Part shown: piece after piece, positions 1 to 64,000 of the stretch
Layout: the number at the start of each line of letters is the position of its first letter
How positions within the stretch are numbered: the first letter of the stretch is position 1
Assembly (NCBI RefSeq): GCF_002754245.1
Contig: NZ_PEEX01000001.1
Location: 4,196,001 to 4,260,000 of the forward strand
Reading direction: 5' to 3'
DNA: 64,000 bases
Source: Chryseobacterium sp. 52
GTDB taxonomy: Bacteria; Bacteroidota; Bacteroidia; Flavobacteriales; Weeksellaceae
Notes under the pieces: model-generated
The model's input: the letters and a program-made list of their open reading frames with translations, nothing else
What the model was told of the DNA's origin: nothing
The model's database searches: none
Made by a program: the position numbers and the translations under genes

Positions 1-197
1 TGAAGCCTTTTAACGGCATTACTGATTGAAAAAGGATTAAACAGGGTTCCGAAAGGATTATTGACGGTCTGAAGCTGACCCTGACCCAACAGATCTGTCA
101 TTTCTGAAGCAAAGCAGGAGCCTATTGAAAATATTTTATCTTCAACATCCATCTTCTTCTCCGACTCCGGAATGTTAACTTCAGTTCTGAATTTCAT
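1..197 (-). CDS. GSCFA domain protein (N-terminal part, runs off the window)
   Basis: The reverse strand from the ATG at 195-197 reads MKFRTEVNIPESEKK, then SIGSCFASEM at about residues 24-33, and stays open to the window edge. The G-S-C-F-A block near the N-terminus is the name-giving motif of the GSCFA family, which is related to SGNH/GDSL-type hydrolases and common in Bacteroidota. Only about 65 residues are visible, so catalytic residues further on cannot be checked. The biological substrate of the family is not known to me. The identification rests on the motif alone but the motif is clear. Confidence 0.8.
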   Translation of the reverse strand, partial: MKFRTEVNIPESEKKMDVEDKIFSIGSCFASEMTDLLGQGQLQTVNNPFGTLFNPFSISNAVKRL

Positions 198-285
198 TGT
201 TTAGGTAGCCCGTGGCAGATAAGAGGCAGCAAATAATCGTTGGTCTGTAAAACCTGCAATCTGACACCTCTTACCCGGAATTTTA

Positions 286-1257
286 TTAGCTTTCTCTTCT
301 CAACAGGTAATTAGCCAGTTCAGCAAAAGGTTTTTTCTTTTCTTCAGGGATATTGATTTTCTCCAGATAGCTCTGCCCAATCTCATTATGTTTTTGGATC
401 AGACGCAATGCTTTCTCGTCTACTTTTGTTCTTCTGAAGATCTTTTCTACCCCGTATACTTTATCAATATTATCGGTCTTTTTGCCATACCAGTGATCCA
501 GCTCTTTTCTTTCTTCTTCTGTAGCGTGTTCTCTCGCCAGAAGATAAAGAATCGTTTTTTTATTTTCATAAATATCTCCGGCATGTTTTTTCCCAAACTG
601 CGCCTGATCTCCGAATACATCAAGATAATCATCCATGATCTGGAAAGCGATACCGATGTGTTTTCCAAAATTGAAAATAGCTTTGGCATCTTTAAAATTA
701 GCTCTTGCAATAAGGGCTCCTATTTCAAAAGAAGAGGCACTCAGCACTCCGGTTTTGTAAGTAATCATTCTGATGTAATCATCATACGTTACATCTTCCT
801 GAGTCTCAAAATTGATATCATACTGCTGTCCTTCGCATAGAAGAAGTCCTGTATGGGTAAAGATCCTGATACACGCCTTGAAAATTTCAGGCTCAAGATC
901 TTCAAAAAATTTATAAGCCTTCAACATCAGTCCGTCTCCGGAAAGAATTCCAACATTGATTCCGTGAAGGGTATGGATGGTGGGTTTATTTCTTCTCAAA
1001 GGAGCTTCATCCATAATATCATCATGGATCAGCGTGAAATTATGGAAAAATTCAATCGCCAGCGCAGGTTTTATAGCCTGTCTAAGGTCTCCTCCGAACA
1101 GGTCACAAGCCATTAATACCATGATAGGACGAAGACGCTTTCCACCGTGGGAAATGATGTAATTCATCGGATCATAAAGTTCTGCAGGCTTGTCTTTAAA
1201 GGTGTACTTAGTAATAGCTTCAGCAACAATCTGCTGGTATCTGTCTAAAAATTCCAT
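286..1257 (-). CDS. Polyprenyl diphosphate synthase, short-chain type
   Basis: This 323-residue trans-prenyltransferase condenses isopentenyl diphosphate with an allylic primer in the cytoplasm. GGKRLRP is at residues 38-44, the first aspartate-rich motif DDIMD at 79-83 and the second DDYLD at 209-213. The first motif has no two-residue insertion and an aromatic residue (F74) lies five positions before it. In known families that pattern goes with geranylgeranyl-length or other short to medium products, so the product length is inference. It fits with the mevalonate-pathway gene at 10987, which supplies the substrate. A TAnnTTTG box at 1276-1283 lies just upstream of the start. Confidence 0.9.
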   Translation of the reverse strand: MEFLDRYQQIVAEAITKYTFKDKPAELYDPMNYIISHGGKRLRPIMVLMACDLFGGDLRQAIKPALAIEFFHNFTLIHDDIMDEAPLRRNKPTIHTLHGINVGILSGDGLMLKAYKFFEDLEPEIFKACIRIFTHTGLLLCEGQQYDINFETQEDVTYDDYIRMITYKTGVLSASSFEIGALIARANFKDAKAIFNFGKHIGIAFQIMDDYLDVFGDQAQFGKKHAGDIYENKKTILYLLAREHATEEERKELDHWYGKKTDNIDKVYGVEKIFRRTKVDEKALRLIQKHNEIGQSYLEKINIPEEKKKPFAELANYLLRRES

Positions 1258-1275
1258 AAAATCTTATAATTTGAA

Positions 1276-1310
1276 CAAAAATACAATTTTTCGAGGCTTT
1301 ATAAAACAAA
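1276..1310 (-). promoter_or_regulatory. Bacteroidota-type promoter of the polyprenyl synthase gene
   Basis: On the reverse strand TATTTTTG (1276-1283) matches the TAnnTTTG -7 box and TTTG (1307-1310) matches the -33 element, with 23 bases between. The start codon at 1257 would have a leader of about 12 bases. The -33 element overlaps the T-tract of the terminator of the phosphate transporter gene. Confidence 0.55.
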
Positions 1311-1336
1311 AAACTTTGCCCCGAAGGACAAAGTTT
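1305..1336 (-). terminator. Terminator after the PiT phosphate transporter gene
   Basis: AAACTTTG (1311-1318) and CAAAGTTT (1329-1336) form an 8-bp stem with a 10-base loop. On the reverse strand the stem is followed by a T-rich run, as expected for an intrinsic terminator. It ends the gene that stops at 1360. Confidence 0.65.
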
Positions 1337-1359
1337 ATATTATAATTTTAACTTTTATC

Positions 1360-2502
1360 TTAAGTTAGAAATGTTACGACAAGGTAAGTAATTCCTGCAA
1401 CAATTGCTGAAATCGGAATCGTCAGTACCCAAGCCCAAAGAAGGCTCACTGTAATTCCCCATCTCACGGCAGAAATTCTTTTCGTTAATCCTACCCCGAT
1501 GATAGAACCTGTAATCGTATGGGTTGTAGATACCGGAATACTCAGCTGATCGGTAATAAAAAGCGTAATCGCTCCTGCAGTTTCAGCACTTACCCCTTCC
1601 AGTGGAGTTACTTTTGTAATCTTCGTTCCCATTGTTTTGATGATCTTCCAGCCACCACTCATTGTCCCTAAACCAATCGCAAGGAATGACACTAACGGAA
1701 CCCAAAGATAATGCTGGGCAAAGTAGTCAAAACGACCTGCAGATGGTATATTAAGATAAACAGGGTCATGCAGCATCTCCACATGATAATAGATCAGGGC
1801 AGCTCCAATGATCCCCATTACTTTCTGAGCATCATTCAGACCGTGTCCAACACTGAAAAGTGCTGAAGAAACCAGCTGTAATCTTTTGAAAGACTGATCT
1901 GCTTTATACGGGTTTGATCTTTTATAAATGTGAACAATAATTAATGTAATGATGATCGAGATCACCATCCCTATTATCGGTGCCATGAAAATGAACAGGA
2001 AAATAGGAATTACTTTATCAAATTTCACCACACTCTGGGTGGTCAGCTGATGAAAAGCAAGTTTTAAAGTATCGAATAATCCAAGGTCTGGCTGTGAAGC
2101 TACAACATCATGATAATCCAGTGTAAAAGCATGCATTAAAGCAGCACCCAGAAATCCTCCAATCAGCGTATGAGAAGATGAAGATGGAATACCAAACCAC
2201 CACGTCAGAAGGTTCCACGCAATTGCTGCCAACAGACCTGAAAATATAACCTCAAGGGTGATAAAATTTTCATTAACCGTTTTGGCAATGGTATTTCCTA
2301 TTCTGAATTCACCTATCACATAGGCTGCCAGGAAGAACGCTGCAAAATTCCAAAGAGCGGCCCAGAGTACAGCCTGGAAAGGCGTTAAAACTTTTGTTGA
2401 AACAATCGTCGCAATTGAATTGGCTGCATCATGAAAACCATTAATATAATCGAAAATTAAAGCCAGAGCAATAATAACCGTAAGTAAAATCGGAAATTCC
2501 AT
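1360..2502 (-). CDS. pit: PiT-family inorganic phosphate transporter
   Basis: This 380-residue inner-membrane protein has about ten hydrophobic segments. It carries the two inverted PiT signature repeats: GFHDAANS at residues 22-29, followed by IATIVSTK, and HGLNDAQK near residue 220. PiT carriers take up metal-phosphate or use a cation symport, and the family assignment is firm although the coupling ion cannot be read from sequence. The DUF47 gene lies 19 bases upstream on the same strand, the usual pit/DUF47 operon. A hairpin terminator follows at 1311-1336. Confidence 0.93.
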   Translation of the reverse strand: MEFPILLTVIIALALIFDYINGFHDAANSIATIVSTKVLTPFQAVLWAALWNFAAFFLAAYVIGEFRIGNTIAKTVNENFITLEVIFSGLLAAIAWNLLTWWFGIPSSSSHTLIGGFLGAALMHAFTLDYHDVVASQPDLGLFDTLKLAFHQLTTQSVVKFDKVIPIFLFIFMAPIIGMVISIIITLIIVHIYKRSNPYKADQSFKRLQLVSSALFSVGHGLNDAQKVMGIIGAALIYYHVEMLHDPVYLNIPSAGRFDYFAQHYLWVPLVSFLAIGLGTMSGGWKIIKTMGTKITKVTPLEGVSAETAGAITLFITDQLSIPVSTTHTITGSIIGVGLTKRISAVRWGITVSLLWAWVLTIPISAIVAGITYLVVTFLT

Positions 2503-2521
2503 TTTTGTTAGTTATAATTGT

Positions 2522-3160
2522 TTAAGCGTATTTAATCATGATGTTCTCAATCGTGTTGGCAACATCCTCTGCTTTGTCAGTTACTATTTCAAGATAATTA
2601 AGTACAGATGAAACTTTGATAATGTTAATGGCATCATTGGTTTCAAATAAATCTACCATTGAATTGGAAAGCAGATCATCTGCAATGTTTTCAATAGAGT
2701 TTACTTTGATACAAGCTTCTTTTACCTGGTCCATATTCTTGAACCCTTTAAGGTTTTTCATGGCATTCTGGATCTCCAGACATGCTTTGTGGATCAGGAG
2801 TGAGAAATCTGAATAAGCCTTCATTTCAGGCGACTTATACAAGAAAATGTATTTTGTGGAAGCGTAGATGTAATCAGCGATATCATCAAGGCCCGTTGCC
2901 AGTGTGTGAATATCTTCACGGTCGAACGGTGTAATGAAGTTTTTCCCTAATTCAATGAAGATCTCATGGGTAAGTTCATCATTTTTGTGTTCGTAGTCGC
3001 TCATTCTTTTTAACATCGTATCGTCGTTAAGATCGAAATCTTTGATACCGTTGTTAAAGTCTTCCGACATTGCAACTAGATTCTCCGTTACTTTTTCAAA
3101 AAGTACAAAGAAGATTTTATCTTTTGGTTGAAAAGCGTGGAAAATATTACCAATTCCCAT
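2522..3160 (-). CDS. DUF47 / PhoU-like phosphate transport regulator
   Basis: This 212-residue soluble, helix-rich protein belongs to the DUF47 (TIGR00153-type) family, distantly related to PhoU. It starts MGIGNIFHAFQPKDKIFF and carries the family's acidic helical stretches, for instance HEIFIELGKNFITPFDREDIHTL broken over residues near 65-87. Members are nearly always next to a PiT transporter and are thought to control its activity. Here the transporter gene follows after 19 bases, so the two are almost certainly co-transcribed. There is no signal peptide, consistent with a cytoplasmic partner. Confidence 0.9.
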   Translation of the reverse strand: MGIGNIFHAFQPKDKIFFVLFEKVTENLVAMSEDFNNGIKDFDLNDDTMLKRMSDYEHKNDELTHEIFIELGKNFITPFDREDIHTLATGLDDIADYIYASTKYIFLYKSPEMKAYSDFSLLIHKACLEIQNAMKNLKGFKNMDQVKEACIKVNSIENIADDLLSNSMVDLFETNDAINIIKVSSVLNYLEIVTDKAEDVANTIENIMIKYA

Positions 3161-3262
3161 TTTTATGTATTTATAATTTGCTGCAAATTTCCTAAAAAAG
3201 GATTTGCCCTGAAACTATATAACATTAAGTTTTGTTAACATTCGATTAACGCCTGATTATCA

Positions 3263-3290
3263 AATAAAAAAACCGGCTAAAAGCCGGTTT
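3263..3290 (-). terminator. Terminator after the DEAD-box helicase gene
   Basis: AACCGGCT and AGCCGGTT form a perfect GC-rich stem (3271-3290) around an AAA loop region. On the reverse strand it is followed by seven T residues. It lies 20 bases beyond the helicase stop codon at 3310. Confidence 0.85.
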
Positions 3291-3309
3291 GTATAGTGTA
3301 GAATGAGTA

Positions 3310-5034
3310 TTAATTTGCTTCTTCAGCTCTCATATCTTTTCCTTTGAATTTCATTGATGCAATATTATTCAAAAGCTCTCCTTTAAATGATTTTTCAATT
3401 TCAAAGAAAGAGAATTTCTCTAAAATTTCAATATCACCAATTTCTGCTCTTTTTTTGCTTCCTCCAGCTGGTGAAGTCGCTTTATTAATAATATCTAAAA
3501 CATCAAGTTTTTTCAATTGATCTTTTTTCCCTAGGTTGAAGAAGAATCGTACCATGTTTTCATCTTTTCTTCTAGGTTTTCCGCCACGGTCTCTTCCACC
3601 ATCTCTGCTTCCTCTTACGTCACGGTCACCACGATCACGGTCTCTTCCTCTATCTCTGTCTCTATCGCGTCCTCTGTCTCTTCTTGAATAGTCATCATCT
3701 CTGCTGCTCAGTTTCTGCTCAGCAAGGTCATGCTTATCTTTGTAGTACAAAGCAAGATCTTTTAATTGGAACTGTAATAGCTTATGAACCAACTCTTCTT
3801 TTGTAAACGCAGTTAAATCAGGAATTAAGCTATCATTAAATTCAAATACATCTTCTGCATGTTCTGCAAATAACTTTTCAAAAACTCCTCCAACCTGAGC
3901 TTTGATAATATCATCACCTGTTGGAATAAATTTTTCTACGATTTCGATTTTCGTTGTCGATTTTATCTGCTTTAATTTTCTGCTTTCTTCAGGCTTAATT
4001 AAAGAAATTGAAATACCGTCTTTTCCAGCTCTACCCGTTCTTCCACTTCTGTGAACGAATACTTCCGGATCATCAGGTAAAGAATAATGGATAACGTGCG
4101 TTAGAGAGTTTACATCCAAACCTCTTGCTGCAACGTCAGTCGCTACAAGGATGTCAATGTTTTTCAGTCTGAATTTCTTCATTACCGTATCTCTCTGAGC
4201 CTGTGAAAGATCACCGTGAAGTGCATCTGCCGCATAACCATTCTGCATCAGAAAATCAGCAACCTCCTGAGTTTCCATTCTTGTTCTACAGAAAAGAATA
4301 GAATACTGGTTCGGGTTGGCATCAATAAGCCTCTTAAGAGCCTCTTTTTTCTGACGGTACCCTACCACATAATATTCATGCTTAATGTTCTTTTTAACCT
4401 CGTTAATAGAACCTACAGAAATACGGTGTGGGTTGGTAAGATAATTTTTAGAAATTCTCTCCACTTCTTTATTCATCGTTGCCGAGAATAAGAAAGTTTG
4501 CTTTGTATCCGGTGTTTCTCTTAAAATTGTTTCCAATTCATCTTTGAAACCCATAGAAAGCATTTCATCAGCTTCGTCTAAAACTAACCAATGAATAGCA
4601 GAAAAATCAAGTGCTTTTCTGTTAATAAGGTCGATTACTCTTCCCGGAGTACCCACAATAATTTGCGGCTTGTCCTTTAGAGAACGAATCTGATCCATAA
4701 TACTGCTTCCACCATAAACCGCTGTGGTTTTGATGTCTTTCATGTATTTAGAATAATTTTTTATGTCTTTAGAAATCTGAAGACATAATTCCCGTGTCGG
4801 ACAAAGCACCAAAAATTGGATTTTGCGACTCGTTTCGTCAATCATATCCAAAATCGGAAGCGAAAACGCTGCTGTTTTGCCTGTCCCTGTCTGCGCAAGT
4901 GCGATCAAATCGCGAATATCTGAAAGAATGAAAGGGATAGTCTGTTTTTGGATTTCTGTCGGGCTTTCGTAACCCAGTTCGCCAACTGCCTTAAGGATGT
5001 CAGGACTTAAATTGGACTCCGTAAATAAATTCAT
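3310..5034 (-). CDS. DEAD-box ATP-dependent RNA helicase with DbpA-like C-terminal domain
   Basis: The 574-residue protein has a Q-motif region (about 5-30), AQTGTGKT (47-54, ATP binding), DEAD (153-156), FSATM (about 182) and HRSGRTGRAG (motif VI, about 330). It therefore unwinds RNA, probably in ribosome assembly or cold adaptation. After the helicase core comes an arginine/aspartate/glycine run (about 445-490, repeated RDRGRD) likely to bind RNA, then about 75 residues resembling the DbpA RNA-binding fold. A TATCTTTG -7 box lies at 5055-5062, leaving a leader of about 14 bases. The exact orthologue (CshA, DeaD or DbpA type) is not decidable here. Confidence 0.92.
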   Translation of the reverse strand: MNLFTESNLSPDILKAVGELGYESPTEIQKQTIPFILSDIRDLIALAQTGTGKTAAFSLPILDMIDETSRKIQFLVLCPTRELCLQISKDIKNYSKYMKDIKTTAVYGGSSIMDQIRSLKDKPQIIVGTPGRVIDLINRKALDFSAIHWLVLDEADEMLSMGFKDELETILRETPDTKQTFLFSATMNKEVERISKNYLTNPHRISVGSINEVKKNIKHEYYVVGYRQKKEALKRLIDANPNQYSILFCRTRMETQEVADFLMQNGYAADALHGDLSQAQRDTVMKKFRLKNIDILVATDVAARGLDVNSLTHVIHYSLPDDPEVFVHRSGRTGRAGKDGISISLIKPEESRKLKQIKSTTKIEIVEKFIPTGDDIIKAQVGGVFEKLFAEHAEDVFEFNDSLIPDLTAFTKEELVHKLLQFQLKDLALYYKDKHDLAEQKLSSRDDDYSRRDRGRDRDRDRGRDRDRGDRDVRGSRDGGRDRGGKPRRKDENMVRFFFNLGKKDQLKKLDVLDIINKATSPAGGSKKRAEIGDIEILEKFSFFEIEKSFKGELLNNIASMKFKGKDMRAEEAN

Positions 5035-5054
5035 TAAATATTTTAAAATTTTTG

Positions 5055-5062
5055 CAAAGATA
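5055..5062 (-). promoter_or_regulatory. -7 promoter box of the helicase gene
   Basis: The reverse strand reads TATCTTTG, a full match to TAnnTTTG, about 20 bases before the helicase ATG. No perfect -33 TTG is seen at the right distance. The 226-base gap to the divergent efflux operon is very AT-rich and must hold both promoters. Confidence 0.5.
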
Positions 5063-5261
5063 CAACAAATATTTGATTTGTTTTTGAATAAAGTTCTAAA
5101 TATGTAAACTTTAATTCAGAATCCTTTAATATTTTTTTAATTTTTAAAAAATTAAATCCAAAAAAACAGGCCTTGCGTTAAAAACATGTTAAACATTATT
5201 TTTTTTTATTAAATTGGATTGATTTTTTCTGTATTATTTATGAATTTTCAAAAATAAGACC

Positions 5262-6572
5262 ATGGAACGCAAATTTTTCTTTTTGATATTCCTGTCCGCT
5301 ACCCTTGAAATATTTGCACAGACATCCCGCTATCCAACGGTATGGACACTGGAAAACTGCATTGATTATGCAAAAGAAAACAATATTTCAATTAACGCTC
5401 TAAGACTGTCAAAAAATGCATCAGAACAAGATCTTTTACAGGCAAAAGAAGCCAAATATCCGAATCTTAGCGGAAATGTTTCTCAGGGACTTTTTGCTTT
5501 AAACGGAAGTAACGGCCTGCACCTTAACGGAGCACAGTCGCAGAGCATTGGAGCCAATTCTTCTATGACACTTTACCATGCCGGCTACATCAAAAATAAT
5601 GAATCTTCTAAAAATCTTCAGGTCCAGATGGCAGATCTTTCTGTACAGGAAGCAGAAAATAATATCACTTTAAGCATTACCCAGGCTTTTCTGAATATCC
5701 TCATGGTTCAGGAAAATATAATTTCTCTTGAAAGCATTTTAAAAACGACCCAGACGCAGCTCAAACAAGGGGGCCAGTTTTATAAAGCCGGAAATATTTC
5801 AAAGCTGAACTATCTTCAGATTCAGGCACAGGTAGCTCAGGATGAATATAATCTGATTTCCGCACAGAACAGTCTGCGTACCGGCTCCGTTAACCTTAAA
5901 CAACTGTTACAGCTTCCGTCATCTTATGATTTTCAGATTGCCAAACCTGACACCGTTCAGGTTGAAGATCATTTAAAATCTCTGCAGGAATCCCAGGATC
6001 AGGCACAGAATCAACGTCCGGAAGTAAAATATGGAGAACTGAATATTGAAAATTCCAATACCAATCTCAAAATGGCTCAGGCTTCCATACAGCCTACATT
6101 GAACTTAACCGGAAATATTTCAACTAATTATTCCAACGGAAACGGAAGCTATTTTAATCAGGTGGGAAATAATTTTTATATGCCAGTCGGATTAAGCCTT
6201 GGAATCCCTATCTATAATAACCGGATCTATAAAACAGAAATTGAAAAATCAAAAATAGCTATCGAACAAGCCAATCTGGAGCTGCAGAATACCAAAACCA
6301 TCCTTAATCAGCAAGTGGAGCAGTCTTACATAAGTCTACAGAATTCACTGTCACAGTATGATTCTGCATTAAAACAAATGGATCTCAACCAGCAGAGCTA
6401 TGATATTGTGAATGCACAGATGAAGATAGGAAGTATAGATTATGTACAGCTCCAGCAACAGCGGCTTCTTTATATTCAGTCTGTTCAAAATTATCTGCAG
6501 GCAAAATATACGGCGGTTCTCAATAAACAGATCTATGAATTCTACGCAGGTAACCCTATAACTCTCAAGTAA
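5262..6572 (+). CDS. TolC-family outer-membrane efflux channel
   Basis: This 436-residue protein begins with a signal peptide (FFFLIFLSATLEIFAQ) and then WTLENCIDYAKENNISI, the usual start of TolC-type proteins in Bacteroidota. The rest is long amphipathic helices rich in Q, N and L, arranged as two repeats, as in the TolC barrel-and-tunnel fold. It would form the outer-membrane duct of the pump encoded by the next three genes. The adaptor gene follows after 3 bases, so this is the first gene of the operon. The exported substrate is unknown. Confidence 0.92.
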   Translation: MERKFFFLIFLSATLEIFAQTSRYPTVWTLENCIDYAKENNISINALRLSKNASEQDLLQAKEAKYPNLSGNVSQGLFALNGSNGLHLNGAQSQSIGANSSMTLYHAGYIKNNESSKNLQVQMADLSVQEAENNITLSITQAFLNILMVQENIISLESILKTTQTQLKQGGQFYKAGNISKLNYLQIQAQVAQDEYNLISAQNSLRTGSVNLKQLLQLPSSYDFQIAKPDTVQVEDHLKSLQESQDQAQNQRPEVKYGELNIENSNTNLKMAQASIQPTLNLTGNISTNYSNGNGSYFNQVGNNFYMPVGLSLGIPIYNNRIYKTEIEKSKIAIEQANLELQNTKTILNQQVEQSYISLQNSLSQYDSALKQMDLNQQSYDIVNAQMKIGSIDYVQLQQQRLLYIQSVQNYLQAKYTAVLNKQIYEFYAGNPITLK

Positions 6573-6575
6573 ACT

Positions 6576-7844
6576 ATGAAAACAAAGAATAAAAAATGGC
6601 TGTACTGGATCATCGGTGGCATTATGGTGCTTGGAGCTGTCTGGTATTTTTTCGTCAGAGAAGAAGAAGTAAAAATTCAGCTGGAAACGGTACGCCCTGA
6701 AATGGGTGAGATTTCAAACTCCATTACGGCCACCGGAACTGTACAGCCTGTAGATACTGTTGCTGTGGGTACTCAGGTATCGGGGATTATCAAAAAAACA
6801 TATGTTGATTTCAATTCTACTGTAAAAAAAGGGCAACTTTTGGCAACTTTAGATCCTGATCTCCTCCAGTTTCAGTCGGAACAGATTAAGGCGAATCTTC
6901 AAAATGCAAAAAGCAATCTGGCGTATAATAATATCAATTTCAACCGTCAGTCACAGCTGTATAAAGTAGGTGCCATCAGTAAAGCCGATTTTGATAATGC
7001 TACCAACCAGTATAATGCCGCCAAGGCACAGGTAAATTCTGTAAATGCACAGCTTTCTACGGCCAACAAAAACCTTTCGCTTACCAATATTTATTCTCCT
7101 ATTGACGGAACCGTGCTCAACAGAAATGTCAGTGAAGGGCAGACGGTAGCTTCAAGTTTCAGTACTCCTACCCTTTTCAGTATCGCAAAGGACCTTACTA
7201 AGATGCAGGTTCGTGCTTCGGTAGACGAAGCTGATATCGGGAATGTAAAAGTAGGTCAGAAAGCTACGTTTACCGTAGATGCTTTTCCGGATGAAATTTT
7301 CAAAGGCGAGGTTTCAGAAGTGCGGCTTCATCCCACTGTATCTTCAAATGTGGTAAATTATACAACAATTATTAATGCTGACAATTCCAGCTTAAAGCTA
7401 AAACCAGGAATGACGGCAAATATCACCATATACACTCAGGTTCTTGAAAATATCATGAAGATACCTTCAGCAGCAACCAGCTTCAGACCGGACAGTATTA
7501 TCGTAAAAAAATATAAGGTCAATTCTCCTTTTGCCAATGGAAAACACGGAAAGGGACAAAGAAAAAAACAAAATCCGGATACAGCCAATAAGAACGATGA
7601 AGCAGCTGTCTGGATTATCGGCAAAGACAGTACGATCTCACGTAAAAAAATAAAAACAGGGATGGATAATGACACAGAAATTCAGGTGATCTCAGGACTG
7701 AATACAACCGACAATATCATCACAGGTTATAAAGTTTTATCTAAAAAATCTTCCGGAAATGCAGCAAAAAGTCCGTTTATGCCTCAGAGAAGAGGTGGCG
7801 GTGGAAGTGGCAGCAAAAATAGTGGCGGGGGTGGCCCAAGATAA
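6576..7844 (+). CDS. Periplasmic adaptor of a MacAB-type efflux pump
   Basis: This 422-residue membrane-fusion protein is anchored by one N-terminal segment (about residues 9-26). It then shows the biotinyl-lipoyl-like half motif (ATGTVQPVDTVAVGTQVSG), a coiled-coil hairpin (LQNAKSNLAYNNINFNRQ region), a second lipoyl half (YSPIDGTVLNRNVSEGQTV) and beta-barrel domains. The C-terminus has an unusual lysine-rich insert (KHGKGQRKKQ) and a Gly/Ser-rich tail. It links the inner-membrane ABC permease to the TolC-type channel. It is MacA-like by context with the MacB-type permease downstream. Confidence 0.92.
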   Translation: MKTKNKKWLYWIIGGIMVLGAVWYFFVREEEVKIQLETVRPEMGEISNSITATGTVQPVDTVAVGTQVSGIIKKTYVDFNSTVKKGQLLATLDPDLLQFQSEQIKANLQNAKSNLAYNNINFNRQSQLYKVGAISKADFDNATNQYNAAKAQVNSVNAQLSTANKNLSLTNIYSPIDGTVLNRNVSEGQTVASSFSTPTLFSIAKDLTKMQVRASVDEADIGNVKVGQKATFTVDAFPDEIFKGEVSEVRLHPTVSSNVVNYTTIINADNSSLKLKPGMTANITIYTQVLENIMKIPSAATSFRPDSIIVKKYKVNSPFANGKHGKGQRKKQNPDTANKNDEAAVWIIGKDSTISRKKIKTGMDNDTEIQVISGLNTTDNIITGYKVLSKKSSGNAAKSPFMPQRRGGGGSGSKNSGGGGPR

Positions 7845-7869
7845 ATTTCACATCTAAAAACAGAAAGCC

Positions 7870-8619
7870 ATGACAGAAAAAATTCTGGACATTATAGACC
7901 TGAAACGGCAATTCAAAATGGGCGAAGAAATTGTTCATGCTTTAAAAGGAGTTAGTTTTTCAGTGCAGAGAGGTGAATTTGTAACCATCATGGGAAGCAG
8001 TGGTTCGGGAAAATCTACCCTGTTGAATATTCTGGGGTGCCTGGACAAACCTTCAGCCGGAGATTATATTCTGGATGGCGTAAATGTTAAAAATCTTGAC
8101 CGTGATGAACTGGCTGTTTTAAGAAATCAAAAGATCGGTTTTGTTTTCCAGGCATATAATCTTCTTGCAAGAACAACAGCAAAGGAGAATGTAGAACTTC
8201 CGCTTCTTTACAATTCAAAGGTATCGACAGAAGAGCGGGAAAAAAGATCATTACAGGCTCTTGCGGCCGTTAAATTAGAAAACAGGGTCGATCATCTGCC
8301 TAATCAGATGTCAGGCGGACAACAGCAAAGGGTAGCCATTGCCAGAGCTCTCGTCAACGAACCTGTTATGATTTTAGCTGATGAAGCCACAGGAAATCTT
8401 GATACCAGAACATCCTATGAAATCATGGCACTGATGCAGGATCTTCACAAACAGGGAAGAACCATCGTATTTGTTACCCACGAACCTGATATCGCGGCTT
8501 TCAGTACCAGAACAGTAACGCTGCGAGACGGAAAAGTGATTAAAGATGTCCAAAATGAAAATATCAGATCCGCTAAAGAAGCGCTGGACAATCTTCCGGT
8601 CAATGATGACTATCAATAG
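7870..8619 (+). CDS. ABC transporter ATP-binding protein, MacB/LolD type
   Basis: The 249-residue ATPase has Walker A GSSGSGKS near residue 43, signature MSGGQQQR near 143 and Walker B with glutamate (MILADEAT) near 166. The sequence belongs to the MacB/LolD/FtsE class, in which ATPase and permease act as a mechanotransmission pair. In E. coli MacB these are one polypeptide; here they are split into two genes. It lies 25 bases after the adaptor and 22 bases before the permease gene. It would energise efflux from the periplasm through the TolC-type channel. Confidence 0.93.
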   Translation: MTEKILDIIDLKRQFKMGEEIVHALKGVSFSVQRGEFVTIMGSSGSGKSTLLNILGCLDKPSAGDYILDGVNVKNLDRDELAVLRNQKIGFVFQAYNLLARTTAKENVELPLLYNSKVSTEEREKRSLQALAAVKLENRVDHLPNQMSGGQQQRVAIARALVNEPVMILADEATGNLDTRTSYEIMALMQDLHKQGRTIVFVTHEPDIAAFSTRTVTLRDGKVIKDVQNENIRSAKEALDNLPVNDDYQ

Positions 8620-8641
8620 TTTACACTAAAACCTGAATACA

Positions 8642-9871
8642 ATGAATCTCTCAAATCTCTTCCGAATTGCCTGGAAAGCCCTTTTACGAAACAAGCTCCG
8701 TGCATTTCTTACCATGCTCGGGATTATTATCGGTGTTGCTTCCGTCATTGCCATGACTGCCATCGGGGAAGGTTCCAAAAAAAGCATCAGCGATCAGCTT
8801 TCATCGATGGGCTCCAATATGATTACGATCCGTCCGTCCAGCAACATTAATGTTTCAGGAGGGGCAAGAATAGGCGCCTCAGGATTGCAGACCCTGAAAG
8901 CTCAGGATGCAGATGCCATTTCAAAAGGAGCTCCGGATGTTTCTTATGTTTCGCCAGCAGTACAGACCAACGGACAAACCATCAACGGGCCCAACAACTG
9001 GCCTACCCAGCTCCAGGGAGTAAATGAAGAGTATTTCGAAATCAGGGACTGGACTATTTCAGATGGCAACCTTTTTACCAAAAAAGATGTTACTGCTTCC
9101 AATAAGGTATGCCTTTTGGGACAAACGGTGTATACCAATTTATTCCCAAACGGTGAAGATCCTGTGGGTGCAGTCATCAGATTCAATAAAGTACCGATGA
9201 AAGTGATTGGTGTTCTCGCAGCAAAAGGATCCAATGCATTTGGCCAGGATCAGGATGATGTGATTATAGCCCCGTTCAATACCGTACAGAGAAGGTTTTT
9301 AGGAATTACCTATGTACAGACGATTTACGCTTCGTCTACCAATGAAAATACGTCTCAGCAGGCGACAGATCAGGTATCGGATATCCTGAGAAAGCAGCAC
9401 AAACTTCCTGTTGACGGAAGCAATGATGATTTTTCAGTGAGAACCCAGGCTGAACTTATTTCTACCATGAGTTCCACCAGCCAGCTGTTAACTGTACTTT
9501 TATCTGCCATCGCAGGAATTTCCTTAATGGTAGGAGGAATCGGAATCATGAATATCATGTACGTTTCGGTCACGGAGAGAACGAAGGAAATAGGCCTCAG
9601 AATGTCTATTGGTGCAAGGGGAAAAGATATACTGTATCAGTTTCTTATTGAAGCTGTACTTATCAGTATCACCGGGGGAATCATAGGGGTTCTTCTGGGT
9701 GTTTTAACATCAGAACTGGTTACTTTTTTCCTTTCATGGCCTACGTTCATTACAGAATCTTCCATTGTAGTTTCTTTCATTGTATGCGCCGTAACAGGTG
9801 TATTCTTTGGATATTATCCGGCTCTGAAAGCTTCAAAACTTGATCCTATTGAGGCACTGAGATATGAATAG
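8642..9871 (+). CDS. MacB-type ABC transporter permease
   Basis: This 409-residue permease has one N-terminal membrane segment (about 20-42), a large periplasmic domain (MacB_PCD type, about 45-270) and three C-terminal segments (FtsX domain). The conserved RAFLTMLGIIIGVASVIAM and TERTKEIGLRMSIGAR stretches are typical of MacB permeases. It closes the four-gene efflux operon that starts at 5262. Substrates of this class include macrolides, peptides and lipopeptides, so the real cargo cannot be told. No regulator is adjacent. Confidence 0.93.
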   Translation: MNLSNLFRIAWKALLRNKLRAFLTMLGIIIGVASVIAMTAIGEGSKKSISDQLSSMGSNMITIRPSSNINVSGGARIGASGLQTLKAQDADAISKGAPDVSYVSPAVQTNGQTINGPNNWPTQLQGVNEEYFEIRDWTISDGNLFTKKDVTASNKVCLLGQTVYTNLFPNGEDPVGAVIRFNKVPMKVIGVLAAKGSNAFGQDQDDVIIAPFNTVQRRFLGITYVQTIYASSTNENTSQQATDQVSDILRKQHKLPVDGSNDDFSVRTQAELISTMSSTSQLLTVLLSAIAGISLMVGGIGIMNIMYVSVTERTKEIGLRMSIGARGKDILYQFLIEAVLISITGGIIGVLLGVLTSELVTFFLSWPTFITESSIVVSFIVCAVTGVFFGYYPALKASKLDPIEALRYE

Positions 9872-9887
9872 TTTTATGTATTTTTGA

Positions 9888-10060
9888 TAAGAAGTTGCTT
9901 GTTGTTGCTTGCTAATTGTTAGTTGCTAGTTTACAGCACAATAATAAGATCATTATTTGTTTACATGCCTTAAATGATGTCTGGAAAAGCGATCTGCATG
10001 AATTATTTCCTGTCTTTCAATCAGCAACTGATAACCAGCAACCAGTACCTAAAACCCGTA
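9888..10060. repeat. Degenerate TTGCTTG / GCAACT inverted-repeat stretch
   Basis: Words such as GTTGCTTGCTAATTGTTAG (about 9902-9920) reappear as near reverse complements (CAGCAACTGATAACCAGCAA, 10022-10041) about 100 bases later. The stretch could fold on itself and lies between the efflux operon and the DUF2461 gene. An open frame crosses it but its sequence is not protein-like. Confidence 0.35.
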
Positions 10061-10077
10061 GCATTAAAACAAAAAAT

Positions 10078-10743
10078 ATGACAGCCTCCATCTCTCCAAA
10101 AACATTTGATTTTCTAAAAAAATTAACTAAAAACAATAACCGCGAATGGTTTACTGAAAATAAAAATCTATATACGGAATCTCAGGAAAATGTGATTGCT
10201 TTTCTTGATGAAGTGATTAAAGAAATGGCAGAATTTGATGAAGAACTTGGAAAGCTAGATGGCAAAAAATCACTGTTCAGAATTTACAGGGATACGCGAT
10301 TTTCAAAAGATAAAATACCTTATAAAACGAATTTCGGAGCCTCTTTGGGCATGGGTAAAGGAAGTCAGAAAGGCGGCTATTATCTTCATATGGAACCCGG
10401 AAAATCTTTTCTGGCAGGTGGTATTTATATGCCTGAATCTGCTGCATTGAAAGAAGTGCGGAAGGAAATTTCGTTGTATGGGGAAGATTTCCTTAAGGTC
10501 ATCAACAACAAGGATTTTAAAAAACATTTTCCGGAACTGGATCAGGATGACAAATTGAAAAAGGTTCCTCAGGGATTTGATAAAGAGGACCCGATGGGAG
10601 ACTATTTAAAATTGAAAAATTTCATTGTGGTTTATTCCCAAAAAGACGAGGAAGTTTTAGATCAGAATGCCGCAAAAAATATGACGAAGATATTTAAACT
10701 GATGAAGCCTTTCAATGACTTTCTGAATACCCCTTTCCTTTAG
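10078..10743 (+). CDS. DUF2461 domain protein
   Basis: From the ATG at 10078 the protein is 221 residues and begins MTASISPKTFDFLKKLTKNN. NREWFTENK (about 20-28) and FRIYRDTRFSKDKIPYKTNFGA (about 63-84, broken here) are the hallmarks of the DUF2461 (TIGR02453) family, whose function is not established. The frame is open back to 9916, but the extra 54 residues come from repeat-like DNA, and family members start near the chosen ATG. The gene is soluble, with no signal peptide, and stands alone. Confidence 0.88.
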   Translation: MTASISPKTFDFLKKLTKNNNREWFTENKNLYTESQENVIAFLDEVIKEMAEFDEELGKLDGKKSLFRIYRDTRFSKDKIPYKTNFGASLGMGKGSQKGGYYLHMEPGKSFLAGGIYMPESAALKEVRKEISLYGEDFLKVINNKDFKKHFPELDQDDKLKKVPQGFDKEDPMGDYLKLKNFIVVYSQKDEEVLDQNAAKNMTKIFKLMKPFNDFLNTPFL

Positions 10744-10887
10744 GTTTAAGAAAATAAAGAATTTAAAGTTGACGCAAAGGTTGATTTTTAAATCCTAACA
10801 TTTTAAGGTTGCTAAGCTGAATCAACTTTATTGATTTGACGGAGTAAGCATCTTTAAGCTAAAAATAAATTATATCAAAAAAAAGAA

Positions 10888-10950
10888 TCTGCCCGATCTG
10901 CTAAATCCGCGAGAAGTTTTTATACTCACAGATTTAGCAGATCAGGCAGA
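10888..10950. repeat. Long inverted repeat containing ATCTGCTAAATC
   Basis: The arm at 10888-10907 (TCTGCCCGATCTGCTAAATC) and the arm at 10931-10950 are reverse complements with one mismatch in 20, around a 23-base loop. Similar words are scattered between genes in this genus as I know it. It sits between the convergent DUF2461 and mevalonate decarboxylase genes and could end transcription on both sides. Confidence 0.7.
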
Positions 10951-10986
10951 TATTTATGTTTAGTAAAAAACAGTAATCCTATTATT

Positions 10987-12045
10987 CTAAAACCTCATTA
11001 CATCTTTCACCACTCCATTTTTCTGAGTATGCTGCAGTAATTCACTTTCGATAAAAGTTTTGATCTTGTCTTCGGAACCGTCATTTGGAAATAACAGATG
11101 AACATTGGCTCCTGCATCCAGTGTGAAAAATAACGGAAGTCCGGTTTCTTTTCTGAAATCCCAGAGTTTGTTGATCACCTCCATTGTTCCTGTTTTCATC
11201 AGAATAAAGGCAGGATCACTCATCATCATCATTGCATGAAGTGTAAGGGCCTCATGTTCTACCAGCTTGATAAATCGCTCCATATCCCCGCTCTTTAGAA
11301 TCTCCTTCATCGGGACAAAGTTTTCTCTCGCTTCCTGGAATCTTCTTTCCGCATAGGGATTGGTCTTCATCAGGCCGTGTCCTACAGTTGAAGACACACT
11401 TTTCTGACCTTCATGAATCAATAAAACCCAGTCATTGAAGTTTCTGAAATTGTCATGAATATCAGCATCCGGATATTTCACGGCAAAAAGGTCTGAACTT
11501 CCTTCTACCTCATCAGATGTCCCCCAGACTACAAGTCCGTTGTAAAGGCTTCTGCAAGCGCTTCCGCTTCCTAATCTTGCTAAAAAAGAGGCCTTTCTCA
11601 ACGCGTCATCTTCTGAAAGTTCACTGGAAAATATTCCGTCTAATTTCATCAGGCATTGAGCTATGGCTCCAAATCCTGAGGCAGAACTTGCAATTCCCGA
11701 ACTGTGCGGAAAGGTATTTTCTGTTCTGATGATATATTTTCCTTTCAGTATCCATGGAAGATACTGTTCGATATTTTTAAAATATTTCTCTATTTTTTCT
11801 GCAAACGTCACTTCTTCATTTCCAGCTAAGAAAGTCTGAACAGAGAAAGGTTCGTCTGCCACAAACTCCATAGAAGTATTGGTTTTGCAATGGTTTAAAG
11901 TATAACTGATACTAGGATTTGCAGGAATCTGATGATCATATTTACCCCAGTATTTGATCAGGGCAATATTGGATGGACAGCTTTCCGAAACCGTCTGCGT
12001 TTGAATGGTAAAATCTTGTTTTCCTATAAAGTCTTGTGTTGTCAT
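10987..12045 (-). CDS. mvaD: Diphosphomevalonate decarboxylase
   Basis: The 352-residue GHMP-kinase-fold enzyme converts mevalonate diphosphate to isopentenyl diphosphate with ATP. SCPSNIALIKYWGKYD (about residues 21-36) and PHSSGIASSASGFGA (about 111-125, the phosphate-binding region) are characteristic, together with the invariant aspartate in TLDAGANVHLL near 305. It indicates that this organism makes isoprenoids by the mevalonate route, as flavobacteria do. Other pathway genes are not in the window. It may share a transcript with the acyl-CoA ligase 58 bases upstream. Confidence 0.92.
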   Translation of the reverse strand: MTTQDFIGKQDFTIQTQTVSESCPSNIALIKYWGKYDHQIPANPSISYTLNHCKTNTSMEFVADEPFSVQTFLAGNEEVTFAEKIEKYFKNIEQYLPWILKGKYIIRTENTFPHSSGIASSASGFGAIAQCLMKLDGIFSSELSEDDALRKASFLARLGSGSACRSLYNGLVVWGTSDEVEGSSDLFAVKYPDADIHDNFRNFNDWVLLIHEGQKSVSSTVGHGLMKTNPYAERRFQEARENFVPMKEILKSGDMERFIKLVEHEALTLHAMMMMSDPAFILMKTGTMEVINKLWDFRKETGLPLFFTLDAGANVHLLFPNDGSEDKIKTFIESELLQHTQKNGVVKDVMRF

Positions 12046-12103
12046 AGTCTGATTTAAAATGATAAAACTTTTATGCCTTTTGTGGTTTATAAAGCTTTAT
12101 TTT

Positions 12104-13873
12104 CTAATACATTTTTTCAATAATATCCGCATATTTCTTAAGAACCACATTTCTTTTAACCTTCAATGTAGGAGTAATTTCTCCAGTGTTAATGTCAAAT
12201 TCGGCAGGCATCAGTGTGAATTTTTTCACTTTTTCATAATCTGCCAGATGATCCTGAAGCTCTTTAATTTTTTCTTTATATAAGGCAACGATTTTCTCGT
12301 TTTTCACAGCCTCTTCCCAATTGGTAAAAGGGATATTGTTTTTCTTGATAAAATCCTTCAGAAATTCAAAATTCGGGACAATAAGCGCGGAAACAAACTG
12401 TCTTCCTTCTGCCACCAGCATGATCTGCTGGATAAAATTATTATTGGTCAGAAGATTCTCAATCTGTTGCGGAGCAATATACTTTCCGTTGGAAGTCTTC
12501 ATAAGATCTTTAATTCTGTCTGTAATGATCAGGTTTCCTTTATCATCAAATTTTCCTGCGTCTCCGGTTTTAAACCATCCGTCTTCCGTGAACACTTTCT
12601 GTGTTTCTTCCGGCTTATTGTAATAGCCTTTCATAATGCCATTTCCTCTGGCCTGGATCTCATCATTTTCACCGATACGCATTTCTACCCCCGGTAAAGG
12701 TTTTCCGCTGGTTCCGTGCTCAAAATGTGTCAATGGGAAAAGGGTCAGTGTAGCCGTCGTTTCTGTAAGACCATACCCTACCGTTACATGGATTCCTACA
12801 GAGTCGAAGAATTTTGTAACTTCCGGTGAAAGCGATGCGCCTCCGCAAGGTAAAAACCAAAGTCTTCCACCCATTTTATCTTTAATTTTGCTGAAAACCA
12901 ACATATCTGCAACCGATTCTTTCAGTTTTAATCCAAAAGGAACCGGTTTTTCATTTCTTCTTAATTCTGACGTCTGCCATCCTGTTGCCAACGCCCAATC
13001 GAAGATTTTTTTCTTCATCGATGAACCTTCTTCTGCTTTCTCTAAAACACCGGCATATACTTTCTGGAAAAATCTCGGCACCGCACACATCATCGTCGGT
13101 TTTACATCTTCCAGGGTTTTTGCAATATCTTTCGGGTCTTCCAGGAAATATACCCTTGCACCTCCGTAAAGGCAAAGCAGGCTCCAGCTTCTTTCGAAAA
13201 CATGGGTCAGCGGCAGAAATGCCAGTGAAAGTTCTTCTTCAAAGTTTTTAAATTTAAAAAACTCAAAGTGAGAATCAAAAGCCTTGATGAAATTTCCATG
13301 GGTAAGCATGACCCCTTTGGGAGTTCCGGTGGTTCCGGAAGTATAAATCAGTGTGGCCGTATCATCATTTTCTTTCTCGCAGATCTCAAGCTTAGAAGAT
13401 GTTTTTGCAATAAAGTCTTCCAGATAAAAACTGTTGAATTCTTTCTTGATCCAAACTGATTTTTTAGAAACAATGATGGTTTCTAACTGATTTTCTTCTT
13501 TATGTATAAGTTCGAGACATGCATCATACTGTTCCTGGCTGCCAACAAGAACCGCCTTTGCCGAGGAATCGTTGATGATATATTCTGCCTGTTCTGCATT
13601 GTTTGTGGAGTAAATAGGAACTGTAACAGCACCAATCGCCATTGAAGCCAGGTCAAAAATCATCCATTCAGAAGAGTTATCTGAATAAATAGCCACTTTA
13701 TCATTTTCCTGAATTCCTGCATTTTTCAGTGCATTTGCTGTTCTGAAAACGATTTCACCGAATTTTTTCCAGCTCAGCTCTTTCCAGGCTTCATCTTTCT
13801 TTTTAAAGCCTATCGCTGATTTTACAGGATGCTTTTCTACATTTTTAAGGATAATTGCTGCTGCAAGATTCAT
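12104..13873 (-). CDS. AMP-dependent long-chain acyl-CoA ligase
   Basis: This 589-residue adenylate-forming enzyme carries the P-loop-like motif YTSGTTGTPKG at residues 177-187, GYGLTETTA (about 365) and the hinge region GNLIITDRIKDLMKTSNGKY (about 455, broken here). It would activate fatty acids to acyl-CoA in the cytoplasm. Length and motif order match the FadD/FAA family. Its start codon overlaps the stop of the upstream epimerase gene by 4 bases (ATGA), so the two are translationally coupled. Confidence 0.92.
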   Translation of the reverse strand: MNLAAAIILKNVEKHPVKSAIGFKKKDEAWKELSWKKFGEIVFRTANALKNAGIQENDKVAIYSDNSSEWMIFDLASMAIGAVTVPIYSTNNAEQAEYIINDSSAKAVLVGSQEQYDACLELIHKEENQLETIIVSKKSVWIKKEFNSFYLEDFIAKTSSKLEICEKENDDTATLIYTSGTTGTPKGVMLTHGNFIKAFDSHFEFFKFKNFEEELSLAFLPLTHVFERSWSLLCLYGGARVYFLEDPKDIAKTLEDVKPTMMCAVPRFFQKVYAGVLEKAEEGSSMKKKIFDWALATGWQTSELRRNEKPVPFGLKLKESVADMLVFSKIKDKMGGRLWFLPCGGASLSPEVTKFFDSVGIHVTVGYGLTETTATLTLFPLTHFEHGTSGKPLPGVEMRIGENDEIQARGNGIMKGYYNKPEETQKVFTEDGWFKTGDAGKFDDKGNLIITDRIKDLMKTSNGKYIAPQQIENLLTNNNFIQQIMLVAEGRQFVSALIVPNFEFLKDFIKKNNIPFTNWEEAVKNEKIVALYKEKIKELQDHLADYEKVKKFTLMPAEFDINTGEITPTLKVKRNVVLKKYADIIEKMY

Positions 13874-14883
13874 GAATTCAGCTTTTTGTCGTTAATATAA
13901 TTGGTAAGATGAAAATCAATGCTCTCCTTTACAGGAATAAACCGGCAATCCATCTTTTCTTTAATTTTCTGGTTGGAAATAGTGTTGAGTGAGGATATAG
14001 ATTCAATATTTGATTTGGTAATGATTCTCAGTTTCGGAATCAGCCAGCCAAAAAGAATATTCGCCAGTCTTCCAAGGTTCAATTGAAATTTTGTAAGAAT
14101 TTTCGCCTCTTTCAAACCAAGTTTTGATCTAATCTGCTTTCCAAGATCTGCATATTTTTTATTTTCCGATATCAGGATAAACCGTTCTCCAAAAACATTC
14201 TTCTCCATCAGTTCGATGGAAATTGTGGCAGTATCTCTTACGTCTATATAGCTGGTTCCACCGGAAAATGTAAAACCGTTCTTTTCAAAAGTGGGGAAAA
14301 TATCTCCGCTGCTCTGCCCCCAGTTTCCGCTTCCGATGATCATTCCTGGGTTTACAATTATGGTATTCAATCCCTCGGCAGAAGCTCTCCAAACCTCCAT
14401 TTCGGCAAGGTGTTTCGAAATGGCATAGGCAGAATGTTCTTCTTTAGGATTAAATTCTGAACTCTCGTCTAATTCTCCATTTTCGTTAAAAAGATCCAAC
14501 ACGGCAATCGTACTTACGTGCAGAAATTTTTTCACATCCGAACCTTCACATGCAAACAGCAGATTTTCTGTACCCTTTACGTTGGTATGGTACATTTCTT
14601 TTTCATCATGTGGATGAAAACTTACTTTTGCGGCGCAGTGATAGACTTCATCTACCCCTTTCAATGCATTTTGCAGAGCGTCCAGATCGTCAAAATCTAC
14701 GTCTACCCATTCGATCTTATTAAAAAAATCATCAGGATTCTCCGTATAGAAAGCGTAAGAATGTCTTACATCGTTTAAATTGCTGCCCGGTCTTTTGGAA
14801 GCACGCACGTTTTTTCCTTTTTTAAGAAGTTCCAAAACAATCACCCTTCCCAGGATTCCAGTCGCACCCGTTACAAAAATCAT
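13870..14883 (-). CDS. NAD-dependent epimerase/dehydratase family protein
   Basis: This 337-residue extended short-chain dehydrogenase begins with the Rossmann motif TGATGILGR (residues 5-13) and has the catalytic YAISKHLAE (Y-x-x-x-K, about 148-156). The C-terminal part is hydrophobic-poor and unlike sugar epimerases, closer to 3-beta-HSD or dihydroflavonol-reductase-like members. Coupling with an acyl-CoA ligase by a 4-base overlap suggests a role in lipid metabolism, which is inference. No exact substrate can be assigned. Confidence 0.88.
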   Translation of the reverse strand: MIFVTGATGILGRVIVLELLKKGKNVRASKRPGSNLNDVRHSYAFYTENPDDFFNKIEWVDVDFDDLDALQNALKGVDEVYHCAAKVSFHPHDEKEMYHTNVKGTENLLFACEGSDVKKFLHVSTIAVLDLFNENGELDESSEFNPKEEHSAYAISKHLAEMEVWRASAEGLNTIIVNPGMIIGSGNWGQSSGDIFPTFEKNGFTFSGGTSYIDVRDTATISIELMEKNVFGERFILISENKKYADLGKQIRSKLGLKEAKILTKFQLNLGRLANILFGWLIPKLRIITKSNIESISSLNTISNQKIKEKMDCRFIPVKESIDFHLTNYINDKKLNS

Positions 14884-15298
14884 TAATTATTTACTTGATT
14901 ACTGACTAAAATATGACAATATTTTCTATCCGGCAATTCTTCATTTTCCAGCAATGGTTTGATGAAAAACTGCTGATGCAAATTTGCGATTTTTAAAGCA
15001 GAATTCCACTTACTTTAACCAATATTATCATTTTGACAGACTTCATCTGTAATAATCTTTAAGTGAGAATAATAACTGATAAATGAGGCTCACCCTAAAA
15101 GTGACAAAAAGATTTTTTACGTTTCAGTTATTTACGTTTAAAAGCTTTGAAAAAAGAAAATCACATCTGTTCTTTGAAAATTAGAAATTTTTATGCTGGC
15201 AACAATTTTCCGGATCAGAATTCCCCTCCTTTGGAGGGGTGGCAAATCGAAGGTTTGACGGGGTGGTCAACCTTCTTTTCTTCTAAAAATCATTCTAA
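14884..15298. other. AT-rich intergenic stretch with a dispersed repeat
   Basis: About 480 bases separate the epimerase start from the graspetide ligase stop. It holds the epimerase promoter region (no clear consensus box), a copy of a CCCCTCC / GGAGGGG repeat at 15222-15267 and the ligase terminator at 15299-15339. No convincing ORF or RNA gene was seen. Confidence 0.5.
15222..15267. repeat. CCCCTCCTTTGGAGGGGTGG dispersed repeat copy
   Basis: A short hairpin (CCCCTCC-TTT-GGAGGGG) is followed by GGCAAATCGAAGGTTTGACG and GGGTGGTC. I recall closely similar elements between genes in flavobacterial genomes. Only this copy occurs in the window, so repetition cannot be shown here. Confidence 0.5.
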
Positions 15299-15339
15299 TT
15301 AAAAACACAAAAATCACAAAAGTTTAGTTCCTTTTGTGA
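15299..15339 (-). terminator. Terminator of the graspetide operon
   Basis: TCACAAAAG (15314-15322) and CTTTTGTGA (15331-15339) form a 9-bp stem. On the reverse strand a T-rich run follows. It lies 27 bases beyond the stop of the last ATP-grasp gene. Confidence 0.7.
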
Positions 15340-15365
15340 CTTTTATCATTTAAATGTTCCGGCTA

Positions 15366-16370
15366 TTAAGCCATCACCATATTGTTTCTTCTCGGAGCCT
15401 TATCGCAGAGAACATCTGCAATACTCTTTGAAATAAGGTTTTCTTCTGTCAGGTTATCCAGCCAGAAAAATTCGCCTGCTGCATTGATCTCGATGAAATA
15501 ATATTCGTCTTCAGGGGAAACAATGATATCTATAGCCCCGTAATCTACATTATACACATCTAAAAGTTCCAGAAGCTTTCCTTCAAGATCTGCAGGAAGT
15601 TCTGTTCTTACCCACTTGGTCAAAAGATTGACCCCGTCTTTTCTCCAGTCAACTTTAGCATCTTCAGACTGCTGGGAATCGATTTCGAAAGCATATACAT
15701 CCTGCCCTACAATGGTAACACGAAGTTCTTTTTTCTTTTCAATTTTTTTCTGAAACTGCATCGGGCAGTATAATAATGAATCCAGCTCTTCAAGTTTGTC
15801 TTCTCCTACAACGTTTGTGAAAACAACACTTTCTACACCATCTTCATAGATCGCAAAACCGGTCTGCATTTTAGCCACTACATTCTGGTGCTTAAGGATG
15901 AATTGTCTGGCTTCTTCAGGATTATTCGTCAGGCAGGTTTCAGGAATTTTAAGTCCTAATTTAACCGCAATTTTCAATTGTTCTTCTTTACTGTCTAATC
16001 TTCTGTACACACCTGGTTTTCCAAGCGCATAGGCATCAACAGATTCTATAAATCCGAAAAGTGTATTCCGGATCTCCCCCATCGCTGCCCCATAGAATTT
16101 TTTATCCATCTCTTCCTTTACACCGTTTCCGATGTTATAAGCTCTTCTGTACCAAACCGCAGCAATATCATCAAGGCGGTACTGTGTATCTTTGGTTTCA
16201 AGAATGCTTACCCATTCTCCATCCTGGAAAATAGTAGACAGTTTATTGTGTATAGGATACAGGTCTACATCGAAACGGATGACCTCGCAGCCGTTTTTTT
16301 CTACGTATTCCGTTACTTTTTCGATTGAAAAATTATCTGCAGTATGCGTAATGATTAATATTTTATTCAT
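15366..16370 (-). CDS. Graspetide ATP-grasp ligase, MvdD-like
   Basis: This 334-residue ATP-grasp enzyme resembles MvdD of microviridin clusters, which closes omega-ester (lactone) rings between Thr/Ser and Asp/Glu side chains. Visible marks are VWYRRAY (about 71-77), a lysine-rich ATP-binding region, DWRKDG (about 230) and the metal-binding end DYGAIDIIV ... YYFIEINAAGEFFWLD (about 268-300). Its start overlaps the upstream ligase gene by 8 bases. It follows three precursor genes in the same direction. Which ligase makes which ring, and whether amides form, cannot be decided from sequence alone. Confidence 0.9.
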   Translation of the reverse strand: MNKILIITHTADNFSIEKVTEYVEKNGCEVIRFDVDLYPIHNKLSTIFQDGEWVSILETKDTQYRLDDIAAVWYRRAYNIGNGVKEEMDKKFYGAAMGEIRNTLFGFIESVDAYALGKPGVYRRLDSKEEQLKIAVKLGLKIPETCLTNNPEEARQFILKHQNVVAKMQTGFAIYEDGVESVVFTNVVGEDKLEELDSLLYCPMQFQKKIEKKKELRVTIVGQDVYAFEIDSQQSEDAKVDWRKDGVNLLTKWVRTELPADLEGKLLELLDVYNVDYGAIDIIVSPEDEYYFIEINAAGEFFWLDNLTEENLISKSIADVLCDKAPRRNNMVMA

Positions 16371-17319
16371 GGATATTGATTCTTTTTATAAGGTTATCGG
16401 CAATTTTTTCTGCAATGGGAAAGCCCAGTTCGTGCTGCAGCATTCCCCATTCTCCCTGTGGATTTACTTCAAGGAAATAATATTCTCCGTCTTTTCCTTT
16501 GATCATATCAATGGCTCCGATATAGAGTCCCATTTCTTTCATCATAGAAGCAAGACCGGCTTTTACATGTCCGGGCAGTTCATAAGCTGACCAGAAATAA
16601 TCTTCCTGTGCTAATCTCCAGTCTACATTCTCGCTGTTGTTAATCTTTCCGGTGAAAAAATCTCCGGCTATATAGACGATTCTTAATTCATATTCTTTAT
16701 CAACATACGGCTGGAAGATCATCGGACAGTATGTAATATCTGAAATATTCTCCAAAGTATCTTCTTCAATGATCATTGTTGAGATCAGATTTTCCCCGTT
16801 CATGGTTTTTGCCGTCAGACTGTGGAGCTTGGCCACAGCTTTTCCGTTGCAGTATTCATGAAAAAAGGCTGTAATCTTTTCTTCGTCATTTGAAAAAATA
16901 GTTTCAGGAATGGTCAAATTATTTTCTTTGGCTAATTTCAGCTGAAGCATTTTATTTCCATCGATCTTTCTTTCATTTTCATAAGGATTGATCCACGGAA
17001 TATTTTCTAAAACAGTCATCAGGTTATAGCGGAGACTTGCGTATCCGTTAAGGAATATTTTTTTGTAATCTTCATCCAGTTCTTCGGGAATGCTTATGCC
17101 CCAGGCCTTTCTGTGCCATACTCCTTTAATATCTCTGGAGTGAACTGTATTTCCGGACTCATCGGTGAGTTCAAATGAATCTTCATTGACGCTGATCTTC
17201 TGAAAGTGGTTCATACGGTCAGAATTCAATCTGAAATAGGGAATATTTTTAGTGTTTAAATATTCAAAAAAAACATCGATATTGTAGAAATCCTGTGAGT
17301 GGGTGATGCAGAGAATCAT
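16363..17319 (-). CDS. Graspetide ATP-grasp ligase, MvdC-like
   Basis: The 318-residue protein is a second ATP-grasp ligase. VWHRKAWG (about 67-74), VDWRLAQ (about 229-235) and the C-terminal GAIDMI ... YYFLEVNPQGEWGMLQ (about 268-295) match the MvdC-type ending EVNPxGEWGM. In microviridin systems MvdC closes the omega-amide between lysine and an acidic residue; all three precursors here have that lysine in KYPSD. It starts 16 bases after a perfect 12-bp hairpin, so it is probably expressed by read-through from the precursor genes. Confidence 0.9.
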   Translation of the reverse strand: MILCITHSQDFYNIDVFFEYLNTKNIPYFRLNSDRMNHFQKISVNEDSFELTDESGNTVHSRDIKGVWHRKAWGISIPEELDEDYKKIFLNGYASLRYNLMTVLENIPWINPYENERKIDGNKMLQLKLAKENNLTIPETIFSNDEEKITAFFHEYCNGKAVAKLHSLTAKTMNGENLISTMIIEEDTLENISDITYCPMIFQPYVDKEYELRIVYIAGDFFTGKINNSENVDWRLAQEDYFWSAYELPGHVKAGLASMMKEMGLYIGAIDMIKGKDGEYYFLEVNPQGEWGMLQHELGFPIAEKIADNLIKRINIHE

Positions 17320-17334
17320 TTGCCTGTTTTTATT

Positions 17335-17365
17335 AAAAAAGGAAACTTAATGGTAAGTTTCCTTT
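17335..17365 (-). terminator. Hairpin terminator/attenuator between precursor and ligase genes
   Basis: AAAGGAAACTTA (17338-17349) and TAAGTTTCCTTT (17354-17365) make a perfect 12-bp stem with a 4-base loop. On the reverse strand six T residues follow directly. It lies 37 bases after the last precursor stop and 15 bases before the first ligase start, with no clear promoter between. This fits partial termination. Confidence 0.85.
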
Positions 17366-17402
17366 GATATGATTGTATTAATACGGTTTGTATTTTATTG
17401 AT

Positions 17403-17630
17403 CTAGTCTACCGGAACAGATGGAAAGTCATCATCACCGTCAGATGGATATTTCATTGTTTGCATCAGATCATCCTGAGGAGAAGTTACATTATCCACGA
17501 ATGGCTTTGTAATCACATCTCTTTCAGGAATTGTGATGTTACCACCTCCTTTTACAGTTTCAGGATCTTTAAGTTGCTTTTCTAAGAATGACGCAAAAAA
17601 CGGCTTCTTTTTTGAATTTTTGTCTTTCAT
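17403..17630 (-). CDS. Graspetide precursor peptide 1 (microviridin-like, multicore)
   Basis: The 75-residue peptide has a basic N-terminus, the leader helix PFFASFLEKQ at residues 10-19 (the counterpart of the microviridin PFFARFLE motif that ATP-grasp ligases recognise) and GGG at 28-30. After that come three T-x-P-x-x-D hexads starting at T33, T41 and T49, exactly eight residues apart. The C-terminal core is TMKYPSDGDDD (58-68) with a short FPSVPVD tail. The hexads are candidates for single Thr-Asp ester rings and the C-terminal core for a microviridin-type ring system. It is the third and last precursor gene in transcription order. Confidence 0.9.
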   Translation of the reverse strand: MKDKNSKKKPFFASFLEKQLKDPETVKGGGNITIPERDVITKPFVDNVTSPQDDLMQTMKYPSDGDDDFPSVPVD

Positions 17631-17683
17631 AATAATTTAGTTTTGGTTAAAAATATGTTTGTAATTTCTTATTCGATAGAAAT

Positions 17684-17920
17684 TTAAATAACATCCTCAT
17701 CACCGTCAGATGGGTACTTCATAGTAACCAAAAGATCCTTGTTTGGGCTGGTCACATGATCAAAAATCTGTGCTGTAATATTATCCCTTGAAGGTAAAGT
17801 AACGATGTCGTTGTCAGTACTTGTAATGATTCCGCCTCCCTGAATGGTTTCCGGATCTTTGATTTGCTTTTCTAAAAATGAAGCAAAAAAAGGTTTCTTT
17901 TTTGAATTTTCGTCTTTCAT
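17684..17920 (-). CDS. Graspetide precursor peptide 2 (microviridin-like, multicore)
   Basis: The 78-residue peptide shares the leader with its neighbours: PFFASFLEKQ at 10-19, KDPETIQGGG at 21-30. Four hexads with Thr first and Asp sixth start at T33, T41, T49 and T57, period eight; those at 41 and 57 have proline in third place. The C-terminal core is TMKYPSDGDED (66-76) with only two residues after it. It lies 53 bases upstream of precursor 1 in the same transcript. Single-ring and multi-ring products are predicted, by analogy with microviridin and chryseoviridin chemistry. Confidence 0.9.
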   Translation of the reverse strand: MKDENSKKKPFFASFLEKQIKDPETIQGGGIITSTDNDIVTLPSRDNITAQIFDHVTSPNKDLLVTMKYPSDGDEDVI

Positions 17921-17958
17921 GGTAATTGAGTTAGATTAATTTTTATTAGTAATTGTGA

Positions 17959-18204
17959 TTATAATATTTCTAATTCTCCGGATTCATCACTGTCAGAAGG
18001 ATACTTCATTGTTACAATCTGATCTCTTGAAGGCAATGTTGCATTGTCAAGAAAAGGTGATGTTGTCACAGTATCTCTTACCGGTACGGTAAGAACATCC
18101 GTAGTAGGTGTTGTAATTCCTCCTCCCTGAATGGTTTCCGGATCCTGAATTTGTTTCTCTAAAAATGAAGCAAAGAAAGGTTTTTTTGAGTTTTTCTTTT
18201 CCAT
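17959..18204 (-). CDS. Graspetide precursor peptide 3 (microviridin-like, multicore)
   Basis: The 81-residue peptide is first in transcription order. PFFASFLEKQ is at 9-18 and GGG at 27-29. Hexads T-x-P-x-x-D start at T31, T39, T48 and T56; all have proline in third place. The core TMKYPSDSDES (65-75) differs from the other two in the acidic positions and carries a longer tail GELEIL. The leader is almost invariant among the three peptides while the core segments vary, as expected for gene duplicates diversified in the product region. The upstream region holds the likely operon promoter. Confidence 0.9.
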   Translation of the reverse strand: MEKKNSKKPFFASFLEKQIQDPETIQGGGITTPTTDVLTVPVRDTVTTSPFLDNATLPSRDQIVTMKYPSDSDESGELEIL

Positions 18205-18330
18205 AAGTTAATATATTTAGTTTTTATGTAAAACTAAAGTACAAAAAATTTCAACACGTGGGGAAATATTACTCCATTTTAAGAAAATTTTAACTAATCC
18301 AATAAAAAAGACTGAATAAAATTAATCTAA

Positions 18331-19101
18331 TCATAAAAACTCCTTAACAACTTTCGCAAAATCAACCGGATTTTCAGCCTGAACCCAATGTCCTGCATTT
18401 TTTACGGTGACTATTTTTGCTTTTGGAAACTGCTGTTTGATCCCATATTCATCCTGAGGAAGGATATAATTTGACTTTGCCCCGGCAATAAATAAAGAAT
18501 CTCCCTCAAATACACCAAATTTTACGGCATTAGAAACAAACTCGTTATATTTTTCAGATAAGGTTTTAAGATTAAATCTCCAGTTCAGTTTTTTCTGATC
18601 ATCCCAGTATAAGTTCTTTGCTAAAAACTGGATCGTAGATTTCTCTGGAATATACTGACTCAATACTTCTTCTACCTCTCCTCTTGAATTGACAGTATTA
18701 AAATCTACTGTTTCGAGTGCTTTAATAATTCCCTGGTGATGGGGAGGATAAGCTTTTGGTGAGATATCTACAACAATTAGTTTTTCTACTCTTTCCTGAT
18801 ATTTTAACGCAAACTGCATCACTGCTTTTCCGCCTAAAGAATGTCCTAAAACATGGGCTTTCTGAATCCCGTAATGATCCATATACCGGGCTATATCATC
18901 AGCCAGATCATCGTGGGACATACTTTCTGAATGAAAGCTTCTTCCGTGATTTCTAAGGTCAATAAGATGTACGGGAAGGTATTCCCCTAAATCTTTTCCA
19001 AAGCTCCCCCAGTTGTCAAGCATTCCGAAAAGTCCGTGAAATACAAGAAGTGGCGTATTCGTAAGATTTTCGCCAAATATTTTTGAATTTAAAATTTCCA
19101 T
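18331..19101 (-). CDS. Alpha/beta hydrolase, YbfF-like esterase
   Basis: This 256-residue hydrolase has the oxyanion-hole segment FHGLFG (21-26), the nucleophile elbow GHSLGG at 86-91 (Ser88) and a C-terminal catalytic histidine in NAGHWVQAENP (about 237). The pattern and length match YbfF-type acyl-CoA/ester hydrolases. There is no signal peptide, so it acts in the cytoplasm. It lies upstream of the graspetide operon in the same direction but is separated by 126 bases, so a link is unlikely. The natural substrate is unknown. Confidence 0.9.
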   Translation of the reverse strand: MEILNSKIFGENLTNTPLLVFHGLFGMLDNWGSFGKDLGEYLPVHLIDLRNHGRSFHSESMSHDDLADDIARYMDHYGIQKAHVLGHSLGGKAVMQFALKYQERVEKLIVVDISPKAYPPHHQGIIKALETVDFNTVNSRGEVEEVLSQYIPEKSTIQFLAKNLYWDDQKKLNWRFNLKTLSEKYNEFVSNAVKFGVFEGDSLFIAGAKSNYILPQDEYGIKQQFPKAKIVTVKNAGHWVQAENPVDFAKVVKEFL

Positions 19102-19184
19102 TTTTTTAATATTAGATTTTAGAAATTAGAAGCCGGAAATCAGCTGATGCAGACTGTAGCTTCTATCCTCTTCTTTCGGGTCTT

Positions 19185-19907
19185 CTAACCCCAAACAGCC
19201 AGTCTCTTTAAATAAGCCTGAATCGTATTTTCAAGTCCCATATAAAGGGCTTCAGAAACCAAAGCATGCCCAATTGAAACTTCAAGAAGGTTGGGAATAG
19301 TATCTGCAAAGTATTTTAAATTTTCAAGACTCAGGTCATGGCCTGCATTAATACCCAATCCGAATTCTGTAGCAGCAACTGCAGTATCATAGTAAGGTTT
19401 TATAGCCTGTTCTTTATTGGTAAGGTAATTTTTTGCGTAAGCCTCAGTATATAATTCAATCCTGTCGGCTCCTGTTTTTGCAGCGTGTTCTACCAGCTCA
19501 GGAAGAGGATCAAGAAAAATAGAAGTACGGATGCCCGCGTTTTTAAACTCTGCAATAATTTCTGTCAGAAAATCTAAATGTTTTTTAGTGTCCCAGCCGG
19601 CGTTGGATGTAATGGCATCGTCTGCATCAGGCACCAATGTCACCTGCTCCGGTTTTACTTCCAGAACCATATCAATAAAAGAGCGGTGAGGATTTCCTTC
19701 AATATTAAATTCCGTTGTCACCAAAGGTTTCAGATCGTAGACATCTTTTCTTGTAATATGTCTTTCATCAGGTCTCGGATGGATGGTGATTCCCTGTCCT
19801 CCAAATTCCTGAATCTTTACAGCTGCTTCTGTTACACTTGGCGTTTCGCCTCCTCTTGCATTTCTTAATGTCGCAATTTTATTAATGTTTACGCTTAGTT
19901 TTGTCAT
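19185..19907 (-). CDS. pdxJ: Pyridoxine 5'-phosphate synthase
   Basis: The 240-residue TIM-barrel enzyme makes pyridoxine phosphate from deoxyxylulose 5-phosphate and 3-amino-2-oxopropyl phosphate. MTKLSVNINKIATLRNARGG at the N-terminus, GITIHPRPDERHI (about 35-47), FNIEGNP (about 67-73) and the end GINAGHDLSL ... EVSIGHALV are the PdxJ signatures. Length is as expected for the family. It is a cytoplasmic vitamin B6 biosynthesis gene with no obvious operon partner here. Confidence 0.95.
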   Translation of the reverse strand: MTKLSVNINKIATLRNARGGETPSVTEAAVKIQEFGGQGITIHPRPDERHITRKDVYDLKPLVTTEFNIEGNPHRSFIDMVLEVKPEQVTLVPDADDAITSNAGWDTKKHLDFLTEIIAEFKNAGIRTSIFLDPLPELVEHAAKTGADRIELYTEAYAKNYLTNKEQAIKPYYDTAVAATEFGLGINAGHDLSLENLKYFADTIPNLLEVSIGHALVSEALYMGLENTIQAYLKRLAVWG

Positions 19908-20033
19908 TTCTTTATTGAGATGTTAGATATGAGAAGCCAGATATTAGCGTTTGGCCCGAGTTCCATATCACATTATTATTTATTTTTTTAGGGTGTTAGA
20001 TTTAGATGTTAAAACTGATTTGAATTTTTACCT

Positions 20034-21302
20034 CTATACCTTAACACTTATCTGCATCACCTGAAGATCAAATTCCTTTGAAGCCACCAACAGATGGTCA
20101 AAAATATCTGCCTGAATCTGTTCAAAATGTTCCCATTCAGAATCATTGGCAAAACAATATACTTCAAGAGGAAGCCCCTGTGGGGTAATATCCAGCTGAC
20201 GGACCATTCTTGTTCCATCTTTATCGATATCAGGATCGTTTTCTATATATTTTTGTGCATAATATCTGAAAACCCCGATATTGGTAAGCTGTCTTCCGTT
20301 GATCGTCCTTTCATTATGTTCCAGGTCCTGCTTTTCTTTTTTAATTTCTACCGTTTTTTCTTCCAGATAATCCGAAATCAGGTTGATATCTTTTAATCTT
20401 TCAATATCTTCTTCATTCAGGAATTTAAAGGAATTGATATTGAAATAAATAGATTTTTTGATTCTTCTTGTATTGGATTCGGACATCACCTGAAGGTTTT
20501 TAATCTCCGTAGTCAGAAGGTCATACGTAGGAATCGTGGAAACGGTCTTGTCAAAATTGGTGATCTTGGTTGTCAGAAGACTTATATCGGTAATATTTCC
20601 TTCAATACTGTATTTGGGGATGCTGACCCAGTCTCCTACTTTAAGATTTTTTGAAGTAGCGACATGGATTCCGGTTACAAAACCTAAAATCGTATCTCTG
20701 AAAACCAATACCAATACAGCGGTAATGGCTCCTAAACTTCCGACAATGGTTGTTCCCTTGATTCCGAATATTACACAGAGTCCTACTACAGAAAAAATAA
20801 AAATTCCTAAGATCTTTACGGTTTCTGAAATGGCATTCAGTGCCATGATTTTATAAAAATCCTGTTTTATGGTAAAAAAGTAGCGGAAACCAGTTAGTGA
20901 CCTGTAAAGCATTCCGGCAAGAATAAGGACCAACCCTAAATTGACGGATCTGTTGATAAAAATATTCGTTTTAGGCAGTGCTGTTGCCGGAAATATCGAT
21001 GGATGTATTCCCCCTACCACCAAAAGTGCCGCAAAATGGGCCACAGAATTGGAGATCTTAGACTGATAAATTGACCGAATAATAGGATATTTTTCATCAT
21101 TCCGGAAAAATCTGAAAATAAAATTAATGACAAATTTAAAAACAAAATCGACCACTAAAAATACCGCGCACAGCAGTGCCAGCTTAATGATAATATGAAC
21201 AACCCAATCCATGCCGCCGGGTGTTACCTGGCTGATATAGATGTAAAGCTGGTCACTTATTTCCTGTAAAAAGTTTTTAGTGTCTTGTATCTCGTCTTTC
21301 AT
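20034..21302 (-). CDS. Mechanosensitive ion channel, MscS family
   Basis: The 422-residue inner-membrane protein has about four to five hydrophobic segments in the first 190 residues, then the MscS pore and beta domain with GTTIVGSLGAITAVLVLVF (pore helix, about 183-201) and LKVGDWVSIPKYSIEGNITDISLLTTK (about 225-251, broken here). The size and C-terminal part resemble E. coli YbdG rather than short MscS. It would open under membrane tension. The gene is divergent from the DUF456 gene at 21425. Confidence 0.9.
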   Translation of the reverse strand: MKDEIQDTKNFLQEISDQLYIYISQVTPGGMDWVVHIIIKLALLCAVFLVVDFVFKFVINFIFRFFRNDEKYPIIRSIYQSKISNSVAHFAALLVVGGIHPSIFPATALPKTNIFINRSVNLGLVLILAGMLYRSLTGFRYFFTIKQDFYKIMALNAISETVKILGIFIFSVVGLCVIFGIKGTTIVGSLGAITAVLVLVFRDTILGFVTGIHVATSKNLKVGDWVSIPKYSIEGNITDISLLTTKITNFDKTVSTIPTYDLLTTEIKNLQVMSESNTRRIKKSIYFNINSFKFLNEEDIERLKDINLISDYLEEKTVEIKKEKQDLEHNERTINGRQLTNIGVFRYYAQKYIENDPDIDKDGTRMVRQLDITPQGLPLEVYCFANDSEWEHFEQIQADIFDHLLVASKEFDLQVMQISVKV

Positions 21303-21424
21303 TACAGCAAATTTATAAAATTAAGAATGATGATGTTACTATTGACAATCAATTTTCATCCCAAATACTAAAAACAATCCTGTAAATCTTCTTTTTTCCT
21401 ATCTTGCATTGATAATTTTAAAGA

Positions 21425-21916
21425 ATGGATACAGCCTTAATTAATATTCTCTGCCTTATTTTATTGTTTCTCGGGATGCTGGGAACTTTCCTGCCTGTCC
21501 TTCCGGGACTCTTATTAAGTATCTGCGGACTGCTGATCTATAAGTTCGGGACGGATGCTGATCTGCCAATGATTTATATCTGGGCATTTGGTATTCTTAC
21601 TGCCGCTTCTGTGGTACTCAGTTATGTCATTCCCGCAAAAACCAACAGAAAATATGGAGGAACCCGTTGGGGAAGCATCGGTTCTATTATTGGAACCATC
21701 GTCGGGATCTTTATTCCGATTCCTTTGGGATTTTTAATAGGTATGTTTGCCGGGGTATTTATTGGAGAACTTCTTCATGACAGCAAGGATATGAACAAAG
21801 CTCTGCAATCTACCAAAGGGGCATTTATTGGCTTTATTTACGGAACGGGCTTCAGCCTTGTGGTTGGTGTGGCAATGTTTTTGGTAGTAGTTTTAGATAT
21901 GCTTAATATTATTTAA
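21425..21916 (+). CDS. DUF456 membrane protein
   Basis: The 163-residue protein consists of several hydrophobic segments with many glycines: LLFLGMLGTFLPVLPG near the N-terminus and IGTIVGIFIPIPLGFLIGMFAGVFIGEL in the middle (broken here). These are the two halves of the DUF456 domain, whose function is not established. It is placed in the inner membrane. A lipoprotein gene follows after 12 bases, so they may be co-transcribed. Confidence 0.9.
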   Translation: MDTALINILCLILLFLGMLGTFLPVLPGLLLSICGLLIYKFGTDADLPMIYIWAFGILTAASVVLSYVIPAKTNRKYGGTRWGSIGSIIGTIVGIFIPIPLGFLIGMFAGVFIGELLHDSKDMNKALQSTKGAFIGFIYGTGFSLVVGVAMFLVVVLDMLNII

Positions 21917-21928
21917 AAAAAGAAAAAT

Positions 21929-22441
21929 ATGCTCCATAAAGCCATCATATTCAACCTGGGATTGCTGACCTTAGCGGGATGCAATGCCCAAAAGAAGACG
22001 AAAACGCCGGATACAACATCCGAAACAGTCTCCCAGACGAAAGACCATCAACCTTCCAAACAAAAAGAAGGCATCATTTATTTTAATCAGGGAGAAAATA
22101 AATTTCTGAAAGGATACGACATGAATGTTACCTTCAAAGGAATTTCTGAAGACAGCCGATGTCCTGAAGGTGTCAACTGTATCTGGGCAGGTGTTGCCGT
22201 AGCACAGATTGAAGTGATGGGAACTTATTCCAGACCTGTGGTTTTAAGTCTTGCTACGTCAGAAAATGCAGGCCGAAATTATCACCAATCCGAAGTATTC
22301 AATGGATATACTGTTTCCCTGGAAGAAGTAAGTCCTTTTCCAAAATCTGAAGGCGGAGCAAGAGCTCTGGAAGGGAAATATCGGGTGGGAATAAAAATTA
22401 CAAAAGAGGGATCTGAAACCCCCAATACTACCAGGAAATAG
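21929..22441 (+). CDS. Lipoprotein with conserved CPEGVNCIWAG motif
   Basis: The 170-residue protein has a signal peptide ending in a lipobox (LTLAGC, cysteine about 18). Mature sequence is threonine/lysine rich, then carries SRCPEGVNCIWAG (about 77-89), a short cysteine-pair motif I know from many Bacteroidota secreted proteins of unknown role. It would be anchored on the periplasmic side or cell surface. Its 3' end overlaps the convergent ung gene by 14 bases. Confidence 0.8.
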   Translation: MLHKAIIFNLGLLTLAGCNAQKKTKTPDTTSETVSQTKDHQPSKQKEGIIYFNQGENKFLKGYDMNVTFKGISEDSRCPEGVNCIWAGVAVAQIEVMGTYSRPVVLSLATSENAGRNYHQSEVFNGYTVSLEEVSPFPKSEGGARALEGKYRVGIKITKEGSETPNTTRK

Positions 22442-23069
22442 GCTCCTTTTCTTTTGAGATCAGGAATTCGTTGATCTTTGAGAATGGTTTGCTCCCATAA
22501 AAACCTCTGTACACAGAAAACGGTGACGGATGCGCCGATTTCAGGATAAAATGCTTAGCCGGATCGATGAGTTCGGCTTTTTTTTGTGCAAAAGCTCCCC
22601 AAAGAACAAAAATAACGTTCTCTTTTTGATCTGAAATTTCTTTAATGATAAAATTGGTGAATTTCTCCCAGCCCAAATCTTTGTGGGAATTCGGAGAATG
22701 GGCACGAACCGTTAAAGTAGCATTCAGTAATAAAACGCCTTGCTTTCCCCAGTCATCCAGTTCTTTTGAAGTTCTTTCAACTCCCAGGTCATCCTTTAGC
22801 TCTGTAAAAACATTTTTAAGTGATGGCGGTGCCGTTACCTGTTCTGAAACAGAAAAGCACAAACCATTAGCCTGATCATCATTATGATAAGGATCCTGGC
22901 CAATAATCACTACCTTAACATCTTCGAAAGGCGTAATTTCCAATGCTCTGAATATTTGATTTTTTGGCGGAAATACTTTTGTTGTTGCATATTCCTCTTT
23001 TACTTTTTCCCAAAGGGCTGTAAAATAGGGTGTGCTTTTTATTGGGGCTAAAACGTCTGTCCAGGTCAT
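22428..23069 (-). CDS. ung: Uracil-DNA glycosylase, family 1
   Basis: The 213-residue enzyme removes uracil from DNA in base-excision repair. The water-activating loop GQDPYH is at residues 57-62 (Asp59), NGLCFS at 68-73, LLLNATLTV near 113 and the Leu-intercalation loop HPSPFSVYRGF from His180. All catalytic positions are intact and the length is typical. It is monocistronic and convergent with the lipoprotein gene; the 14-base 3' overlap is short. Confidence 0.96.
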   Translation of the reverse strand: MTWTDVLAPIKSTPYFTALWEKVKEEYATTKVFPPKNQIFRALEITPFEDVKVVIIGQDPYHNDDQANGLCFSVSEQVTAPPSLKNVFTELKDDLGVERTSKELDDWGKQGVLLLNATLTVRAHSPNSHKDLGWEKFTNFIIKEISDQKENVIFVLWGAFAQKKAELIDPAKHFILKSAHPSPFSVYRGFYGSKPFSKINEFLISKEKEPISW

Positions 23070-23198
23070 GGGCTCAATTTGAAAATGTGTTGCTATACTA
23101 CTATAAATATTCCTTTGTCAAAAACTATATTACAAAAATATTCTTTAATTCCTGTATTACCAAATGTGATGATATATTGATTGAAATAACAAAATAAA

Positions 23199-24200
23199 TT
23201 ACACTTTAAATATTTTTATCTTTTTTTCAATGAGTATATAAGAAAAATAGGACAACAGTATTGAAAAGCCAATAAGAAGAAAATTATTGAGATGATAAGA
23301 GTCTACAATAACTATTTTCTGTCTTCTAACAATATAATGGATAATATACAATGAATATGAAATGTTTCCTAAAAAATAGACGGCGTTTGTTTCTAAAAAA
23401 GTTTTGACAAGGCTTTTTCTTTCTGAATATAAATGTTTTATAATTACTGCTGACAACAATGGAGTAAAGAATAAGCCTCTTTCTATATAAAGAAGTAAAA
23501 AAAACAAAATAACAATACCATAAATAAAAAGATTCCCTTTCTTTATTCTACTATCGGGTAAAAAAGCAATGCCAATTCCTAAAAAATAAGATGATACCGT
23601 TCTCACTAAAGAGCTTACTCCAAAAGCCACATCCATATATTGTGAAGATTTAGTTATAATAAGTGGCGAATGATCGATATATATATCCGGCAGATAAGGA
23701 AAAATACATCTTAAAGCTAATCCTGATATGATGAGGAACCAACTGTTTATATTATATCTGAGAATACTCCACAGCATAAAAGGAAATATCAAATAACATA
23801 TCCACTCTGTACTTAATGACCAGTACACTTCATTCAATAAATAATTGGGATTAAAAAAACATTGCATCAATCCCGCATTAATGAAAAATTGAGGCCATGA
23901 CGGATTTTCTACAATAAAAAATATGATAAAAACAATGGAGAAAAAATATACCGGATAAATTCTATTGATTCTTTTTTTATAAAACCTTTGTATTCCATCA
24001 AAAGTAAGGTGCTGAAACTTCCCAGAATATGAAACTGCCAACAGAAAAGCACTGAGTACAAAAAAAATATCTACTGCCACGTATCCCTTTCCGACTACAG
24101 ACTGTATCCAAAAATTTTTAGAATAGCTAAAATGGAAGAAAGTAACCCATAGTGCAACTATACCCCTAAGCCCTGTTAATGATTTTATTTCATTTCTCAT
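23199..24200 (-). CDS. Membrane acyltransferase, OafA/acyltransferase-3 family
   Basis: The 333-residue protein has about ten hydrophobic segments and starts with [20 protein letters not shown], the histidine-bearing motif of acyltransferase-3 proteins; [16 protein letters not shown] (about 122-137) is the second family mark. Such enzymes transfer acetyl or other acyl groups to polysaccharides or lipids at the inner membrane. The gene is more AT-rich than its neighbours, with many AAA, ATA and TTA codons, which may mark acquired DNA. Substrate unknown. Confidence 0.88.
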
Positions 24201-24230
24201 ATTATAAAAAACAATACAGCCAGTAAATAG

Positions 24231-24740
24231 TTAATGGTTTTTCTTTAAGCTGAACACAAGATTCTCAGGAAACCCTTCATCAGTTCTTCCCTCTTGCCAA
24301 ACAAAATGATGCTTTAAAAGAAGACCTTTCGAGTTTTCATTGAATTTATTGGTAAAAGCTAAAATTTCCTGTAAATGCAATTCATTAAATCCATAATCCA
24401 AAACAGCGTTTAAGGCTTCTGACATAATTCCTTTTCTGTGATAATCGGGTAATAATTCATAACCGACCTCAGCGGTTTTTCTATCCTCTGTAAACTTCCA
24501 CAGACAGATTGTTCCGATGAGATTGGGTTGATTTTTATAGGAAATTCCAAAATAAACAGTCTGATTATTTTGGGTTTTCTCTTTAATCGTTAAAATAAAT
24601 TGTAAGGCATCATAATTCGTTTTTGGAGAATTTCTCCTCACAAACTGATTAGTTACTTCGTTGCTTCGAATTTTCAAAATGTCTTCGACGTTACTTTCAT
24701 TAATGTCTTTTAAAATTAATCTTTCGGTTTCCAGTTTCAT
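24231..24740 (-). CDS. GNAT N-acetyltransferase, RimJ/RimL type
   Basis: The 169-residue protein begins MKLETERLILKDI, the typical start of ribosomal-protein-type acetyltransferases, and has the acetyl-CoA-binding segment VGYELLPDYHRKGIMSEALNAVL (about 90-112, broken here), with the R/Q-x-x-G-x-A type loop as YHRKGIM. ALDYGF and NENSKGLLLKHHF follow as expected. The substrate may be a protein N-terminus or small molecule; it cannot be told. It is divergent from the MutS2-like gene. Confidence 0.88.
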   Translation of the reverse strand: MKLETERLILKDINESNVEDILKIRSNEVTNQFVRRNSPKTNYDALQFILTIKEKTQNNQTVYFGISYKNQPNLIGTICLWKFTEDRKTAEVGYELLPDYHRKGIMSEALNAVLDYGFNELHLQEILAFTNKFNENSKGLLLKHHFVWQEGRTDEGFPENLVFSLKKNH

Positions 24741-24825
24741 ACTTCAAATTTAATAATTCCTCATTATTAAACATTCTCAAATTTTCAAATTCACTCATTT
24801 TCAAATAACATTCACATTTTCTCAC

Positions 24826-24833
24826 TAAATTTG
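24826..24833 (+). promoter_or_regulatory. -7 promoter box directly before the MutS2-like gene
   Basis: TAAATTTG is a full match to TAnnTTTG and ends 4 bases before the GTG start codon at 24838. If it is used, transcription begins at or next to the start codon, giving a leaderless mRNA. No -33 TTG is evident. Confidence 0.5.
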
Positions 24834-24837
24834 CAGT

Positions 24838-26985
24838 GTGTATATAAATAAAGAAGATTTAAACGAATTAGAGTTTCCGCAATTACTCGCGGAGATCTCT
24901 CCATTTGCGTATTCTCCGAAAACGAGAGAAAAAATTCTTCAACTTCGTCCCATGGAAATTGACGAGGCGGAGCTTTCACTGAAAAAAACGTCGGAATATC
25001 TTTCGAGTTTTGAAAGTTCAAATGCAATTCCATTCGATGAGTATGAAGATATCGAAAGTGAGCTGAAATTAATGCTGATCGAGAATTACCGTCTGGAAAA
25101 TACTGCTTTCATCAAAATAAAAACTTTAACTGAACAGATAGGAAAATTACAGAAATTTTTTCCAACCATGCCTGAAACCTTCCCTAATTTAATAGGCGAT
25201 GTCTCTGCACTGGAGTTTAAAAAAGAGATCATAGATAAGGTAGATAAGGTTTTCAACCGTTTTGGTGAAGTAAAAAGTGATGCCTCTCCTATTTTAAAAG
25301 AACTGAGAGCTGAGATTCAGCATGCTAAAAAAGCTATCCAGGAAAATTTCAACCGTGCGCTGTTCAATTATGGACAAAGTGACTTTCTGGATGATATCCG
25401 GGAAACGATTATTGAAGACCAAAGAGTTTTAGCGGTAAAATCCGGATTTAAGAAAAGAGTTGCAGGAAGAGTTTTAGGGCTCTCAAAGACCGGTTCTATT
25501 ACCTATATGCAGCCGGACAGTGTGGTAAAACATTACTTTAAGCTGCGTGAAAGTGAAGAGGAAGAGAAGAAAGAAATAGATAAGATCTTAAGAAAACTTA
25601 CGGCTGAACTGGCCGAATTTCAACCTCAGCTCTGGAAATATCAGATGTATATTTTTGATCTTGACCTTACAAGGGCCAAAGGAAAATTTGCTGAACAGGT
25701 GAATGGAATTCTTCCAAAGATCAACCGTCACAGAACACTGAAACTGAAAGATGCATTCCATCCTTTGCTATGGCTGAGAAATAAAGTAGAAAACAAGACT
25801 ATCTTCCCACAGACTCTGGCATTAACGGATCACAACAGAATTATCTGTATTTCCGGGCCCAATGCAGGAGGAAAATCCATCACCCTGAAAACAGTCGGAC
25901 TGCTTCAGCTGATGATACAAAGCGGAATTCTGGTGCCTGTACATCCAAGATCTGAAATGTTCTTTTTTGAAAAGATAATGACGGATATCGGAGACAACCA
26001 GTCCATCGAGAATCATCTTTCTACCTATTCATCAAGGCTTAAGAAAATGGCCGGGATTATCCGTGAGGCTGATGCCAATACATTGCTTCTTATCGATGAA
26101 TTCGGGACCGGTTCTGATCCTGAGCTCGGTGGTGCCCTGGCAGAAAGTTTCATGGAGTATTTCTATGATAAAAAGAGTTTTGCCATTATTACTACGCATT
26201 ATACGAATATCAAACTTGTAATAGAGGAGCTTCCACATGCTGAAAATGCAGCAATGCTTTTTGATGAAGAAACTCTGGAACCGATGTACAAACTGGAAGT
26301 AGGACAGGCAGGTAGCTCGTTCACCTTTGAAGTAGCAGAGAAGAACAGAATCCCAAGATTCATTATTCATGCTGCGAAAAAGAAGGTGGAACATGATATT
26401 GTCAATCTTGATAAAACCATTGTAAAGCTTCAGCAGGAAAAATTTGAGGTTGAAAAACTAAAAACTGATCTGGCAGAGAGAAAGGAATCTGTGGAAGATA
26501 AACGTGATAATCTCCAGAAACTGAATGAGCAGCTTCAACAAAAACTGTTCAATTTCCAAAAATTGTATGAGGACGAACACCGCAAGCTTCAGTTTGGAAA
26601 TAAAATTGAAACGTTCATCGACAGCTATGTAAAAGGGAAATCGAGAAAAGATGTTGTGAAGGATTTTGTGAAGATTCTGGAACAGGAAAAGTTCAGAAAA
26701 GTTGGTGCAGATAAAGATGAAAGCAAGCGTCTTCAGGTGGTGAAAAGGAAGATCACTCAGCAACTGAAAAAAGAGGATGTTATTGAAAAAATCACGGAGA
26801 CCAACGAAAAGATAGAGGAAAAGCGTAAAAGTGACCGTGCTGTCTGGATGAAAATCGGGCAACGTGTCCGTATTCCCGGAAGTACGAGTGTGGGAACCAT
26901 CGAGAAAATTTCCAAAAGCAAAGTGATTGTGAACTATGGGACTTTCAAGACAACGATTAATGCGGATGAACTGGAAAGAATTTAA
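24838..26985 (+). CDS. MutS2-like ATPase without Smr domain
   Basis: The 715-residue protein has the MutS2 core: a helical/coiled N-terminal region, Walker A GPNAGGKS (about 340), LLLIDEFGTGSDPELGG (Walker B, about 418-434) and TTHYTNIK after it, then a long coiled coil (about 510-600). It ends in a small KOW-like domain (IGQRVRIPGSTSVGTIEKI). The Smr nuclease domain found at the end of Bacillus MutS2 is absent. MutS2 proteins act on recombination intermediates or collided ribosomes rather than in mismatch repair. The start is GTG, chosen because homology begins at once. Confidence 0.9.
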   Translation: MYINKEDLNELEFPQLLAEISPFAYSPKTREKILQLRPMEIDEAELSLKKTSEYLSSFESSNAIPFDEYEDIESELKLMLIENYRLENTAFIKIKTLTEQIGKLQKFFPTMPETFPNLIGDVSALEFKKEIIDKVDKVFNRFGEVKSDASPILKELRAEIQHAKKAIQENFNRALFNYGQSDFLDDIRETIIEDQRVLAVKSGFKKRVAGRVLGLSKTGSITYMQPDSVVKHYFKLRESEEEEKKEIDKILRKLTAELAEFQPQLWKYQMYIFDLDLTRAKGKFAEQVNGILPKINRHRTLKLKDAFHPLLWLRNKVENKTIFPQTLALTDHNRIICISGPNAGGKSITLKTVGLLQLMIQSGILVPVHPRSEMFFFEKIMTDIGDNQSIENHLSTYSSRLKKMAGIIREADANTLLLIDEFGTGSDPELGGALAESFMEYFYDKKSFAIITTHYTNIKLVIEELPHAENAAMLFDEETLEPMYKLEVGQAGSSFTFEVAEKNRIPRFIIHAAKKKVEHDIVNLDKTIVKLQQEKFEVEKLKTDLAERKESVEDKRDNLQKLNEQLQQKLFNFQKLYEDEHRKLQFGNKIETFIDSYVKGKSRKDVVKDFVKILEQEKFRKVGADKDESKRLQVVKRKITQQLKKEDVIEKITETNEKIEEKRKSDRAVWMKIGQRVRIPGSTSVGTIEKISKSKVIVNYGTFKTTINADELERI

Positions 26986-27060
26986 TGTAAAACTGAAATA
27001 AAATATGATCTATATTTAGTTTCCATTTATGTTTAAATATAAATACATACCACTTTATAC

Positions 27061-27095
27061 AAAAAACAGAGATTCTCAGATCTCTGTTTTTTTTG
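27061..27095. terminator. Terminator after the MutS2-like gene
   Basis: ACAGAGAT and ATCTCTGT form an 8-bp stem (27067-27088) extended by A and T runs on the two sides, ending in eight T residues on the + strand. It can work in both directions: for the mutS2-like gene and for the remnant ORF at 27148. Confidence 0.8.
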
Positions 27096-27147
27096 TAATT
27101 AAATCTATATCCTAAAGTCTTCGACTCATTGAAAAAAGATTCGCTGT

Positions 27148-27348
27148 TTATTTTTTGATGAATTTCAGTCGGGTAATATTTTCTTTATTATTCAACTGAA
27201 TAAAGTAGATTCCTTTAGCAAGACTATTAATGTCAACCTTATATCCGTCCGTTCTGCCTTCCTTTATTTTCTGACCTGAAACTGATCTCCAATGATCTCT
27301 GCATTCTTCTATACTTTCTAGTTTTCTAAACGGTGAAGTACAAATCAT
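27148..27348 (-). pseudogene. Remnant of a T9SS cargo protein (C-terminal sorting domain)
   Basis: The reverse strand encodes 66 residues ending SVSGQKIKEG ... VDINSLAKGIYFIQL ... RLKFIKK, the typical type A C-terminal sorting domain of type IX secretion cargo. No cargo domain precedes it: the frame opens with an unrelated 20 residues and no signal peptide. Without a signal peptide it cannot enter the secretion route, so it is read as the 3' remnant of a deleted gene. Confidence 0.7.
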
Positions 27349-27424
27349 AAAAGCTTTTCACGGGATATTATTAATTTTAATCAAATACCATTAGATTTTA
27401 CTGATCAAAAAAGCATTTAATTTA

Positions 27425-27432
27425 TATATTTG
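27425..27432 (+). promoter_or_regulatory. -7 promoter box of the secreted-protein gene
   Basis: TATATTTG matches TAnnTTTG and lies 22 bases before the ATG at 27455. A matching -33 TTG was not found. Confidence 0.45.
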
Positions 27433-27454
27433 AGGGATCAAAAAATTTCATAAA

Positions 27455-28252
27455 ATGATTTCCGTAAACAGAGCATTGTACGTATCCGCTTTCAGTCTAT
27501 TTTCCTTAGCATTTGTAAAAGGGCAGAATAAAGTTCCTTTTGGTGTTGTAAAAGCTGAAGAAGGCTACGCCAATGTACGTGTACACAAGGATAACTACCG
27601 GAAAATTGTAGACAAAATCAGAATGCGTAAAGGGGATGTGTTTGTTTATGTAAAGCCTGCTCCGGGAGAAACTGAATGGATATGGATCAAATATCCTGAA
27701 AAGCAGGACGAAGAAAAACCTTTTGTGAGATATGAAAATCTTGAGAAGGAAGGCATGGTGAATAAAGAGCGTGTTGCTTTTATCGACCAACTTCCACCGT
27801 TTACACCTTCTAAATCCAAGAACGGGAAATCACTCATTTTCACAGACAACAGTAATCCCAAGATACCTACTTCCCAAAGAACCAAGGTCGTTATTGATGT
27901 TTATCCATCCAATGCCAGCTACAGAAAGCAGGAGAAAGATACGGACGGAAAAATCCTTACCATAGACAAAATAAAGCCCTGGGGAATCAAGGATGCACTT
28001 CCTGAAGGCATGACTGAAATCAAGTCAATCAGGGTTCAGCAGCCGGGAAGAGGCTCTGTTTTCGTAAGGGAAGCTATTAAAAATATGTTCCAGCCAACCA
28101 TGGATTTCAGCAATGTAGGAGTAACAGCTCTTGACAATGATCACATCTATCTTTATATGATTAATGGGTCCGGTGAAAACAGATATGTCACACTTTGGGC
28201 CATCAAGGAAGGAAGGGTAATGAGCCAGATTATTTACAATAGTCCGGAATAA
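27455..28252 (+). CDS. Secreted protein of unknown function
   Basis: The 265-residue protein starts with a signal peptide (about residues 1-23, ending VKGQ). The mature part begins FGVVKAEEGYANVRVHKDNYRKIVDKIRM, which resembles the start of bacterial SH3-type modules, and has a KYPEKQDEEKPFVRYENLEKEGMVNKERV stretch (each broken here). The C-terminal half is beta-rich. I do not recognise a named family. It has its own promoter box and is followed by the riboswitch region, so it is probably monocistronic. Confidence 0.75.
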   Translation: MISVNRALYVSAFSLFSLAFVKGQNKVPFGVVKAEEGYANVRVHKDNYRKIVDKIRMRKGDVFVYVKPAPGETEWIWIKYPEKQDEEKPFVRYENLEKEGMVNKERVAFIDQLPPFTPSKSKNGKSLIFTDNSNPKIPTSQRTKVVIDVYPSNASYRKQEKDTDGKILTIDKIKPWGIKDALPEGMTEIKSIRVQQPGRGSVFVREAIKNMFQPTMDFSNVGVTALDNDHIYLYMINGSGENRYVTLWAIKEGRVMSQIIYNSPE

Positions 28253-28285
28253 TTGCCGTTTTTCTCTGTAATATTCTTATTTTTG
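28253..28285 (+). promoter_or_regulatory. Promoter of the cobalamin riboswitch transcript
   Basis: TTG at 28253-28255 and TATTTTTG at 28278-28285 match the -33 and -7 elements of Bacteroidota promoters with 22 bases between them. The start of transcription would be near 28291, just ahead of the riboswitch. Confidence 0.6.
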
Positions 28286-28305
28286 CACTGAAAAAGTTTA
28301 ACGCT

Positions 28306-28473
28306 TATTCATCACAGAAACTGGTTCTGCTTACCGCAGATTAAAAGGGAACCGTGTGAAAATCACGGACTGTCGCGCAACTGTAAGTAACTGAAGTCTT
28401 TATCAAGAATCCACTGTGCAGGGCACGGGAAGGAGATAAAAGATGTTACAAGTCAGGAGACCTGCCTATTTCT
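28306..28473 (+). promoter_or_regulatory. Cobalamin (vitamin B12) riboswitch
   Basis: The conserved blocks occur in order: AAAAGGGAACCGTGTGAAAA (28343-28362), TCACGGACTG, CGCGCAACTGTAAGT (28375-28388), GCACGGGAAGG and finally AGTCAGGAGACCTGCC (28451-28466), the part that pairs with the L5 loop. This is the B12-box architecture of the cobalamin riboswitch class. A hairpin (CAGGAAT / ATTCCTG, 28525-28545) follows and may be the expression platform. The gene downstream is a thioesterase, not the usual TonB receptor. Confidence 0.9.
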
Positions 28474-28524
28474 TTAAACAAGAAACTTTCGCGATTTGAA
28501 GTTTATTGATCTGATGGACTGCTT

Positions 28525-28545
28525 CAGGAATTCCTATGATTCCTG
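28525..28545 (+). promoter_or_regulatory. Possible expression-platform hairpin after the riboswitch
   Basis: CAGGAAT (28525-28531) pairs with ATTCCTG (28539-28545) around a 7-base loop. It lies about 55 bases before the thioesterase ATG. A 29-codon frame (28514-28603) ends in an ATGA overlap with that ATG; it has no other coding signs and is not called. Confidence 0.35.
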
Positions 28546-28599
28546 TCATTGTTCTGTTATTTTGATAGTCTTTCATTTCGCATTAATTAATAATGAATT

Positions 28600-28983
28600 A
28601 TGACTACAGAAGAAAGAATTGCAGCATCCGAAACCAGAATTTTTAAAGCGGTTTTCCCCAACACTACCAACCACTATGACACTCTTTTCGGAGGTACAGC
28701 TATGCAGCTGATGGATGAAGTAGCTTTTATCACCGCAACCCGTTTTGCAAGAAAAAGAGTGGTAACCGTAAGCAGTGATAAAATTGATTTTAAAAAACCA
28801 ATCCCTGCAGGAACTATTGTAGAATTGATCGGGAAGGTTTCCTATGTTGGAAAAACCAGTATGAAGGTCAATGTAGAGATCTACACCGAGCAAATGTACT
28901 CTTATGAAAGAGAAAGAGCTATAGTAGGTGATTTTACTTTTGTGGCTATCGACGAAGCGAAGAAGCCAATCAGAATACTATAA
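28600..28983 (+). CDS. Acyl-CoA thioesterase, hotdog fold (YciA/BACH type)
   Basis: The 127-residue enzyme hydrolyses acyl-CoA. TRIFKAVFPNTTNHYDTLFGGTAMQLMDEVAFI (about 12-44, broken here) carries the N-x-x-x-x-L-F-G-G catalytic block of the YciA / brain acyl-CoA hydrolase group, and VTVSSDKIDFKKPIPAGTIVELIGKV is the second half of the hotdog. Length is typical. It is the only gene downstream of a cobalamin riboswitch before a strong hairpin, so it may be B12-repressed, which would be unusual. Confidence 0.9.
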   Translation: MTTEERIAASETRIFKAVFPNTTNHYDTLFGGTAMQLMDEVAFITATRFARKRVVTVSSDKIDFKKPIPAGTIVELIGKVSYVGKTSMKVNVEIYTEQMYSYERERAIVGDFTFVAIDEAKKPIRIL

Positions 28984-28986
28984 ATG

Positions 28987-29025
28987 AAATAGTTTCGGGC
29001 GGCCTGCGGCCGCCCGAAACTATTT
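28987..29025. terminator. Perfect 18-bp GC-rich hairpin after the thioesterase gene
   Basis: AAATAGTTTCGGGCGGCC (28987-29004) and its exact reverse complement (29008-29025) flank a 3-base loop TGC. The GC content is well above the neighbourhood. There is no T run after it on the + strand, so it is either an unusual terminator or a mobile palindromic element. Confidence 0.7.
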
Positions 29026-29128
29026 ACAAATAAAATTTTCATATCAGTACTACCCTTCCTTTTGTATTCAAACGCTTTTGTTTAAAATAAACACAGCTAT
29101 ACAAAAGTCTTTGTTTTACTTCCCAAAC

Positions 29129-29719
29129 CTATCTAAGCACCTTATCAGTATCCAGACTTCTGTTCAGTAACGTCTCAAAAGCTTCACCCATCTCATCTGA
29201 TGCTCTTGTAATAGCATTTTCCAACATATTTCTGATCTGTTTTTCAGTAACACCGGCTTCTGTCCAGCTTTTCCCTGAAGTATGTGAGTTCAGAATAAAG
29301 GGCATAATTCGGTCAATGGAACAGGCAAAAATAGCATCGGGGGTCTTTTCTTCCTCAAACTCAAGCCATAGCTCAAAAAACTCCGTGCGTAAAGGTTCAT
29401 CCAGGATTCCAAAGATCTTCTGTGCTGAAATCTTTTCTCTTTCAAATTTTCCTACCATTGCTTTTTCATCAAAAAGGAAAGTATCTCCCGCTTCGATTTC
29501 CACCAGATCATGAATGGAAAGCATTCTTATCACTCTTAAAAGATCAACATCTGCGCGATTTTTGGCGTATGGATATAGGATCTGTGCCAGAATAATGATC
29601 TGCCACGAATGTTCGGCAGTATTTTCTCTTCTGGAATCGTCCGCATTATAATTTCTTCTCTGTACATTTTTCAGGGCATCTGCTGCCAGGATAAAGTCAA
29701 TCTCCTTCTGTATCTTCAT
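29129..29719 (-). CDS. HD-domain hydrolase, YfbR-like 5'-nucleotidase
   Basis: The 196-residue protein has the metal-binding HD pattern: RRENTAEHSWQIIILAQIL (His near 37), SIHDLVEIEAGD (His-Asp near 69-70) and a further Asp in CSIDRIMPFIL (about 134). It fits the HD_3 / YfbR group, which removes phosphate from deoxynucleoside monophosphates. It is cytoplasmic. The gene lies 16 bases after the upstream secreted-protein gene, so co-transcription is possible. The substrate is inferred from family only. Confidence 0.85.
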   Translation of the reverse strand: MKIQKEIDFILAADALKNVQRRNYNADDSRRENTAEHSWQIIILAQILYPYAKNRADVDLLRVIRMLSIHDLVEIEAGDTFLFDEKAMVGKFEREKISAQKIFGILDEPLRTEFFELWLEFEEEKTPDAIFACSIDRIMPFILNSHTSGKSWTEAGVTEKQIRNMLENAITRASDEMGEAFETLLNRSLDTDKVLR

Positions 29720-29735
29720 TTTCTTATTTATTATA

Positions 29736-30419
29736 CTAATATTTAGATGATTTTTTAACCACCCATTTGTTTTTGATTTTCTCTCTTATCGTCACCTTTG
29801 GAGTGTCTTCGCTCAAATCTCCAATCTTTTCGTACACCAGTTCTATTCCTTTATTAGGGATCACCTGATATTCATAAGTATAGTGTAAGGAAGCTCCTGA
29901 TCTTGCGAAAGTAATTAATCGTTTACGTTTATAATCTACATCAAACATCCCCTGATATCCGGTCGCCAGTTCGGTAAGCTCTTTACTCAGGACAAATTGA
30001 TTTCTGGTTGAGTTAAAGACATACACATCATAGGAACCACTTCCATAATTCCCGCCATTCCCGTTTCTTAAAGCAACATCTTCTGTTCCGTCAAAATTGA
30101 AGTCACCGAACACTACAGGACTGTCGTAGGTCATCCCGGAAGTAAGCGGCATTATATTTACTTTCGAAGGTTTAAAATCTTCTTTAAAAGACAAAACAAG
30201 ATCCTCTGAAGTCAATGTCTGTATTTTCTGCCCGTTTTTATTAAACAGAACTACATCTGCCTTATGTCTGCATTGGTTAGCCAGGCATTCTTCAATCGTA
30301 ACTTCTGTATTGTATTTTTTGGAGGCGTCTTCAATTTGAAAACGGTATTGCCCGAAACATAAAGGTCCCAACAACATCAGTGCGGATAAAGTCCGGTAAA
30401 ATATGGATGTATTTGTCAT
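29736..30419 (-). CDS. Secreted XAC2610-like protein
   Basis: From the ATG at 30417-30419 the protein is 227 residues with a signal peptide (SALMLLGPLCFGQ, ending about residue 23). VFGDFNFDGTEDVALRNGNGGNYGSGSYDVYVFN (about 102-135, broken here) is the Asp/Gly-rich block of XAC2610-related proteins, resembling FG-GAP/EF-hand calcium loops. The frame continues 21 codons upstream, but that extension has no signal-peptide character. Function unknown; it is probably periplasmic or surface-located. Confidence 0.8.
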   Translation of the reverse strand: MTNTSIFYRTLSALMLLGPLCFGQYRFQIEDASKKYNTEVTIEECLANQCRHKADVVLFNKNGQKIQTLTSEDLVLSFKEDFKPSKVNIMPLTSGMTYDSPVVFGDFNFDGTEDVALRNGNGGNYGSGSYDVYVFNSTRNQFVLSKELTELATGYQGMFDVDYKRKRLITFARSGASLHYTYEYQVIPNKGIELVYEKIGDLSEDTPKVTIREKIKNKWVVKKSSKY

Positions 30420-30604
30420 TTGGTATGAATATTTATTAGGTATTTCAAAAAATTCAGAACAAAAATACGAATCATGGGTCACAATATGAAGATTTTCTGC
30501 CTTATTTTAAACTAATTTAATCCTCAGTAAATTCTCAATTAAAATTTATATTACTGAAAATCAATTGATTAAATTATTTATTTTAAAAATTTCACTACTT
30601 TGTA

Positions 30605-30636
30605 TTGCATATTACCATTTTATTTACATATCTTTG
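30605..30636 (+). promoter_or_regulatory. Promoter of the PadR / PspC operon
   Basis: TTG (30605-30607) and TATCTTTG (30629-30636) match the -33 and -7 elements with 21 bases between them. The leader to the ATG at 30715 would be about 70 bases, long enough for an operator of the PadR protein itself. Confidence 0.65.
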
Positions 30637-30714
30637 TAATGTAAAATCGGAATAAGTTCAACTAGCTAGGAACATTATTCTGAAAATATAACTAATTAAC
30701 AAAACTTATTAAAG

Positions 30715-31044
30715 ATGAATACTGAAAATACCAAAGCGCAAATGCGCAAAGGAATTCTGGAATTCTGTATTTTAAGTCTCATCAATCACCGTGAAATGTA
30801 TGTTTCCGACCTTATCGATGAACTTAAAAAAGGAAAACTGGATGTAGTGGAAGGAACCCTCTATCCTCTCCTTACAAGACTGAAAAATGGCGAGTTCCTT
30901 TCCTACAGATGGGAAGAATCTACCGGAGGACCTCCAAGAAAGTATTACCAGATTACAGAAAAAGGAAAACTTTTCTTGAATGAACTTCAAAATACATGGG
31001 CTGAACTGACAGCGTCAGTAAACCAAATCACTCAAAAAATTTAA
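30715..31044 (+). CDS. PadR-family transcriptional regulator
   Basis: The 109-residue protein is a single winged-helix domain: MRKGILEFCILSLINHREMYVSDLIDEL, then VVEGTLYPLLTRLKNGEFLSYRWEES and GGPPRKYYQITEKGK (each broken here), the PadR hallmarks. Such proteins bind DNA as dimers and often control the gene next to them. The PspC-domain gene follows after 11 bases, so the pair forms an operon. Autoregulation at the promoter at 30605-30636 is likely but not shown. Confidence 0.93.
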   Translation: MNTENTKAQMRKGILEFCILSLINHREMYVSDLIDELKKGKLDVVEGTLYPLLTRLKNGEFLSYRWEESTGGPPRKYYQITEKGKLFLNELQNTWAELTASVNQITQKI

Positions 31045-31055
31045 AAAACAAAGCT

Positions 31056-32771
31056 ATGAACAAGACACTCTCAATAGGACTCGCAGGTTTTTCTTTCACT
31101 ATAGAAGAACACGCATATATAAAGCTCAGTGATTATCTGAATGCTCTTAGAAGCTCACTGGATGCTTCAGAGGAGGAGGAGGTAATGCATGATATAGAAA
31201 TAAGAATGGTAGAGATCTTCAGAGATTCTTTAGATAAACGTGAAGTGATCAACGATACAGATGTAGAAAAAGTAATCGCACAGATCGGGACTCCTGAAAA
31301 GATTGAAGAACAGGAAGAAGCCTACTTTTCTGAGAAAAATAACAAAAAAACACACCAGTCCGGAACAGAATATACAGATAAAAAACAGCTGTTCCGTGAT
31401 CCGGAAAGACAAAAAATCGCAGGGGTATGTGCAGGTCTTGCTCATTATGTAGGAATGGATACCACTGCTATGAGAGCCATTTGGGTAATTATATTCCTTA
31501 TCATGATTCCGGCTGCCGGAAGTGCTGTAGTGGTTATCTTTTTATACCTTATTCTATGGATCGTTTTGCCAAAAGCACAAACTGCAACCGATTTTTTGAA
31601 AATGAAGGGAAAGCCTATGAACTTCGACAATCTTAAAAATGAGTCTAATAAACTGGTTCAGTTTGCTAACGAATCTACTCAGAGAGTCGGGGAAATGTAC
31701 CATGAAACCAAGCCTTACATTGACAATGCAGGCAGCGGAGTATGGAATCTCCTGAAATACTTTGTAGGAGCAATCTTCGTACTCATGGCTATAGGAAGTA
31801 TCGTTGGTATATTTGTGATCTTAGGATTATTCGGTTTGGATGCTGATTTCCCTGGCGCCAACGAAATGAAATTCTATATGGATGAAAACGGCCTGGATAA
31901 AGTATTGGTAGCAATAATGGTTATCGGAAGCTTAATTCCTGCAATCATCTTCAGTTTATTAAGCATCAGAATATTTTCTCCAAAAACTAAACTTAGAAAT
32001 ATCGGATGGGTAATCGGAGGACTGTTTCTTTTACTGATCGGACTTGGGACTTATTTCGGAGTTAGCATGGCTAAGAAAAACCTGATCTATAAAGGAAGTA
32101 AGGAAGACACAGAAAACATTGCCATCAACACCACATCGGATACACTGTATGTAGATTTAAAGCAGGTGAACATCCCTCAGAATTTCACAGCATACGATGA
32201 TGATATTTATTCTGATAAAAAAACAGTTTACAAAGAAGATTATATCTCTATAGACGTAACGAGAAAGCCTGAGGTAAAAACACCTTATCTGATCATTAAA
32301 AAAGAAGGAAACGGGTATAACGTTCCGGTTCAGATCAATGTTCCTGTAGAAATAATCGGCAACAAGGTAATGCTTCCTAATTACATCAAGTATCCGTATG
32401 AGCACAGATTCAGACATTACAGAGTAGATTATGAACTGGTAATCCCTCAAAACACAGTAGTAATTCCATTGAAAAAAGACAAAATGGATTTTGACGGAGA
32501 TCTGAATGGAGATGGTATTAATGATGACGATCAGGACCGTAATGAAAATGGAGAAATCAAAATTGAAAAAAATAAGATTTCTATCAACGGCTCCACGATT
32601 GAGTACAACTCTGACGATAAAGACAGTATTATCATCAATGGGAAAAAGGTTCCAAACTCCCATGCCGATAAAGTAATTGATTCTATGAAGTCTACCATCA
32701 AAAAAATGAACAAAAATGTAGACATCAAAATCAAAGACGGAAAAGACGAAATTTCTATACAAACTAAATAA
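31056..32771 (+). CDS. PspC-domain envelope-stress membrane protein
   Basis: The 571-residue protein begins with an N-terminal acidic helical region (about 1-95), then the PspC domain (KQLFRDPERQKIAGVCAGLAHYVGMD, about 107-132, broken here) with a membrane segment. Further membrane segments lie near 230-255, 275-295 and 310-330. The C-terminal half is extracytoplasmic, beta-rich, and holds a DGDLNGDGINDDDQDRNENG stretch (about 488-507) like a calcium-binding loop. PspC proteins respond to envelope stress; the PadR gene upstream probably controls it. Confidence 0.9.
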   Translation: MNKTLSIGLAGFSFTIEEHAYIKLSDYLNALRSSLDASEEEEVMHDIEIRMVEIFRDSLDKREVINDTDVEKVIAQIGTPEKIEEQEEAYFSEKNNKKTHQSGTEYTDKKQLFRDPERQKIAGVCAGLAHYVGMDTTAMRAIWVIIFLIMIPAAGSAVVVIFLYLILWIVLPKAQTATDFLKMKGKPMNFDNLKNESNKLVQFANESTQRVGEMYHETKPYIDNAGSGVWNLLKYFVGAIFVLMAIGSIVGIFVILGLFGLDADFPGANEMKFYMDENGLDKVLVAIMVIGSLIPAIIFSLLSIRIFSPKTKLRNIGWVIGGLFLLLIGLGTYFGVSMAKKNLIYKGSKEDTENIAINTTSDTLYVDLKQVNIPQNFTAYDDDIYSDKKTVYKEDYISIDVTRKPEVKTPYLIIKKEGNGYNVPVQINVPVEIIGNKVMLPNYIKYPYEHRFRHYRVDYELVIPQNTVVIPLKKDKMDFDGDLNGDGINDDDQDRNENGEIKIEKNKISINGSTIEYNSDDKDSIIINGKKVPNSHADKVIDSMKSTIKKMNKNVDIKIKDGKDEISIQTK

Positions 32772-32777
32772 TTAACT

Positions 32778-32842
32778 TCTGAGAGTGCAGGAAGTGTGAA
32801 TGGCAGACAACCGTTTGAAATTCACACTCTTCTTCTCTCAGA
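32778..32842 (+). terminator. Imperfect hairpin after the PspC gene
   Basis: TCTGAGAG ... GTGTGAAT (32778-32801) pairs imperfectly with ATTCACAC ... CTCTCAGA (32819-32842). It lies just after the stop codon at 32771. There is no T run, so its strength as a terminator is uncertain. Confidence 0.45.
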
Positions 32843-32943
32843 AAACAGAAAATATATCATTATTTAGTTCGCTATATTAAAAAAATGTTATAAATTCGTA
32901 TAGTTAAAAAAAATTAACCAAATCAATAAAAAACATCCTAACC

Positions 32944-33006
32944 ATGGTACAAGTTGCACTAGAAATTGTAATGAAGATCGCAGATTTAATCAGCGGTTTG
33001 TTTTAA
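32944..33006 (+). CDS. 20-residue amphipathic peptide ORF
   Basis: The ORF encodes MVQVALEIVMKIADLISGLF. Polar residues Q3, E7, K11, D14 and S17/G18 fall on one helix face and the rest are aliphatic, so the peptide should form an amphipathic helix at a membrane. It sits alone in a 310-base gap and is followed after 27 bases by an intrinsic terminator, as for a separate transcript. The ATG is preceded by the A-rich leader usual for this genome. No family is recognised. It may be real or a chance frame in a small RNA. Confidence 0.5.
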   Translation: MVQVALEIVMKIADLISGLF

Positions 33007-33031
33007 GAGCGATAATATTTCAATATATTTG
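32997..33031 (+). promoter_or_regulatory. Promoter of the PlsC-like gene, overlapping the small ORF end
   Basis: TTTG (32997-33000) and TATATTTG (33024-33031) match the -33 and -7 elements with 23 bases between. The start would fall near 33038, inside the following hairpin, with about 44 bases of leader before 33082. Confidence 0.5.
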
Positions 33032-33032
33032 T

Positions 33033-33066
33033 AAAGTATAACCCATTTGGTTATACTTTTTTGTTT
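33033..33066 (+). terminator. Terminator after the 20-residue peptide ORF
   Basis: AAAGTATAACC and GGTTATACTTT form an 11-bp stem with a 5-base loop, followed by a T-rich run (TTTTTGTTTTT). It can end the short transcript that carries the small ORF. Confidence 0.75.
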
Positions 33067-33081
33067 TTAATCTAAAGATAT

Positions 33082-33684
33082 ATGAGAAAACTGTTAGGTA
33101 AATTGATGTTAAAGTTACTGGGCTGGAAAGTCGTGCTGCAAGGCGATGCGAAAAGCCTTAACAGATGTATCCTTGTGGTAGCGCCACATACGCACAACAT
33201 GGAATATCTATTGGGAAATCTTGCCTACTGGTCTTTAGAAAAACCATTAAAAATCATCATTAAAGATGCCCATACCAAAGCATGGTACGGAAGTCTTGTA
33301 AGAGGACTGGGTGGTATCGGAATCGACAGAAGTCAGAAGAATGACCTGGTGAATTTTGTGGCCAAACAATTTGAAAAAGAAGATTTCAGTCTGGTAATCA
33401 CACCCGAAGGTACCAGAAGCTGGGTTCCGAAATGGAGAAAAGGATTTTACCATATGGCACTGGCAGCAAAAGTACCCATCGTTCTGGCCGCCGGAGATTT
33501 CAAAAGAAATATTGTGTATTTAGGCTACACCATATCTTATGAAAGAATTTCTTCTGTTCCTTTTTCAGAAATTATGGCCGAGATTCAGGATTATTATATC
33601 AAAAATGACATCGGTCCTAAAATACCGGCTAACTGGAATCCCAATATTATGGGAACAGGCAATGAGGAAGAAGTTAGAAGTTAG
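33082..33684 (+). CDS. PlsC-like 1-acylglycerol-3-phosphate acyltransferase family protein
   Basis: The 200-residue protein has APHTHNMEYLLGN (about 34-46; the motif I histidine with an N-x-E in place of the usual H-x-x-x-x-D), IGIDRSQ (about 84) and TPEGTRSWVPKWRKGF (about 112-127), the second acyltransferase motif. It would move acyl chains to a glycerophospholipid or similar acceptor at the membrane. The H-x-x-x-x-E form is a departure from the canonical aspartate. The stop codon lies inside a tandem AAGTTAG repeat, so the last residues (EEVRS) may be derived from it. Confidence 0.85.
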   Translation: MRKLLGKLMLKLLGWKVVLQGDAKSLNRCILVVAPHTHNMEYLLGNLAYWSLEKPLKIIIKDAHTKAWYGSLVRGLGGIGIDRSQKNDLVNFVAKQFEKEDFSLVITPEGTRSWVPKWRKGFYHMALAAKVPIVLAAGDFKRNIVYLGYTISYERISSVPFSEIMAEIQDYYIKNDIGPKIPANWNPNIMGTGNEEEVRS

Positions 33685-33705
33685 AAGTTAGAAGTTAGAA
33701 GTTAG
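33671..33705. repeat. Five tandem AAGTTAG heptamers
   Basis: AAGTTAG is repeated five times without interruption from 33671 to 33705. The second unit supplies the TAG stop of the acyltransferase gene. Similar words (TTAGAAATTAGAAG, GTTAGTTGCTAG) occur in several other intergenic stretches of the window. Confidence 0.9.
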
Positions 33706-33777
33706 AGAAATTACTTTTATTCAATCAATCATCATTTAGGATTCATCAATTATAATTTATCATTCATCACTTATAAA

Positions 33778-34209
33778 ATGAAAGATCAGACTAAAGAAGA
33801 GCTCCTTACGTTCTTAAACAACTGGGGAAACGGTGTAACATTAGCAAAAACACTTGAAATACAATTCATCGATATCGACGTTGAAAATGAAACGCTTACC
33901 GCTACCATGCCTGTACAGCCGAAGGTACACCAACCTTTTGGGATTCTGCATGGAGGGGCAAGTTGTGTATTGGCTGAAACGTTAGGTTCAAGCCTGTCCA
34001 ATATTTTTATCGATGGTAATAAATATTATGGTGTGGGAACCAATATCAATTCTAATCATCTTAAAAGTAAAAAAGACGGAATTGTAACCGCTACAGCTCG
34101 TTTTATCAGAAAAGGAAAGACCATGCACGTTTCTGAAATAGAGATCAGAGATGAAAAAGGAATACTGATCAATCATACGACAATGACCAATAATATCATT
34201 CTGAGATAA
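33778..34209 (+). CDS. Hotdog-fold thioesterase, PaaI/MenI family
   Basis: The 143-residue enzyme has QPFGILHGGASCVLAETLGS (about 45-64), the PaaI/MenI catalytic block with G-x-x-H-G-G and a following glutamate. MenI-type members hydrolyse 1,4-dihydroxy-2-naphthoyl-CoA in menaquinone synthesis. The isochorismate-synthase-like gene at 37369 supports such a role, though three genes lie between. PaaI-type phenylacetyl-CoA activity is the alternative. A terminator follows at 34234-34262. Confidence 0.85.
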   Translation: MKDQTKEELLTFLNNWGNGVTLAKTLEIQFIDIDVENETLTATMPVQPKVHQPFGILHGGASCVLAETLGSSLSNIFIDGNKYYGVGTNINSNHLKSKKDGIVTATARFIRKGKTMHVSEIEIRDEKGILINHTTMTNNIILR

Positions 34210-34233
34210 TTCAAAAACATCAATAAAATATAT

Positions 34234-34262
34234 AAGACTCAATTTTTTTGAGTCTTTTTTTA
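34234..34262 (+). terminator. Terminator after the MenI-like thioesterase gene
   Basis: AAGACTCAA (34234-34242) and TTGAGTCTT (34248-34256) make a perfect 9-bp stem with a T5 loop, followed by eight or more T residues. It is a strong intrinsic terminator. Confidence 0.9.
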
Positions 34263-34326
34263 TATACTTGCTGCAACCTTTTTCTTTTTTATCATCTTAT
34301 AATTGTAACCCATATAATTATCAATT

Positions 34327-35364
34327 ATGAAAAAATTAATTTTATCTTTTGTTCTGTTGATTTTAACACTATCATCTTGCTCCAGAACTATTGTAGATCC
34401 ACCGGATGATAAATTGATAAATGCAGTGGATGTATATGTAGCCGGAAAAGAAAACAACCAGGTTTGTTATTGGAAGAATACTGTAAAAACAAACTTAATC
34501 AATGGAAATAATCTGGACCCGATTTCTGTTTATGCAGAAAATAATGACACTTATTTTTTAGCCCGCTCTCCATTTAATCCTGCAAATCCACAAAATTATG
34601 AATACTATTTTTGGAAAAACAATTTGAGACAAGAAGTGAAACAATATTTAAACATTCCTGCAAGTCTGTATTTTTCTTTTCAACAATTTCAAGTTAAAAA
34701 TGGGGATATCTATATTACAGGCATCGTTGAAAATTTAAATCCTCCCACTCCTATGGATAAATATGAAGTTTGTTATTGGAAAAATGGAGTAAAAAACATT
34801 GTGCTTAAACATAATGTCCAATCAATTGAAGTTAATTCATCAGTAATTAATTCAGATTTTTATATGATTAGCCATAAATATAATACTGCAACAGCAAATT
34901 TTGAACATGGCTATTATAAAAACAGCATCTATACTTCTTTAACCTCTCAAAGCAACTTCTTTGTTGGCAATGGTATATTTGCAGACTCAAATGACACTTT
35001 ACTCTTCTATTCTGACGGAGCAAATAATTCTAACATTTTAAAAAATTTATCTAACAGCAACGTTACAACTGTTCCTTTTGAATTTAGAAATTTTACACTT
35101 GATAAAGTCAACAATACAAGATATTTTGTAGCTCCTACTAAATACTGTAAAAATAATATAAATAACATTACTGATTTTTCGACCGATCCGAATGGTTTTA
35201 AATTCATAACAGACATTAAGTTTTTAAATAATAATTCATATATTATTAGACATCGTGATAATAATCAGGGGATTGCTCAAAAAGTATTTATAAATGATGT
35301 CGAAGCACAAAGTATTGCCGATCCAAATGGAAAATTTGTCTCCCTCTTCGTCATAGAAAACTGA
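34327..35364 (+). CDS. Lipoprotein of unknown function, AT-rich
   Basis: The 345-residue protein has a lipobox (LTLSSC, cysteine about 19). The mature part repeats a pattern of short beta blades: AVDVYVAGKENNQVCYWKN, YYFWKNN, YEVCYWKNGVKN, HGYYKNS, which resembles kelch- or WD-like propeller repeats built on a Y-W/Y-K-N core. I do not recognise a named family. Codon use is much richer in A and T than in the neighbours, suggesting acquired DNA. The sigma-factor gene starts 1 base after its stop. Confidence 0.75.
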   Translation: MKKLILSFVLLILTLSSCSRTIVDPPDDKLINAVDVYVAGKENNQVCYWKNTVKTNLINGNNLDPISVYAENNDTYFLARSPFNPANPQNYEYYFWKNNLRQEVKQYLNIPASLYFSFQQFQVKNGDIYITGIVENLNPPTPMDKYEVCYWKNGVKNIVLKHNVQSIEVNSSVINSDFYMISHKYNTATANFEHGYYKNSIYTSLTSQSNFFVGNGIFADSNDTLLFYSDGANNSNILKNLSNSNVTTVPFEFRNFTLDKVNNTRYFVAPTKYCKNNINNITDFSTDPNGFKFITDIKFLNNNSYIIRHRDNNQGIAQKVFINDVEAQSIADPNGKFVSLFVIEN

Positions 35365-35365
35365 T

Positions 35366-36451
35366 ATGGAAAACAAAGACTGGAATCATATCTATACCCA
35401 ATTATCCCCAAACCTTTTGGGGATTTGTCGCAGATATATACCGGACATCTATGCTGCAGAAGATATCCTTCAGGACAGCTTCATGACGGCTATCCAAAAA
35501 GGTCATCAGCTTAAAAACGAAAAACTTCTTTTTGCGTGGCTTAAGAAAATTGTGATCAACAATGCCCTGCTCTATCTCCGGAAAAGCAGCCGGGAAACCT
35601 CTATTGACACGGAAACTTCAGAAATCCCCGAAATATCATTAGCGATGAATGAAAATATGGAAGAAAAAACGTCTGTTCTTGCTTACGATTTTACGAGTGA
35701 AGAGCTGCTCTCCTCTATTGACAGCCTTCCTTCTCACCACAAGTCAGTTTTTAATTTATATTTAATTGAGAATTACTCCCATGCTGAAATTGCCGGTATA
35801 CTGGGTATTTCTGTCAATACATCGAAATCCCATCTTCTGAGAGCGAAAAAATTTGTAAAAAACTATTTGATTGATCATGTTATAAAACCTGACACTCCCA
35901 AAAATAAAAGAAAAATTACCCAGTTGCTTATTTTCATGGGACTGGGAGGCCTGGTATGGGCACAAACTTTTAAAAATACATTTTCAGACTTTTTGGTTCA
36001 GCCTTCCCGATCTCTTGAAATTCCGGAAAATACAATCCAACAAGACATCAGTTCCCTATCAAATTCCATGGCCAACTGGAAAATAAAAGTTCTTACCGGA
36101 ATAGGTATTTTCGCAGTGATAGTAAGCTCTATTATTATTTTCAAACCTGGGAATCAGGAAATCCCTGGAAAACATATTCAAGCTGAAAGAAAGGTTATAG
36201 TTCAGGAAAAAGAAAAAACTGGAAACAAAAACTCTGATCTCACTACTTTTAATAAAAGTACACATTACCCGGCAGATAAAAGAATGACCACAACGACTCC
36301 ATCTGAAAAAGTGAATGTTCAAAAAGAAAATAGTAAAATAACTCTGAAACACCAGAAAAATATAATAAAAGATTCATCTGAAAAGACGATTAAAAAGATC
36401 ATTGTTGTAAAGAAAATTATTCAGAGAGACACGATTTACGTTGAGAGATAA
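35366..36451 (+). CDS. ECF sigma factor fused to membrane segments
   Basis: Residues 1-170 form an ECF sigma-70 factor: region 2 (AAEDILQDSFMTAIQKG, about 30-46) and region 4 helix-turn-helix (YSHAEIAGILGISVNTSKSHLLRAK, about 137-161, broken here). The frame then continues about 190 residues with two hydrophobic segments (about 184-200 and 241-259) and a lysine-rich tail ending RDTIYVER. Normal ECF factors end near residue 180, so this looks like a sigma factor joined to an anti-sigma-like membrane part. The outer-membrane protein gene follows after 9 bases and is its likely partner. Confidence 0.88.
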   Translation: MENKDWNHIYTQLSPNLLGICRRYIPDIYAAEDILQDSFMTAIQKGHQLKNEKLLFAWLKKIVINNALLYLRKSSRETSIDTETSEIPEISLAMNENMEEKTSVLAYDFTSEELLSSIDSLPSHHKSVFNLYLIENYSHAEIAGILGISVNTSKSHLLRAKKFVKNYLIDHVIKPDTPKNKRKITQLLIFMGLGGLVWAQTFKNTFSDFLVQPSRSLEIPENTIQQDISSLSNSMANWKIKVLTGIGIFAVIVSSIIIFKPGNQEIPGKHIQAERKVIVQEKEKTGNKNSDLTTFNKSTHYPADKRMTTTTPSEKVNVQKENSKITLKHQKNIIKDSSEKTIKKIIVVKKIIQRDTIYVER

Positions 36452-36460
36452 ACCCCTATT

Positions 36461-37345
36461 ATGCCTTTTAAAAAATTAGTTTTTATTATTTTTCTGCTTA
36501 GTCTGGAGCTAGTGAATGCCCAGAGGAAAAAAACGGATACAGTCTATGTGTACGAAAAAGTCATTGTTTATGATACCGTTTATTTAGAAAAAGCTTTAAA
36601 AATAAAAACCAACGACCTTCATTTCAAGCCAAGGGTTTTTAACGAGGCTGCAATCCGGGAACTTTCTTTTTTTGACTTTCATATTATAGACACAACAAAG
36701 GGGCTACTGATTCCTACAAGAAAATTTGAGTTAGGTGTGGAAGCCGGAATAGGTTTAAAGAACAGCAACTGGGCTAAAGAATCCTCAGATAACAGACAAC
36801 AGACCGGATTCAATGCCGGAATCTGGATTTCAAGAAATGTCTTTAAAAGATTTTCACTGATGCTTTCCGCTCATGTTTATTACTGGAATTCCACTTTTGA
36901 CCTTGATGCCAATAAAGAAGAAACCTGGCTGGACGGATATTATTTTACAGAAGACCACCAACCTCTTTTATTCCAGAAATTTAATGATAAACATCTGGAG
37001 TATGCCATGCAGTTGAAATTATTCTATGAATGGAAAAAATTCCGTCCGTTTATAGGGTTTTTAGCGAATCAGAATATTTATAAGATGCAGTTTATGGTTC
37101 CTGAAAACAATGTCCTCAACAAACTTGATGATTTCAAGTCTCAACAGATCAACTTTGGATATTCTTTCGGAGTCCAATACAGAATCATGCAAAAACTACT
37201 TCTGTCTCTGGAATATCAGGAATACACAATGAAAAATATTTCATTAAAAAACAGCTCTTTTAATTTTGACATTTTTAAGACTAATAATACCTTTGCTGAA
37301 AGGAAAATCAACCTGGGAATTTCCTATAGAATTTCCAGCTGGTGA
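36461..37345 (+). CDS. Outer-membrane beta-barrel protein of unknown function
   Basis: The 294-residue protein has a signal peptide (ending VNAQ, about 20) and then DTVYVYEKVIVYDTVYLEK (about 24-42), a D-T-V-Y repeat that echoes the DTIYVER end of the preceding sigma protein. The C-terminal two thirds alternate hydrophobic and polar residues with aromatic ends, as in small outer-membrane barrels (FELGVEAGIGL, FSLMLSAHVYYWNST, KINLGISYRISSW at the end). It is co-transcribed with the sigma gene. Function unknown. Confidence 0.75.
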   Translation: MPFKKLVFIIFLLSLELVNAQRKKTDTVYVYEKVIVYDTVYLEKALKIKTNDLHFKPRVFNEAAIRELSFFDFHIIDTTKGLLIPTRKFELGVEAGIGLKNSNWAKESSDNRQQTGFNAGIWISRNVFKRFSLMLSAHVYYWNSTFDLDANKEETWLDGYYFTEDHQPLLFQKFNDKHLEYAMQLKLFYEWKKFRPFIGFLANQNIYKMQFMVPENNVLNKLDDFKSQQINFGYSFGVQYRIMQKLLLSLEYQEYTMKNISLKNSSFNFDIFKTNNTFAERKINLGISYRISSW

Positions 37346-37368
37346 TTTCCAAAATTCATCCGTAGCTC

Positions 37369-38334
37369 ATGATTTATTTCAAACTTCCTTTCGACGAAAC
37401 CTTATATTCAACTGATCAAAAAAACACCAGAGAATCTATTCATTTTCACTCTTTTGACCGGTTGAGGCAGATCAGTTTTGAAGGCAATATTACCGAAGCA
37501 TCCGAACAGTTTGAAAAGGCTCTTATCACTCATGAAACTCTGTTAAAAGATGAAAGCCATTTTAATGCAGAAACCAAAGAGGAATATATAAATACCCTGC
37601 ATAAGGTTATTGGTGTCATTAAAGACCATCAGCTGCCCAAACTTGTCTATTCAAGAAGAAAGATATTCAAAGGCTTTAACGGGATTGATTTTAAAGAAAG
37701 CTTTAAAAAGCTTTGTACCTCTTACCCCAATGCATTCAGGTATATTTTTAATGATGGACAGCATGCGTGGATGGGTGCTTTTTCGGAAATTTTAGGGAAG
37801 TTCAATACCACGACCCATCAATTTGAAACGATGAGTCTTGCGGGAACACTTCCGGTATCTGAGAACTGGACAGAAAAGGAAATTGAGGAGCAGAAACCCG
37901 TTACATCTTACATTAAAGATATTCTGAAAAACTATTCTGAAAACACAGAAATATCAGAAACCTACGATCATATTTCGGGAAATATCAAGCATCTCCGCAC
38001 AGATTTTAAAGCCCGCATCAAGCCTGAGGATCTGGACAGTCTTATTAATGACCTCCATCCTACTCCAGCGGTCTGTGGTATTCCAAAGGATTTCTGTAAA
38101 ATGAATATTCAGAAATTTGAAAAATTCCCCCGCGAGCTTTATGCAGGGTTCATTAAAGTGGAAACAGATGAAAGCATCATGTATTTCGTCAATCTGAGAT
38201 GTGCAAGGCTTTATCAGGACGCTGTACATGTCTTTGTAGGTGGCGGTATCACGGCACAAAGCAGTCCGGAAAAAGAGTGGCAGGAAACGGAACTTAAATC
38301 GGAAGCGATTTTAAAGAATATTGTAACTTCTTAA
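37369..38334 (+). CDS. Chorismate-binding enzyme, isochorismate synthase-like
   Basis: The 321-residue protein has the C-terminal signatures of chorismate-utilising enzymes: LHPTPAVCGIPK (about 224-235), ELYAGFIKVE (about 250-259), VNLRCARL (about 270) and VGGGITAQSSPEKEWQETELKS (about 287-308, broken here). It is shorter at the N-terminus than E. coli MenF. The likely reaction is chorismate to isochorismate, the first step of menaquinone synthesis. It is the fourth gene in a row with the sigma cluster but probably belongs functionally with the thioesterase at 33778. Confidence 0.85.
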   Translation: MIYFKLPFDETLYSTDQKNTRESIHFHSFDRLRQISFEGNITEASEQFEKALITHETLLKDESHFNAETKEEYINTLHKVIGVIKDHQLPKLVYSRRKIFKGFNGIDFKESFKKLCTSYPNAFRYIFNDGQHAWMGAFSEILGKFNTTTHQFETMSLAGTLPVSENWTEKEIEEQKPVTSYIKDILKNYSENTEISETYDHISGNIKHLRTDFKARIKPEDLDSLINDLHPTPAVCGIPKDFCKMNIQKFEKFPRELYAGFIKVETDESIMYFVNLRCARLYQDAVHVFVGGGITAQSSPEKEWQETELKSEAILKNIVTS

Positions 38335-38390
38335 GCGTAAAAGGATAAAGAACAGGAGCTTCAAAGGTTTCAGTTTTATTCAAATAACAA

Positions 38391-38420
38391 AAAAACCTCC
38401 TTCATCCGAAAGAGGTTTTT
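38391..38420. terminator. Bidirectional terminator between convergent genes
   Basis: AAAAACCTC (38391-38399) and GAGGTTTTT (38412-38420) form a 9-bp stem with T runs on both strands. It separates the isochorismate synthase gene from the convergent small membrane protein gene. Confidence 0.8.
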
Positions 38421-38447
38421 ATTATATAGAATAATGTGATTCTGAGA

Positions 38448-38642
38448 TTATTTCTTCACTCCAATCCTGCTCCATGTATCTAACACGAAAAGCAAAATCA
38501 AACCGAGAACTGCTGAAGCGATTGAAAATACAAACTTCAGGTTATCTTCTGATAAAAGATCCGTCTGCCAGTCTAATGCATAAAGATTGATGGCAATAAA
38601 AACGATAAACACAACTAGAAATACTTTATAAAACTTCTGCAT
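38448..38642 (-). CDS. Small two-helix membrane protein
   Basis: The 64-residue protein has two hydrophobic segments (about 6-22 and 36-54) with DWQTDLLSEDN between them and a positively charged end RIGVKK. No family is recognised. The MarC gene ends 5 bases upstream on the same strand, so the two are co-transcribed. Size, frame and the downstream terminator support it as a real gene. Confidence 0.7.
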   Translation of the reverse strand: MQKFYKVFLVVFIVFIAINLYALDWQTDLLSEDNLKFVFSIASAVLGLILLFVLDTWSRIGVKK

Positions 38643-38647
38643 GATTC

Positions 38648-39250
38648 TTAAAAATTAATATAGTTCTGCACCAATTGGGCAAAGTTTGCGGTAAATAATT
38701 TTATTGAAATTGCCAAAAGGATGATCCCGAAAACCTTCTGAAGAATAGACAGAGTAGCCTCTCCCATTTTGTTTTCCAGCCATTTCGCTGATTTCAGCAC
38801 CAAATATACGAAAATTGTATTGAGAACAATTCCTAAAATAATATTAATATCATGAAATTCAGCTCTCAGTGACAGGGTTGTCGTAAGAGTTCCTGCTCCT
38901 GCAACCAGAGGAAATGCAATAGGGACAATGGATGCCGCCTTTGCTTCAGTGGTTTTATTGATTTCAATTCCAAGAATCATTTCCAGGGCTATGATAAAAA
39001 TCACAAAAGCTCCTGCAATAGCAAAGGAATTGACATCTACTCCAATAAGTTTGAGGATTTTATTTCCTACGAACAGAAAAACAATCATGATTACTCCTGC
39101 AGTAATAGATGCTTTTCCGGCTTCTATCTGCCCAAATTTCTGCTGAAGGCTTACCACAATGGGAACAGAGCCAATAATATCGATTACGGCAAAAAGAACC
39201 ATAAAGCAGGTAACGATCTCTTTAATAGAGAAATCATTAAATATTTCCAT
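38648..39250 (-). CDS. MarC-family (UPF0056) membrane protein
   Basis: The 200-residue protein has six hydrophobic segments. IVTCFMVLFAVIDIIGSVPIVVSL near the N-terminus and AIAGAFVIFIIALEMILG in the middle (broken here) are the MarC repeats, and IVPIAFPLVAGAGTLTTTL is the signature. MarC proteins sit in the inner membrane; their transport role is not settled despite the name. It is followed by the small membrane protein gene. Confidence 0.9.
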   Translation of the reverse strand: MEIFNDFSIKEIVTCFMVLFAVIDIIGSVPIVVSLQQKFGQIEAGKASITAGVIMIVFLFVGNKILKLIGVDVNSFAIAGAFVIFIIALEMILGIEINKTTEAKAASIVPIAFPLVAGAGTLTTTLSLRAEFHDINIILGIVLNTIFVYLVLKSAKWLENKMGEATLSILQKVFGIILLAISIKLFTANFAQLVQNYINF

Positions 39251-39294
39251 CTCTTTGTAATTAATAATTTCGCAAAAATATGAAAAAAAATTGA

Positions 39295-41040
39295 TTATTT
39301 GCTAATACGTGAATACAAATTAACAACTGCCTTTAAAAGTTCCTCCATTCCTTCCGGAGATTTCAATGGTGAGTATTTCTCCATTTGAATTCTTTGTGAT
39401 AAATTTCTGTATTCCTCGGCAACAGAAGATCCTTTATAACTTTCCAGAAATCCTCTGAAATCCTCTGAAGAACTTTGGAAATATTGCTTTCTTACCTCAA
39501 GATCCATTTCCTCTAAGACATCAAAGAACTTTTGATACTCTTCATTATCTTTAAGATTTTCAAGATAGCTGAAATAATCATTGATATCTGTTTTCAGCGT
39601 TTCTCTTATTTCTTTTTCTGTTTCAGCCACAGAACCAAGCGGTTTCGGAGATGTTGTTTCTCTAACTAACGCTCGTTTTTTTTGCCAAGTCTTAAATAAC
39701 AGATAGATCAAAAATAATCCTACAAGAATGGCAATATTGGTTAAAAGGATATTCCAGTGGAACTTGCTTTTCTCTTTTACTTTAAATGTAGTGGTCTTTA
39801 GAACAGGCGTATTTACCGTTTCTAAAAGGGTATTGGTGTATTCGTTTACCTTCTCAACCGTTGTACGGGATTCCAGAATCTGATCGTGGGAGAATGCATT
39901 CAGTGCAAGGGTTTTCTGCCCAAGATCTACATATTCCTTACTGGCCGGATCAAAGAAAGCAAACTGTTCGGTCTGGATTGAAATAGGTCCTGATTTTTTT
40001 GGAATAATAACATAATTAGCAAGGATCTCTCCTTTCATTCCTGTGGTTCCGGGAGCAACTCTGGATGTAATCTTAGGGGTAAAGACCTCGTAATCCGGAG
40101 ATGAAAGGATCTTTGGAAGATGCATATCCGGAAGATTTCCCTCACCCGAAACTTTGACGATGACATTAATGGGTTTTTCAACCTCTATTTTATCCTTTGA
40201 AGCATTATAAACATTCACATTGAAATTCCCTACTGCATTTTTAAAGCATTCAGGAGATCCCTCAGGAAGTTTCTTTACACTAAGCTTTACTTTATTGGAT
40301 AGAATTTTATTTTTACTTGCATAAGAGCTTATGGATGCCGATACAGAAGGAACCTCTACATAGCCTGCCTCATTAGGGAATACCATAAAAACCGCGACAA
40401 TCTGGGAGGCCATATTCCCGGCTCCTGAAGGATCTATCTCCGACTTGTTGAAGCTTACTGCATGTACATTAAGATTATCCTGATGCGGAAGATGAACATC
40501 TTTTACCTTTCTGAAATTGTTCATGCTTTTAGAGTACACTCTCAAAACAGCTATGGTAGGCTGATCCTGATAGATCTCACGGTCTTCTATCTCCATATTC
40601 AGATAGATATCGTTGGAAATATTGGAAGCAAGAGATCTTCTTTCAATAATCTCTTTTATAGTAACATCAAAAGGTTCTGTCTTATAGATCTTATTATTAA
40701 CGGTTACCAGTACGGAACCGATTTTTATTTTTCCTTTTTTCTTAGGTTCAAGAGCAATTCTGGATACTTTTTGAGTAACCAGAGTATTGGTAGCAGGGTC
40801 AATCAGCGTATTGGTAACCGATCCGCTCCCTATAATATTGAATTTTGAAAGGTCAGGAAGCTGAAAACGGGTCTGTGGCTCAAGGTCAATACCATTAAGT
40901 TCCAGAACAATGGTAAGGTTTACAATATCCTTTCCATTGTATTCTGCTTTATCAGATTCCATAAACAGGTTAACCTGTCCGTAAGAAATTACGGATGAAA
41001 GAATGAATAATATGTAAATCAGTCTTTGCTGCATCACCAA
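39295..41040 (-). CDS. batD: BatD-like aerotolerance protein
   Basis: The 581-residue protein has a signal peptide (ISYGQ end, about 22), several immunoglobulin-like oxygen-tolerance repeats (VNLFMESDKAEYNGKDIVNLTI and similar segments), a membrane segment (about 432-450) and a charged cytoplasmic end. This is the BatD architecture. It is last in the Bat operon and overlaps the TPR gene by 7 bases. The Bat proteins are thought to help cells cope with oxygen or envelope stress, possibly as chaperone-like complexes with the MoxR ATPase. Confidence 0.9.
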   Translation of the reverse strand: MVMQQRLIYILFILSSVISYGQVNLFMESDKAEYNGKDIVNLTIVLELNGIDLEPQTRFQLPDLSKFNIIGSGSVTNTLIDPATNTLVTQKVSRIALEPKKKGKIKIGSVLVTVNNKIYKTEPFDVTIKEIIERRSLASNISNDIYLNMEIEDREIYQDQPTIAVLRVYSKSMNNFRKVKDVHLPHQDNLNVHAVSFNKSEIDPSGAGNMASQIVAVFMVFPNEAGYVEVPSVSASISSYASKNKILSNKVKLSVKKLPEGSPECFKNAVGNFNVNVYNASKDKIEVEKPINVIVKVSGEGNLPDMHLPKILSSPDYEVFTPKITSRVAPGTTGMKGEILANYVIIPKKSGPISIQTEQFAFFDPASKEYVDLGQKTLALNAFSHDQILESRTTVEKVNEYTNTLLETVNTPVLKTTTFKVKEKSKFHWNILLTNIAILVGLFLIYLLFKTWQKKRALVRETTSPKPLGSVAETEKEIRETLKTDINDYFSYLENLKDNEEYQKFFDVLEEMDLEVRKQYFQSSSEDFRGFLESYKGSSVAEEYRNLSQRIQMEKYSPLKSPEGMEELLKAVVNLYSRISK

Positions 41041-41780
41041 TCTTTTTCGTTGCTTTGAGGCATCGAATAAGAATTCTTGTTTAAGATTTTTCTGGCGGTT
41101 TCTTTTTCTTTTTCGCTTACTTTATCTAAAATGGCATTTTCAAGGTTTTTAGGCATTTTACCTTCCTCATTCTGGTCCTGCTTAGGAGTATCCCCCTGTT
41201 CGCTTTTTCCTTCATTCTTCTGGCCGCTGCCCTGATCCTGCTTTTGATCTTTTTTGTCGCCTTTCTGATCATCATTTTTATTCTGATCATTACCACCACC
41301 GCCTTTTCCAGAGTTATTTTGTTCGCCTTGTTGTTGCTCTTTTTCCTTTTCTTTCAGCTTGGCAATTTCATAATTCTTCCTGGTCGATTCGTTGTAAGGA
41401 TCCTGTTTAAGGGCCTGCTTATAATATTCAGCCGCTTTTTCAGGCTGGTTCATCTGCATATATGCATTTCCAAGGTTATGAAGAGCGGCTGTTTTATCAG
41501 GCAGTGTCTGAGAAAGCTTCTGCGCCTTATCAAATTCTGCTTTAGCCTCTTCATACTTCTTGCTTTTATACAATGCGTTCCCTAAATTATAATGAGCTGT
41601 AAAATCTTTTTCATTAACTTTTACAGCCTCCATGTATTTAGAGGATGCTCCGTCATAGTCTTTCCCATTAAATTTCTGATTACCCTCATAGACTAAAGTT
41701 CTATAGTTTTCCTGCCCAAACACTGCGTTTGAGAATGAGAAAGCAATAAGAAACGATAAAAAAATGATTTTAGTATTCAT
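41034..41780 (-). CDS. TPR protein of the Bat operon (BatC-like)
   Basis: From the ATG at 41778-41780 the protein is 248 residues with a signal peptide (FSFSNAVFGQ). Three tetratricopeptide repeats follow (AHYNLGNALYKSKKYEEAKAEF, ALHNLGNAYMQMNQPEKAAEYY; each broken here). The region about 155-215 is low-complexity, rich in K, Q, D, G and N. An ATG three codons upstream is also possible. It lies between BatB and BatD, as TPR proteins do in Bat operons, and probably binds partners in the periplasm. Confidence 0.88.
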   Translation of the reverse strand: MNTKIIFLSFLIAFSFSNAVFGQENYRTLVYEGNQKFNGKDYDGASSKYMEAVKVNEKDFTAHYNLGNALYKSKKYEEAKAEFDKAQKLSQTLPDKTAALHNLGNAYMQMNQPEKAAEYYKQALKQDPYNESTRKNYEIAKLKEKEKEQQQGEQNNSGKGGGGNDQNKNDDQKGDKKDQKQDQGSGQKNEGKSEQGDTPKQDQNEEGKMPKNLENAILDKVSEKEKETARKILNKNSYSMPQSNEKDW

Positions 41781-41882
41781 TACTTGCAAAATTATTCCTT
41801 TATATGTTAATAAACAGACTTCTATTTGTTAAAGTTCGGTTAAAGTGTTTATTTAAAATCTTGATAAACAAAGTGTAAAAAA

Positions 41883-42890
41883 CTATATATTGAAATCTCT
41901 TTTCGGGTTCAATATATAAATTAAAAAGAAAAAGAAAATAGATACGATCAAAAAATACTGATAATAATGATTCGCGTTCTGAGATCTCACCAGAGTCTGT
42001 GCAGATGAGGATTTTTTATTCATGGCATCCACGATCTTATTGGGCGCTTCATTCACATTATTTCCGTCTATATAATCCCCTCCTGTAGATTCTGCCATCT
42101 TGGTAAGGGCTTCTGTCTGTCTTTTAGAGATCACTGTTCCACCGTCCATATCGGTTTTATAGCCCATCAATTGTCCATAAACATATTCCGGAACGGGTGC
42201 TCCTTCATCTGTTCCTATCCCTACAGATGTGATGGATATTCCTTCTTTGTTGGCCAGCCTGATCGCAGCGTTATCATTTCCTTCATTGTCTTCACCATCG
42301 CTCAGCAGAATAACCTTTCTTGATCCTTTGCTTACGTTCTTAAATTTCTCAGCAGCAACCTGCATTCCTTTCAGAAAATCAGTTCCCTGAATCTTCATAG
42401 AACTCGTTTCCAAAGCACTTATATAGGTTTCTGCAGAACCATAATCCGTTGTTAATGGCATAATAGAAATTGCTTCTCCTGCAAAGATTACAATCCCTAT
42501 TTTATCATTCTTCATTTTCTGCATGGTCCCCAGCATCAGATTTTTGGCTTCCACAAGACGGCTGGGATCAATATCTTCCGCATTCATAGAATTGGAAACA
42601 TCCAGCATAAAAATCACATTATTGAGCTTCTGGTTGGTTTTTACTTCTTCCGAACCGTTCAGGAGATCAATAATAGAAAATATAAGAAAGAGAGTTCCCA
42701 AAAGATATAAAACGGGAAAGAATTTTGTAAATCCTGACCTGTTATCAAATAATTGCTCATGAAAGCGGCTGTCTGCAAATACTTCTCTTTTTTTCTTTTT
42801 CCATCTCAAAAAACGGATCAGAAAGGAAGATAGCAACGGCAACAGCAGCAGCAAAAGTAAATACCAGTAATTTCCTAAAGACCAATTCAT
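41883..42890 (-). CDS. batB: BatB-like von Willebrand factor A protein
   Basis: The 335-residue protein has two N-terminal membrane segments (about 8-25 and 58-75), a VWA domain with the metal-ion site (MLDVSNSMN, D-x-S-x-S, about 94-102; then LLSDGEDNEGN near 195) and a C-terminal membrane segment (about 310-328). It is the BatB partner of BatA. Its start overlaps the BatA stop by 1 base, so translation is coupled. A 94-base gap with no clear signal precedes the next gene. Confidence 0.92.
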   Translation of the reverse strand: MNWSLGNYWYLLLLLLLPLLSSFLIRFLRWKKKKREVFADSRFHEQLFDNRSGFTKFFPVLYLLGTLFLIFSIIDLLNGSEEVKTNQKLNNVIFMLDVSNSMNAEDIDPSRLVEAKNLMLGTMQKMKNDKIGIVIFAGEAISIMPLTTDYGSAETYISALETSSMKIQGTDFLKGMQVAAEKFKNVSKGSRKVILLSDGEDNEGNDNAAIRLANKEGISITSVGIGTDEGAPVPEYVYGQLMGYKTDMDGGTVISKRQTEALTKMAESTGGDYIDGNNVNEAPNKIVDAMNKKSSSAQTLVRSQNANHYYQYFLIVSIFFFFLIYILNPKRDFNI

Positions 42891-43882
42891 CAGCTTAAAA
42901 ATTTATATATTACCCATCGCAGCAATGCATCAAAAACCAGCATTCCTAAAGCGATCCAAAGGAAAATTTTAAAATATTCATCATAGTTGTACAGCTTGGA
43001 AACCTTGATATCCGATCTCTCCAATTGGTTAATTTCATCATAAACTTCTTCCAAACTGCTGTTGGAAGTTGCCCTGAAATATTTTCCACCTGTAGTCTGC
43101 GCTATATCTCTCAATGTATTTTCATCAATCGTCACAGCAGTTTCTGTAAAAATAAGATCTCCGAAAATATCCTGTGAAGTAGGCATCAACGCAAAACCGT
43201 TGGTTCCGATCCCAATGGAATATACCTTTATATGATTGTTTTTGGCCAGTTCCGAAGCAAGCTGGGGCGGTATCGCATTCTGAATATTGCTTACTCCGTC
43301 TGTCATCAGAATCACGACCTTACTTTTTGCTTTGCTTTTAATAAGATGGTTAACCGCTACGGAAAGCCCTTCTCCGATTGCTGTTCCCGGTTCAAGACCT
43401 GCAGAATTAAGATTTTTGATCTCGTCAATGACTACCTGATGATCCGAAGTCACCGGTACTTTGGTAAAAGCTTCTGCAGCATATGCTACAACGCCAATCC
43501 TGTCATTCGGACGCTTCTGAACAAACTTTACGGCAATATCTTTTAATGCTGTAATACGGTCCGGACTAAGGTCTTTCGCAAGCATGCTCAGGGAAACATC
43601 TATAGAAAGCATAATATCTACGCCTTTGGTATCATCTCTGTCCTGAGAAATGGTAAAAGATCTCGGTCTTGCCATCGCAATAATAAGCGCGGAAAGAATG
43701 ATATATTTCGACAGTTTAAGCAGAACAAGCACAGCACGGATTCCTCCACTGTCCGCCATATTCTCTACCGTAGGAACTTTGATACCTTTATTTTTCTTTC
43801 CGCCTGCATCCTTTATAAAAAGAGGAATAAACAGCAGAAAAAGCAGTAAGAACCACGGACTGTAAAATTCAAAATTAAACAT
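42890..43882 (-). CDS. batA: BatA-like von Willebrand factor A protein
   Basis: The 330-residue protein has an N-terminal segment (WFLLLFLLFIPLFI), a second near 58-75, a VWA domain with the metal site MLSIDVSLSM (about 90-99) and ILMTDGVSNI near 190, and a C-terminal segment (about 308-325). It is the BatA type, followed by BatB. Eight bases overlap the upstream gene. The pair would hang in the periplasm from the inner membrane or face the cytoplasm; topology cannot be settled by eye. Confidence 0.92.
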   Translation of the reverse strand: MFNFEFYSPWFLLLFLLFIPLFIKDAGGKKNKGIKVPTVENMADSGGIRAVLVLLKLSKYIILSALIIAMARPRSFTISQDRDDTKGVDIMLSIDVSLSMLAKDLSPDRITALKDIAVKFVQKRPNDRIGVVAYAAEAFTKVPVTSDHQVVIDEIKNLNSAGLEPGTAIGEGLSVAVNHLIKSKAKSKVVILMTDGVSNIQNAIPPQLASELAKNNHIKVYSIGIGTNGFALMPTSQDIFGDLIFTETAVTIDENTLRDIAQTTGGKYFRATSNSSLEEVYDEINQLERSDIKVSKLYNYDEYFKIFLWIALGMLVFDALLRWVIYKFLS

Positions 43883-44777
43883 CCTTTCTTAAGTTTTCAA
43901 ATTCTAAATCTTTTGATGATCTCTTCACAAAATCCCGGATATCCGCAAAATCTTTTTCCATAGTGGTCTGATCAGGGAAAGTCTTGGCGAATTTCACCAG
44001 ATCCCCTCTTAAGAATACATCTTCCACTATTTTTTCGTTTTCCTCGGAAATGGTATTATTCCTTTTCATAACGTCAATAAGATCGTCTGTAAGAAGAACA
44101 TCTGCCGGAAGATGGTATTGTTTGGCAATAAATGTTCTTGATATTTCTATTAATTCAACATAGAACGAACGGAAGTTACCGCCTTCAATGTATTTTTTCT
44201 TTTTTAAAGAATCCAGCTCTTTTAAAGTCTGGTTGGTAGCAACAGCTGGTGAGCTTTTCGATTTTCTGCCCCATTTGATAAACATAATAACTGCAATAAT
44301 CAAAGCAATTACTGAAAGAACAGCCAGAATATAGAATTTATAAAGCTCCCAATAATCTTTGGTTTCAAGCTTTACCTCTTTATTATTCATGATATCATTG
44401 ATCTGGTCTGCTTTTTGGGCAGTATTGATCACATCAACTTCGTAAGGAATGGTTTTTAGAATCTTTCCTCCTACGTTAAATTCCAGTTCAGGAATGGTGA
44501 ATTTTCCTTCATCATAGACTGAAAATTGGATTTTTCTCTCGTAAGAATTCTGGTTTTGTCCAATACTGTCTTTTATTTCTTCAAAATGGAAAGGCAGCAA
44601 CTCGTTTTTAGGAGCAGCAACCACCTGCAGCTCATGAACATTTTCAATTTTAATCGTTAAGCGATTGACTTCGCCTAAAGCAATGGTCTGTTTTTCAAGT
44701 TTAGAGGACAATATCTGTGAAAAAGCATTTGCACAGATTAGAAAAGACAGTATGAATAATATTTTTTTCAATTTCAA
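43875..44777 (-). CDS. Bat-operon membrane protein of unknown function
   Basis: The 300-residue protein has a signal peptide (ending NAFSQ, about 21), an extracytoplasmic beta-rich domain (about 22-130), one membrane segment (about 150-170) and a cytoplasmic helical end with LKELDSLKKKKYIEGGNFRSFYVELIEISRTFI (about 186-218, broken here). The layout is shared with BatD-like and DUF4381-like proteins found between DUF58 and BatA genes. I know of no proven role. It overlaps the BatA gene by 8 bases. Confidence 0.8.
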   Translation of the reverse strand: MKLKKILFILSFLICANAFSQILSSKLEKQTIALGEVNRLTIKIENVHELQVVAAPKNELLPFHFEEIKDSIGQNQNSYERKIQFSVYDEGKFTIPELEFNVGGKILKTIPYEVDVINTAQKADQINDIMNNKEVKLETKDYWELYKFYILAVLSVIALIIAVIMFIKWGRKSKSSPAVATNQTLKELDSLKKKKYIEGGNFRSFYVELIEISRTFIAKQYHLPADVLLTDDLIDVMKRNNTISEENEKIVEDVFLRGDLVKFAKTFPDQTTMEKDFADIRDFVKRSSKDLEFENLRKDV

Positions 44778-44817
44778 ATAATAGGAGTTAAGGCCGGAGC
44801 CTTTGTTTATTTTATAT

Positions 44818-45681
44818 TTACTTCTTCTGGAAATAATTATACAGCATTTTTGAATAATCTGCGCCCGTGTTGATATTCATAAAACTTGCTGAACTTGTGG
44901 CAAAATCTTCTTCCAGAGCTCTCAGTTTCTGTTTTTGGGCTTCAGCAAAGGTATATCTCCATCTTGAGCTGGAAGTATTGGCCCAGACTTCTTTTCCTGT
45001 TTCAGAATCATGCAAAAGCACATAGCCTACATCAGGAATTTCATTATCTTTTTCATCATAAATCCTCATGCCAAGGAGCTGATGCTTTTTTGAAGCTACC
45101 CGCAGCATTTTAGAATCATAAGTATCTTCAAAATCTGAAAACAGAAAAACCAGAGATTTCCTTTTGAAAATCCCCATCATATATTCCATGGCTTTATCGA
45201 TCTTCGATACAGCAGGCACATAATCTGCCGTCAGAATATTACTGATAATAGAAAGGATATGTTTTCTGCCTTTTTGTGGCGGAATCACTTTATATACTTT
45301 ATCTGCAAAAAGGATTAATCCTACTTTATCATTGTTTCCGGCAGCAGAGAATCCAAGGCTGGCAGCAATTTCTGCCACGTATTCCCTTTTCAGCTGGCCT
45401 TTGGTTCCGTAGTCCATAGATGCGGAAATATCTACCAGAATCATCATGGTCAGCTCTCTTTCCTCTTCCATTACCTTTACGAACGGCTCACGGAAACGGG
45501 CTGTTTTGTTCCAGTCGATTCTTCGTATTTCGTCACCAAACTGATAGGGACGAACTTCAGAGAAGGTCATTCCCTGTCCTTTAAAAGCACTGTGATACTG
45601 TCCCATAAGCGAAGCTTCCGTCTTCTTTCGGGTACGGATCTCTATCTGCTTTACTTTTTTTACAATATCTTTTATTTCCAT
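44818..45681 (-). CDS. DUF58 domain protein of the Bat operon
   Basis: The 287-residue protein starts MEIKDIVKKVKQIEIRTRKK and contains GQGMTFSEVRPYQFGDEIRRIDWNKTAR (about 37-64, broken here), the DUF58 signature, followed by a degenerate VWA-like part with ILVDISASMDYG. An ATG 18 codons upstream (45735) is in frame, but the extension is charged and repeat-like and orthologues as I know them start here. DUF58 genes accompany MoxR ATPases. It is soluble and cytoplasmic. Confidence 0.9.
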   Translation of the reverse strand: MEIKDIVKKVKQIEIRTRKKTEASLMGQYHSAFKGQGMTFSEVRPYQFGDEIRRIDWNKTARFREPFVKVMEEERELTMMILVDISASMDYGTKGQLKREYVAEIAASLGFSAAGNNDKVGLILFADKVYKVIPPQKGRKHILSIISNILTADYVPAVSKIDKAMEYMMGIFKRKSLVFLFSDFEDTYDSKMLRVASKKHQLLGMRIYDEKDNEIPDVGYVLLHDSETGKEVWANTSSSRWRYTFAEAQKQKLRALEEDFATSSASFMNINTGADYSKMLYNYFQKK

Positions 45682-45752
45682 AAATGCGGGTTTCGCTTTG
45701 TGAGGTTCGGATTTCATTATCTTTCCTTCTTTCATGCTCTCACTTCTACCTT

Positions 45753-46211
45753 TTAATCTCTCAATTCAATAGAGACATTCAGCCATTCATTATCAAACTT
45801 AGGGCTGTATTTTTTATAAAAATTAATGGCTGGTTCGTTCCAGTTCAATACCTGAAAAACCATTCCGCTGTATTGGTTTGATTTTCCGTATTCCAAAGTA
45901 GCATCAAACAAAAGCTTTCCGATCTTTTTCCCTCTCATTCTTTCAGTCACCACTAAATCTTCAAGATACAGCCTTCTTCCTTTCCAGGTAGAAAATCTGT
46001 CATAATATAGTGAAATTCCTACGATCTCATTGTTAAATTCAGCAACAAAGGCTCCCCAAACCGGAGATTTTCCGAAGCCGTCTTCGATAAACTCATCTAA
46101 ATTTAAAGTCACTTCATGCAGTGCCTTTTCATATTCTGCAAGTTCTCTGATGAGTTCCAGCATTGGAGCACAGTCTTCCTGAACTGCTTTTCTAATAATA
46201 ACTTCACTCAT
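45753..46211 (-). CDS. GNAT N-acetyltransferase, diamine/thialysine type
   Basis: The 152-residue protein begins with IRKAVQEDCAPMLELIRELAEYEK and has LYLEDLVVTERMRGKKIGKLLFDATL (about 82-107; each broken here), with R-x-x-G-K/I-G for acetyl-CoA binding, then QVLNWNEPAINFYKK. The layout matches spermidine/thialysine acetyltransferases. Its stop and the MoxR start side share one base, so it lies inside the Bat operon between moxR and DUF58, an unusual place for it. Substrate unproven. Confidence 0.88.
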   Translation of the reverse strand: MSEVIIRKAVQEDCAPMLELIRELAEYEKALHEVTLNLDEFIEDGFGKSPVWGAFVAEFNNEIVGISLYYDRFSTWKGRRLYLEDLVVTERMRGKKIGKLLFDATLEYGKSNQYSGMVFQVLNWNEPAINFYKKYSPKFDNEWLNVSIELRD

Positions 46212-47215
46212 TACGGTGCCTGAATTTTTGCTAAAATTCTGTTGACGATTTCTTCTGCTGAAATTTCTTCTGCTTCTGCCTCGAAAGTAAGACCAATTCT
46301 GTGTCTTAATACATCCTGAGCCAATGCTTTTACATCTTCAGGAATAACAAATGCTCTGCCTTTCAGGAATGCATACGTTCTGGATGCAATCGCCAGGTTG
46401 ATGGATGCTCTTGGAGAAGCTCCGAAACCGATGTAATTTTTAAGTTCAGCAAGTCCGTAGTTTTCCGGATAACGCGTTGCAAAAACCATATCCAGGATAT
46501 ATTTTTCGATCTTTTCATCCAGATAAATCTGATTGATCAGTTCTTTAGCATCTACAATATCCTGCAATGATATCACAGGTTTAATGACTGGCTGATGTGA
46601 AGTGGAAACCATTCTCATCACCGTTCTTTCGTCTTCAAAACTCGGGTAATCTATTTTACATTTCAGCATAAAACGGTCACTTTGAGCTTCCGGAAGCAGA
46701 TAGGTTCCTTCCTGATCAATCGGGTTCTGGGTAGCCAGCACTAAAAATGGTTTTGGAAGTTTCATGGTTTCATCACCGATGGTGACCTGCTTTTCCTGCA
46801 TCACTTCCAGCAGAGCCGATTGTACTTTTGCAGGAGCACGGTTAATCTCATCCGCCAATACAAAATTTGCAAAAACCGGACCTTTTTTTATAGAAAAATC
46901 ATTGTCTTTAATATTGAAGATCATGGTTCCCACAACATCTGCAGGAAGTAAATCCGGAGTAAACTGTATCCTTGAAAACTGACCATGAACAGCTTCCGCC
47001 AGGGTCTTGATTGCCAACGTTTTTGCCAGTCCCGGCACTCCTTCCAAAAGGACATGTCCATTTCCAAGAAGCCCGACCAAAAGACGGTCTATCATATATT
47101 CCTGCCCAATGATCACTTTGTTGATTTCCTGCCTCAGAAGAGAAAATAAGTAGTTTTTTTCTTTTACTTTTTCCGTCAACTGGCGGATATCTTCTGCTTG
47201 ATATATCTCTGACAT
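46211..47215 (-). CDS. MoxR-family AAA+ ATPase
   Basis: The 334-residue ATPase has Walker A GVPGLAKT (about 58-65), Walker B LADEINRAP (about 121-129), sensor ATQNPIDQEGTYLLPEAQSDRF (about 164-185, broken here) and an arginine-rich lid (FGASPRASINL). It is the MoxR type that partners with VWA proteins as a metal-insertion or folding chaperone. It is first in the seven-gene Bat operon reading to 39295. The 310-base gap upstream must hold the promoter, though no full consensus was seen. Confidence 0.94.
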   Translation of the reverse strand: MSEIYQAEDIRQLTEKVKEKNYLFSLLRQEINKVIIGQEYMIDRLLVGLLGNGHVLLEGVPGLAKTLAIKTLAEAVHGQFSRIQFTPDLLPADVVGTMIFNIKDNDFSIKKGPVFANFVLADEINRAPAKVQSALLEVMQEKQVTIGDETMKLPKPFLVLATQNPIDQEGTYLLPEAQSDRFMLKCKIDYPSFEDERTVMRMVSTSHQPVIKPVISLQDIVDAKELINQIYLDEKIEKYILDMVFATRYPENYGLAELKNYIGFGASPRASINLAIASRTYAFLKGRAFVIPEDVKALAQDVLRHRIGLTFEAEAEEISAEEIVNRILAKIQAP

Positions 47216-47525
47216 AGCTATAATTAAAAATAAGTGGTAAATTTCAGATAAATACTCGCATTAATCAACATAATGAATGCCATTTTTGAGTTAAAGTTTG
47301 TTAAATATTCCGGGATTATGAAGGGATTATGATAAACACATGGTGACTTTCTATGCATAAAATCTATTTATACAATGAAAGTTACGACATTAATGCCCTA
47401 TAAAACGAGGTGTTAAATAAGTATTTTTTAATCTGAACGAACTCAATTTTATCTGTTCTGTACAACAGGTTCATTATCCTTCTATAGATTGACCTCTATA
47501 TATGGAAAGAATGTATATTGATGTA
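47216..47525. other. Intergenic region before the Bat operon
   Basis: This 310-base stretch separates moxR from the 3' end of a secreted-protein gene. It holds the direct repeat GGGATTATGA (in GGGATTATGAAGGGATTATG, about 47313-47332) and a weak CTGTTCTGTACAACAG hairpin (about 47454-47469). No promoter of full consensus and no ORF of note was found. Confidence 0.45.
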
Positions 47526-48824
47526 TTAAAGTTTAGTAATGGTAAGGGTAAACACATCTTCCGGCATATCAACCGTGTCTTCGTAGGCACCAACATTGAT
47601 GAAATATTCAGTACCTGCGGTTGTTGTAAAAGTATAGGTTTCTGCAGCACCACCGCCTCCGTTATCCATCGCTACGATACACGCCAAGCTATTGCATGCA
47701 CCACTGTAGATATCCATTTGAGGATCATAAGCACTTCCTGCAGGCATGGCTATTTTAACGGTAAACTGACCACCGTCTCCGGTAAATTTAAACCATGTCC
47801 CGTCATTCATCGGATCAGAACATGTGGTTATGAATCCATTATTATTGGTTGCAGATACAGCATCACTTTGTGTGTATGTATAAGGAAAAACAGACGCTGA
47901 TAAAGCTCCTGAACACGCATCATTAGCAGGGATCGGAGGAATAGTTTTAAATACAATATCTGCACAGCCTGAAGATTCAAGTCCTGCTGAAACGGCGGAA
48001 ACTTTTAAATAATAGTTGGTATCCCGGTTAAGAGCAGTTGATGGAGTAAAATTAACTCCTGTCACAGCCTGCTGGTTAATAACATCCGTTCCGCCCGGGC
48101 TTGTCCCTAATGAAACTTTATAAGAATCTGCGCCGGAAACGGCCAGCCATCTGATATTCGGAAGAAGAGAAACAAACTGGGCATTATTGGCCGGATAATT
48201 GACAAAAGGACATGAAGGTCCCGGCTTAGGTGTTAATCCTGAAATGGTCACTGAAGATTTGTAATCCGCTCTTATTCCTCCGGGTGGAGTGGCAGGATCT
48301 ACGACCATACGGTCTCCTTTATAATACAGTGTAGAATATGGGATATGTGGATAAACACGAAAGGCTTCATCAAAATTATTAATATCAATACTCTGCGAAT
48401 TTTCTCTGGCAGCGATCACTAAATTATCAGTATTATTATAGGCAAATGGTGTGGCAAAAGTGACTTCCACTTTATTATTGGTTTTGGTCACAGTGCCTGC
48501 AAATACCTGTGTCAGCTGTGCAGCAGGAATCCAGTCTGTCCCGGATGCAAAAGTTGTTTTTGTGGTATGTCCGACATAAACAGTCCAATCTGAAGAATCA
48601 TTGATTGTCGCTGACGGATCCACATAAAATGTAAGACCTGTAATATTTCCTGCAGCAGTAGCATTTAGTTCCTGTTTAGGGTAGATCTGCTGAACATATG
48701 AATAGGAAAAAAAACTGCTTACGGGTGCAGTTCCTACATTGGTGCTTCCAATATTTATATTTATTTGTGCATTAAGCGTGAATGCTATGGATAACAAAGA
48801 TAAAAGTAGAATTTTTTTCATCAT
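47526..48824 (-). CDS. Secreted surface protein with fibronectin-like and repeat domains
   Basis: The 432-residue protein has a signal peptide (LLLSLLSIAFTLNAQ, ending about 19). It then shows a jelly-roll-like segment, a fibronectin type III-like region (CPFVNYPANNAQFVSLLPNIRWLAVSGADSYKVSLGTSPGG, about 208-248, broken here) and a C-terminal PANDACSGALSASVFPYTYTQ domain common in Bacteroidota cell-surface proteins. It ends in FTLTITKL without a standard sorting domain. Either Met1 or Met2 may be the start. Function unknown. Confidence 0.82.
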   Translation of the reverse strand: MMKKILLLSLLSIAFTLNAQININIGSTNVGTAPVSSFFSYSYVQQIYPKQELNATAAGNITGLTFYVDPSATINDSSDWTVYVGHTTKTTFASGTDWIPAAQLTQVFAGTVTKTNNKVEVTFATPFAYNNTDNLVIAARENSQSIDINNFDEAFRVYPHIPYSTLYYKGDRMVVDPATPPGGIRADYKSSVTISGLTPKPGPSCPFVNYPANNAQFVSLLPNIRWLAVSGADSYKVSLGTSPGGTDVINQQAVTGVNFTPSTALNRDTNYYLKVSAVSAGLESSGCADIVFKTIPPIPANDACSGALSASVFPYTYTQSDAVSATNNNGFITTCSDPMNDGTWFKFTGDGGQFTVKIAMPAGSAYDPQMDIYSGACNSLACIVAMDNGGGGAAETYTFTTTAGTEYFINVGAYEDTVDMPEDVFTLTITKL

Positions 48825-48929
48825 TGATAGATTAATTGAATATTGCGCTAATTTAATGATAAAATTTTAATTTTTCAAACAAATGTGATTTTTCAATCAA
48901 AACTATCAATATTTTAAACGAATATTTAA

Positions 48930-48937
48930 TATATTTG
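48930..48937 (+). promoter_or_regulatory. -7 promoter box deciding the start of the next gene
   Basis: TATATTTG matches TAnnTTTG. It overlaps an in-frame GTG at 48937, so that codon would lie upstream of the transcript. The ATG at 48955 is therefore the likely start. Confidence 0.55.
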
Positions 48938-48954
48938 TGACAAATACAGACAAT

Positions 48955-50292
48955 ATGTATCAAAAACTATTTTTTCTAAGCGTTCTTTTTGCAGGTCTTT
49001 TTAATGCACAGACGACCAACAGGATGAATCTGATTTCAGATGCTGTTTATTATGACGGCTATGCATCTACGGTATCCGATCCGGTTCCTGCAGGTCTCAT
49101 CAGACTGGCAAATACCAGATACGCAAGGAAACTTACGGATGCTGAACTCAATTCTTTTAAAGCAAAAATTGCGATGAGAGTGAGTATAGGTGCCCTTTGT
49201 GACAATTATGACCGTCTGGGAAGTGTCTATTTAGCAATGGTTCCGAAAAACCAGCCTACTTACGCGATCAATGATGCGAATGTTAAAAGAATAGAAGTTG
49301 GCAGATACATTACCCCGTTTATGAGCAAAAACCGTACGCCTAATGAGGTTCCTTATACTTATGACTTAAGTAATCTTTACAATGTATTTCATGATGCTAC
49401 ATTACGTACTGCCTATGATATGTATATGGAGCTTGATGTTTTCGGCGTTCCTTATGCAGCACAGACACAGGTGGCAGGCTGCTCGGGAAGGATTGATGTT
49501 TTTTCAGGAAATCTTACTTTCTTTTCAACAGACACAGGAGCTACGATCACAGACCAAAACGCTATAGTTCCTATATTAACCTATAACACATTAAATAACT
49601 ATAACAGCACTGATGTTGCCGGTGAAACCGTTAGGATTGTTAACTTCAACCTTCCCAATGCCGTTACCAACGCCCGTTTCTATGTAATATCCACTCCTCA
49701 CGGGGCCAATAACGGTGGTGAAGAATATGTAAGAAGACAGAATTACACCTATATAGATGATGTGCAAATGCTTACCTATACACCCGGAGGAATTTCCTGC
49801 GAACCTTTCAGAGTATACAATACGCAAGGTAACGGAATTTACGGAGCAGCTCCAAAATCATTCTCAGAATGGACCTCATGGAATAACTGGTGTCCGGGGA
49901 ACTCAGTTCCAATCAGAGGATTTACGATGCCAAACATAGCCGCAGGAAATCACACGCTGAAACATACCATCCCAACGGCTGTTTTCAATCAACAGCAGGG
50001 AGATGTATATTTGTCTGTTTATATGCAGGGTAAAACGACTGCTTCTTTGGATGTAAAAGATATTAAAACTGTAGATGTAAGCATATATCCCAATCCTACT
50101 TCTGATTTCGTGAATATAAAATCAAAGTCAGATATCGTTTCGATAAGTCTTTTCAGTATAGACGGAAAGAAATTGTCAGAAAACTACAGAGAAAACAAAA
50201 TAGATCTTTCGGCTTACAGTACAGGCGTTTATTTTCTCAATATTGTTTTGAAAGACGGGATCACTTTTAAACATAAGATCATCAAGAAATAA
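48955..50292 (+). CDS. T9SS-secreted protein with type A sorting domain
   Basis: The 445-residue protein has a signal peptide (LFFLSVLFAGLFNAQ, ending about 18), a long beta-rich central part of unknown fold containing GGEEYVRRQNYTYIDDVQ, and a C-terminal type A sorting domain (VSIYPNPTSDFVNIKSKSDI ... GVYFLNIVLKDGITFKHKIIKK, last 70 residues). The sorting domain targets it through type IX secretion to the surface or medium. The stretch PFRVYNTQGNGIYG and PGNSVP resemble the N-glycanase F / peptide-amidase-type folds of related genera, but I cannot claim an activity. Confidence 0.85.
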   Translation: MYQKLFFLSVLFAGLFNAQTTNRMNLISDAVYYDGYASTVSDPVPAGLIRLANTRYARKLTDAELNSFKAKIAMRVSIGALCDNYDRLGSVYLAMVPKNQPTYAINDANVKRIEVGRYITPFMSKNRTPNEVPYTYDLSNLYNVFHDATLRTAYDMYMELDVFGVPYAAQTQVAGCSGRIDVFSGNLTFFSTDTGATITDQNAIVPILTYNTLNNYNSTDVAGETVRIVNFNLPNAVTNARFYVISTPHGANNGGEEYVRRQNYTYIDDVQMLTYTPGGISCEPFRVYNTQGNGIYGAAPKSFSEWTSWNNWCPGNSVPIRGFTMPNIAAGNHTLKHTIPTAVFNQQQGDVYLSVYMQGKTTASLDVKDIKTVDVSIYPNPTSDFVNIKSKSDIVSISLFSIDGKKLSENYRENKIDLSAYSTGVYFLNIVLKDGITFKHKIIKK

Positions 50293-50362
50293 AAGGTATC
50301 ACACGCTATTTCAAAAATACATCAGGATTATATAGTCAAATTATAGAAATCTGAAAACAATA

Positions 50363-50398
50363 TCTTCCTCCTTTTGATTCTTCAGAGGAGGTTTTTTA
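50363..50398 (+). terminator. Terminator after the T9SS protein gene
   Basis: CTTCCTCC and GGAGG-type arms (TTCCTCC ... GGAGGTT) form a stem around a TTTTGATTCTTCAGA loop, followed by TTTTTT. It lies about 70 bases after the stop codon at 50292. The next 200 bases contain no recognisable gene. Confidence 0.7.
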
Positions 50399-50586
50399 TG
50401 ATTAAGAAAAAGTACATTCTGAGAGTTTCCGTAGTACCTTCTTATTTTACGATCTCATGCAGTTTTGCATAATTTTCAAAGAAACATACCCCCCCATTCT
50501 CCTAGAATATTTCCTGAAAAAAGAATAAACAATAATGTGTTTTTTCATCCTGAAAAAATTTTCACTTCAATCCTTTAACCAAAAAA

Positions 50587-50617
50587 TTGTCATTTCCAGT
50601 TTATTAAACTATTTTTG
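50587..50617 (+). promoter_or_regulatory. Promoter of the DinB-like gene
   Basis: TTG (50587-50589) and TATTTTTG (50610-50617) match the -33 and -7 elements with 20 bases between. An in-frame GTG at 50615 overlaps the -7 box, so the ATG at 50639 is the start. Confidence 0.6.
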
Positions 50618-50638
50618 GTGATTAAAAATTTTTGTAAA

Positions 50639-51109
50639 ATGAATTATCATTTTCAAGCACACAGACAAGTGAGAAAGAACCTTTTAGGCATCCTGCAGAA
50701 CACTTCCCACGAAGATCTTCTGCTGATTCCTGACGGTTTCAACAACAATATATACTGGAATATTGCCCATACCGTTGCTACTCAGCAGCTGTTGCATTAT
50801 TATCTGAGCGGAAATCCTTTCAGAATTGATAAATATTGGATCGAAACCTATAAAAAAGGGACACTTCCGAACCTGAATGTACAAAAATCTGAAGTAGAAG
50901 ATCTTGAGTTTTTACTCACCGAAACTTCAAAGATTTTAATGAAAGATTACGACAGTGACTTCTTTTCAGACTATACGCCGTATACCACAAGTTTCGGAAT
51001 GGATCTGAAAAGCATCCAGGATGCTATCATCTTCAACAATATACATGAAAGTCTCCATTACGGATATGCACTGGCACAGAAAAGAGCAATTTTAGGAGAA
51101 AAATATTGA
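50639..51109 (+). CDS. DinB-family protein
   Basis: The 156-residue protein has the DinB four-helix bundle layout with metal-ligand histidines: MNYHFQAHRQVRKNLLGIL at the start, NNIYWNIAHTVATQQLLHYYL (about 36-56, broken here; the H in IAH is the first ligand) and NIHESLHYGYALAQKR (about 134-149; two H). DinB/YfiT proteins often transfer thiols or act in bacillithiol-linked detoxification, and a YpdA-type gene lies at 59944. A lipoprotein gene follows after 6 bases. Confidence 0.88.
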   Translation: MNYHFQAHRQVRKNLLGILQNTSHEDLLLIPDGFNNNIYWNIAHTVATQQLLHYYLSGNPFRIDKYWIETYKKGTLPNLNVQKSEVEDLEFLLTETSKILMKDYDSDFFSDYTPYTTSFGMDLKSIQDAIIFNNIHESLHYGYALAQKRAILGEKY

Positions 51110-51115
51110 TACCTG

Positions 51116-51688
51116 ATGAAAAATTTTGTTTTACAACTCTTCATTTTAGGCTCTTTTATTTTTAGCTTAACGGGTTGCAACTCTAAAAACGATCCTGTGA
51201 AGACTCCTGCAGCAGACAGTCTTTTACAGAAGCCTCAGGCTGATCAGAAAATTTCAAAAAACCATCACTCAGAAACAAAGAGCTCTGATGATCCGGACGA
51301 AACTTTCAGATCTCTTCCAAAAGAATGGACAATGCTCACAAAAGAAGGTTCAAAATATATCATATACATTCCCTGTGATTATCAAAACCAAAAAATACTT
51401 CTGAGTAACCATGGAAAATATGCACTGGAACATATAATTGGACAGGATGCCTATTATTTTCAGATCAAAAATATCAGAAAGGAAGGAAATACTTACCTCT
51501 TTGAACTGCATGAGGAAAATGCAGAAAAAGGAAAAGAAGATGTACAATATACATTGGATATAAAAGACAACAACCAGGCAGTATGGGGAGTTTATAATGA
51601 TGAAAGAAAAATGAGAGCCATTACGACTACTGATTCTCGTTTTGAAAACAAATACAAAACAGTAGAAGAACCACCCTGCCTTGAATAA
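51116..51688 (+). CDS. Lipoprotein of unknown function
   Basis: The 190-residue protein has a lipobox (FSLTGC, cysteine about 21) and a lysine/serine-rich linker (about 25-60). The globular part begins near FRSLPKEWTMLTKEGSKYIIYIPC and ends TVEEPPCLE, with two cysteines that might pair. I recognise no family. It lies 6 bases after the DinB gene and 24 bases before rlmB, in one likely operon. Confidence 0.78.
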   Translation: MKNFVLQLFILGSFIFSLTGCNSKNDPVKTPAADSLLQKPQADQKISKNHHSETKSSDDPDETFRSLPKEWTMLTKEGSKYIIYIPCDYQNQKILLSNHGKYALEHIIGQDAYYFQIKNIRKEGNTYLFELHEENAEKGKEDVQYTLDIKDNNQAVWGVYNDERKMRAITTTDSRFENKYKTVEEPPCLE

Positions 51689-51712
51689 GTTTAACAATAG
51701 AAAAAATAAATT

Positions 51713-52477
51713 TTGACAAACGACAACAAAAAAGACGATTTCATTTTCGGACTTCGTCCTGTAATAGAAGCTATTGAAGCAGGAAAAACGATTGATAAGA
51801 TCTTTGTGCAAAACGCACTTCAGGGTCCTATTTATGCTGAACTGAAAGCAGCTTTAGCTCAACATAAAATCCGTCCCAACTATGTTCCAATTGAAAAACT
51901 AAACCGTTTTACAAGAAAAAATCACCAGGGAATAGTTGCTTTTATTTCAGATGTTCCGTTTCATAGAGTGGAAAATATTGTTCCGCAATTATTTGAAGAA
52001 GGAAAAACGCCTTTCTTACTGATCCTGGACAGACTTACGGATGTTAGAAACTTCGGGGCAATCTGCAGAACAGCAGAATGTGTAGGAGTAGATGCTATTA
52101 TTATTCCTGAAAAAGGAGGTGCGCCCATCAATTCAGATGCGATTAAAACATCTGCAGGAGCATTGTACAATATCAAGATCTGTAAGGAACCGAATCTTGC
52201 TCATGCCGTAGATTTTCTTCAGCAGAGTGGTATTTCAGTATTTGCAGCTACTGAAAAAGCTCAGAAACTGATTTATGATGTGAATTTTACGGAGCCATGT
52301 GCCATCGTAATGGGAAATGAAGAAACCGGAATTTCTAAAGAAGTGATGCATCATTCGGATGAAAAGATAAAACTTCCTATTGAAGGAAAAACACAGTCAC
52401 TGAACGTTTCTGTAGCATGCGGAGCGATTTTGTATGAAGCGGTAAGACAGAAAATCACAGCAGCTTCAAATCTTTAG
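51713..52477 (+). CDS. rlmB: 23S rRNA (guanosine-2'-O)-methyltransferase RlmB
   Basis: The 254-residue SPOUT enzyme methylates a ribose in 23S rRNA. FIFGLRPVIEAIEAGKTIDKIFV (about 10-32, broken here) is the substrate-binding start, LILDRLTDVRNFGAICRTAE (about 102-121) motif 1, IVMGNEETGIS (about 200-210) motif 2 and KLPIEGKTQSLNVSVACGAILYE (motif 3, about 220-242, broken here), the knot. The start is TTG, the only plausible start before the conserved FIFGLRP. It may be translated from the same transcript as the lipoprotein gene. Confidence 0.95.
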   Translation: MTNDNKKDDFIFGLRPVIEAIEAGKTIDKIFVQNALQGPIYAELKAALAQHKIRPNYVPIEKLNRFTRKNHQGIVAFISDVPFHRVENIVPQLFEEGKTPFLLILDRLTDVRNFGAICRTAECVGVDAIIIPEKGGAPINSDAIKTSAGALYNIKICKEPNLAHAVDFLQQSGISVFAATEKAQKLIYDVNFTEPCAIVMGNEETGISKEVMHHSDEKIKLPIEGKTQSLNVSVACGAILYEAVRQKITAASNL

Positions 52478-52574
52478 TCAGTCGGGACATAAGTGTTTTA
52501 TAGTGATGTTTTATGGTATCGTTATTGATACACAGAACAAAATATCAGTAAAATTTAAACTTAAAAAATTTCAA

Positions 52575-53624
52575 ATGAAAAACGTAGCGGCATTAATGCT
52601 CATCTCATCTATAGCTCTTGTATCTTGTAAAAAAGAAACAACAACCATCACTAAAGTAGATCCTAAAACCGGAAAAACTGTAACTGTTGAAGTTCCTGCT
52701 GATTCTGTAGCGAAAGTGGCAGAAAATCCGGCAATCAAAGATTCTGCAGGGGTGTTTACCCAGACTTTCAAACTGGAAAAAGGAAAGACCTACCCTCTTA
52801 CCACGTACCAGAGAGATGTAAAAACAATGGAAGATCCTCAGGGAAAAACAATCACGGCGACCAGCGAATCTACGGACGAAATGAATTTCACGGTAAACGA
52901 TATTAAAGGAAATGTTTATGATATGACCCTTAACCTTGTTGGCAAAAGAAATTCACAAAGTTCACAGGGTAAAACGGTGATCGTTGATACCAAACAGGCT
53001 ATCCCGAAAGAAGATGACCTGAAAATGATCTGGAATATCAACAAAGCGCTTACAGGAAACAAGCTTAACATGAAAATGGACACAAAAGGAAATGTGATCT
53101 CCATTACAGGTTTTGATGCAGTTTATACCAAAGTTTCCACTGCAGTAGGAACACTTGTCAAAGATGCCAACCAGAAAGCAAGTGTTGTAGCAAGTCTTAA
53201 AGAAACTTTCAATGAAAAGGTATTGAAGGATCAATTGAATAAAAACCTAACTCTTATTCCTAAAAAAGGAGTAAAAATCGGAGAAAAATGGACAACGTCT
53301 GAAAATGCCGATGCAAGCGGAAGCGTTAAAGTAAATTCAAACTATATCCTGAAAAGTGTAGGAAACGGAGCTGCAGAAATTTCAGTAACAGGAGGAATTC
53401 CTAAAAAGACTGAAAAGAAAACGCAGGGACCTATCACACACAGCCTGAGCAGCGAGCTTGTTCAGAACGGGACTATCAAGTTTGACCAGAGTACAGGATG
53501 GATCACCAACCAGAATATTGATGTAAAAACAACACAGATTGAGACTATTTCAGACGGAAAACAGTCACAGTCTATGAAAAGCATTTCTAAATCTTCTGTG
53601 ATGGTAAATCCTTCTGCAAAATAA
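52575..53624 (+). CDS. Lipoprotein, DUF6263-like
   Basis: From the ATG at 52575 the protein is 349 residues with a lipobox (SIALVSC, cysteine about 18). The mature part has VFTQTFKLEKGKTYPLTTYQRD, NFTVNDIKGNVYDMTLNLVGKR and GVKIGEKWTTSENA (each broken here), repeated beta strands that resemble the DUF6263 family as I recall it. The frame is open 24 codons upstream but without a signal peptide. Role unknown; it is probably a periplasmic-side lipoprotein. Confidence 0.75.
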   Translation: MKNVAALMLISSIALVSCKKETTTITKVDPKTGKTVTVEVPADSVAKVAENPAIKDSAGVFTQTFKLEKGKTYPLTTYQRDVKTMEDPQGKTITATSESTDEMNFTVNDIKGNVYDMTLNLVGKRNSQSSQGKTVIVDTKQAIPKEDDLKMIWNINKALTGNKLNMKMDTKGNVISITGFDAVYTKVSTAVGTLVKDANQKASVVASLKETFNEKVLKDQLNKNLTLIPKKGVKIGEKWTTSENADASGSVKVNSNYILKSVGNGAAEISVTGGIPKKTEKKTQGPITHSLSSELVQNGTIKFDQSTGWITNQNIDVKTTQIETISDGKQSQSMKSISKSSVMVNPSAK

Positions 53625-53653
53625 TTACAAGTTAAATACATTATATAATAACC

Positions 53654-54832
53654 ATGAAAAATCTTTTTTACGCTGCATTATTTTTATTTCCAGCTTTTAT
53701 TTCCAGCCAGGTAGGCTTTGAGCCAGGATACATAATTAATGAAAGTGGTGAAAAATTAAATGTCTTATTAAAAAATTATGACTGGAAAAACAGTCCAAAT
53801 TCAATAGAATATAAACTTAATAAGAATGATAAGCCCATCCAGTTAAAAACGCTTAATGTAAAAGAATTTTTTGTTGGTAATATAAAATACTTCAAGGCAA
53901 AAACGATGATAGATCGTTCTTCCACCAACCTTCAGAATTTATCTGAAACAAAAGAATTTAATAGTAAAGAAGAAATATTATTATTAAAAACTTTGGTAGA
54001 AGGTAAAATCAGTTTGTATAAATATAGCGATGGGAATATTACCCGCTATTTCTACAAAAGGGAAAATTCTGAGATTATTAGTCCATTAGAATACAAGGAA
54101 TATCTGGACTATAATAAAATAGAAAAAAACGAAAAATATAAAAATCAGCTGAAGCAAGAATTTTCTGATAATGAGAAAATAACAGCTTCGGATATTGAAA
54201 GATTAGTTTATAAAGAAAATAATCTAAAAAATATTTTTATTCTTTATAATGGTTTGGATCCTATAACTGATGAAGGTAAAAACAAAAACTTTCATATTTA
54301 TCTGAAACCGGGAATTGGATTTTCTAATTACAAGATACTTCCTCTGGTAGATGATCATACAACAAGTGAATACAAAAAAAGCAATATCCTTTATCGTTTT
54401 GGAATAGAGCTTGAATATGTTTTAAACTTTAATAAAGGTAAATGGGCAATTATTTCTGAGCCAACTTTTCAAACGGTAAATATTACCGCAAATGATTATA
54501 ACAGAAGAAATTTTGAAATAAAATACTCATCTATCCAAATCCCTTTAGGATTTAAATATAATATGTTTTTGAATCAGAAATCCAAATTATATCTATCAGC
54601 ATCATTTTATTATGACCTTATTTTGAATAATGATGTTTTTAATGTGGATAACACTTCTGCTAAAGCACAGGGTAAAACTCATCCATCTTTTGCAGCTGGA
54701 TATTATTATGATAAATTTGGTCTTGAGCTGAAATGGGGTGCTGTACCTTCTTTTTCATCTCTCTATTATGGAAAGCCAAAAGATATCAGTATGAATGGAT
54801 TTAATGTGTCCGTATCCTATAAGCTATTTTAA
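53654..54832 (+). CDS. Outer-membrane beta-barrel protein of unknown function
   Basis: The 392-residue protein has a signal peptide (LFLFPAFISSQ, ending about 18). The N-terminal part (EPGYIINESGEKLNVLLKNYDWKNSP) resembles the extracytoplasmic modules found before barrels, and the last 170 residues alternate as membrane strands with aromatic girdles (FHIYLKPGIGFSNY ... FNVSVSYKLF). The final Phe is typical for outer-membrane proteins. It lies 29 bases after the lipoprotein gene. It is more AT-rich than average. Confidence 0.75.
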   Translation: MKNLFYAALFLFPAFISSQVGFEPGYIINESGEKLNVLLKNYDWKNSPNSIEYKLNKNDKPIQLKTLNVKEFFVGNIKYFKAKTMIDRSSTNLQNLSETKEFNSKEEILLLKTLVEGKISLYKYSDGNITRYFYKRENSEIISPLEYKEYLDYNKIEKNEKYKNQLKQEFSDNEKITASDIERLVYKENNLKNIFILYNGLDPITDEGKNKNFHIYLKPGIGFSNYKILPLVDDHTTSEYKKSNILYRFGIELEYVLNFNKGKWAIISEPTFQTVNITANDYNRRNFEIKYSSIQIPLGFKYNMFLNQKSKLYLSASFYYDLILNNDVFNVDNTSAKAQGKTHPSFAAGYYYDKFGLELKWGAVPSFSSLYYGKPKDISMNGFNVSVSYKLF

Positions 54833-54843
54833 AAAAATAAATT

Positions 54844-55071
54844 ATGAAGTACATTCTTGAGTTAGTACTCTCAGCCATTGTTATTTTCTTTGTCTGGAAT
54901 ATCCTGAAAAGGATCTTCTTCAAAACTTTTTACAGTTATAGATTTAATAACAATAAAGATAATAACAAGCAGCAGGACATCAACAACTCGGACAAGAATA
55001 AACAGAACCTCAACTGGGATGCAGAAACAGTTGACTATGAAGAGGTAAAAGAAAGTAAAGACAAAAGGTAA
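54844..55071 (+). CDS. DUF4834-like small membrane protein
   Basis: The 75-residue protein has one membrane segment (about 6-24), a basic, asparagine-rich linker and the end DAETVDYEEVKESKDKR. The single helix plus D-A-E-x-x-D-Y-E-E-V/I tail is what I know as DUF4834, a family found beside YfhO genes in Bacteroidota. The YfhO gene follows after 32 bases. Function is unknown. Confidence 0.8.
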   Translation: MKYILELVLSAIVIFFVWNILKRIFFKTFYSYRFNNNKDNNKQQDINNSDKNKQNLNWDAETVDYEEVKESKDKR

Positions 55072-55103
55072 ACATTCCAAGAAATAAAAGATTATAACCA
55101 AGC

Positions 55104-57644
55104 ATGGCTAAAAATAAAAACTTAATTTATATTGCAATTTCATTAGTTGTATTTATAGTTTTAGCATTTTTATACTCCACTCCTGTTTTTTCAGGGAAAC
55201 AGCTTTTCCAGCATGATATCGTGCAGTACAGAGGAGGCGCAAAAGAGCTCCTGGATTACAGAGCCGATACCGGAAAAGAAACCTACTGGAGTGATTCCAT
55301 GTTTGGCGGAATGCCGACCTATCAGATGGGAAGCCAGTTCAAAGGCGATATCATCAAAAAGATAGACAGCAATCTGAACTTCCTGCCAAGACCGGTTAAT
55401 TACCTGTTTCTGCTTTTTGCAGGGTTTTTCTTCCTGGGAATGGTAGCCGTCAGAAACTGGAAGTACGCTTTACTGGGTGCTACTTTCTTCGGCTTATCCA
55501 CTTATTTTTATATTATTATTGCCGCCGGACACAATGGTAAAGTAAATACCATCGAGTATTTCGCACCGCTCCTGGCCGGAATTATATTGGTCTATATCAG
55601 GAAACAGTATATCTGGGGATTCATTGCAACAACCCTTTTTATGGGACTTCAGATTGCAGCGAATCACCCGCAGATGACGTATTACCTGTTCTTAGCTTTA
55701 GGATTTTTATTCCTTTCCGAACTGGTAAGAGCCATCCTGAAAAAGGCCCCGATGAAGCATTTTCTTATTTCATCAGGAATTATTGCCGCTTCATGTGTGA
55801 TTGGTGTAGGGATGAATTCCCAAAGGATTATGGCCAATTCTGAGTACATCAAAGAAACTGTCCGTGGAAAACAGATCCTTACCAATGACAGTCATACTTC
55901 TGGAGAATCAGGACTGGATAAAACCAGCATCCTGATGTGGAGCTACGGAAAACTGGAAACCCTGAATCTATTTATTCCAAGGTTAATGGGCGGCGGAAGC
56001 CAGGAACCGGAAGCCAAAGAAATGATGAATAAAGTTCAGGAACTTATTCAGGAAAATGTAGGTTCACAGGCTGAAATGGACAGGATTTCCAAAGGGTTCA
56101 ACGGCGTTACCTATTGGGGAGACCAGCCGGGAACTTCAGGTCCTGCTTATCAGGGTGCCGTGGTATGTTTCCTTGCCTTATTAGGGTTCTTCTTTGCCTG
56201 GAAAAAATACCGTTACTGGATTCTGGGAGCTTCTATTCTGACAGTTTTACTGGCATGGGGAAGCAACTTTATGCCGTTGTCTGACTTCTTTATAGACTAT
56301 ATTCCTTTTTACAGCAAATTCAGAGCACCATCTTCTATATTGGTAGTGGTGGAATTATTATTCCCGTTAATTGCTATTATCGGGATTTACAGATTCTTTA
56401 CCGATGAAAAATTAACCGAAGAGTACAAAAAGAAAATCCTTCTATATGTAAGTGGCGGAACGTTGGGACTGCTCCTGATCCTTCTTCTTTTTGGTAAATC
56501 ACTGCTTGGTTTTTATACGGATGGCGAGAAAACGTATTTCCCTCCTTTCTTATTAGATTACCTTGCTGATGAAAGATTCAAATTATTCAGAATCGATGCC
56601 ATTAAAGCCCTTATCTATGTAGCCATAACTGCAGCTGTTCTTTTCATGACCATGAAGAAGAAACTGAGCCAGAATATTGCTTTGATCATCATTGGAGCCG
56701 TAAGTTTATTTGATCTCTGGACGGTAAACAAGCGTTATCTGAACGATGAAAATTATGTAGATAAAGTCTTTGCAGAAAATCCTTTCCAGACTGAAAGTTC
56801 AGATCTTCTCGCTGAAAAAGTTCAGGGCAATCCGAATTTAGAATCTATCATTGCAAATGTCAACGTTAATAAAGCGCTTGAAACCATCGCCGAAAAAGAC
56901 AAAACACACTATAGAATTTTCAACAATATTTTAGGAACATTCAGTGAGACGAATACATCTTATTTCAAATCTTCCATCGGAGGTTACCATGCCGTAAAAC
57001 TGAGAAGATACGATGATGTAATCAATGAATATTTCCAGGTTATGGACTCTGTAAAAGTACCGAATATCCTTAATCTTCTTAACGCGAAATACTGGGTGAT
57101 GGGCGGACCGGAAAAACCTCAGGCAATGCCCAATGCAAAAGCAAATGGAAATGCATGGTTTGTAAGTGATCTGAAATTCGTGAATACACCTAATGAAGAA
57201 ATCAAGTCTATCGGAGTTATCGACAGCAAGAAAACAGCAATTATCGCATCGTCAGACAAATCTTACTTCAATGGTAAAACTGTTCAGGCAGATTCTGCAG
57301 CGTTCATTAATTTAACAAAGTATCAGCCAAATGAGCTGGAATTTAAGTCTCAGTCAAAAACACCTCAGTTGGCTGTATTTTCTGAGATCTATTATCCTCA
57401 TGGCTGGAAAATATTTATAGACGAAAAAGAAGTTCCTTACATTAAAGCAGATTATCTTTTGCGTGCAGTACACGTTCCTGCAGGAACTCACACCATCAGA
57501 ATGGTCTTTGAACCTGAAGTGATTGAAAAAGGTAAATGGCTTTCGCTTTTATGCTTCGGATTATTTATTGCACTGAGTGCTTTCGGGATTTTCTGGATGA
57601 ATAAAAATAAGAAAAAAGAACAGCTTGTTGAGAAGACTGTTTAA
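55104..57644 (+). CDS. YfhO-family membrane protein
   Basis: The 846-residue protein has about a dozen hydrophobic segments. PVFSGKQLFQHDIVQYRGGAKELLDYR and ETYWSDSMFGGMPTYQMGSQ near the N-terminus (broken here) are YfhO marks, and a large extracytoplasmic part lies before the last segment. In Bacillus, YfhO is a GT-C-type glycosyltransferase linked to glycosylation of lipoteichoic acid. The glycosyltransferase gene 26 bases downstream supports a part in surface glycan synthesis here. Confidence 0.9.
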   Translation: MAKNKNLIYIAISLVVFIVLAFLYSTPVFSGKQLFQHDIVQYRGGAKELLDYRADTGKETYWSDSMFGGMPTYQMGSQFKGDIIKKIDSNLNFLPRPVNYLFLLFAGFFFLGMVAVRNWKYALLGATFFGLSTYFYIIIAAGHNGKVNTIEYFAPLLAGIILVYIRKQYIWGFIATTLFMGLQIAANHPQMTYYLFLALGFLFLSELVRAILKKAPMKHFLISSGIIAASCVIGVGMNSQRIMANSEYIKETVRGKQILTNDSHTSGESGLDKTSILMWSYGKLETLNLFIPRLMGGGSQEPEAKEMMNKVQELIQENVGSQAEMDRISKGFNGVTYWGDQPGTSGPAYQGAVVCFLALLGFFFAWKKYRYWILGASILTVLLAWGSNFMPLSDFFIDYIPFYSKFRAPSSILVVVELLFPLIAIIGIYRFFTDEKLTEEYKKKILLYVSGGTLGLLLILLLFGKSLLGFYTDGEKTYFPPFLLDYLADERFKLFRIDAIKALIYVAITAAVLFMTMKKKLSQNIALIIIGAVSLFDLWTVNKRYLNDENYVDKVFAENPFQTESSDLLAEKVQGNPNLESIIANVNVNKALETIAEKDKTHYRIFNNILGTFSETNTSYFKSSIGGYHAVKLRRYDDVINEYFQVMDSVKVPNILNLLNAKYWVMGGPEKPQAMPNAKANGNAWFVSDLKFVNTPNEEIKSIGVIDSKKTAIIASSDKSYFNGKTVQADSAAFINLTKYQPNELEFKSQSKTPQLAVFSEIYYPHGWKIFIDEKEVPYIKADYLLRAVHVPAGTHTIRMVFEPEVIEKGKWLSLLCFGLFIALSAFGIFWMNKNKKKEQLVEKTV

Positions 57645-57670
57645 CGTTTAAAGTTTATTGTTCAAGCTTA

Positions 57671-58975
57671 ATGGAACAAAAAAAAATATTAATCATCACC
57701 TATTACTGGCCTCCTGCGGGAGGTCCTGGTGTTCAAAGATGGTTAAAATTCGCAAAATATTTACCCGAATCCGGATGGCAACCCGTGATCTACACGCCGG
57801 AAAACCCAAGTTATCCTCTAATCGATGAAAGTCTTTTGAAAGACGTTCCACAAAATATAGAGATCGTAAAAACGAAGATCTGGGAACCTTATCAGCTGGC
57901 TGAAAAACTGAATAAAAGCAATAAAAAATTCAAAGCCGGACAGTTTGATGTCGGCAAAAACCAAAGCTGGAAATCCAAACTTTCGATCTGGGTAAGAGGA
58001 AACTTTTTCATTCCTGATGCCAGGGTCTTTTGGGTGAAACCTTCCATTCAGTTTTTGGAACAGTATTTAAAAGAAAATAAAATTGATGTGGTGGTCACTT
58101 CAGGACCGCCCCACTCTCTTCACATGATCGGTCTCGGACTTAAAAAGAAGTTTCCCAATCTGAAATGGATTGCTGATTTCCGTGATCCATGGACAGAGAT
58201 TTCTTATTATAAACATTTAAAGCTCACCAAAAGTTCCGACAGGAAACACAGAGCGCTTGAAAGTGCCGTTTTTCAAAATGCCGATATTACATTAGCTACC
58301 AGCTATACCGATGCAGAAAATTTCCGCAAAGCGGGAGCCAATGCCATGTGCATTACAAATGGATTTGATGAAAGTGATGCTTCTGCTCCGGTCAGCGAAA
58401 CACAAGGACGAAATGATCAAAATAGAACATTTACTTTGAGTTATATTGGAGTCCTGGAGCAATTGAGAAATCCTGAAAATCTTTGGAAGGTCCTTGATGA
58501 ATTAGTTAGAGAAAATAAAGAATTTGCAGACCAATTTACGTTGAAGTTTGCAGGAAGAGTGGATGATAAAATCCTTCATTCCATTGAAAATTCAAACTTG
58601 AAAATTCATATTCTGAATCTGGGTTATATTTCCCATGACAAAGCTGTTGAAGAGATGGCTAACTCTGCCCTTTTACTGATTACCAATTTCCCGAATGAAT
58701 CTTCAAAAGGTATTATTCCCGGAAAAATATTTGAATACCTCGCGACTGGTAAACAGATCATTTCTTTTGGTCCTGATAAAGCAGATGTTTCAAAAATACT
58801 GACGGAAACAAATGCAGGAAAGCATTTCAGCTATGAGGATTCTCAAGCGGTCAAAGACTTTATCCTTGAAAAATTTGAGTTGTGGAAAGAAAGAAATCTT
58901 GCTGAAAACACGCAGAATATTGAACAGTTTTCAAGAAGGAATTTAACTAAAAAGCTGGCTGAAATTTTATCTTAG
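57671..58975 (+). CDS. Glycosyltransferase family 4 protein
   Basis: The 434-residue GT-B enzyme begins KKILIITYYWPPAGGPGVQRW (N-terminal half, sugar-acceptor side), with TSGPPHSLHMIGLGLKKKF and WIADFRDPWTEISYY (about 140-180, broken here). The C-terminal half has LSYIGVLEQLRNPENLW and KGIIPGKIFEYLATGKQIISFGPDKAD (about 355-381; each broken here) with the E-x-x-A/T motif for the nucleotide sugar. The donor and acceptor are not known. It is the last gene of the DUF4834 / YfhO operon. Confidence 0.9.
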   Translation: MEQKKILIITYYWPPAGGPGVQRWLKFAKYLPESGWQPVIYTPENPSYPLIDESLLKDVPQNIEIVKTKIWEPYQLAEKLNKSNKKFKAGQFDVGKNQSWKSKLSIWVRGNFFIPDARVFWVKPSIQFLEQYLKENKIDVVVTSGPPHSLHMIGLGLKKKFPNLKWIADFRDPWTEISYYKHLKLTKSSDRKHRALESAVFQNADITLATSYTDAENFRKAGANAMCITNGFDESDASAPVSETQGRNDQNRTFTLSYIGVLEQLRNPENLWKVLDELVRENKEFADQFTLKFAGRVDDKILHSIENSNLKIHILNLGYISHDKAVEEMANSALLLITNFPNESSKGIIPGKIFEYLATGKQIISFGPDKADVSKILTETNAGKHFSYEDSQAVKDFILEKFELWKERNLAENTQNIEQFSRRNLTKKLAEILS

Positions 58976-59053
58976 GTTTTGGAGCCGGATAATGCATGAT
59001 AAGTGAAATAAGGTAATTCTTGTTTCATGATCTGCATATAAAAATACAGATGT

Positions 59054-59128
59054 TTCGACTTCGCTCAGCATGACAATCCTTACACTTTACAGTTATTGAT
59101 TAGAGCTGTCATGCTGAGCGAAGTCGAA
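59054..59128. repeat. Inverted-repeat element (CGACTTCGCTCAGCATGACA arms)
   Basis: The arm at 59054-59075 and the arm at 59107-59128 are perfect reverse complements of 22 bases with a 31-base loop. Words of this type (ATGCTGAGCGAAGTCGAAGC) are widely scattered between genes in Chryseobacterium and related genomes as I recall. It sits between two convergent genes. Confidence 0.85.
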
Positions 59129-59180
59129 GCATTATTCTGATAAATAAATGATGGTTTTATGATACCCCTGTAGAAATTTC

Positions 59181-59825
59181 TTAAATCGTCCACTGGTCAT
59201 TCACAACCGCAACCAGATATTGCTTCCCCTGAAATTCCTCAAATACAAAACGGATGGTTTTCCAATCCATTTCACCATTCTTTTCAGTGCCTTTTATATA
59301 ATTTTCGGTAAAGTCTTTACCTGGATATATTTCTTTTAAATTATTAAGAGAATTTCCGCTGGCCAGAAATTTATTTAATGAATATTGTGATGCTGTAAAA
59401 TCTTTTGAGAAGACCCATTTTCCAAGATAATCATTGATTGTTGCTTTATACGGATCTCCGGAACCGTCCTGAGCACCCCATGTAAATAAAGTCTTTGTAG
59501 GCTGGAATTTTTCAAAATCAGCTGTGGAAAAATGTCTGTCTTCTTTGGGATCTACCAATGCATACATGGAAAAACTGATTCCTTTTTCAGGATGGATAAA
59601 TGATGCAAAGGTTTTGTAGTCTTTACTCTTTAAAGCCTGAAGAATCTCATCATTAGCCTTTTTTACAGCCACTTCATCCGTTTTTTTCTTCTGTTCTGTA
59701 GTCTCTATGTTTTTTTCCTTTGCCTGAGCCATAGAATCGATCACATTGGGAACAGGCTTTTCAGGCGTTTTCTTACAAGCTGTCACCAAACTTAACATCA
59801 GTATCGGAATAATCAGTCTTTTCAT
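59181..59825 (-). CDS. Lipoprotein of unknown function
   Basis: The 214-residue protein has a lipobox (LSLVTAC, cysteine 17) and a charged Lys/Glu-rich linker (about 30-60). The globular part contains LQALKSKDYKTFASFIHPEKGISFSMYALVDPKED (about 64-98, broken here), suggestive of an NTF2-like or hypothetical fold seen in Bacteroidota lipoproteins. I do not assign a name. It is monocistronic, convergent with the glycosyltransferase gene. Confidence 0.78.
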   Translation of the reverse strand: MKRLIIPILMLSLVTACKKTPEKPVPNVIDSMAQAKEKNIETTEQKKKTDEVAVKKANDEILQALKSKDYKTFASFIHPEKGISFSMYALVDPKEDRHFSTADFEKFQPTKTLFTWGAQDGSGDPYKATINDYLGKWVFSKDFTASQYSLNKFLASGNSLNNLKEIYPGKDFTENYIKGTEKNGEMDWKTIRFVFEEFQGKQYLVAVVNDQWTI

Positions 59826-59931
59826 CTTTTCAATTTTTTAATTCAAAATAAACACCAAATCTGGTGCCAAGAAAATACTTGTAATAGATAAGTTCTGTTG
59901 GCAATTTCTCGCTTAATAGTATGGTTTTAAG

Positions 59932-59939
59932 TAAATTTG
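59932..59939 (+). promoter_or_regulatory. -7 promoter box directly before the YpdA-type gene
   Basis: TAAATTTG matches TAnnTTTG and ends 4 bases before the ATG at 59944, the same spacing as in front of the MutS2-like gene. Transcription would start at or beside the ATG. No -33 TTG at normal distance was found. Confidence 0.5.
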
Positions 59940-59943
59940 TTTT

Positions 59944-60918
59944 ATGGAAATTTTAGACATCCTCATCATCGGAGGTGGCCCTATCGGTCTCAACTGTGCG
60001 CTTGAAGCTAAGAAGAATAATCTGACTTATTTAATCATAGAAAAAGGAACCATCGTTAATTCTTTATATCATTATCCTTTATATATGCGTTTCTTCTCTA
60101 CTGCAGAAAAGCTGGAAATAGATGGTATTCCTTTTATTTCTACTGCTCCCAAGCCAGGGCGACAGGAAGCATTGGAGTATTATCAGGGAATCACCAGACA
60201 TAGGGAAGTCAATATTAATCTCTATGAAAAAGTACTGAAAGTTTCCAAAACAGAAGATGTCTTTGATATAAAAACGTCAAAATCAGCTTATCAAGCAAAA
60301 AACGTCGTTATTTCCACAGGGTTTTATGACATTCCCAATCTGATGAATATTCCGGGAGAAAGCCTTTCAAAAGTGAAGCATTATTATACAGAACCTTATC
60401 CTTATGCCAAACAGAAGGTGGTTGTAGTAGGATCAAGTAATTCTGCAGTGGATGCAGCCCTGGAAACCTACAGAAAAGGGGCGGATGTAACGATGATTAT
60501 CCGTCACGCTGAAATCTCAAAAAGTGTAAAGTATTGGGTAAAGCCTGATATTGAAAACAGAGTCGCAGAAGGAAGCATCAAAGCTCATTTTAATGCTGAA
60601 ATAGTAGAGATAAAAGAGAATTCTGTCATTTTTAAAGATGAAAACGGACAGATCAATGAGATTGACAATGATTTTGTTCTGGCACTGACCGGATATCTCC
60701 CTGATTTTGATTTTTTAAGAAACTCCGGAATAGAACTGCAGGGCGACTGCCTGAATCCGCTCTACCACCCTGAAACGATGGAAACCAATGTTCCGGATTT
60801 GTATCTGGCTGGGGTTGTCTGTGGCGGAAAGGATACCCATCTTTGGTTTATTGAAAATTCCAGAGTGCATGCGGAAATGATTGTGGGGAATATTTTGTTG
60901 AGAGAACCAAGAGCCTAG
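59944..60918 (+). CDS. ypdA: YpdA-type putative bacillithiol disulfide reductase
   Basis: The 324-residue flavoprotein has the FAD motif GGGPIGLNCALEAKK (10-24), a second Rossmann motif VVVGSSNSAVDAAL (about 160-173) for NADPH and the end GVVCGGKDTHLWFIENSRVHA. There is no C-x-x-C, as in YpdA. YpdA reduces bacillithiol disulfide, so this cell may use bacillithiol; the DinB-like protein at 50639 would fit that. Cytoplasmic and monocistronic, with a promoter box right before the ATG. Confidence 0.88.
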   Translation: MEILDILIIGGGPIGLNCALEAKKNNLTYLIIEKGTIVNSLYHYPLYMRFFSTAEKLEIDGIPFISTAPKPGRQEALEYYQGITRHREVNINLYEKVLKVSKTEDVFDIKTSKSAYQAKNVVISTGFYDIPNLMNIPGESLSKVKHYYTEPYPYAKQKVVVVGSSNSAVDAALETYRKGADVTMIIRHAEISKSVKYWVKPDIENRVAEGSIKAHFNAEIVEIKENSVIFKDENGQINEIDNDFVLALTGYLPDFDFLRNSGIELQGDCLNPLYHPETMETNVPDLYLAGVVCGGKDTHLWFIENSRVHAEMIVGNILLREPRA

Positions 60919-61117
60919 AACCAAGAATCAAGATGCCAGACATCAGATTTTAAATTTTAGAGAAAAAATTAAGTCTATCTTTTTACATCTATAAAAATTA
61001 TAACCCACAACTCAAAGCTCCTAACGTTTCAACTTCTTATCAATAAAGTTTGAAAAACTTCATCTTCGGGCCTCCTTCTTATTAAAGAAAACCCTAAAAC
61101 TCTCAAACTTCTAAAAT
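60919..61117. other. Intergenic stretch with degenerate repeat words
   Basis: The 199 bases between the convergent YpdA and MFS genes hold words such as GAACCAAGAGCCTAGAACCA, CATCAGATTTTAAATTTTAG and CTCAAACTTCTAAAATCTAG. They resemble low-complexity words in other gaps (19087-19130, 33671-33705). No gene was seen. Confidence 0.4.
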
Positions 61118-62341
61118 CTAGCTTCCAGCCTGTTTCTTAAGCATCCATGGAATAACAAAATAAAATCCTACAGCAATACCTACGGCTAATACACCGGTTC
61201 CAATCCATAAGGTATTAAATCCTAACTGATCTGCAGTCATCGTTCCTACGTATGGAGTAATGATAAAGGCTAATGCCACTGATATTCCGTTCATTCCCAT
61301 ATAAGCTCCTTTATTGTTCTCTCCCGAACGTAAAGCCGTTATAGTAGACATAAATGGAAGGGTCCAGATCTCACCGATACAAAGCAATGTCATGGAAACG
61401 ATAAGGGTAAGAATACTGTAATCGAACGCGAGCATTGCATAAGAAACACCGCATAAAACAGTTCCTATCAGCAGTGTGAAGGCCAGACTGAAATATTTTT
61501 CGGCAATCTGTACAAAACCCATTTCAAGCAGTACAATCAGGAAGCCGCTGTATCCCAGGATATACCCAATATTCTGTTGGCTCAAATGAGCGGTATCTTT
61601 ATAAAAAATAGTCAACGTACTGAATAGCTGGAAAAAACAGATTGAAAACAACATACAGAAAAAGCTATACATCAGGAATTTTCCATCGCGATATGGAGAA
61701 TTTTCTTTTTTAACAGCAATAGCTTCTTTTACCTTTTTCGGTTTCAACGCAGCCTGCTTATTCCGTTTTCCAAAGAACCGGATATACATCAAGCCAGCCA
61801 GCAGAGCGGCTAAAGCATTACTGAAAAATAAAAATTCATAAGAAATAGCAGATAAGATGCCTCCCAATGCAGGACCAATAGAGAACCCCAAATTAACAGC
61901 CATTCTGTTTAAGGAAAACGCTCTGGTAATATTTTCGGGTTTTGCATATTTCGTGATTGCAACTGAGTTGGCAGGCCGGAAAGTCTCACTGACAATACTT
62001 TGGATCAAAATAATAGCTGCCAGTCCCACTTCTGTTTTAAAAAGCGGAATCAGACAGAATAGCGGTACACTTAAAAGCAGACTCAGGCTTTGCACGCGGT
62101 ATTCACCAATCCTATCGGTGATTAATCCTCCCAACCATGAGCCTAATACAGAACCTATTCCAAAAAAGCTCAGAACAATTCCTGAATTTTCAATACTGAA
62201 GTGAAGATAGCCCGTCATATATACTCCCAAAAACGGAAGTACCATTGAGCCCGCACGATTAATGAGCATCACCAATGCCAACATCCAGCTCTCTTCTGAG
62301 AGTCCTTTGAAAGAACTCGTATATACGTTGATTAGTTTCAC
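61118..62341 (-). CDS. Major facilitator superfamily transporter
   Basis: From the GTG at 62339-62341 the protein is 407 residues with twelve hydrophobic segments and begins MKLINVYTSSFKGLSEESW. GSVLGSWLGGLITDRIGEYRV (about 63-83, broken here) is the MFS loop 2-3 motif with G-x-x-x-D-R-x-G. It resembles the DHA1 drug-efflux group. The frame opens further upstream, but a TAAATTTG -7 box (62375-62382, reverse strand) overlaps that extension, so the GTG is preferred. Substrate unknown. Confidence 0.88.
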   Translation of the reverse strand: MKLINVYTSSFKGLSEESWMLALVMLINRAGSMVLPFLGVYMTGYLHFSIENSGIVLSFFGIGSVLGSWLGGLITDRIGEYRVQSLSLLLSVPLFCLIPLFKTEVGLAAIILIQSIVSETFRPANSVAITKYAKPENITRAFSLNRMAVNLGFSIGPALGGILSAISYEFLFFSNALAALLAGLMYIRFFGKRNKQAALKPKKVKEAIAVKKENSPYRDGKFLMYSFFCMLFSICFFQLFSTLTIFYKDTAHLSQQNIGYILGYSGFLIVLLEMGFVQIAEKYFSLAFTLLIGTVLCGVSYAMLAFDYSILTLIVSMTLLCIGEIWTLPFMSTITALRSGENNKGAYMGMNGISVALAFIITPYVGTMTADQLGFNTLWIGTGVLAVGIAVGFYFVIPWMLKKQAGS

Positions 62342-62374
62342 AATAGTATTTTTGGGAGAAAAATGAGTAAGGTA

Positions 62375-62382
62375 CAAATTTA
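62375..62382 (-). promoter_or_regulatory. -7 promoter box of the MFS transporter gene
   Basis: The reverse strand reads TAAATTTG, a full match to TAnnTTTG. It overlaps the alternative TTG start at 62377, which supports the downstream GTG at 62341 as start. The leader would be about 28 bases. Confidence 0.5.
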
Positions 62383-62597
62383 GGTAAATTGCTTAAGAAC
62401 GCCCTTTAAAAGGCACTTTTTTTATCAATCACCTCAATAGAAATAAAAATATACTCTATGTAAGTGAAATCGGTTAATATTTTAGACAAAAGCAGACAGG
62501 CAAATTTTATAATTTTCGTAAATTGCAGTAACTAAAGGATTTTTAACGTAAAATCTTAAAATTAAAAGTAAAAAATTAACCGAATCAATACACCCGA

Positions 62598-63476
62598 ATG
62601 GTAACCTACGAAAATTTGCATGATACCCTATCGTTTTACAGTATTGACTGCCGGCAGTCTTATTATATTTCTTCGGGCAACCCTATCTTCAATTTTCCTG
62701 AGACTCCTTTCAGAATGGATTATTACGCTTTATGCATCTGTACACAGGGAGAAATAAGACTGGAAATTGATACTCAGCAATACCATGTTGATGCCCACAG
62801 CTTTCTTATCGCTGCTCCTTCTACGATTGTAAAATTTCTGGAGACCAGTAATGATTTTAAAATGAAGCTGTTATTTTTTGACAAAAATTTCCTGATTAAA
62901 AATATTTCCAATCCTTTTATCATCGAGAAAATGAATTTATTTTCTAACGGCTCTTACAGTATTGTCAAGACGAATGAAAAAAATTCAGCCTTGCTGCAGA
63001 ACCTGCTGGACTATCTCAAAAAGAAGTCCCGAAAACAGGGTAAATTTACTGAAGAGATTGTCCGTACCATCATTTTTAATCTTCTTCTGGAAACGGCAGA
63101 TATTATGGAAACAGAAAATGACAGTGTTTCTGAAAAAGAGGAAGGGAAAAAAGATATTTTCTTAAAATTCAGCAGACTGATCCGTGAAAACATCCGGCAA
63201 CACAGAACGGTTCAGTTTTATGCTGATCAGCTTTTCGTTTCCAGCAAATACCTTATTGAAGTGATTAAAAAAGCAAGCGGAAAAACACCTCATCAGGTAA
63301 TTGATGAAACACTATTAAAAGAAGCTTATGTAATGCTTGGCAATCCTGAAATTACGATTTCTGAGATCGCTTTTGAACTGCAGTTTAATTCAGCTTCAGC
63401 TTTCGGGCGCTTTTTCAAAAAACACACTTCCATCTCCCCTTCCGAATACAGAACCAGAGAAAATATCCAGTCATAA
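62598..63476 (+). CDS. AraC-family transcriptional regulator
   Basis: The 292-residue regulator has an N-terminal cupin-like sensor domain (about 20-130; IRLEIDTQQYHVDAHSFLIAAP) and a C-terminal AraC double helix-turn-helix (RTVQFYADQLFVSSKYLIEVIKKASGKTPHQVI ... ITISEIAFELQFNSASAFGRFFKKHTSISPSEYR, about 205-286; each broken here). The oleate hydratase gene begins 88 bases downstream on the same strand and the MFS gene is divergent. It may control either; a fatty-acid effector is a guess. Confidence 0.92.
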   Translation: MVTYENLHDTLSFYSIDCRQSYYISSGNPIFNFPETPFRMDYYALCICTQGEIRLEIDTQQYHVDAHSFLIAAPSTIVKFLETSNDFKMKLLFFDKNFLIKNISNPFIIEKMNLFSNGSYSIVKTNEKNSALLQNLLDYLKKKSRKQGKFTEEIVRTIIFNLLLETADIMETENDSVSEKEEGKKDIFLKFSRLIRENIRQHRTVQFYADQLFVSSKYLIEVIKKASGKTPHQVIDETLLKEAYVMLGNPEITISEIAFELQFNSASAFGRFFKKHTSISPSEYRTRENIQS

Positions 63477-63564
63477 GAATTTGGGGATAATTATTCTGAC
63501 ATTAGGGATATATCCTGCATCCTGAATAGAGGTACCTTTATACTGTTAATTAAAACAATACAAA

Positions 63565-64000
63565 ATGAGTACGATCAATTCAAAATTCGACAAAGTTTTA
63601 AATGCTTCTGAGCAGTTCGGAAAAGTAAACCACGAACCGGATTCCAGTAAAGAAGTTCAGATTAACACTCCGGAAAAGACGATGCCTTTTTCGGACCAAA
63701 TCGGAAATTATCAACGTAATAAAGGAATTCCTTTACAATCCTATGAAAACAGTAAAATCTATATTGTAGGAAGTGGTATTGCAGGAATGTCTGCAGCTTA
63801 TTACTTCATCCGGGATGGCCGTGTTCCGGGAAAAAATATTATTTTCCTTGATCAGCTTAATGTAGAAGGAGGATCACTGGATGGTGCCGGAAATGCAAAA
63901 GATGGCTATATCATCCGCGGCGGAAGGGAAATGGACATGACTTACGAAAATTTATGGGATCTGTTTCAGGATATTCCTGCTCTGGAACTTCCTGCTCCAT
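63565..64000 (+). CDS. ohyA: Oleate hydratase (N-terminal part, runs off the window)
   Basis: The visible 145 residues start [20 protein letters not shown] and contain the FAD-binding [17 protein letters not shown] (about 69-85) and the flexible loop [29 protein letters not shown] (about 109-137, broken here), specific for the oleate hydratase / 67-kDa myosin-cross-reactive antigen family. The enzyme adds water to the cis-9 double bond of unsaturated fatty acids to give 10-hydroxy acids, often a detoxification step. A weak TACCTTTA -7-like box lies at 63533-63540. Confidence 0.94.

Follow-up and report, generated by a model that had tools for sequence, protein, structure and literature searches.

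The window, that is, the whole 64-kb stretch of DNA analysed here, contains a minus-strand gene cluster at 15366–18204, in which three precursor genes are followed by genes encoding an MvdC-like and an MvdD-like ATP-grasp ligase (Table 1). Open reading frames and family models confirmed the preliminary description of three peptides with a PFFASFLEKQ leader and two such ligases on the same strand. Each precursor contains this leader, a GGG motif and a single TMKYPSD, and possesses both the leader motif PFFA[S/R]FL and the C-terminal core TxKxPSDxD[DE], a motif taken from PMC8939145. The three precursors scored 70.7–72.6 bits against the NCBIfam microviridin/marinostatin precursor model (cut-off 26) and 33.7–36.1 bits against Pfam Inhibitor_I10 (cut-off 21). 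The MvdD-like ligase CdnC reached 482 bits against TIGR04184 (MvdD, cut-off 475), and its best match among solved structures is CdnC 7mgv (625.8 bits). Encoded side by side with it, the MvdC-like CdnB scored 405 bits against TIGR04185 (MvdC), just under the cut-off of 425 for what is still its best family, and its best solved structure is AMdnB 7m4s (182.7 bits). A genome-wide profile search with NF033738 and PF21068 returned only these three precursors and two ligases above the cut-offs; a third ATP-grasp protein of the genome remained below, at 24.7 bits against 27. At the gathering threshold, the only Rfam match in the whole window was a cobalamin riboswitch at 28305–28483. A plasmid or phage origin was rejected, given no DNA match to the window in either a plasmid or a phage collection, from which records very near the window may be absent.

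Table 1. Features of the gene cluster and its flanks
Feature	Position	Strand	Description
Alpha/beta hydrolase, flank	18331..19101	-	also flanks the published chryseoviridin locus
Conserved upstream box GTTAAAATTTTCTTAA	18279..18294	-	
-7-like element TACTTTAG	18234..18241	-	
Precursor A, 81 aa	17959..18204	-	PFFASFLEKQ leader, GGG, four T-x4-D modules, TMKYPSDSDE
Precursor B, 78 aa	17684..17920	-	four T-x4-D modules, then TMKYPSDGDE
Precursor C, 75 aa	17403..17630	-	three T-x4-D modules, then TMKYPSDGDD
Terminator-like hairpin and T-run, 12-bp stem, 4-nt loop	17335..17365	-	between precursor C and cdnB
cdnB, MvdC-like ATP-grasp ligase, 318 aa	16363..17319	-	predicted Lys-Asp/Glu lactam former
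cdnC, MvdD-like ATP-grasp ligase, 334 aa	15366..16370	-	predicted omega-ester former; 7mgv CdnC match
Terminator-like hairpin 3' of cdnC	15307..15346	-	listed by generic terminator scan
NAD-dependent epimerase, flank	13870..14883	-	also flanks the published chryseoviridin locus

Microviridins carry the same leader motif and a TxKYPSD core, and most of them are single-core. The ligase pair is homologous to the microviridin-type ligases with solved structures (5ig8, 5ig9, 7m4s), whereas the upstream T-x4-D modules distinguish the present precursors from microviridin-type systems. PMC8939145 likewise gives the leader motif as that of microviridins, and its section 8 follows, in 47 species chosen as related to C. 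gregarium, a locus that combines CdnB and CdnC with several precursors and has the same two flanks; PMC8151938 mentions four Chryseobacterium genomes that share a conserved microviridin cluster. Chryseoviridins had indeed been reported from this genus, as stated at the outset, and the suggested comparison with the published cluster yielded agreement in leader, core, ligase pair and flanks. The assignment to a microviridin-like omega-ester system, more specifically to a chryseoviridin locus, is supported by the 7mgv match of CdnC and by gene content and flanks as in section 8 of PMC8939145. Judged from sequence, we put the probability that the locus is a chryseoviridin-type graspetide operon with a ring-forming role at about 0.9. 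The C. gregarium cluster (CdnA/CdnB/CdnC, 7mgv; locus L077) shares with it the leader, GG motif, T-x4-D modules, TxKYPSDxD[DE] core, two ligases and hairpin, with 269/334 residues of CdnC and 240/318 of CdnB identical in a gapless comparison; it differs in having four precursors instead of three, and in their sequences. Closer Chryseobacterium loci (L007–L022) have the same operon with three or four precursors each and a CdnC best-segment identity of 94%–97%, but their nearest precursors are 4–5 residues off those here.

A scan with CdnC revealed 92 related stretches, the best 80 of which were kept; they come from Chryseobacterium, its metagenome-assembled genomes (MAGs) and one Weeksellaceae MAG. 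CdnC is carried by 142 of the 173 genomes of the genus searched, and the precursor model matched 125 of 296 sampled genomes of the family, all in one of 33 genera. The high novelty first attributed to the cluster was therefore not borne out: this kind of cluster is published and common in the genus, and the present one is one more chryseoviridin locus. Its proposed value as a candidate source of new compounds holds in a narrow sense. None of the three precursors is identical to any from 77 other loci (of the best 80 of 92), and the nearest ones elsewhere differ by 5, 5 and 4 residues; by sequence, the three are new variants and not a new class. The cluster is useful for comparing core variants.

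The precursors had also been described as multicore. Repeated units do exist, but they are the upstream six-residue T-x4-D modules (four, four and three), with TMKYPSD occurring once per precursor. Among 183 precursors from 78 loci, T/S is followed by D/E at offset five 627 times, compared with an average of 177 after shuffling. A weaker enrichment is also seen at offset four (331 versus 184 in shuffles), which we put down to doubled T/S. In total 598 modules were detected, 586 of six and 12 of five residues, separated from the next unit by 2 or 3 residues save for six spacers of 4; these size and spacing counts are partly given by construction, since the finder accepts only five- or six-residue modules and gaps of 1–4. 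One precursor has no module and two have a single one. The number 183 is a lower bound, as the finder requires a leader match and an ATG; one precursor of the C. gregarium locus was missed and added by hand, and two 43-aa leader-only open reading frames (L072, L073) were excluded.

Omega-ester ring chemistry is known from work on CdnC and the microviridins. By analogy, we infer that CdnC binds the conserved leader and would close one six-residue omega-ester ring per T-x4-D module, as well as two esters within the C-terminal TMKYPSDxD core, in which CdnB would join Lys to Asp/Glu as a lactam. Core position 3 is Lys in 178 of the 183 precursors, all 178 with Asp or Glu at position 10; the other five have Arg, each with Ala or Ser at position 10, and all belong to one clade of loci, so that they may reflect a single event. 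That the Lys and the position-10 acid change together in 183/183 precursors favours a Lys–acid lactam, the job expected of CdnB. Alternatively, CdnC closes all the rings alone, with CdnB idle and ester-only products, in keeping with the score of CdnB under the MvdC cut-off. We consider this improbable given the same co-change of Lys and its predicted partner, and given that cdnB is uninterrupted in this genome and evolves under purifying selection, with dN/dS of about 0.1 or less against close relatives in the four pairs compared (likewise for cdnC in five pairs).

For leader removal and export, we propose that an exporter containing a C39 peptidase domain and encoded outside the cluster would cut after the GG motif and secrete chains of small rings, probably acting as serine-protease inhibitors. 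PMC8939145 states that the enzyme cleaving graspetides is unknown, although, according to its Table 1, graspetide ligases in general most often have C39 peptidase/ABC transporters next to them. In 8 of the 78 loci (L078–L085, within the best 80 of 92), each with one short precursor, a C39 exporter adjoins cdnC; it comprises 718 aa with a C39-like signature, starts 7–10 positions past the cdnC stop, and occurs in 8 of 173 genomes at 78%–100% identity. These eight loci point to the enzyme class that may cleave the leader here. The genome under study encodes two C39 exporters, both unlinked to the cluster, at about 42140 and 3641300 on contig C1: one neighbours an apparent HlyD-like protein and three small GG-leader peptides, and one neighbours apparent lanthipeptide enzymes (all named by eye). 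Orthology of the joined exporter to these two was dropped, as it shares only 40%–47% identity with them. An exporter is present in 141 of 142 cdnC-positive and 27 of 31 cdnC-negative genomes (Fisher p 0.004), a weak association that ignores phylogeny. We lean towards cleavage and export in trans by one of the two unlinked exporters.

Between the last precursor gene and cdnB lies a hairpin, AAAGGAAACTTA-loop-TAAGTTTCCTTT, followed by a T-run (fold z -5.4), so that a U-run would directly follow the stem, as in an attenuator between precursor and enzyme genes. Its exact stem has a single site in this genome. Across 78 loci, namely the window and 77 of the best 80 of the 92 CdnC-related stretches, the hairpin was found by a variant-tolerant pattern in all 78 and with the exact stem in 72. 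The three stretches left out are L023, whose contig ends in cdnC, and L042 and L051, in which cdnB was not called automatically. By eye, cdnB is visible in both of the latter; in L042 a precursor gene looks frameshifted and cdnB looks interrupted.

In these 78 loci, 14 of 18 inner-stem columns are invariant, compared with 0 of 21 fourfold sites of cdnB. Over 72 distinct alignment rows, a set defined separately from the loci with the exact stem, 98.5% of 864 cells are paired, and both-side changes occur in 27 cells, at two outer pairs. None of 500 shuffles reached the paired fraction, the both-side changes or the covariation score of 0.141; however, counts of doubly changed pairs and of pair types are at shuffle level (406/500), sliding the alignment by +1 or +2 gives covariation scores almost as high (0.127 and 0.134), and the relatedness of the loci inflates all of these figures. 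Covariation is modest, and sequence conservation is the strong signal. As a control, terminator-like hairpins 3' of cdnC were found in 60 of 78 loci; with the same finder, 74 of 78 gaps before cdnB gave the internal hairpin, whereas 107 precursor–precursor gaps gave none. A generic terminator consensus scan did not list the internal hairpin, in our reading because the stem takes up part of the T-run, and no known RNA family was found there in Rfam at the gathering threshold.

We propose that one promoter would drive the three precursors, that the hairpin would end most transcripts after the last of them, and that the ligases would be made by read-through. Upstream of the precursors, the conserved box and the -7-like element are 51–53 nt apart, start to start, in 67 of the 78 cluster loci (of the best 80 of 92). 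Only 12–19 nt separate the end of the T-run from the cdnB start in the 78 loci, leaving little room for a separate promoter, so that ligase expression probably needs read-through. Partial termination is the role of the hairpin that we favour, with some reserve. The hairpin could instead serve to process the precursor message or to stabilise its 3' end, without acting as an attenuator, a reading that we regard as rather unlikely. The stem is conserved far beyond the need of a terminator, as the invariant inner columns indicate, in contrast to the hairpins after cdnC, which have 51 distinct sequences; however, a U-run directly after the stem is the anatomy of an intrinsic terminator, and the two roles can coexist. 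A DNA operator for a dimeric regulator, to which an inverted repeat with conserved half-sites would be suited, is very improbable, given that the loop varies from 3 to 7 nt across loci and that most inner-stem changes retain a G-U pair, relevant only in RNA; the innermost pair is broken in three sequences.

The arrangement has a parallel in lasso-peptide clusters, in which, according to PMC5974421, a terminator-like inverted repeat separates the precursor gene from those of the enzymes; these clusters belong to another peptide class, whereas here the stem sequence is conserved and can outlive the genes. No mention of the internal hairpin was found in the titles and abstract openings listed by literature searches on graspetides, microviridins and Chryseobacterium, and the main text of PMC8939145 contains neither 'terminator', 'promoter' nor 'intergenic', with 'hairpin' solely in a reference. 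As far as searched, a conserved hairpin between the peptide and enzyme genes looks new, and so do its persistence with the promoter in ligase-less relatives, the joint change of core Lys and position-10 acid, and the C39 exporter adjoining eight of the 78 loci. Partial termination offers a testable account of how the dose of precursor to ligase is set in a graspetide operon, and makes the hairpin an element to watch when such clusters are expressed. What deserves follow-up, and matters more than the cluster itself, is the hairpin together with its persistence where the genes are missing.

A covariance model of the hairpin matched 155 of 173 genomes, comprising all 142 cdnC-positive and 13 of 31 cdnC-negative ones (compared by eye). 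In 16 of 17 genomes compared by coordinates, the match lies 949–956 nt from cdnC; in the remaining one, it is 1131 nt away and the cdnC match is partial. The exact pattern, found in 130 of 173 genomes (0 in all rows of the reversed-sequence control), had suggested a mark exclusive to the cluster, which was refuted by variant stems in ligase-less genomes. Twenty-nine of these were inspected, the 31 cdnC-negative genomes minus the incomplete, fragmented G312 and G316. The hydrolase and epimerase adjoin each other in all 29, and in 13 the hairpin was found between them by pattern. These 13 and the 13 of the covariance model have ten genomes in common; three pattern-positive genomes fall below the model threshold, and the other three of the model are the two fragmented genomes and L100. 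Since the hairpin is also kept in 13 of 29 ligase-less genomes, balancing the ligase dose is not its only role.

All 13 hairpin-keeping ligase-less genomes also have the box and the -7-like element, at 51–52 nt, whereas among the remaining 16 a single genome has the pair, at 49 nt. A tree of 107 hydrolase sequences, many deep nodes of which are weak, places the 13 hairpin-keepers in two clades, of 6 (support 1.0) and 7 (support 0.999); the second groups with cluster-bearing loci to the exclusion of the first (node support 0.915). A short RNA might have a function there, or the frame might be reused for another purpose. It is conceivable, although we think it doubtful, that selection acts on promoter and hairpin as a transcription unit of their own, whose product would be a short RNA or, in cluster-bearing species, a regulatory RNA derived from the 3'-UTR; this unit would have survived the loss of the peptide and ligase genes on two or more occasions. 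If true, the graspetide operon would be just one cargo of this unit.

That promoter and hairpin are instead functionless relics of gene loss is a substantial possibility, somewhat short of even odds. No open reading frame common to the ligase-less frames was seen between promoter and hairpin, and one further ligase-less locus, L100, retains both promoter elements while the pattern detects no hairpin there, as decay would produce. Against relics, promoter and hairpin are conserved above the fourfold sites of the flanking genes in both clades and the middle is not, and transcript start and end seem to be maintained without conserved content, a case of their apparent conservation after gene loss. 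With segment borders set after the alignments had been seen, identities in the first and second clade are 0.68 and 0.74 at flanking-gene fourfold sites and 0.69 and 0.66 in the middle, compared with 0.86 and 0.89 in the promoter and 0.93 and 0.89 in the 3' box plus hairpin.

In the precursors of five loci (L053, L062, L066, L067 and L076), the core Lys is replaced by Arg and its acid partner, with which it forms the predicted lactam pair of the MvdC-like ligase CdnB, by Ala or Ser. Such precursors would carry a core with esters only. At locus L093 of another genome searched, G225, a 46-residue precursor displays the core TTKYPSD without the six-residue mini-ring modules. It lies near the contig end and is followed by the same terminator-like hairpin as that between the last precursor and cdnB in the chryseoviridin-type cluster. 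Given that a second contig ends alike, this arrangement may reflect a repeated sequence or an artefact of assembly. Two 43-residue leader-only ORFs, at L072 and L073, stop shortly after the GG motif and lack a TxKYPSD core.

In the genome holding the window, a third protein of the ATP-grasp type (L006, about 306 residues) scores under the MvdD-domain cut-off. Beside it lie a 307-residue protein and a 114-residue ORF similar to its C-terminal part. In the same genome, three short GG-leader peptides adjoin a C39 exporter at L098, apparently a bacteriocin-type export locus.

In the intergenic region upstream of the flanking epimerase gene, a GCAAATTTGC-like palindrome was recognized by eye; the window carries it, as do most of the inspected loci that have both flanking genes but lack the cluster.

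Coordinates of the additional features
Feature	Location	Strand	Score (bits)
Cobalamin riboswitch aptamer	window 28305-28483	+	111.8
Palindrome upstream of epimerase	window near 14980		
Third ATP-grasp protein	L006, G000:C1:1538505-1538825		
Short precursor	L093 3477-3617		
Leader-only ORF	L072 5402-5533		
Leader-only ORF	L073 5381-5512		
GG-leader peptides and C39 exporter	L098 5449-9939
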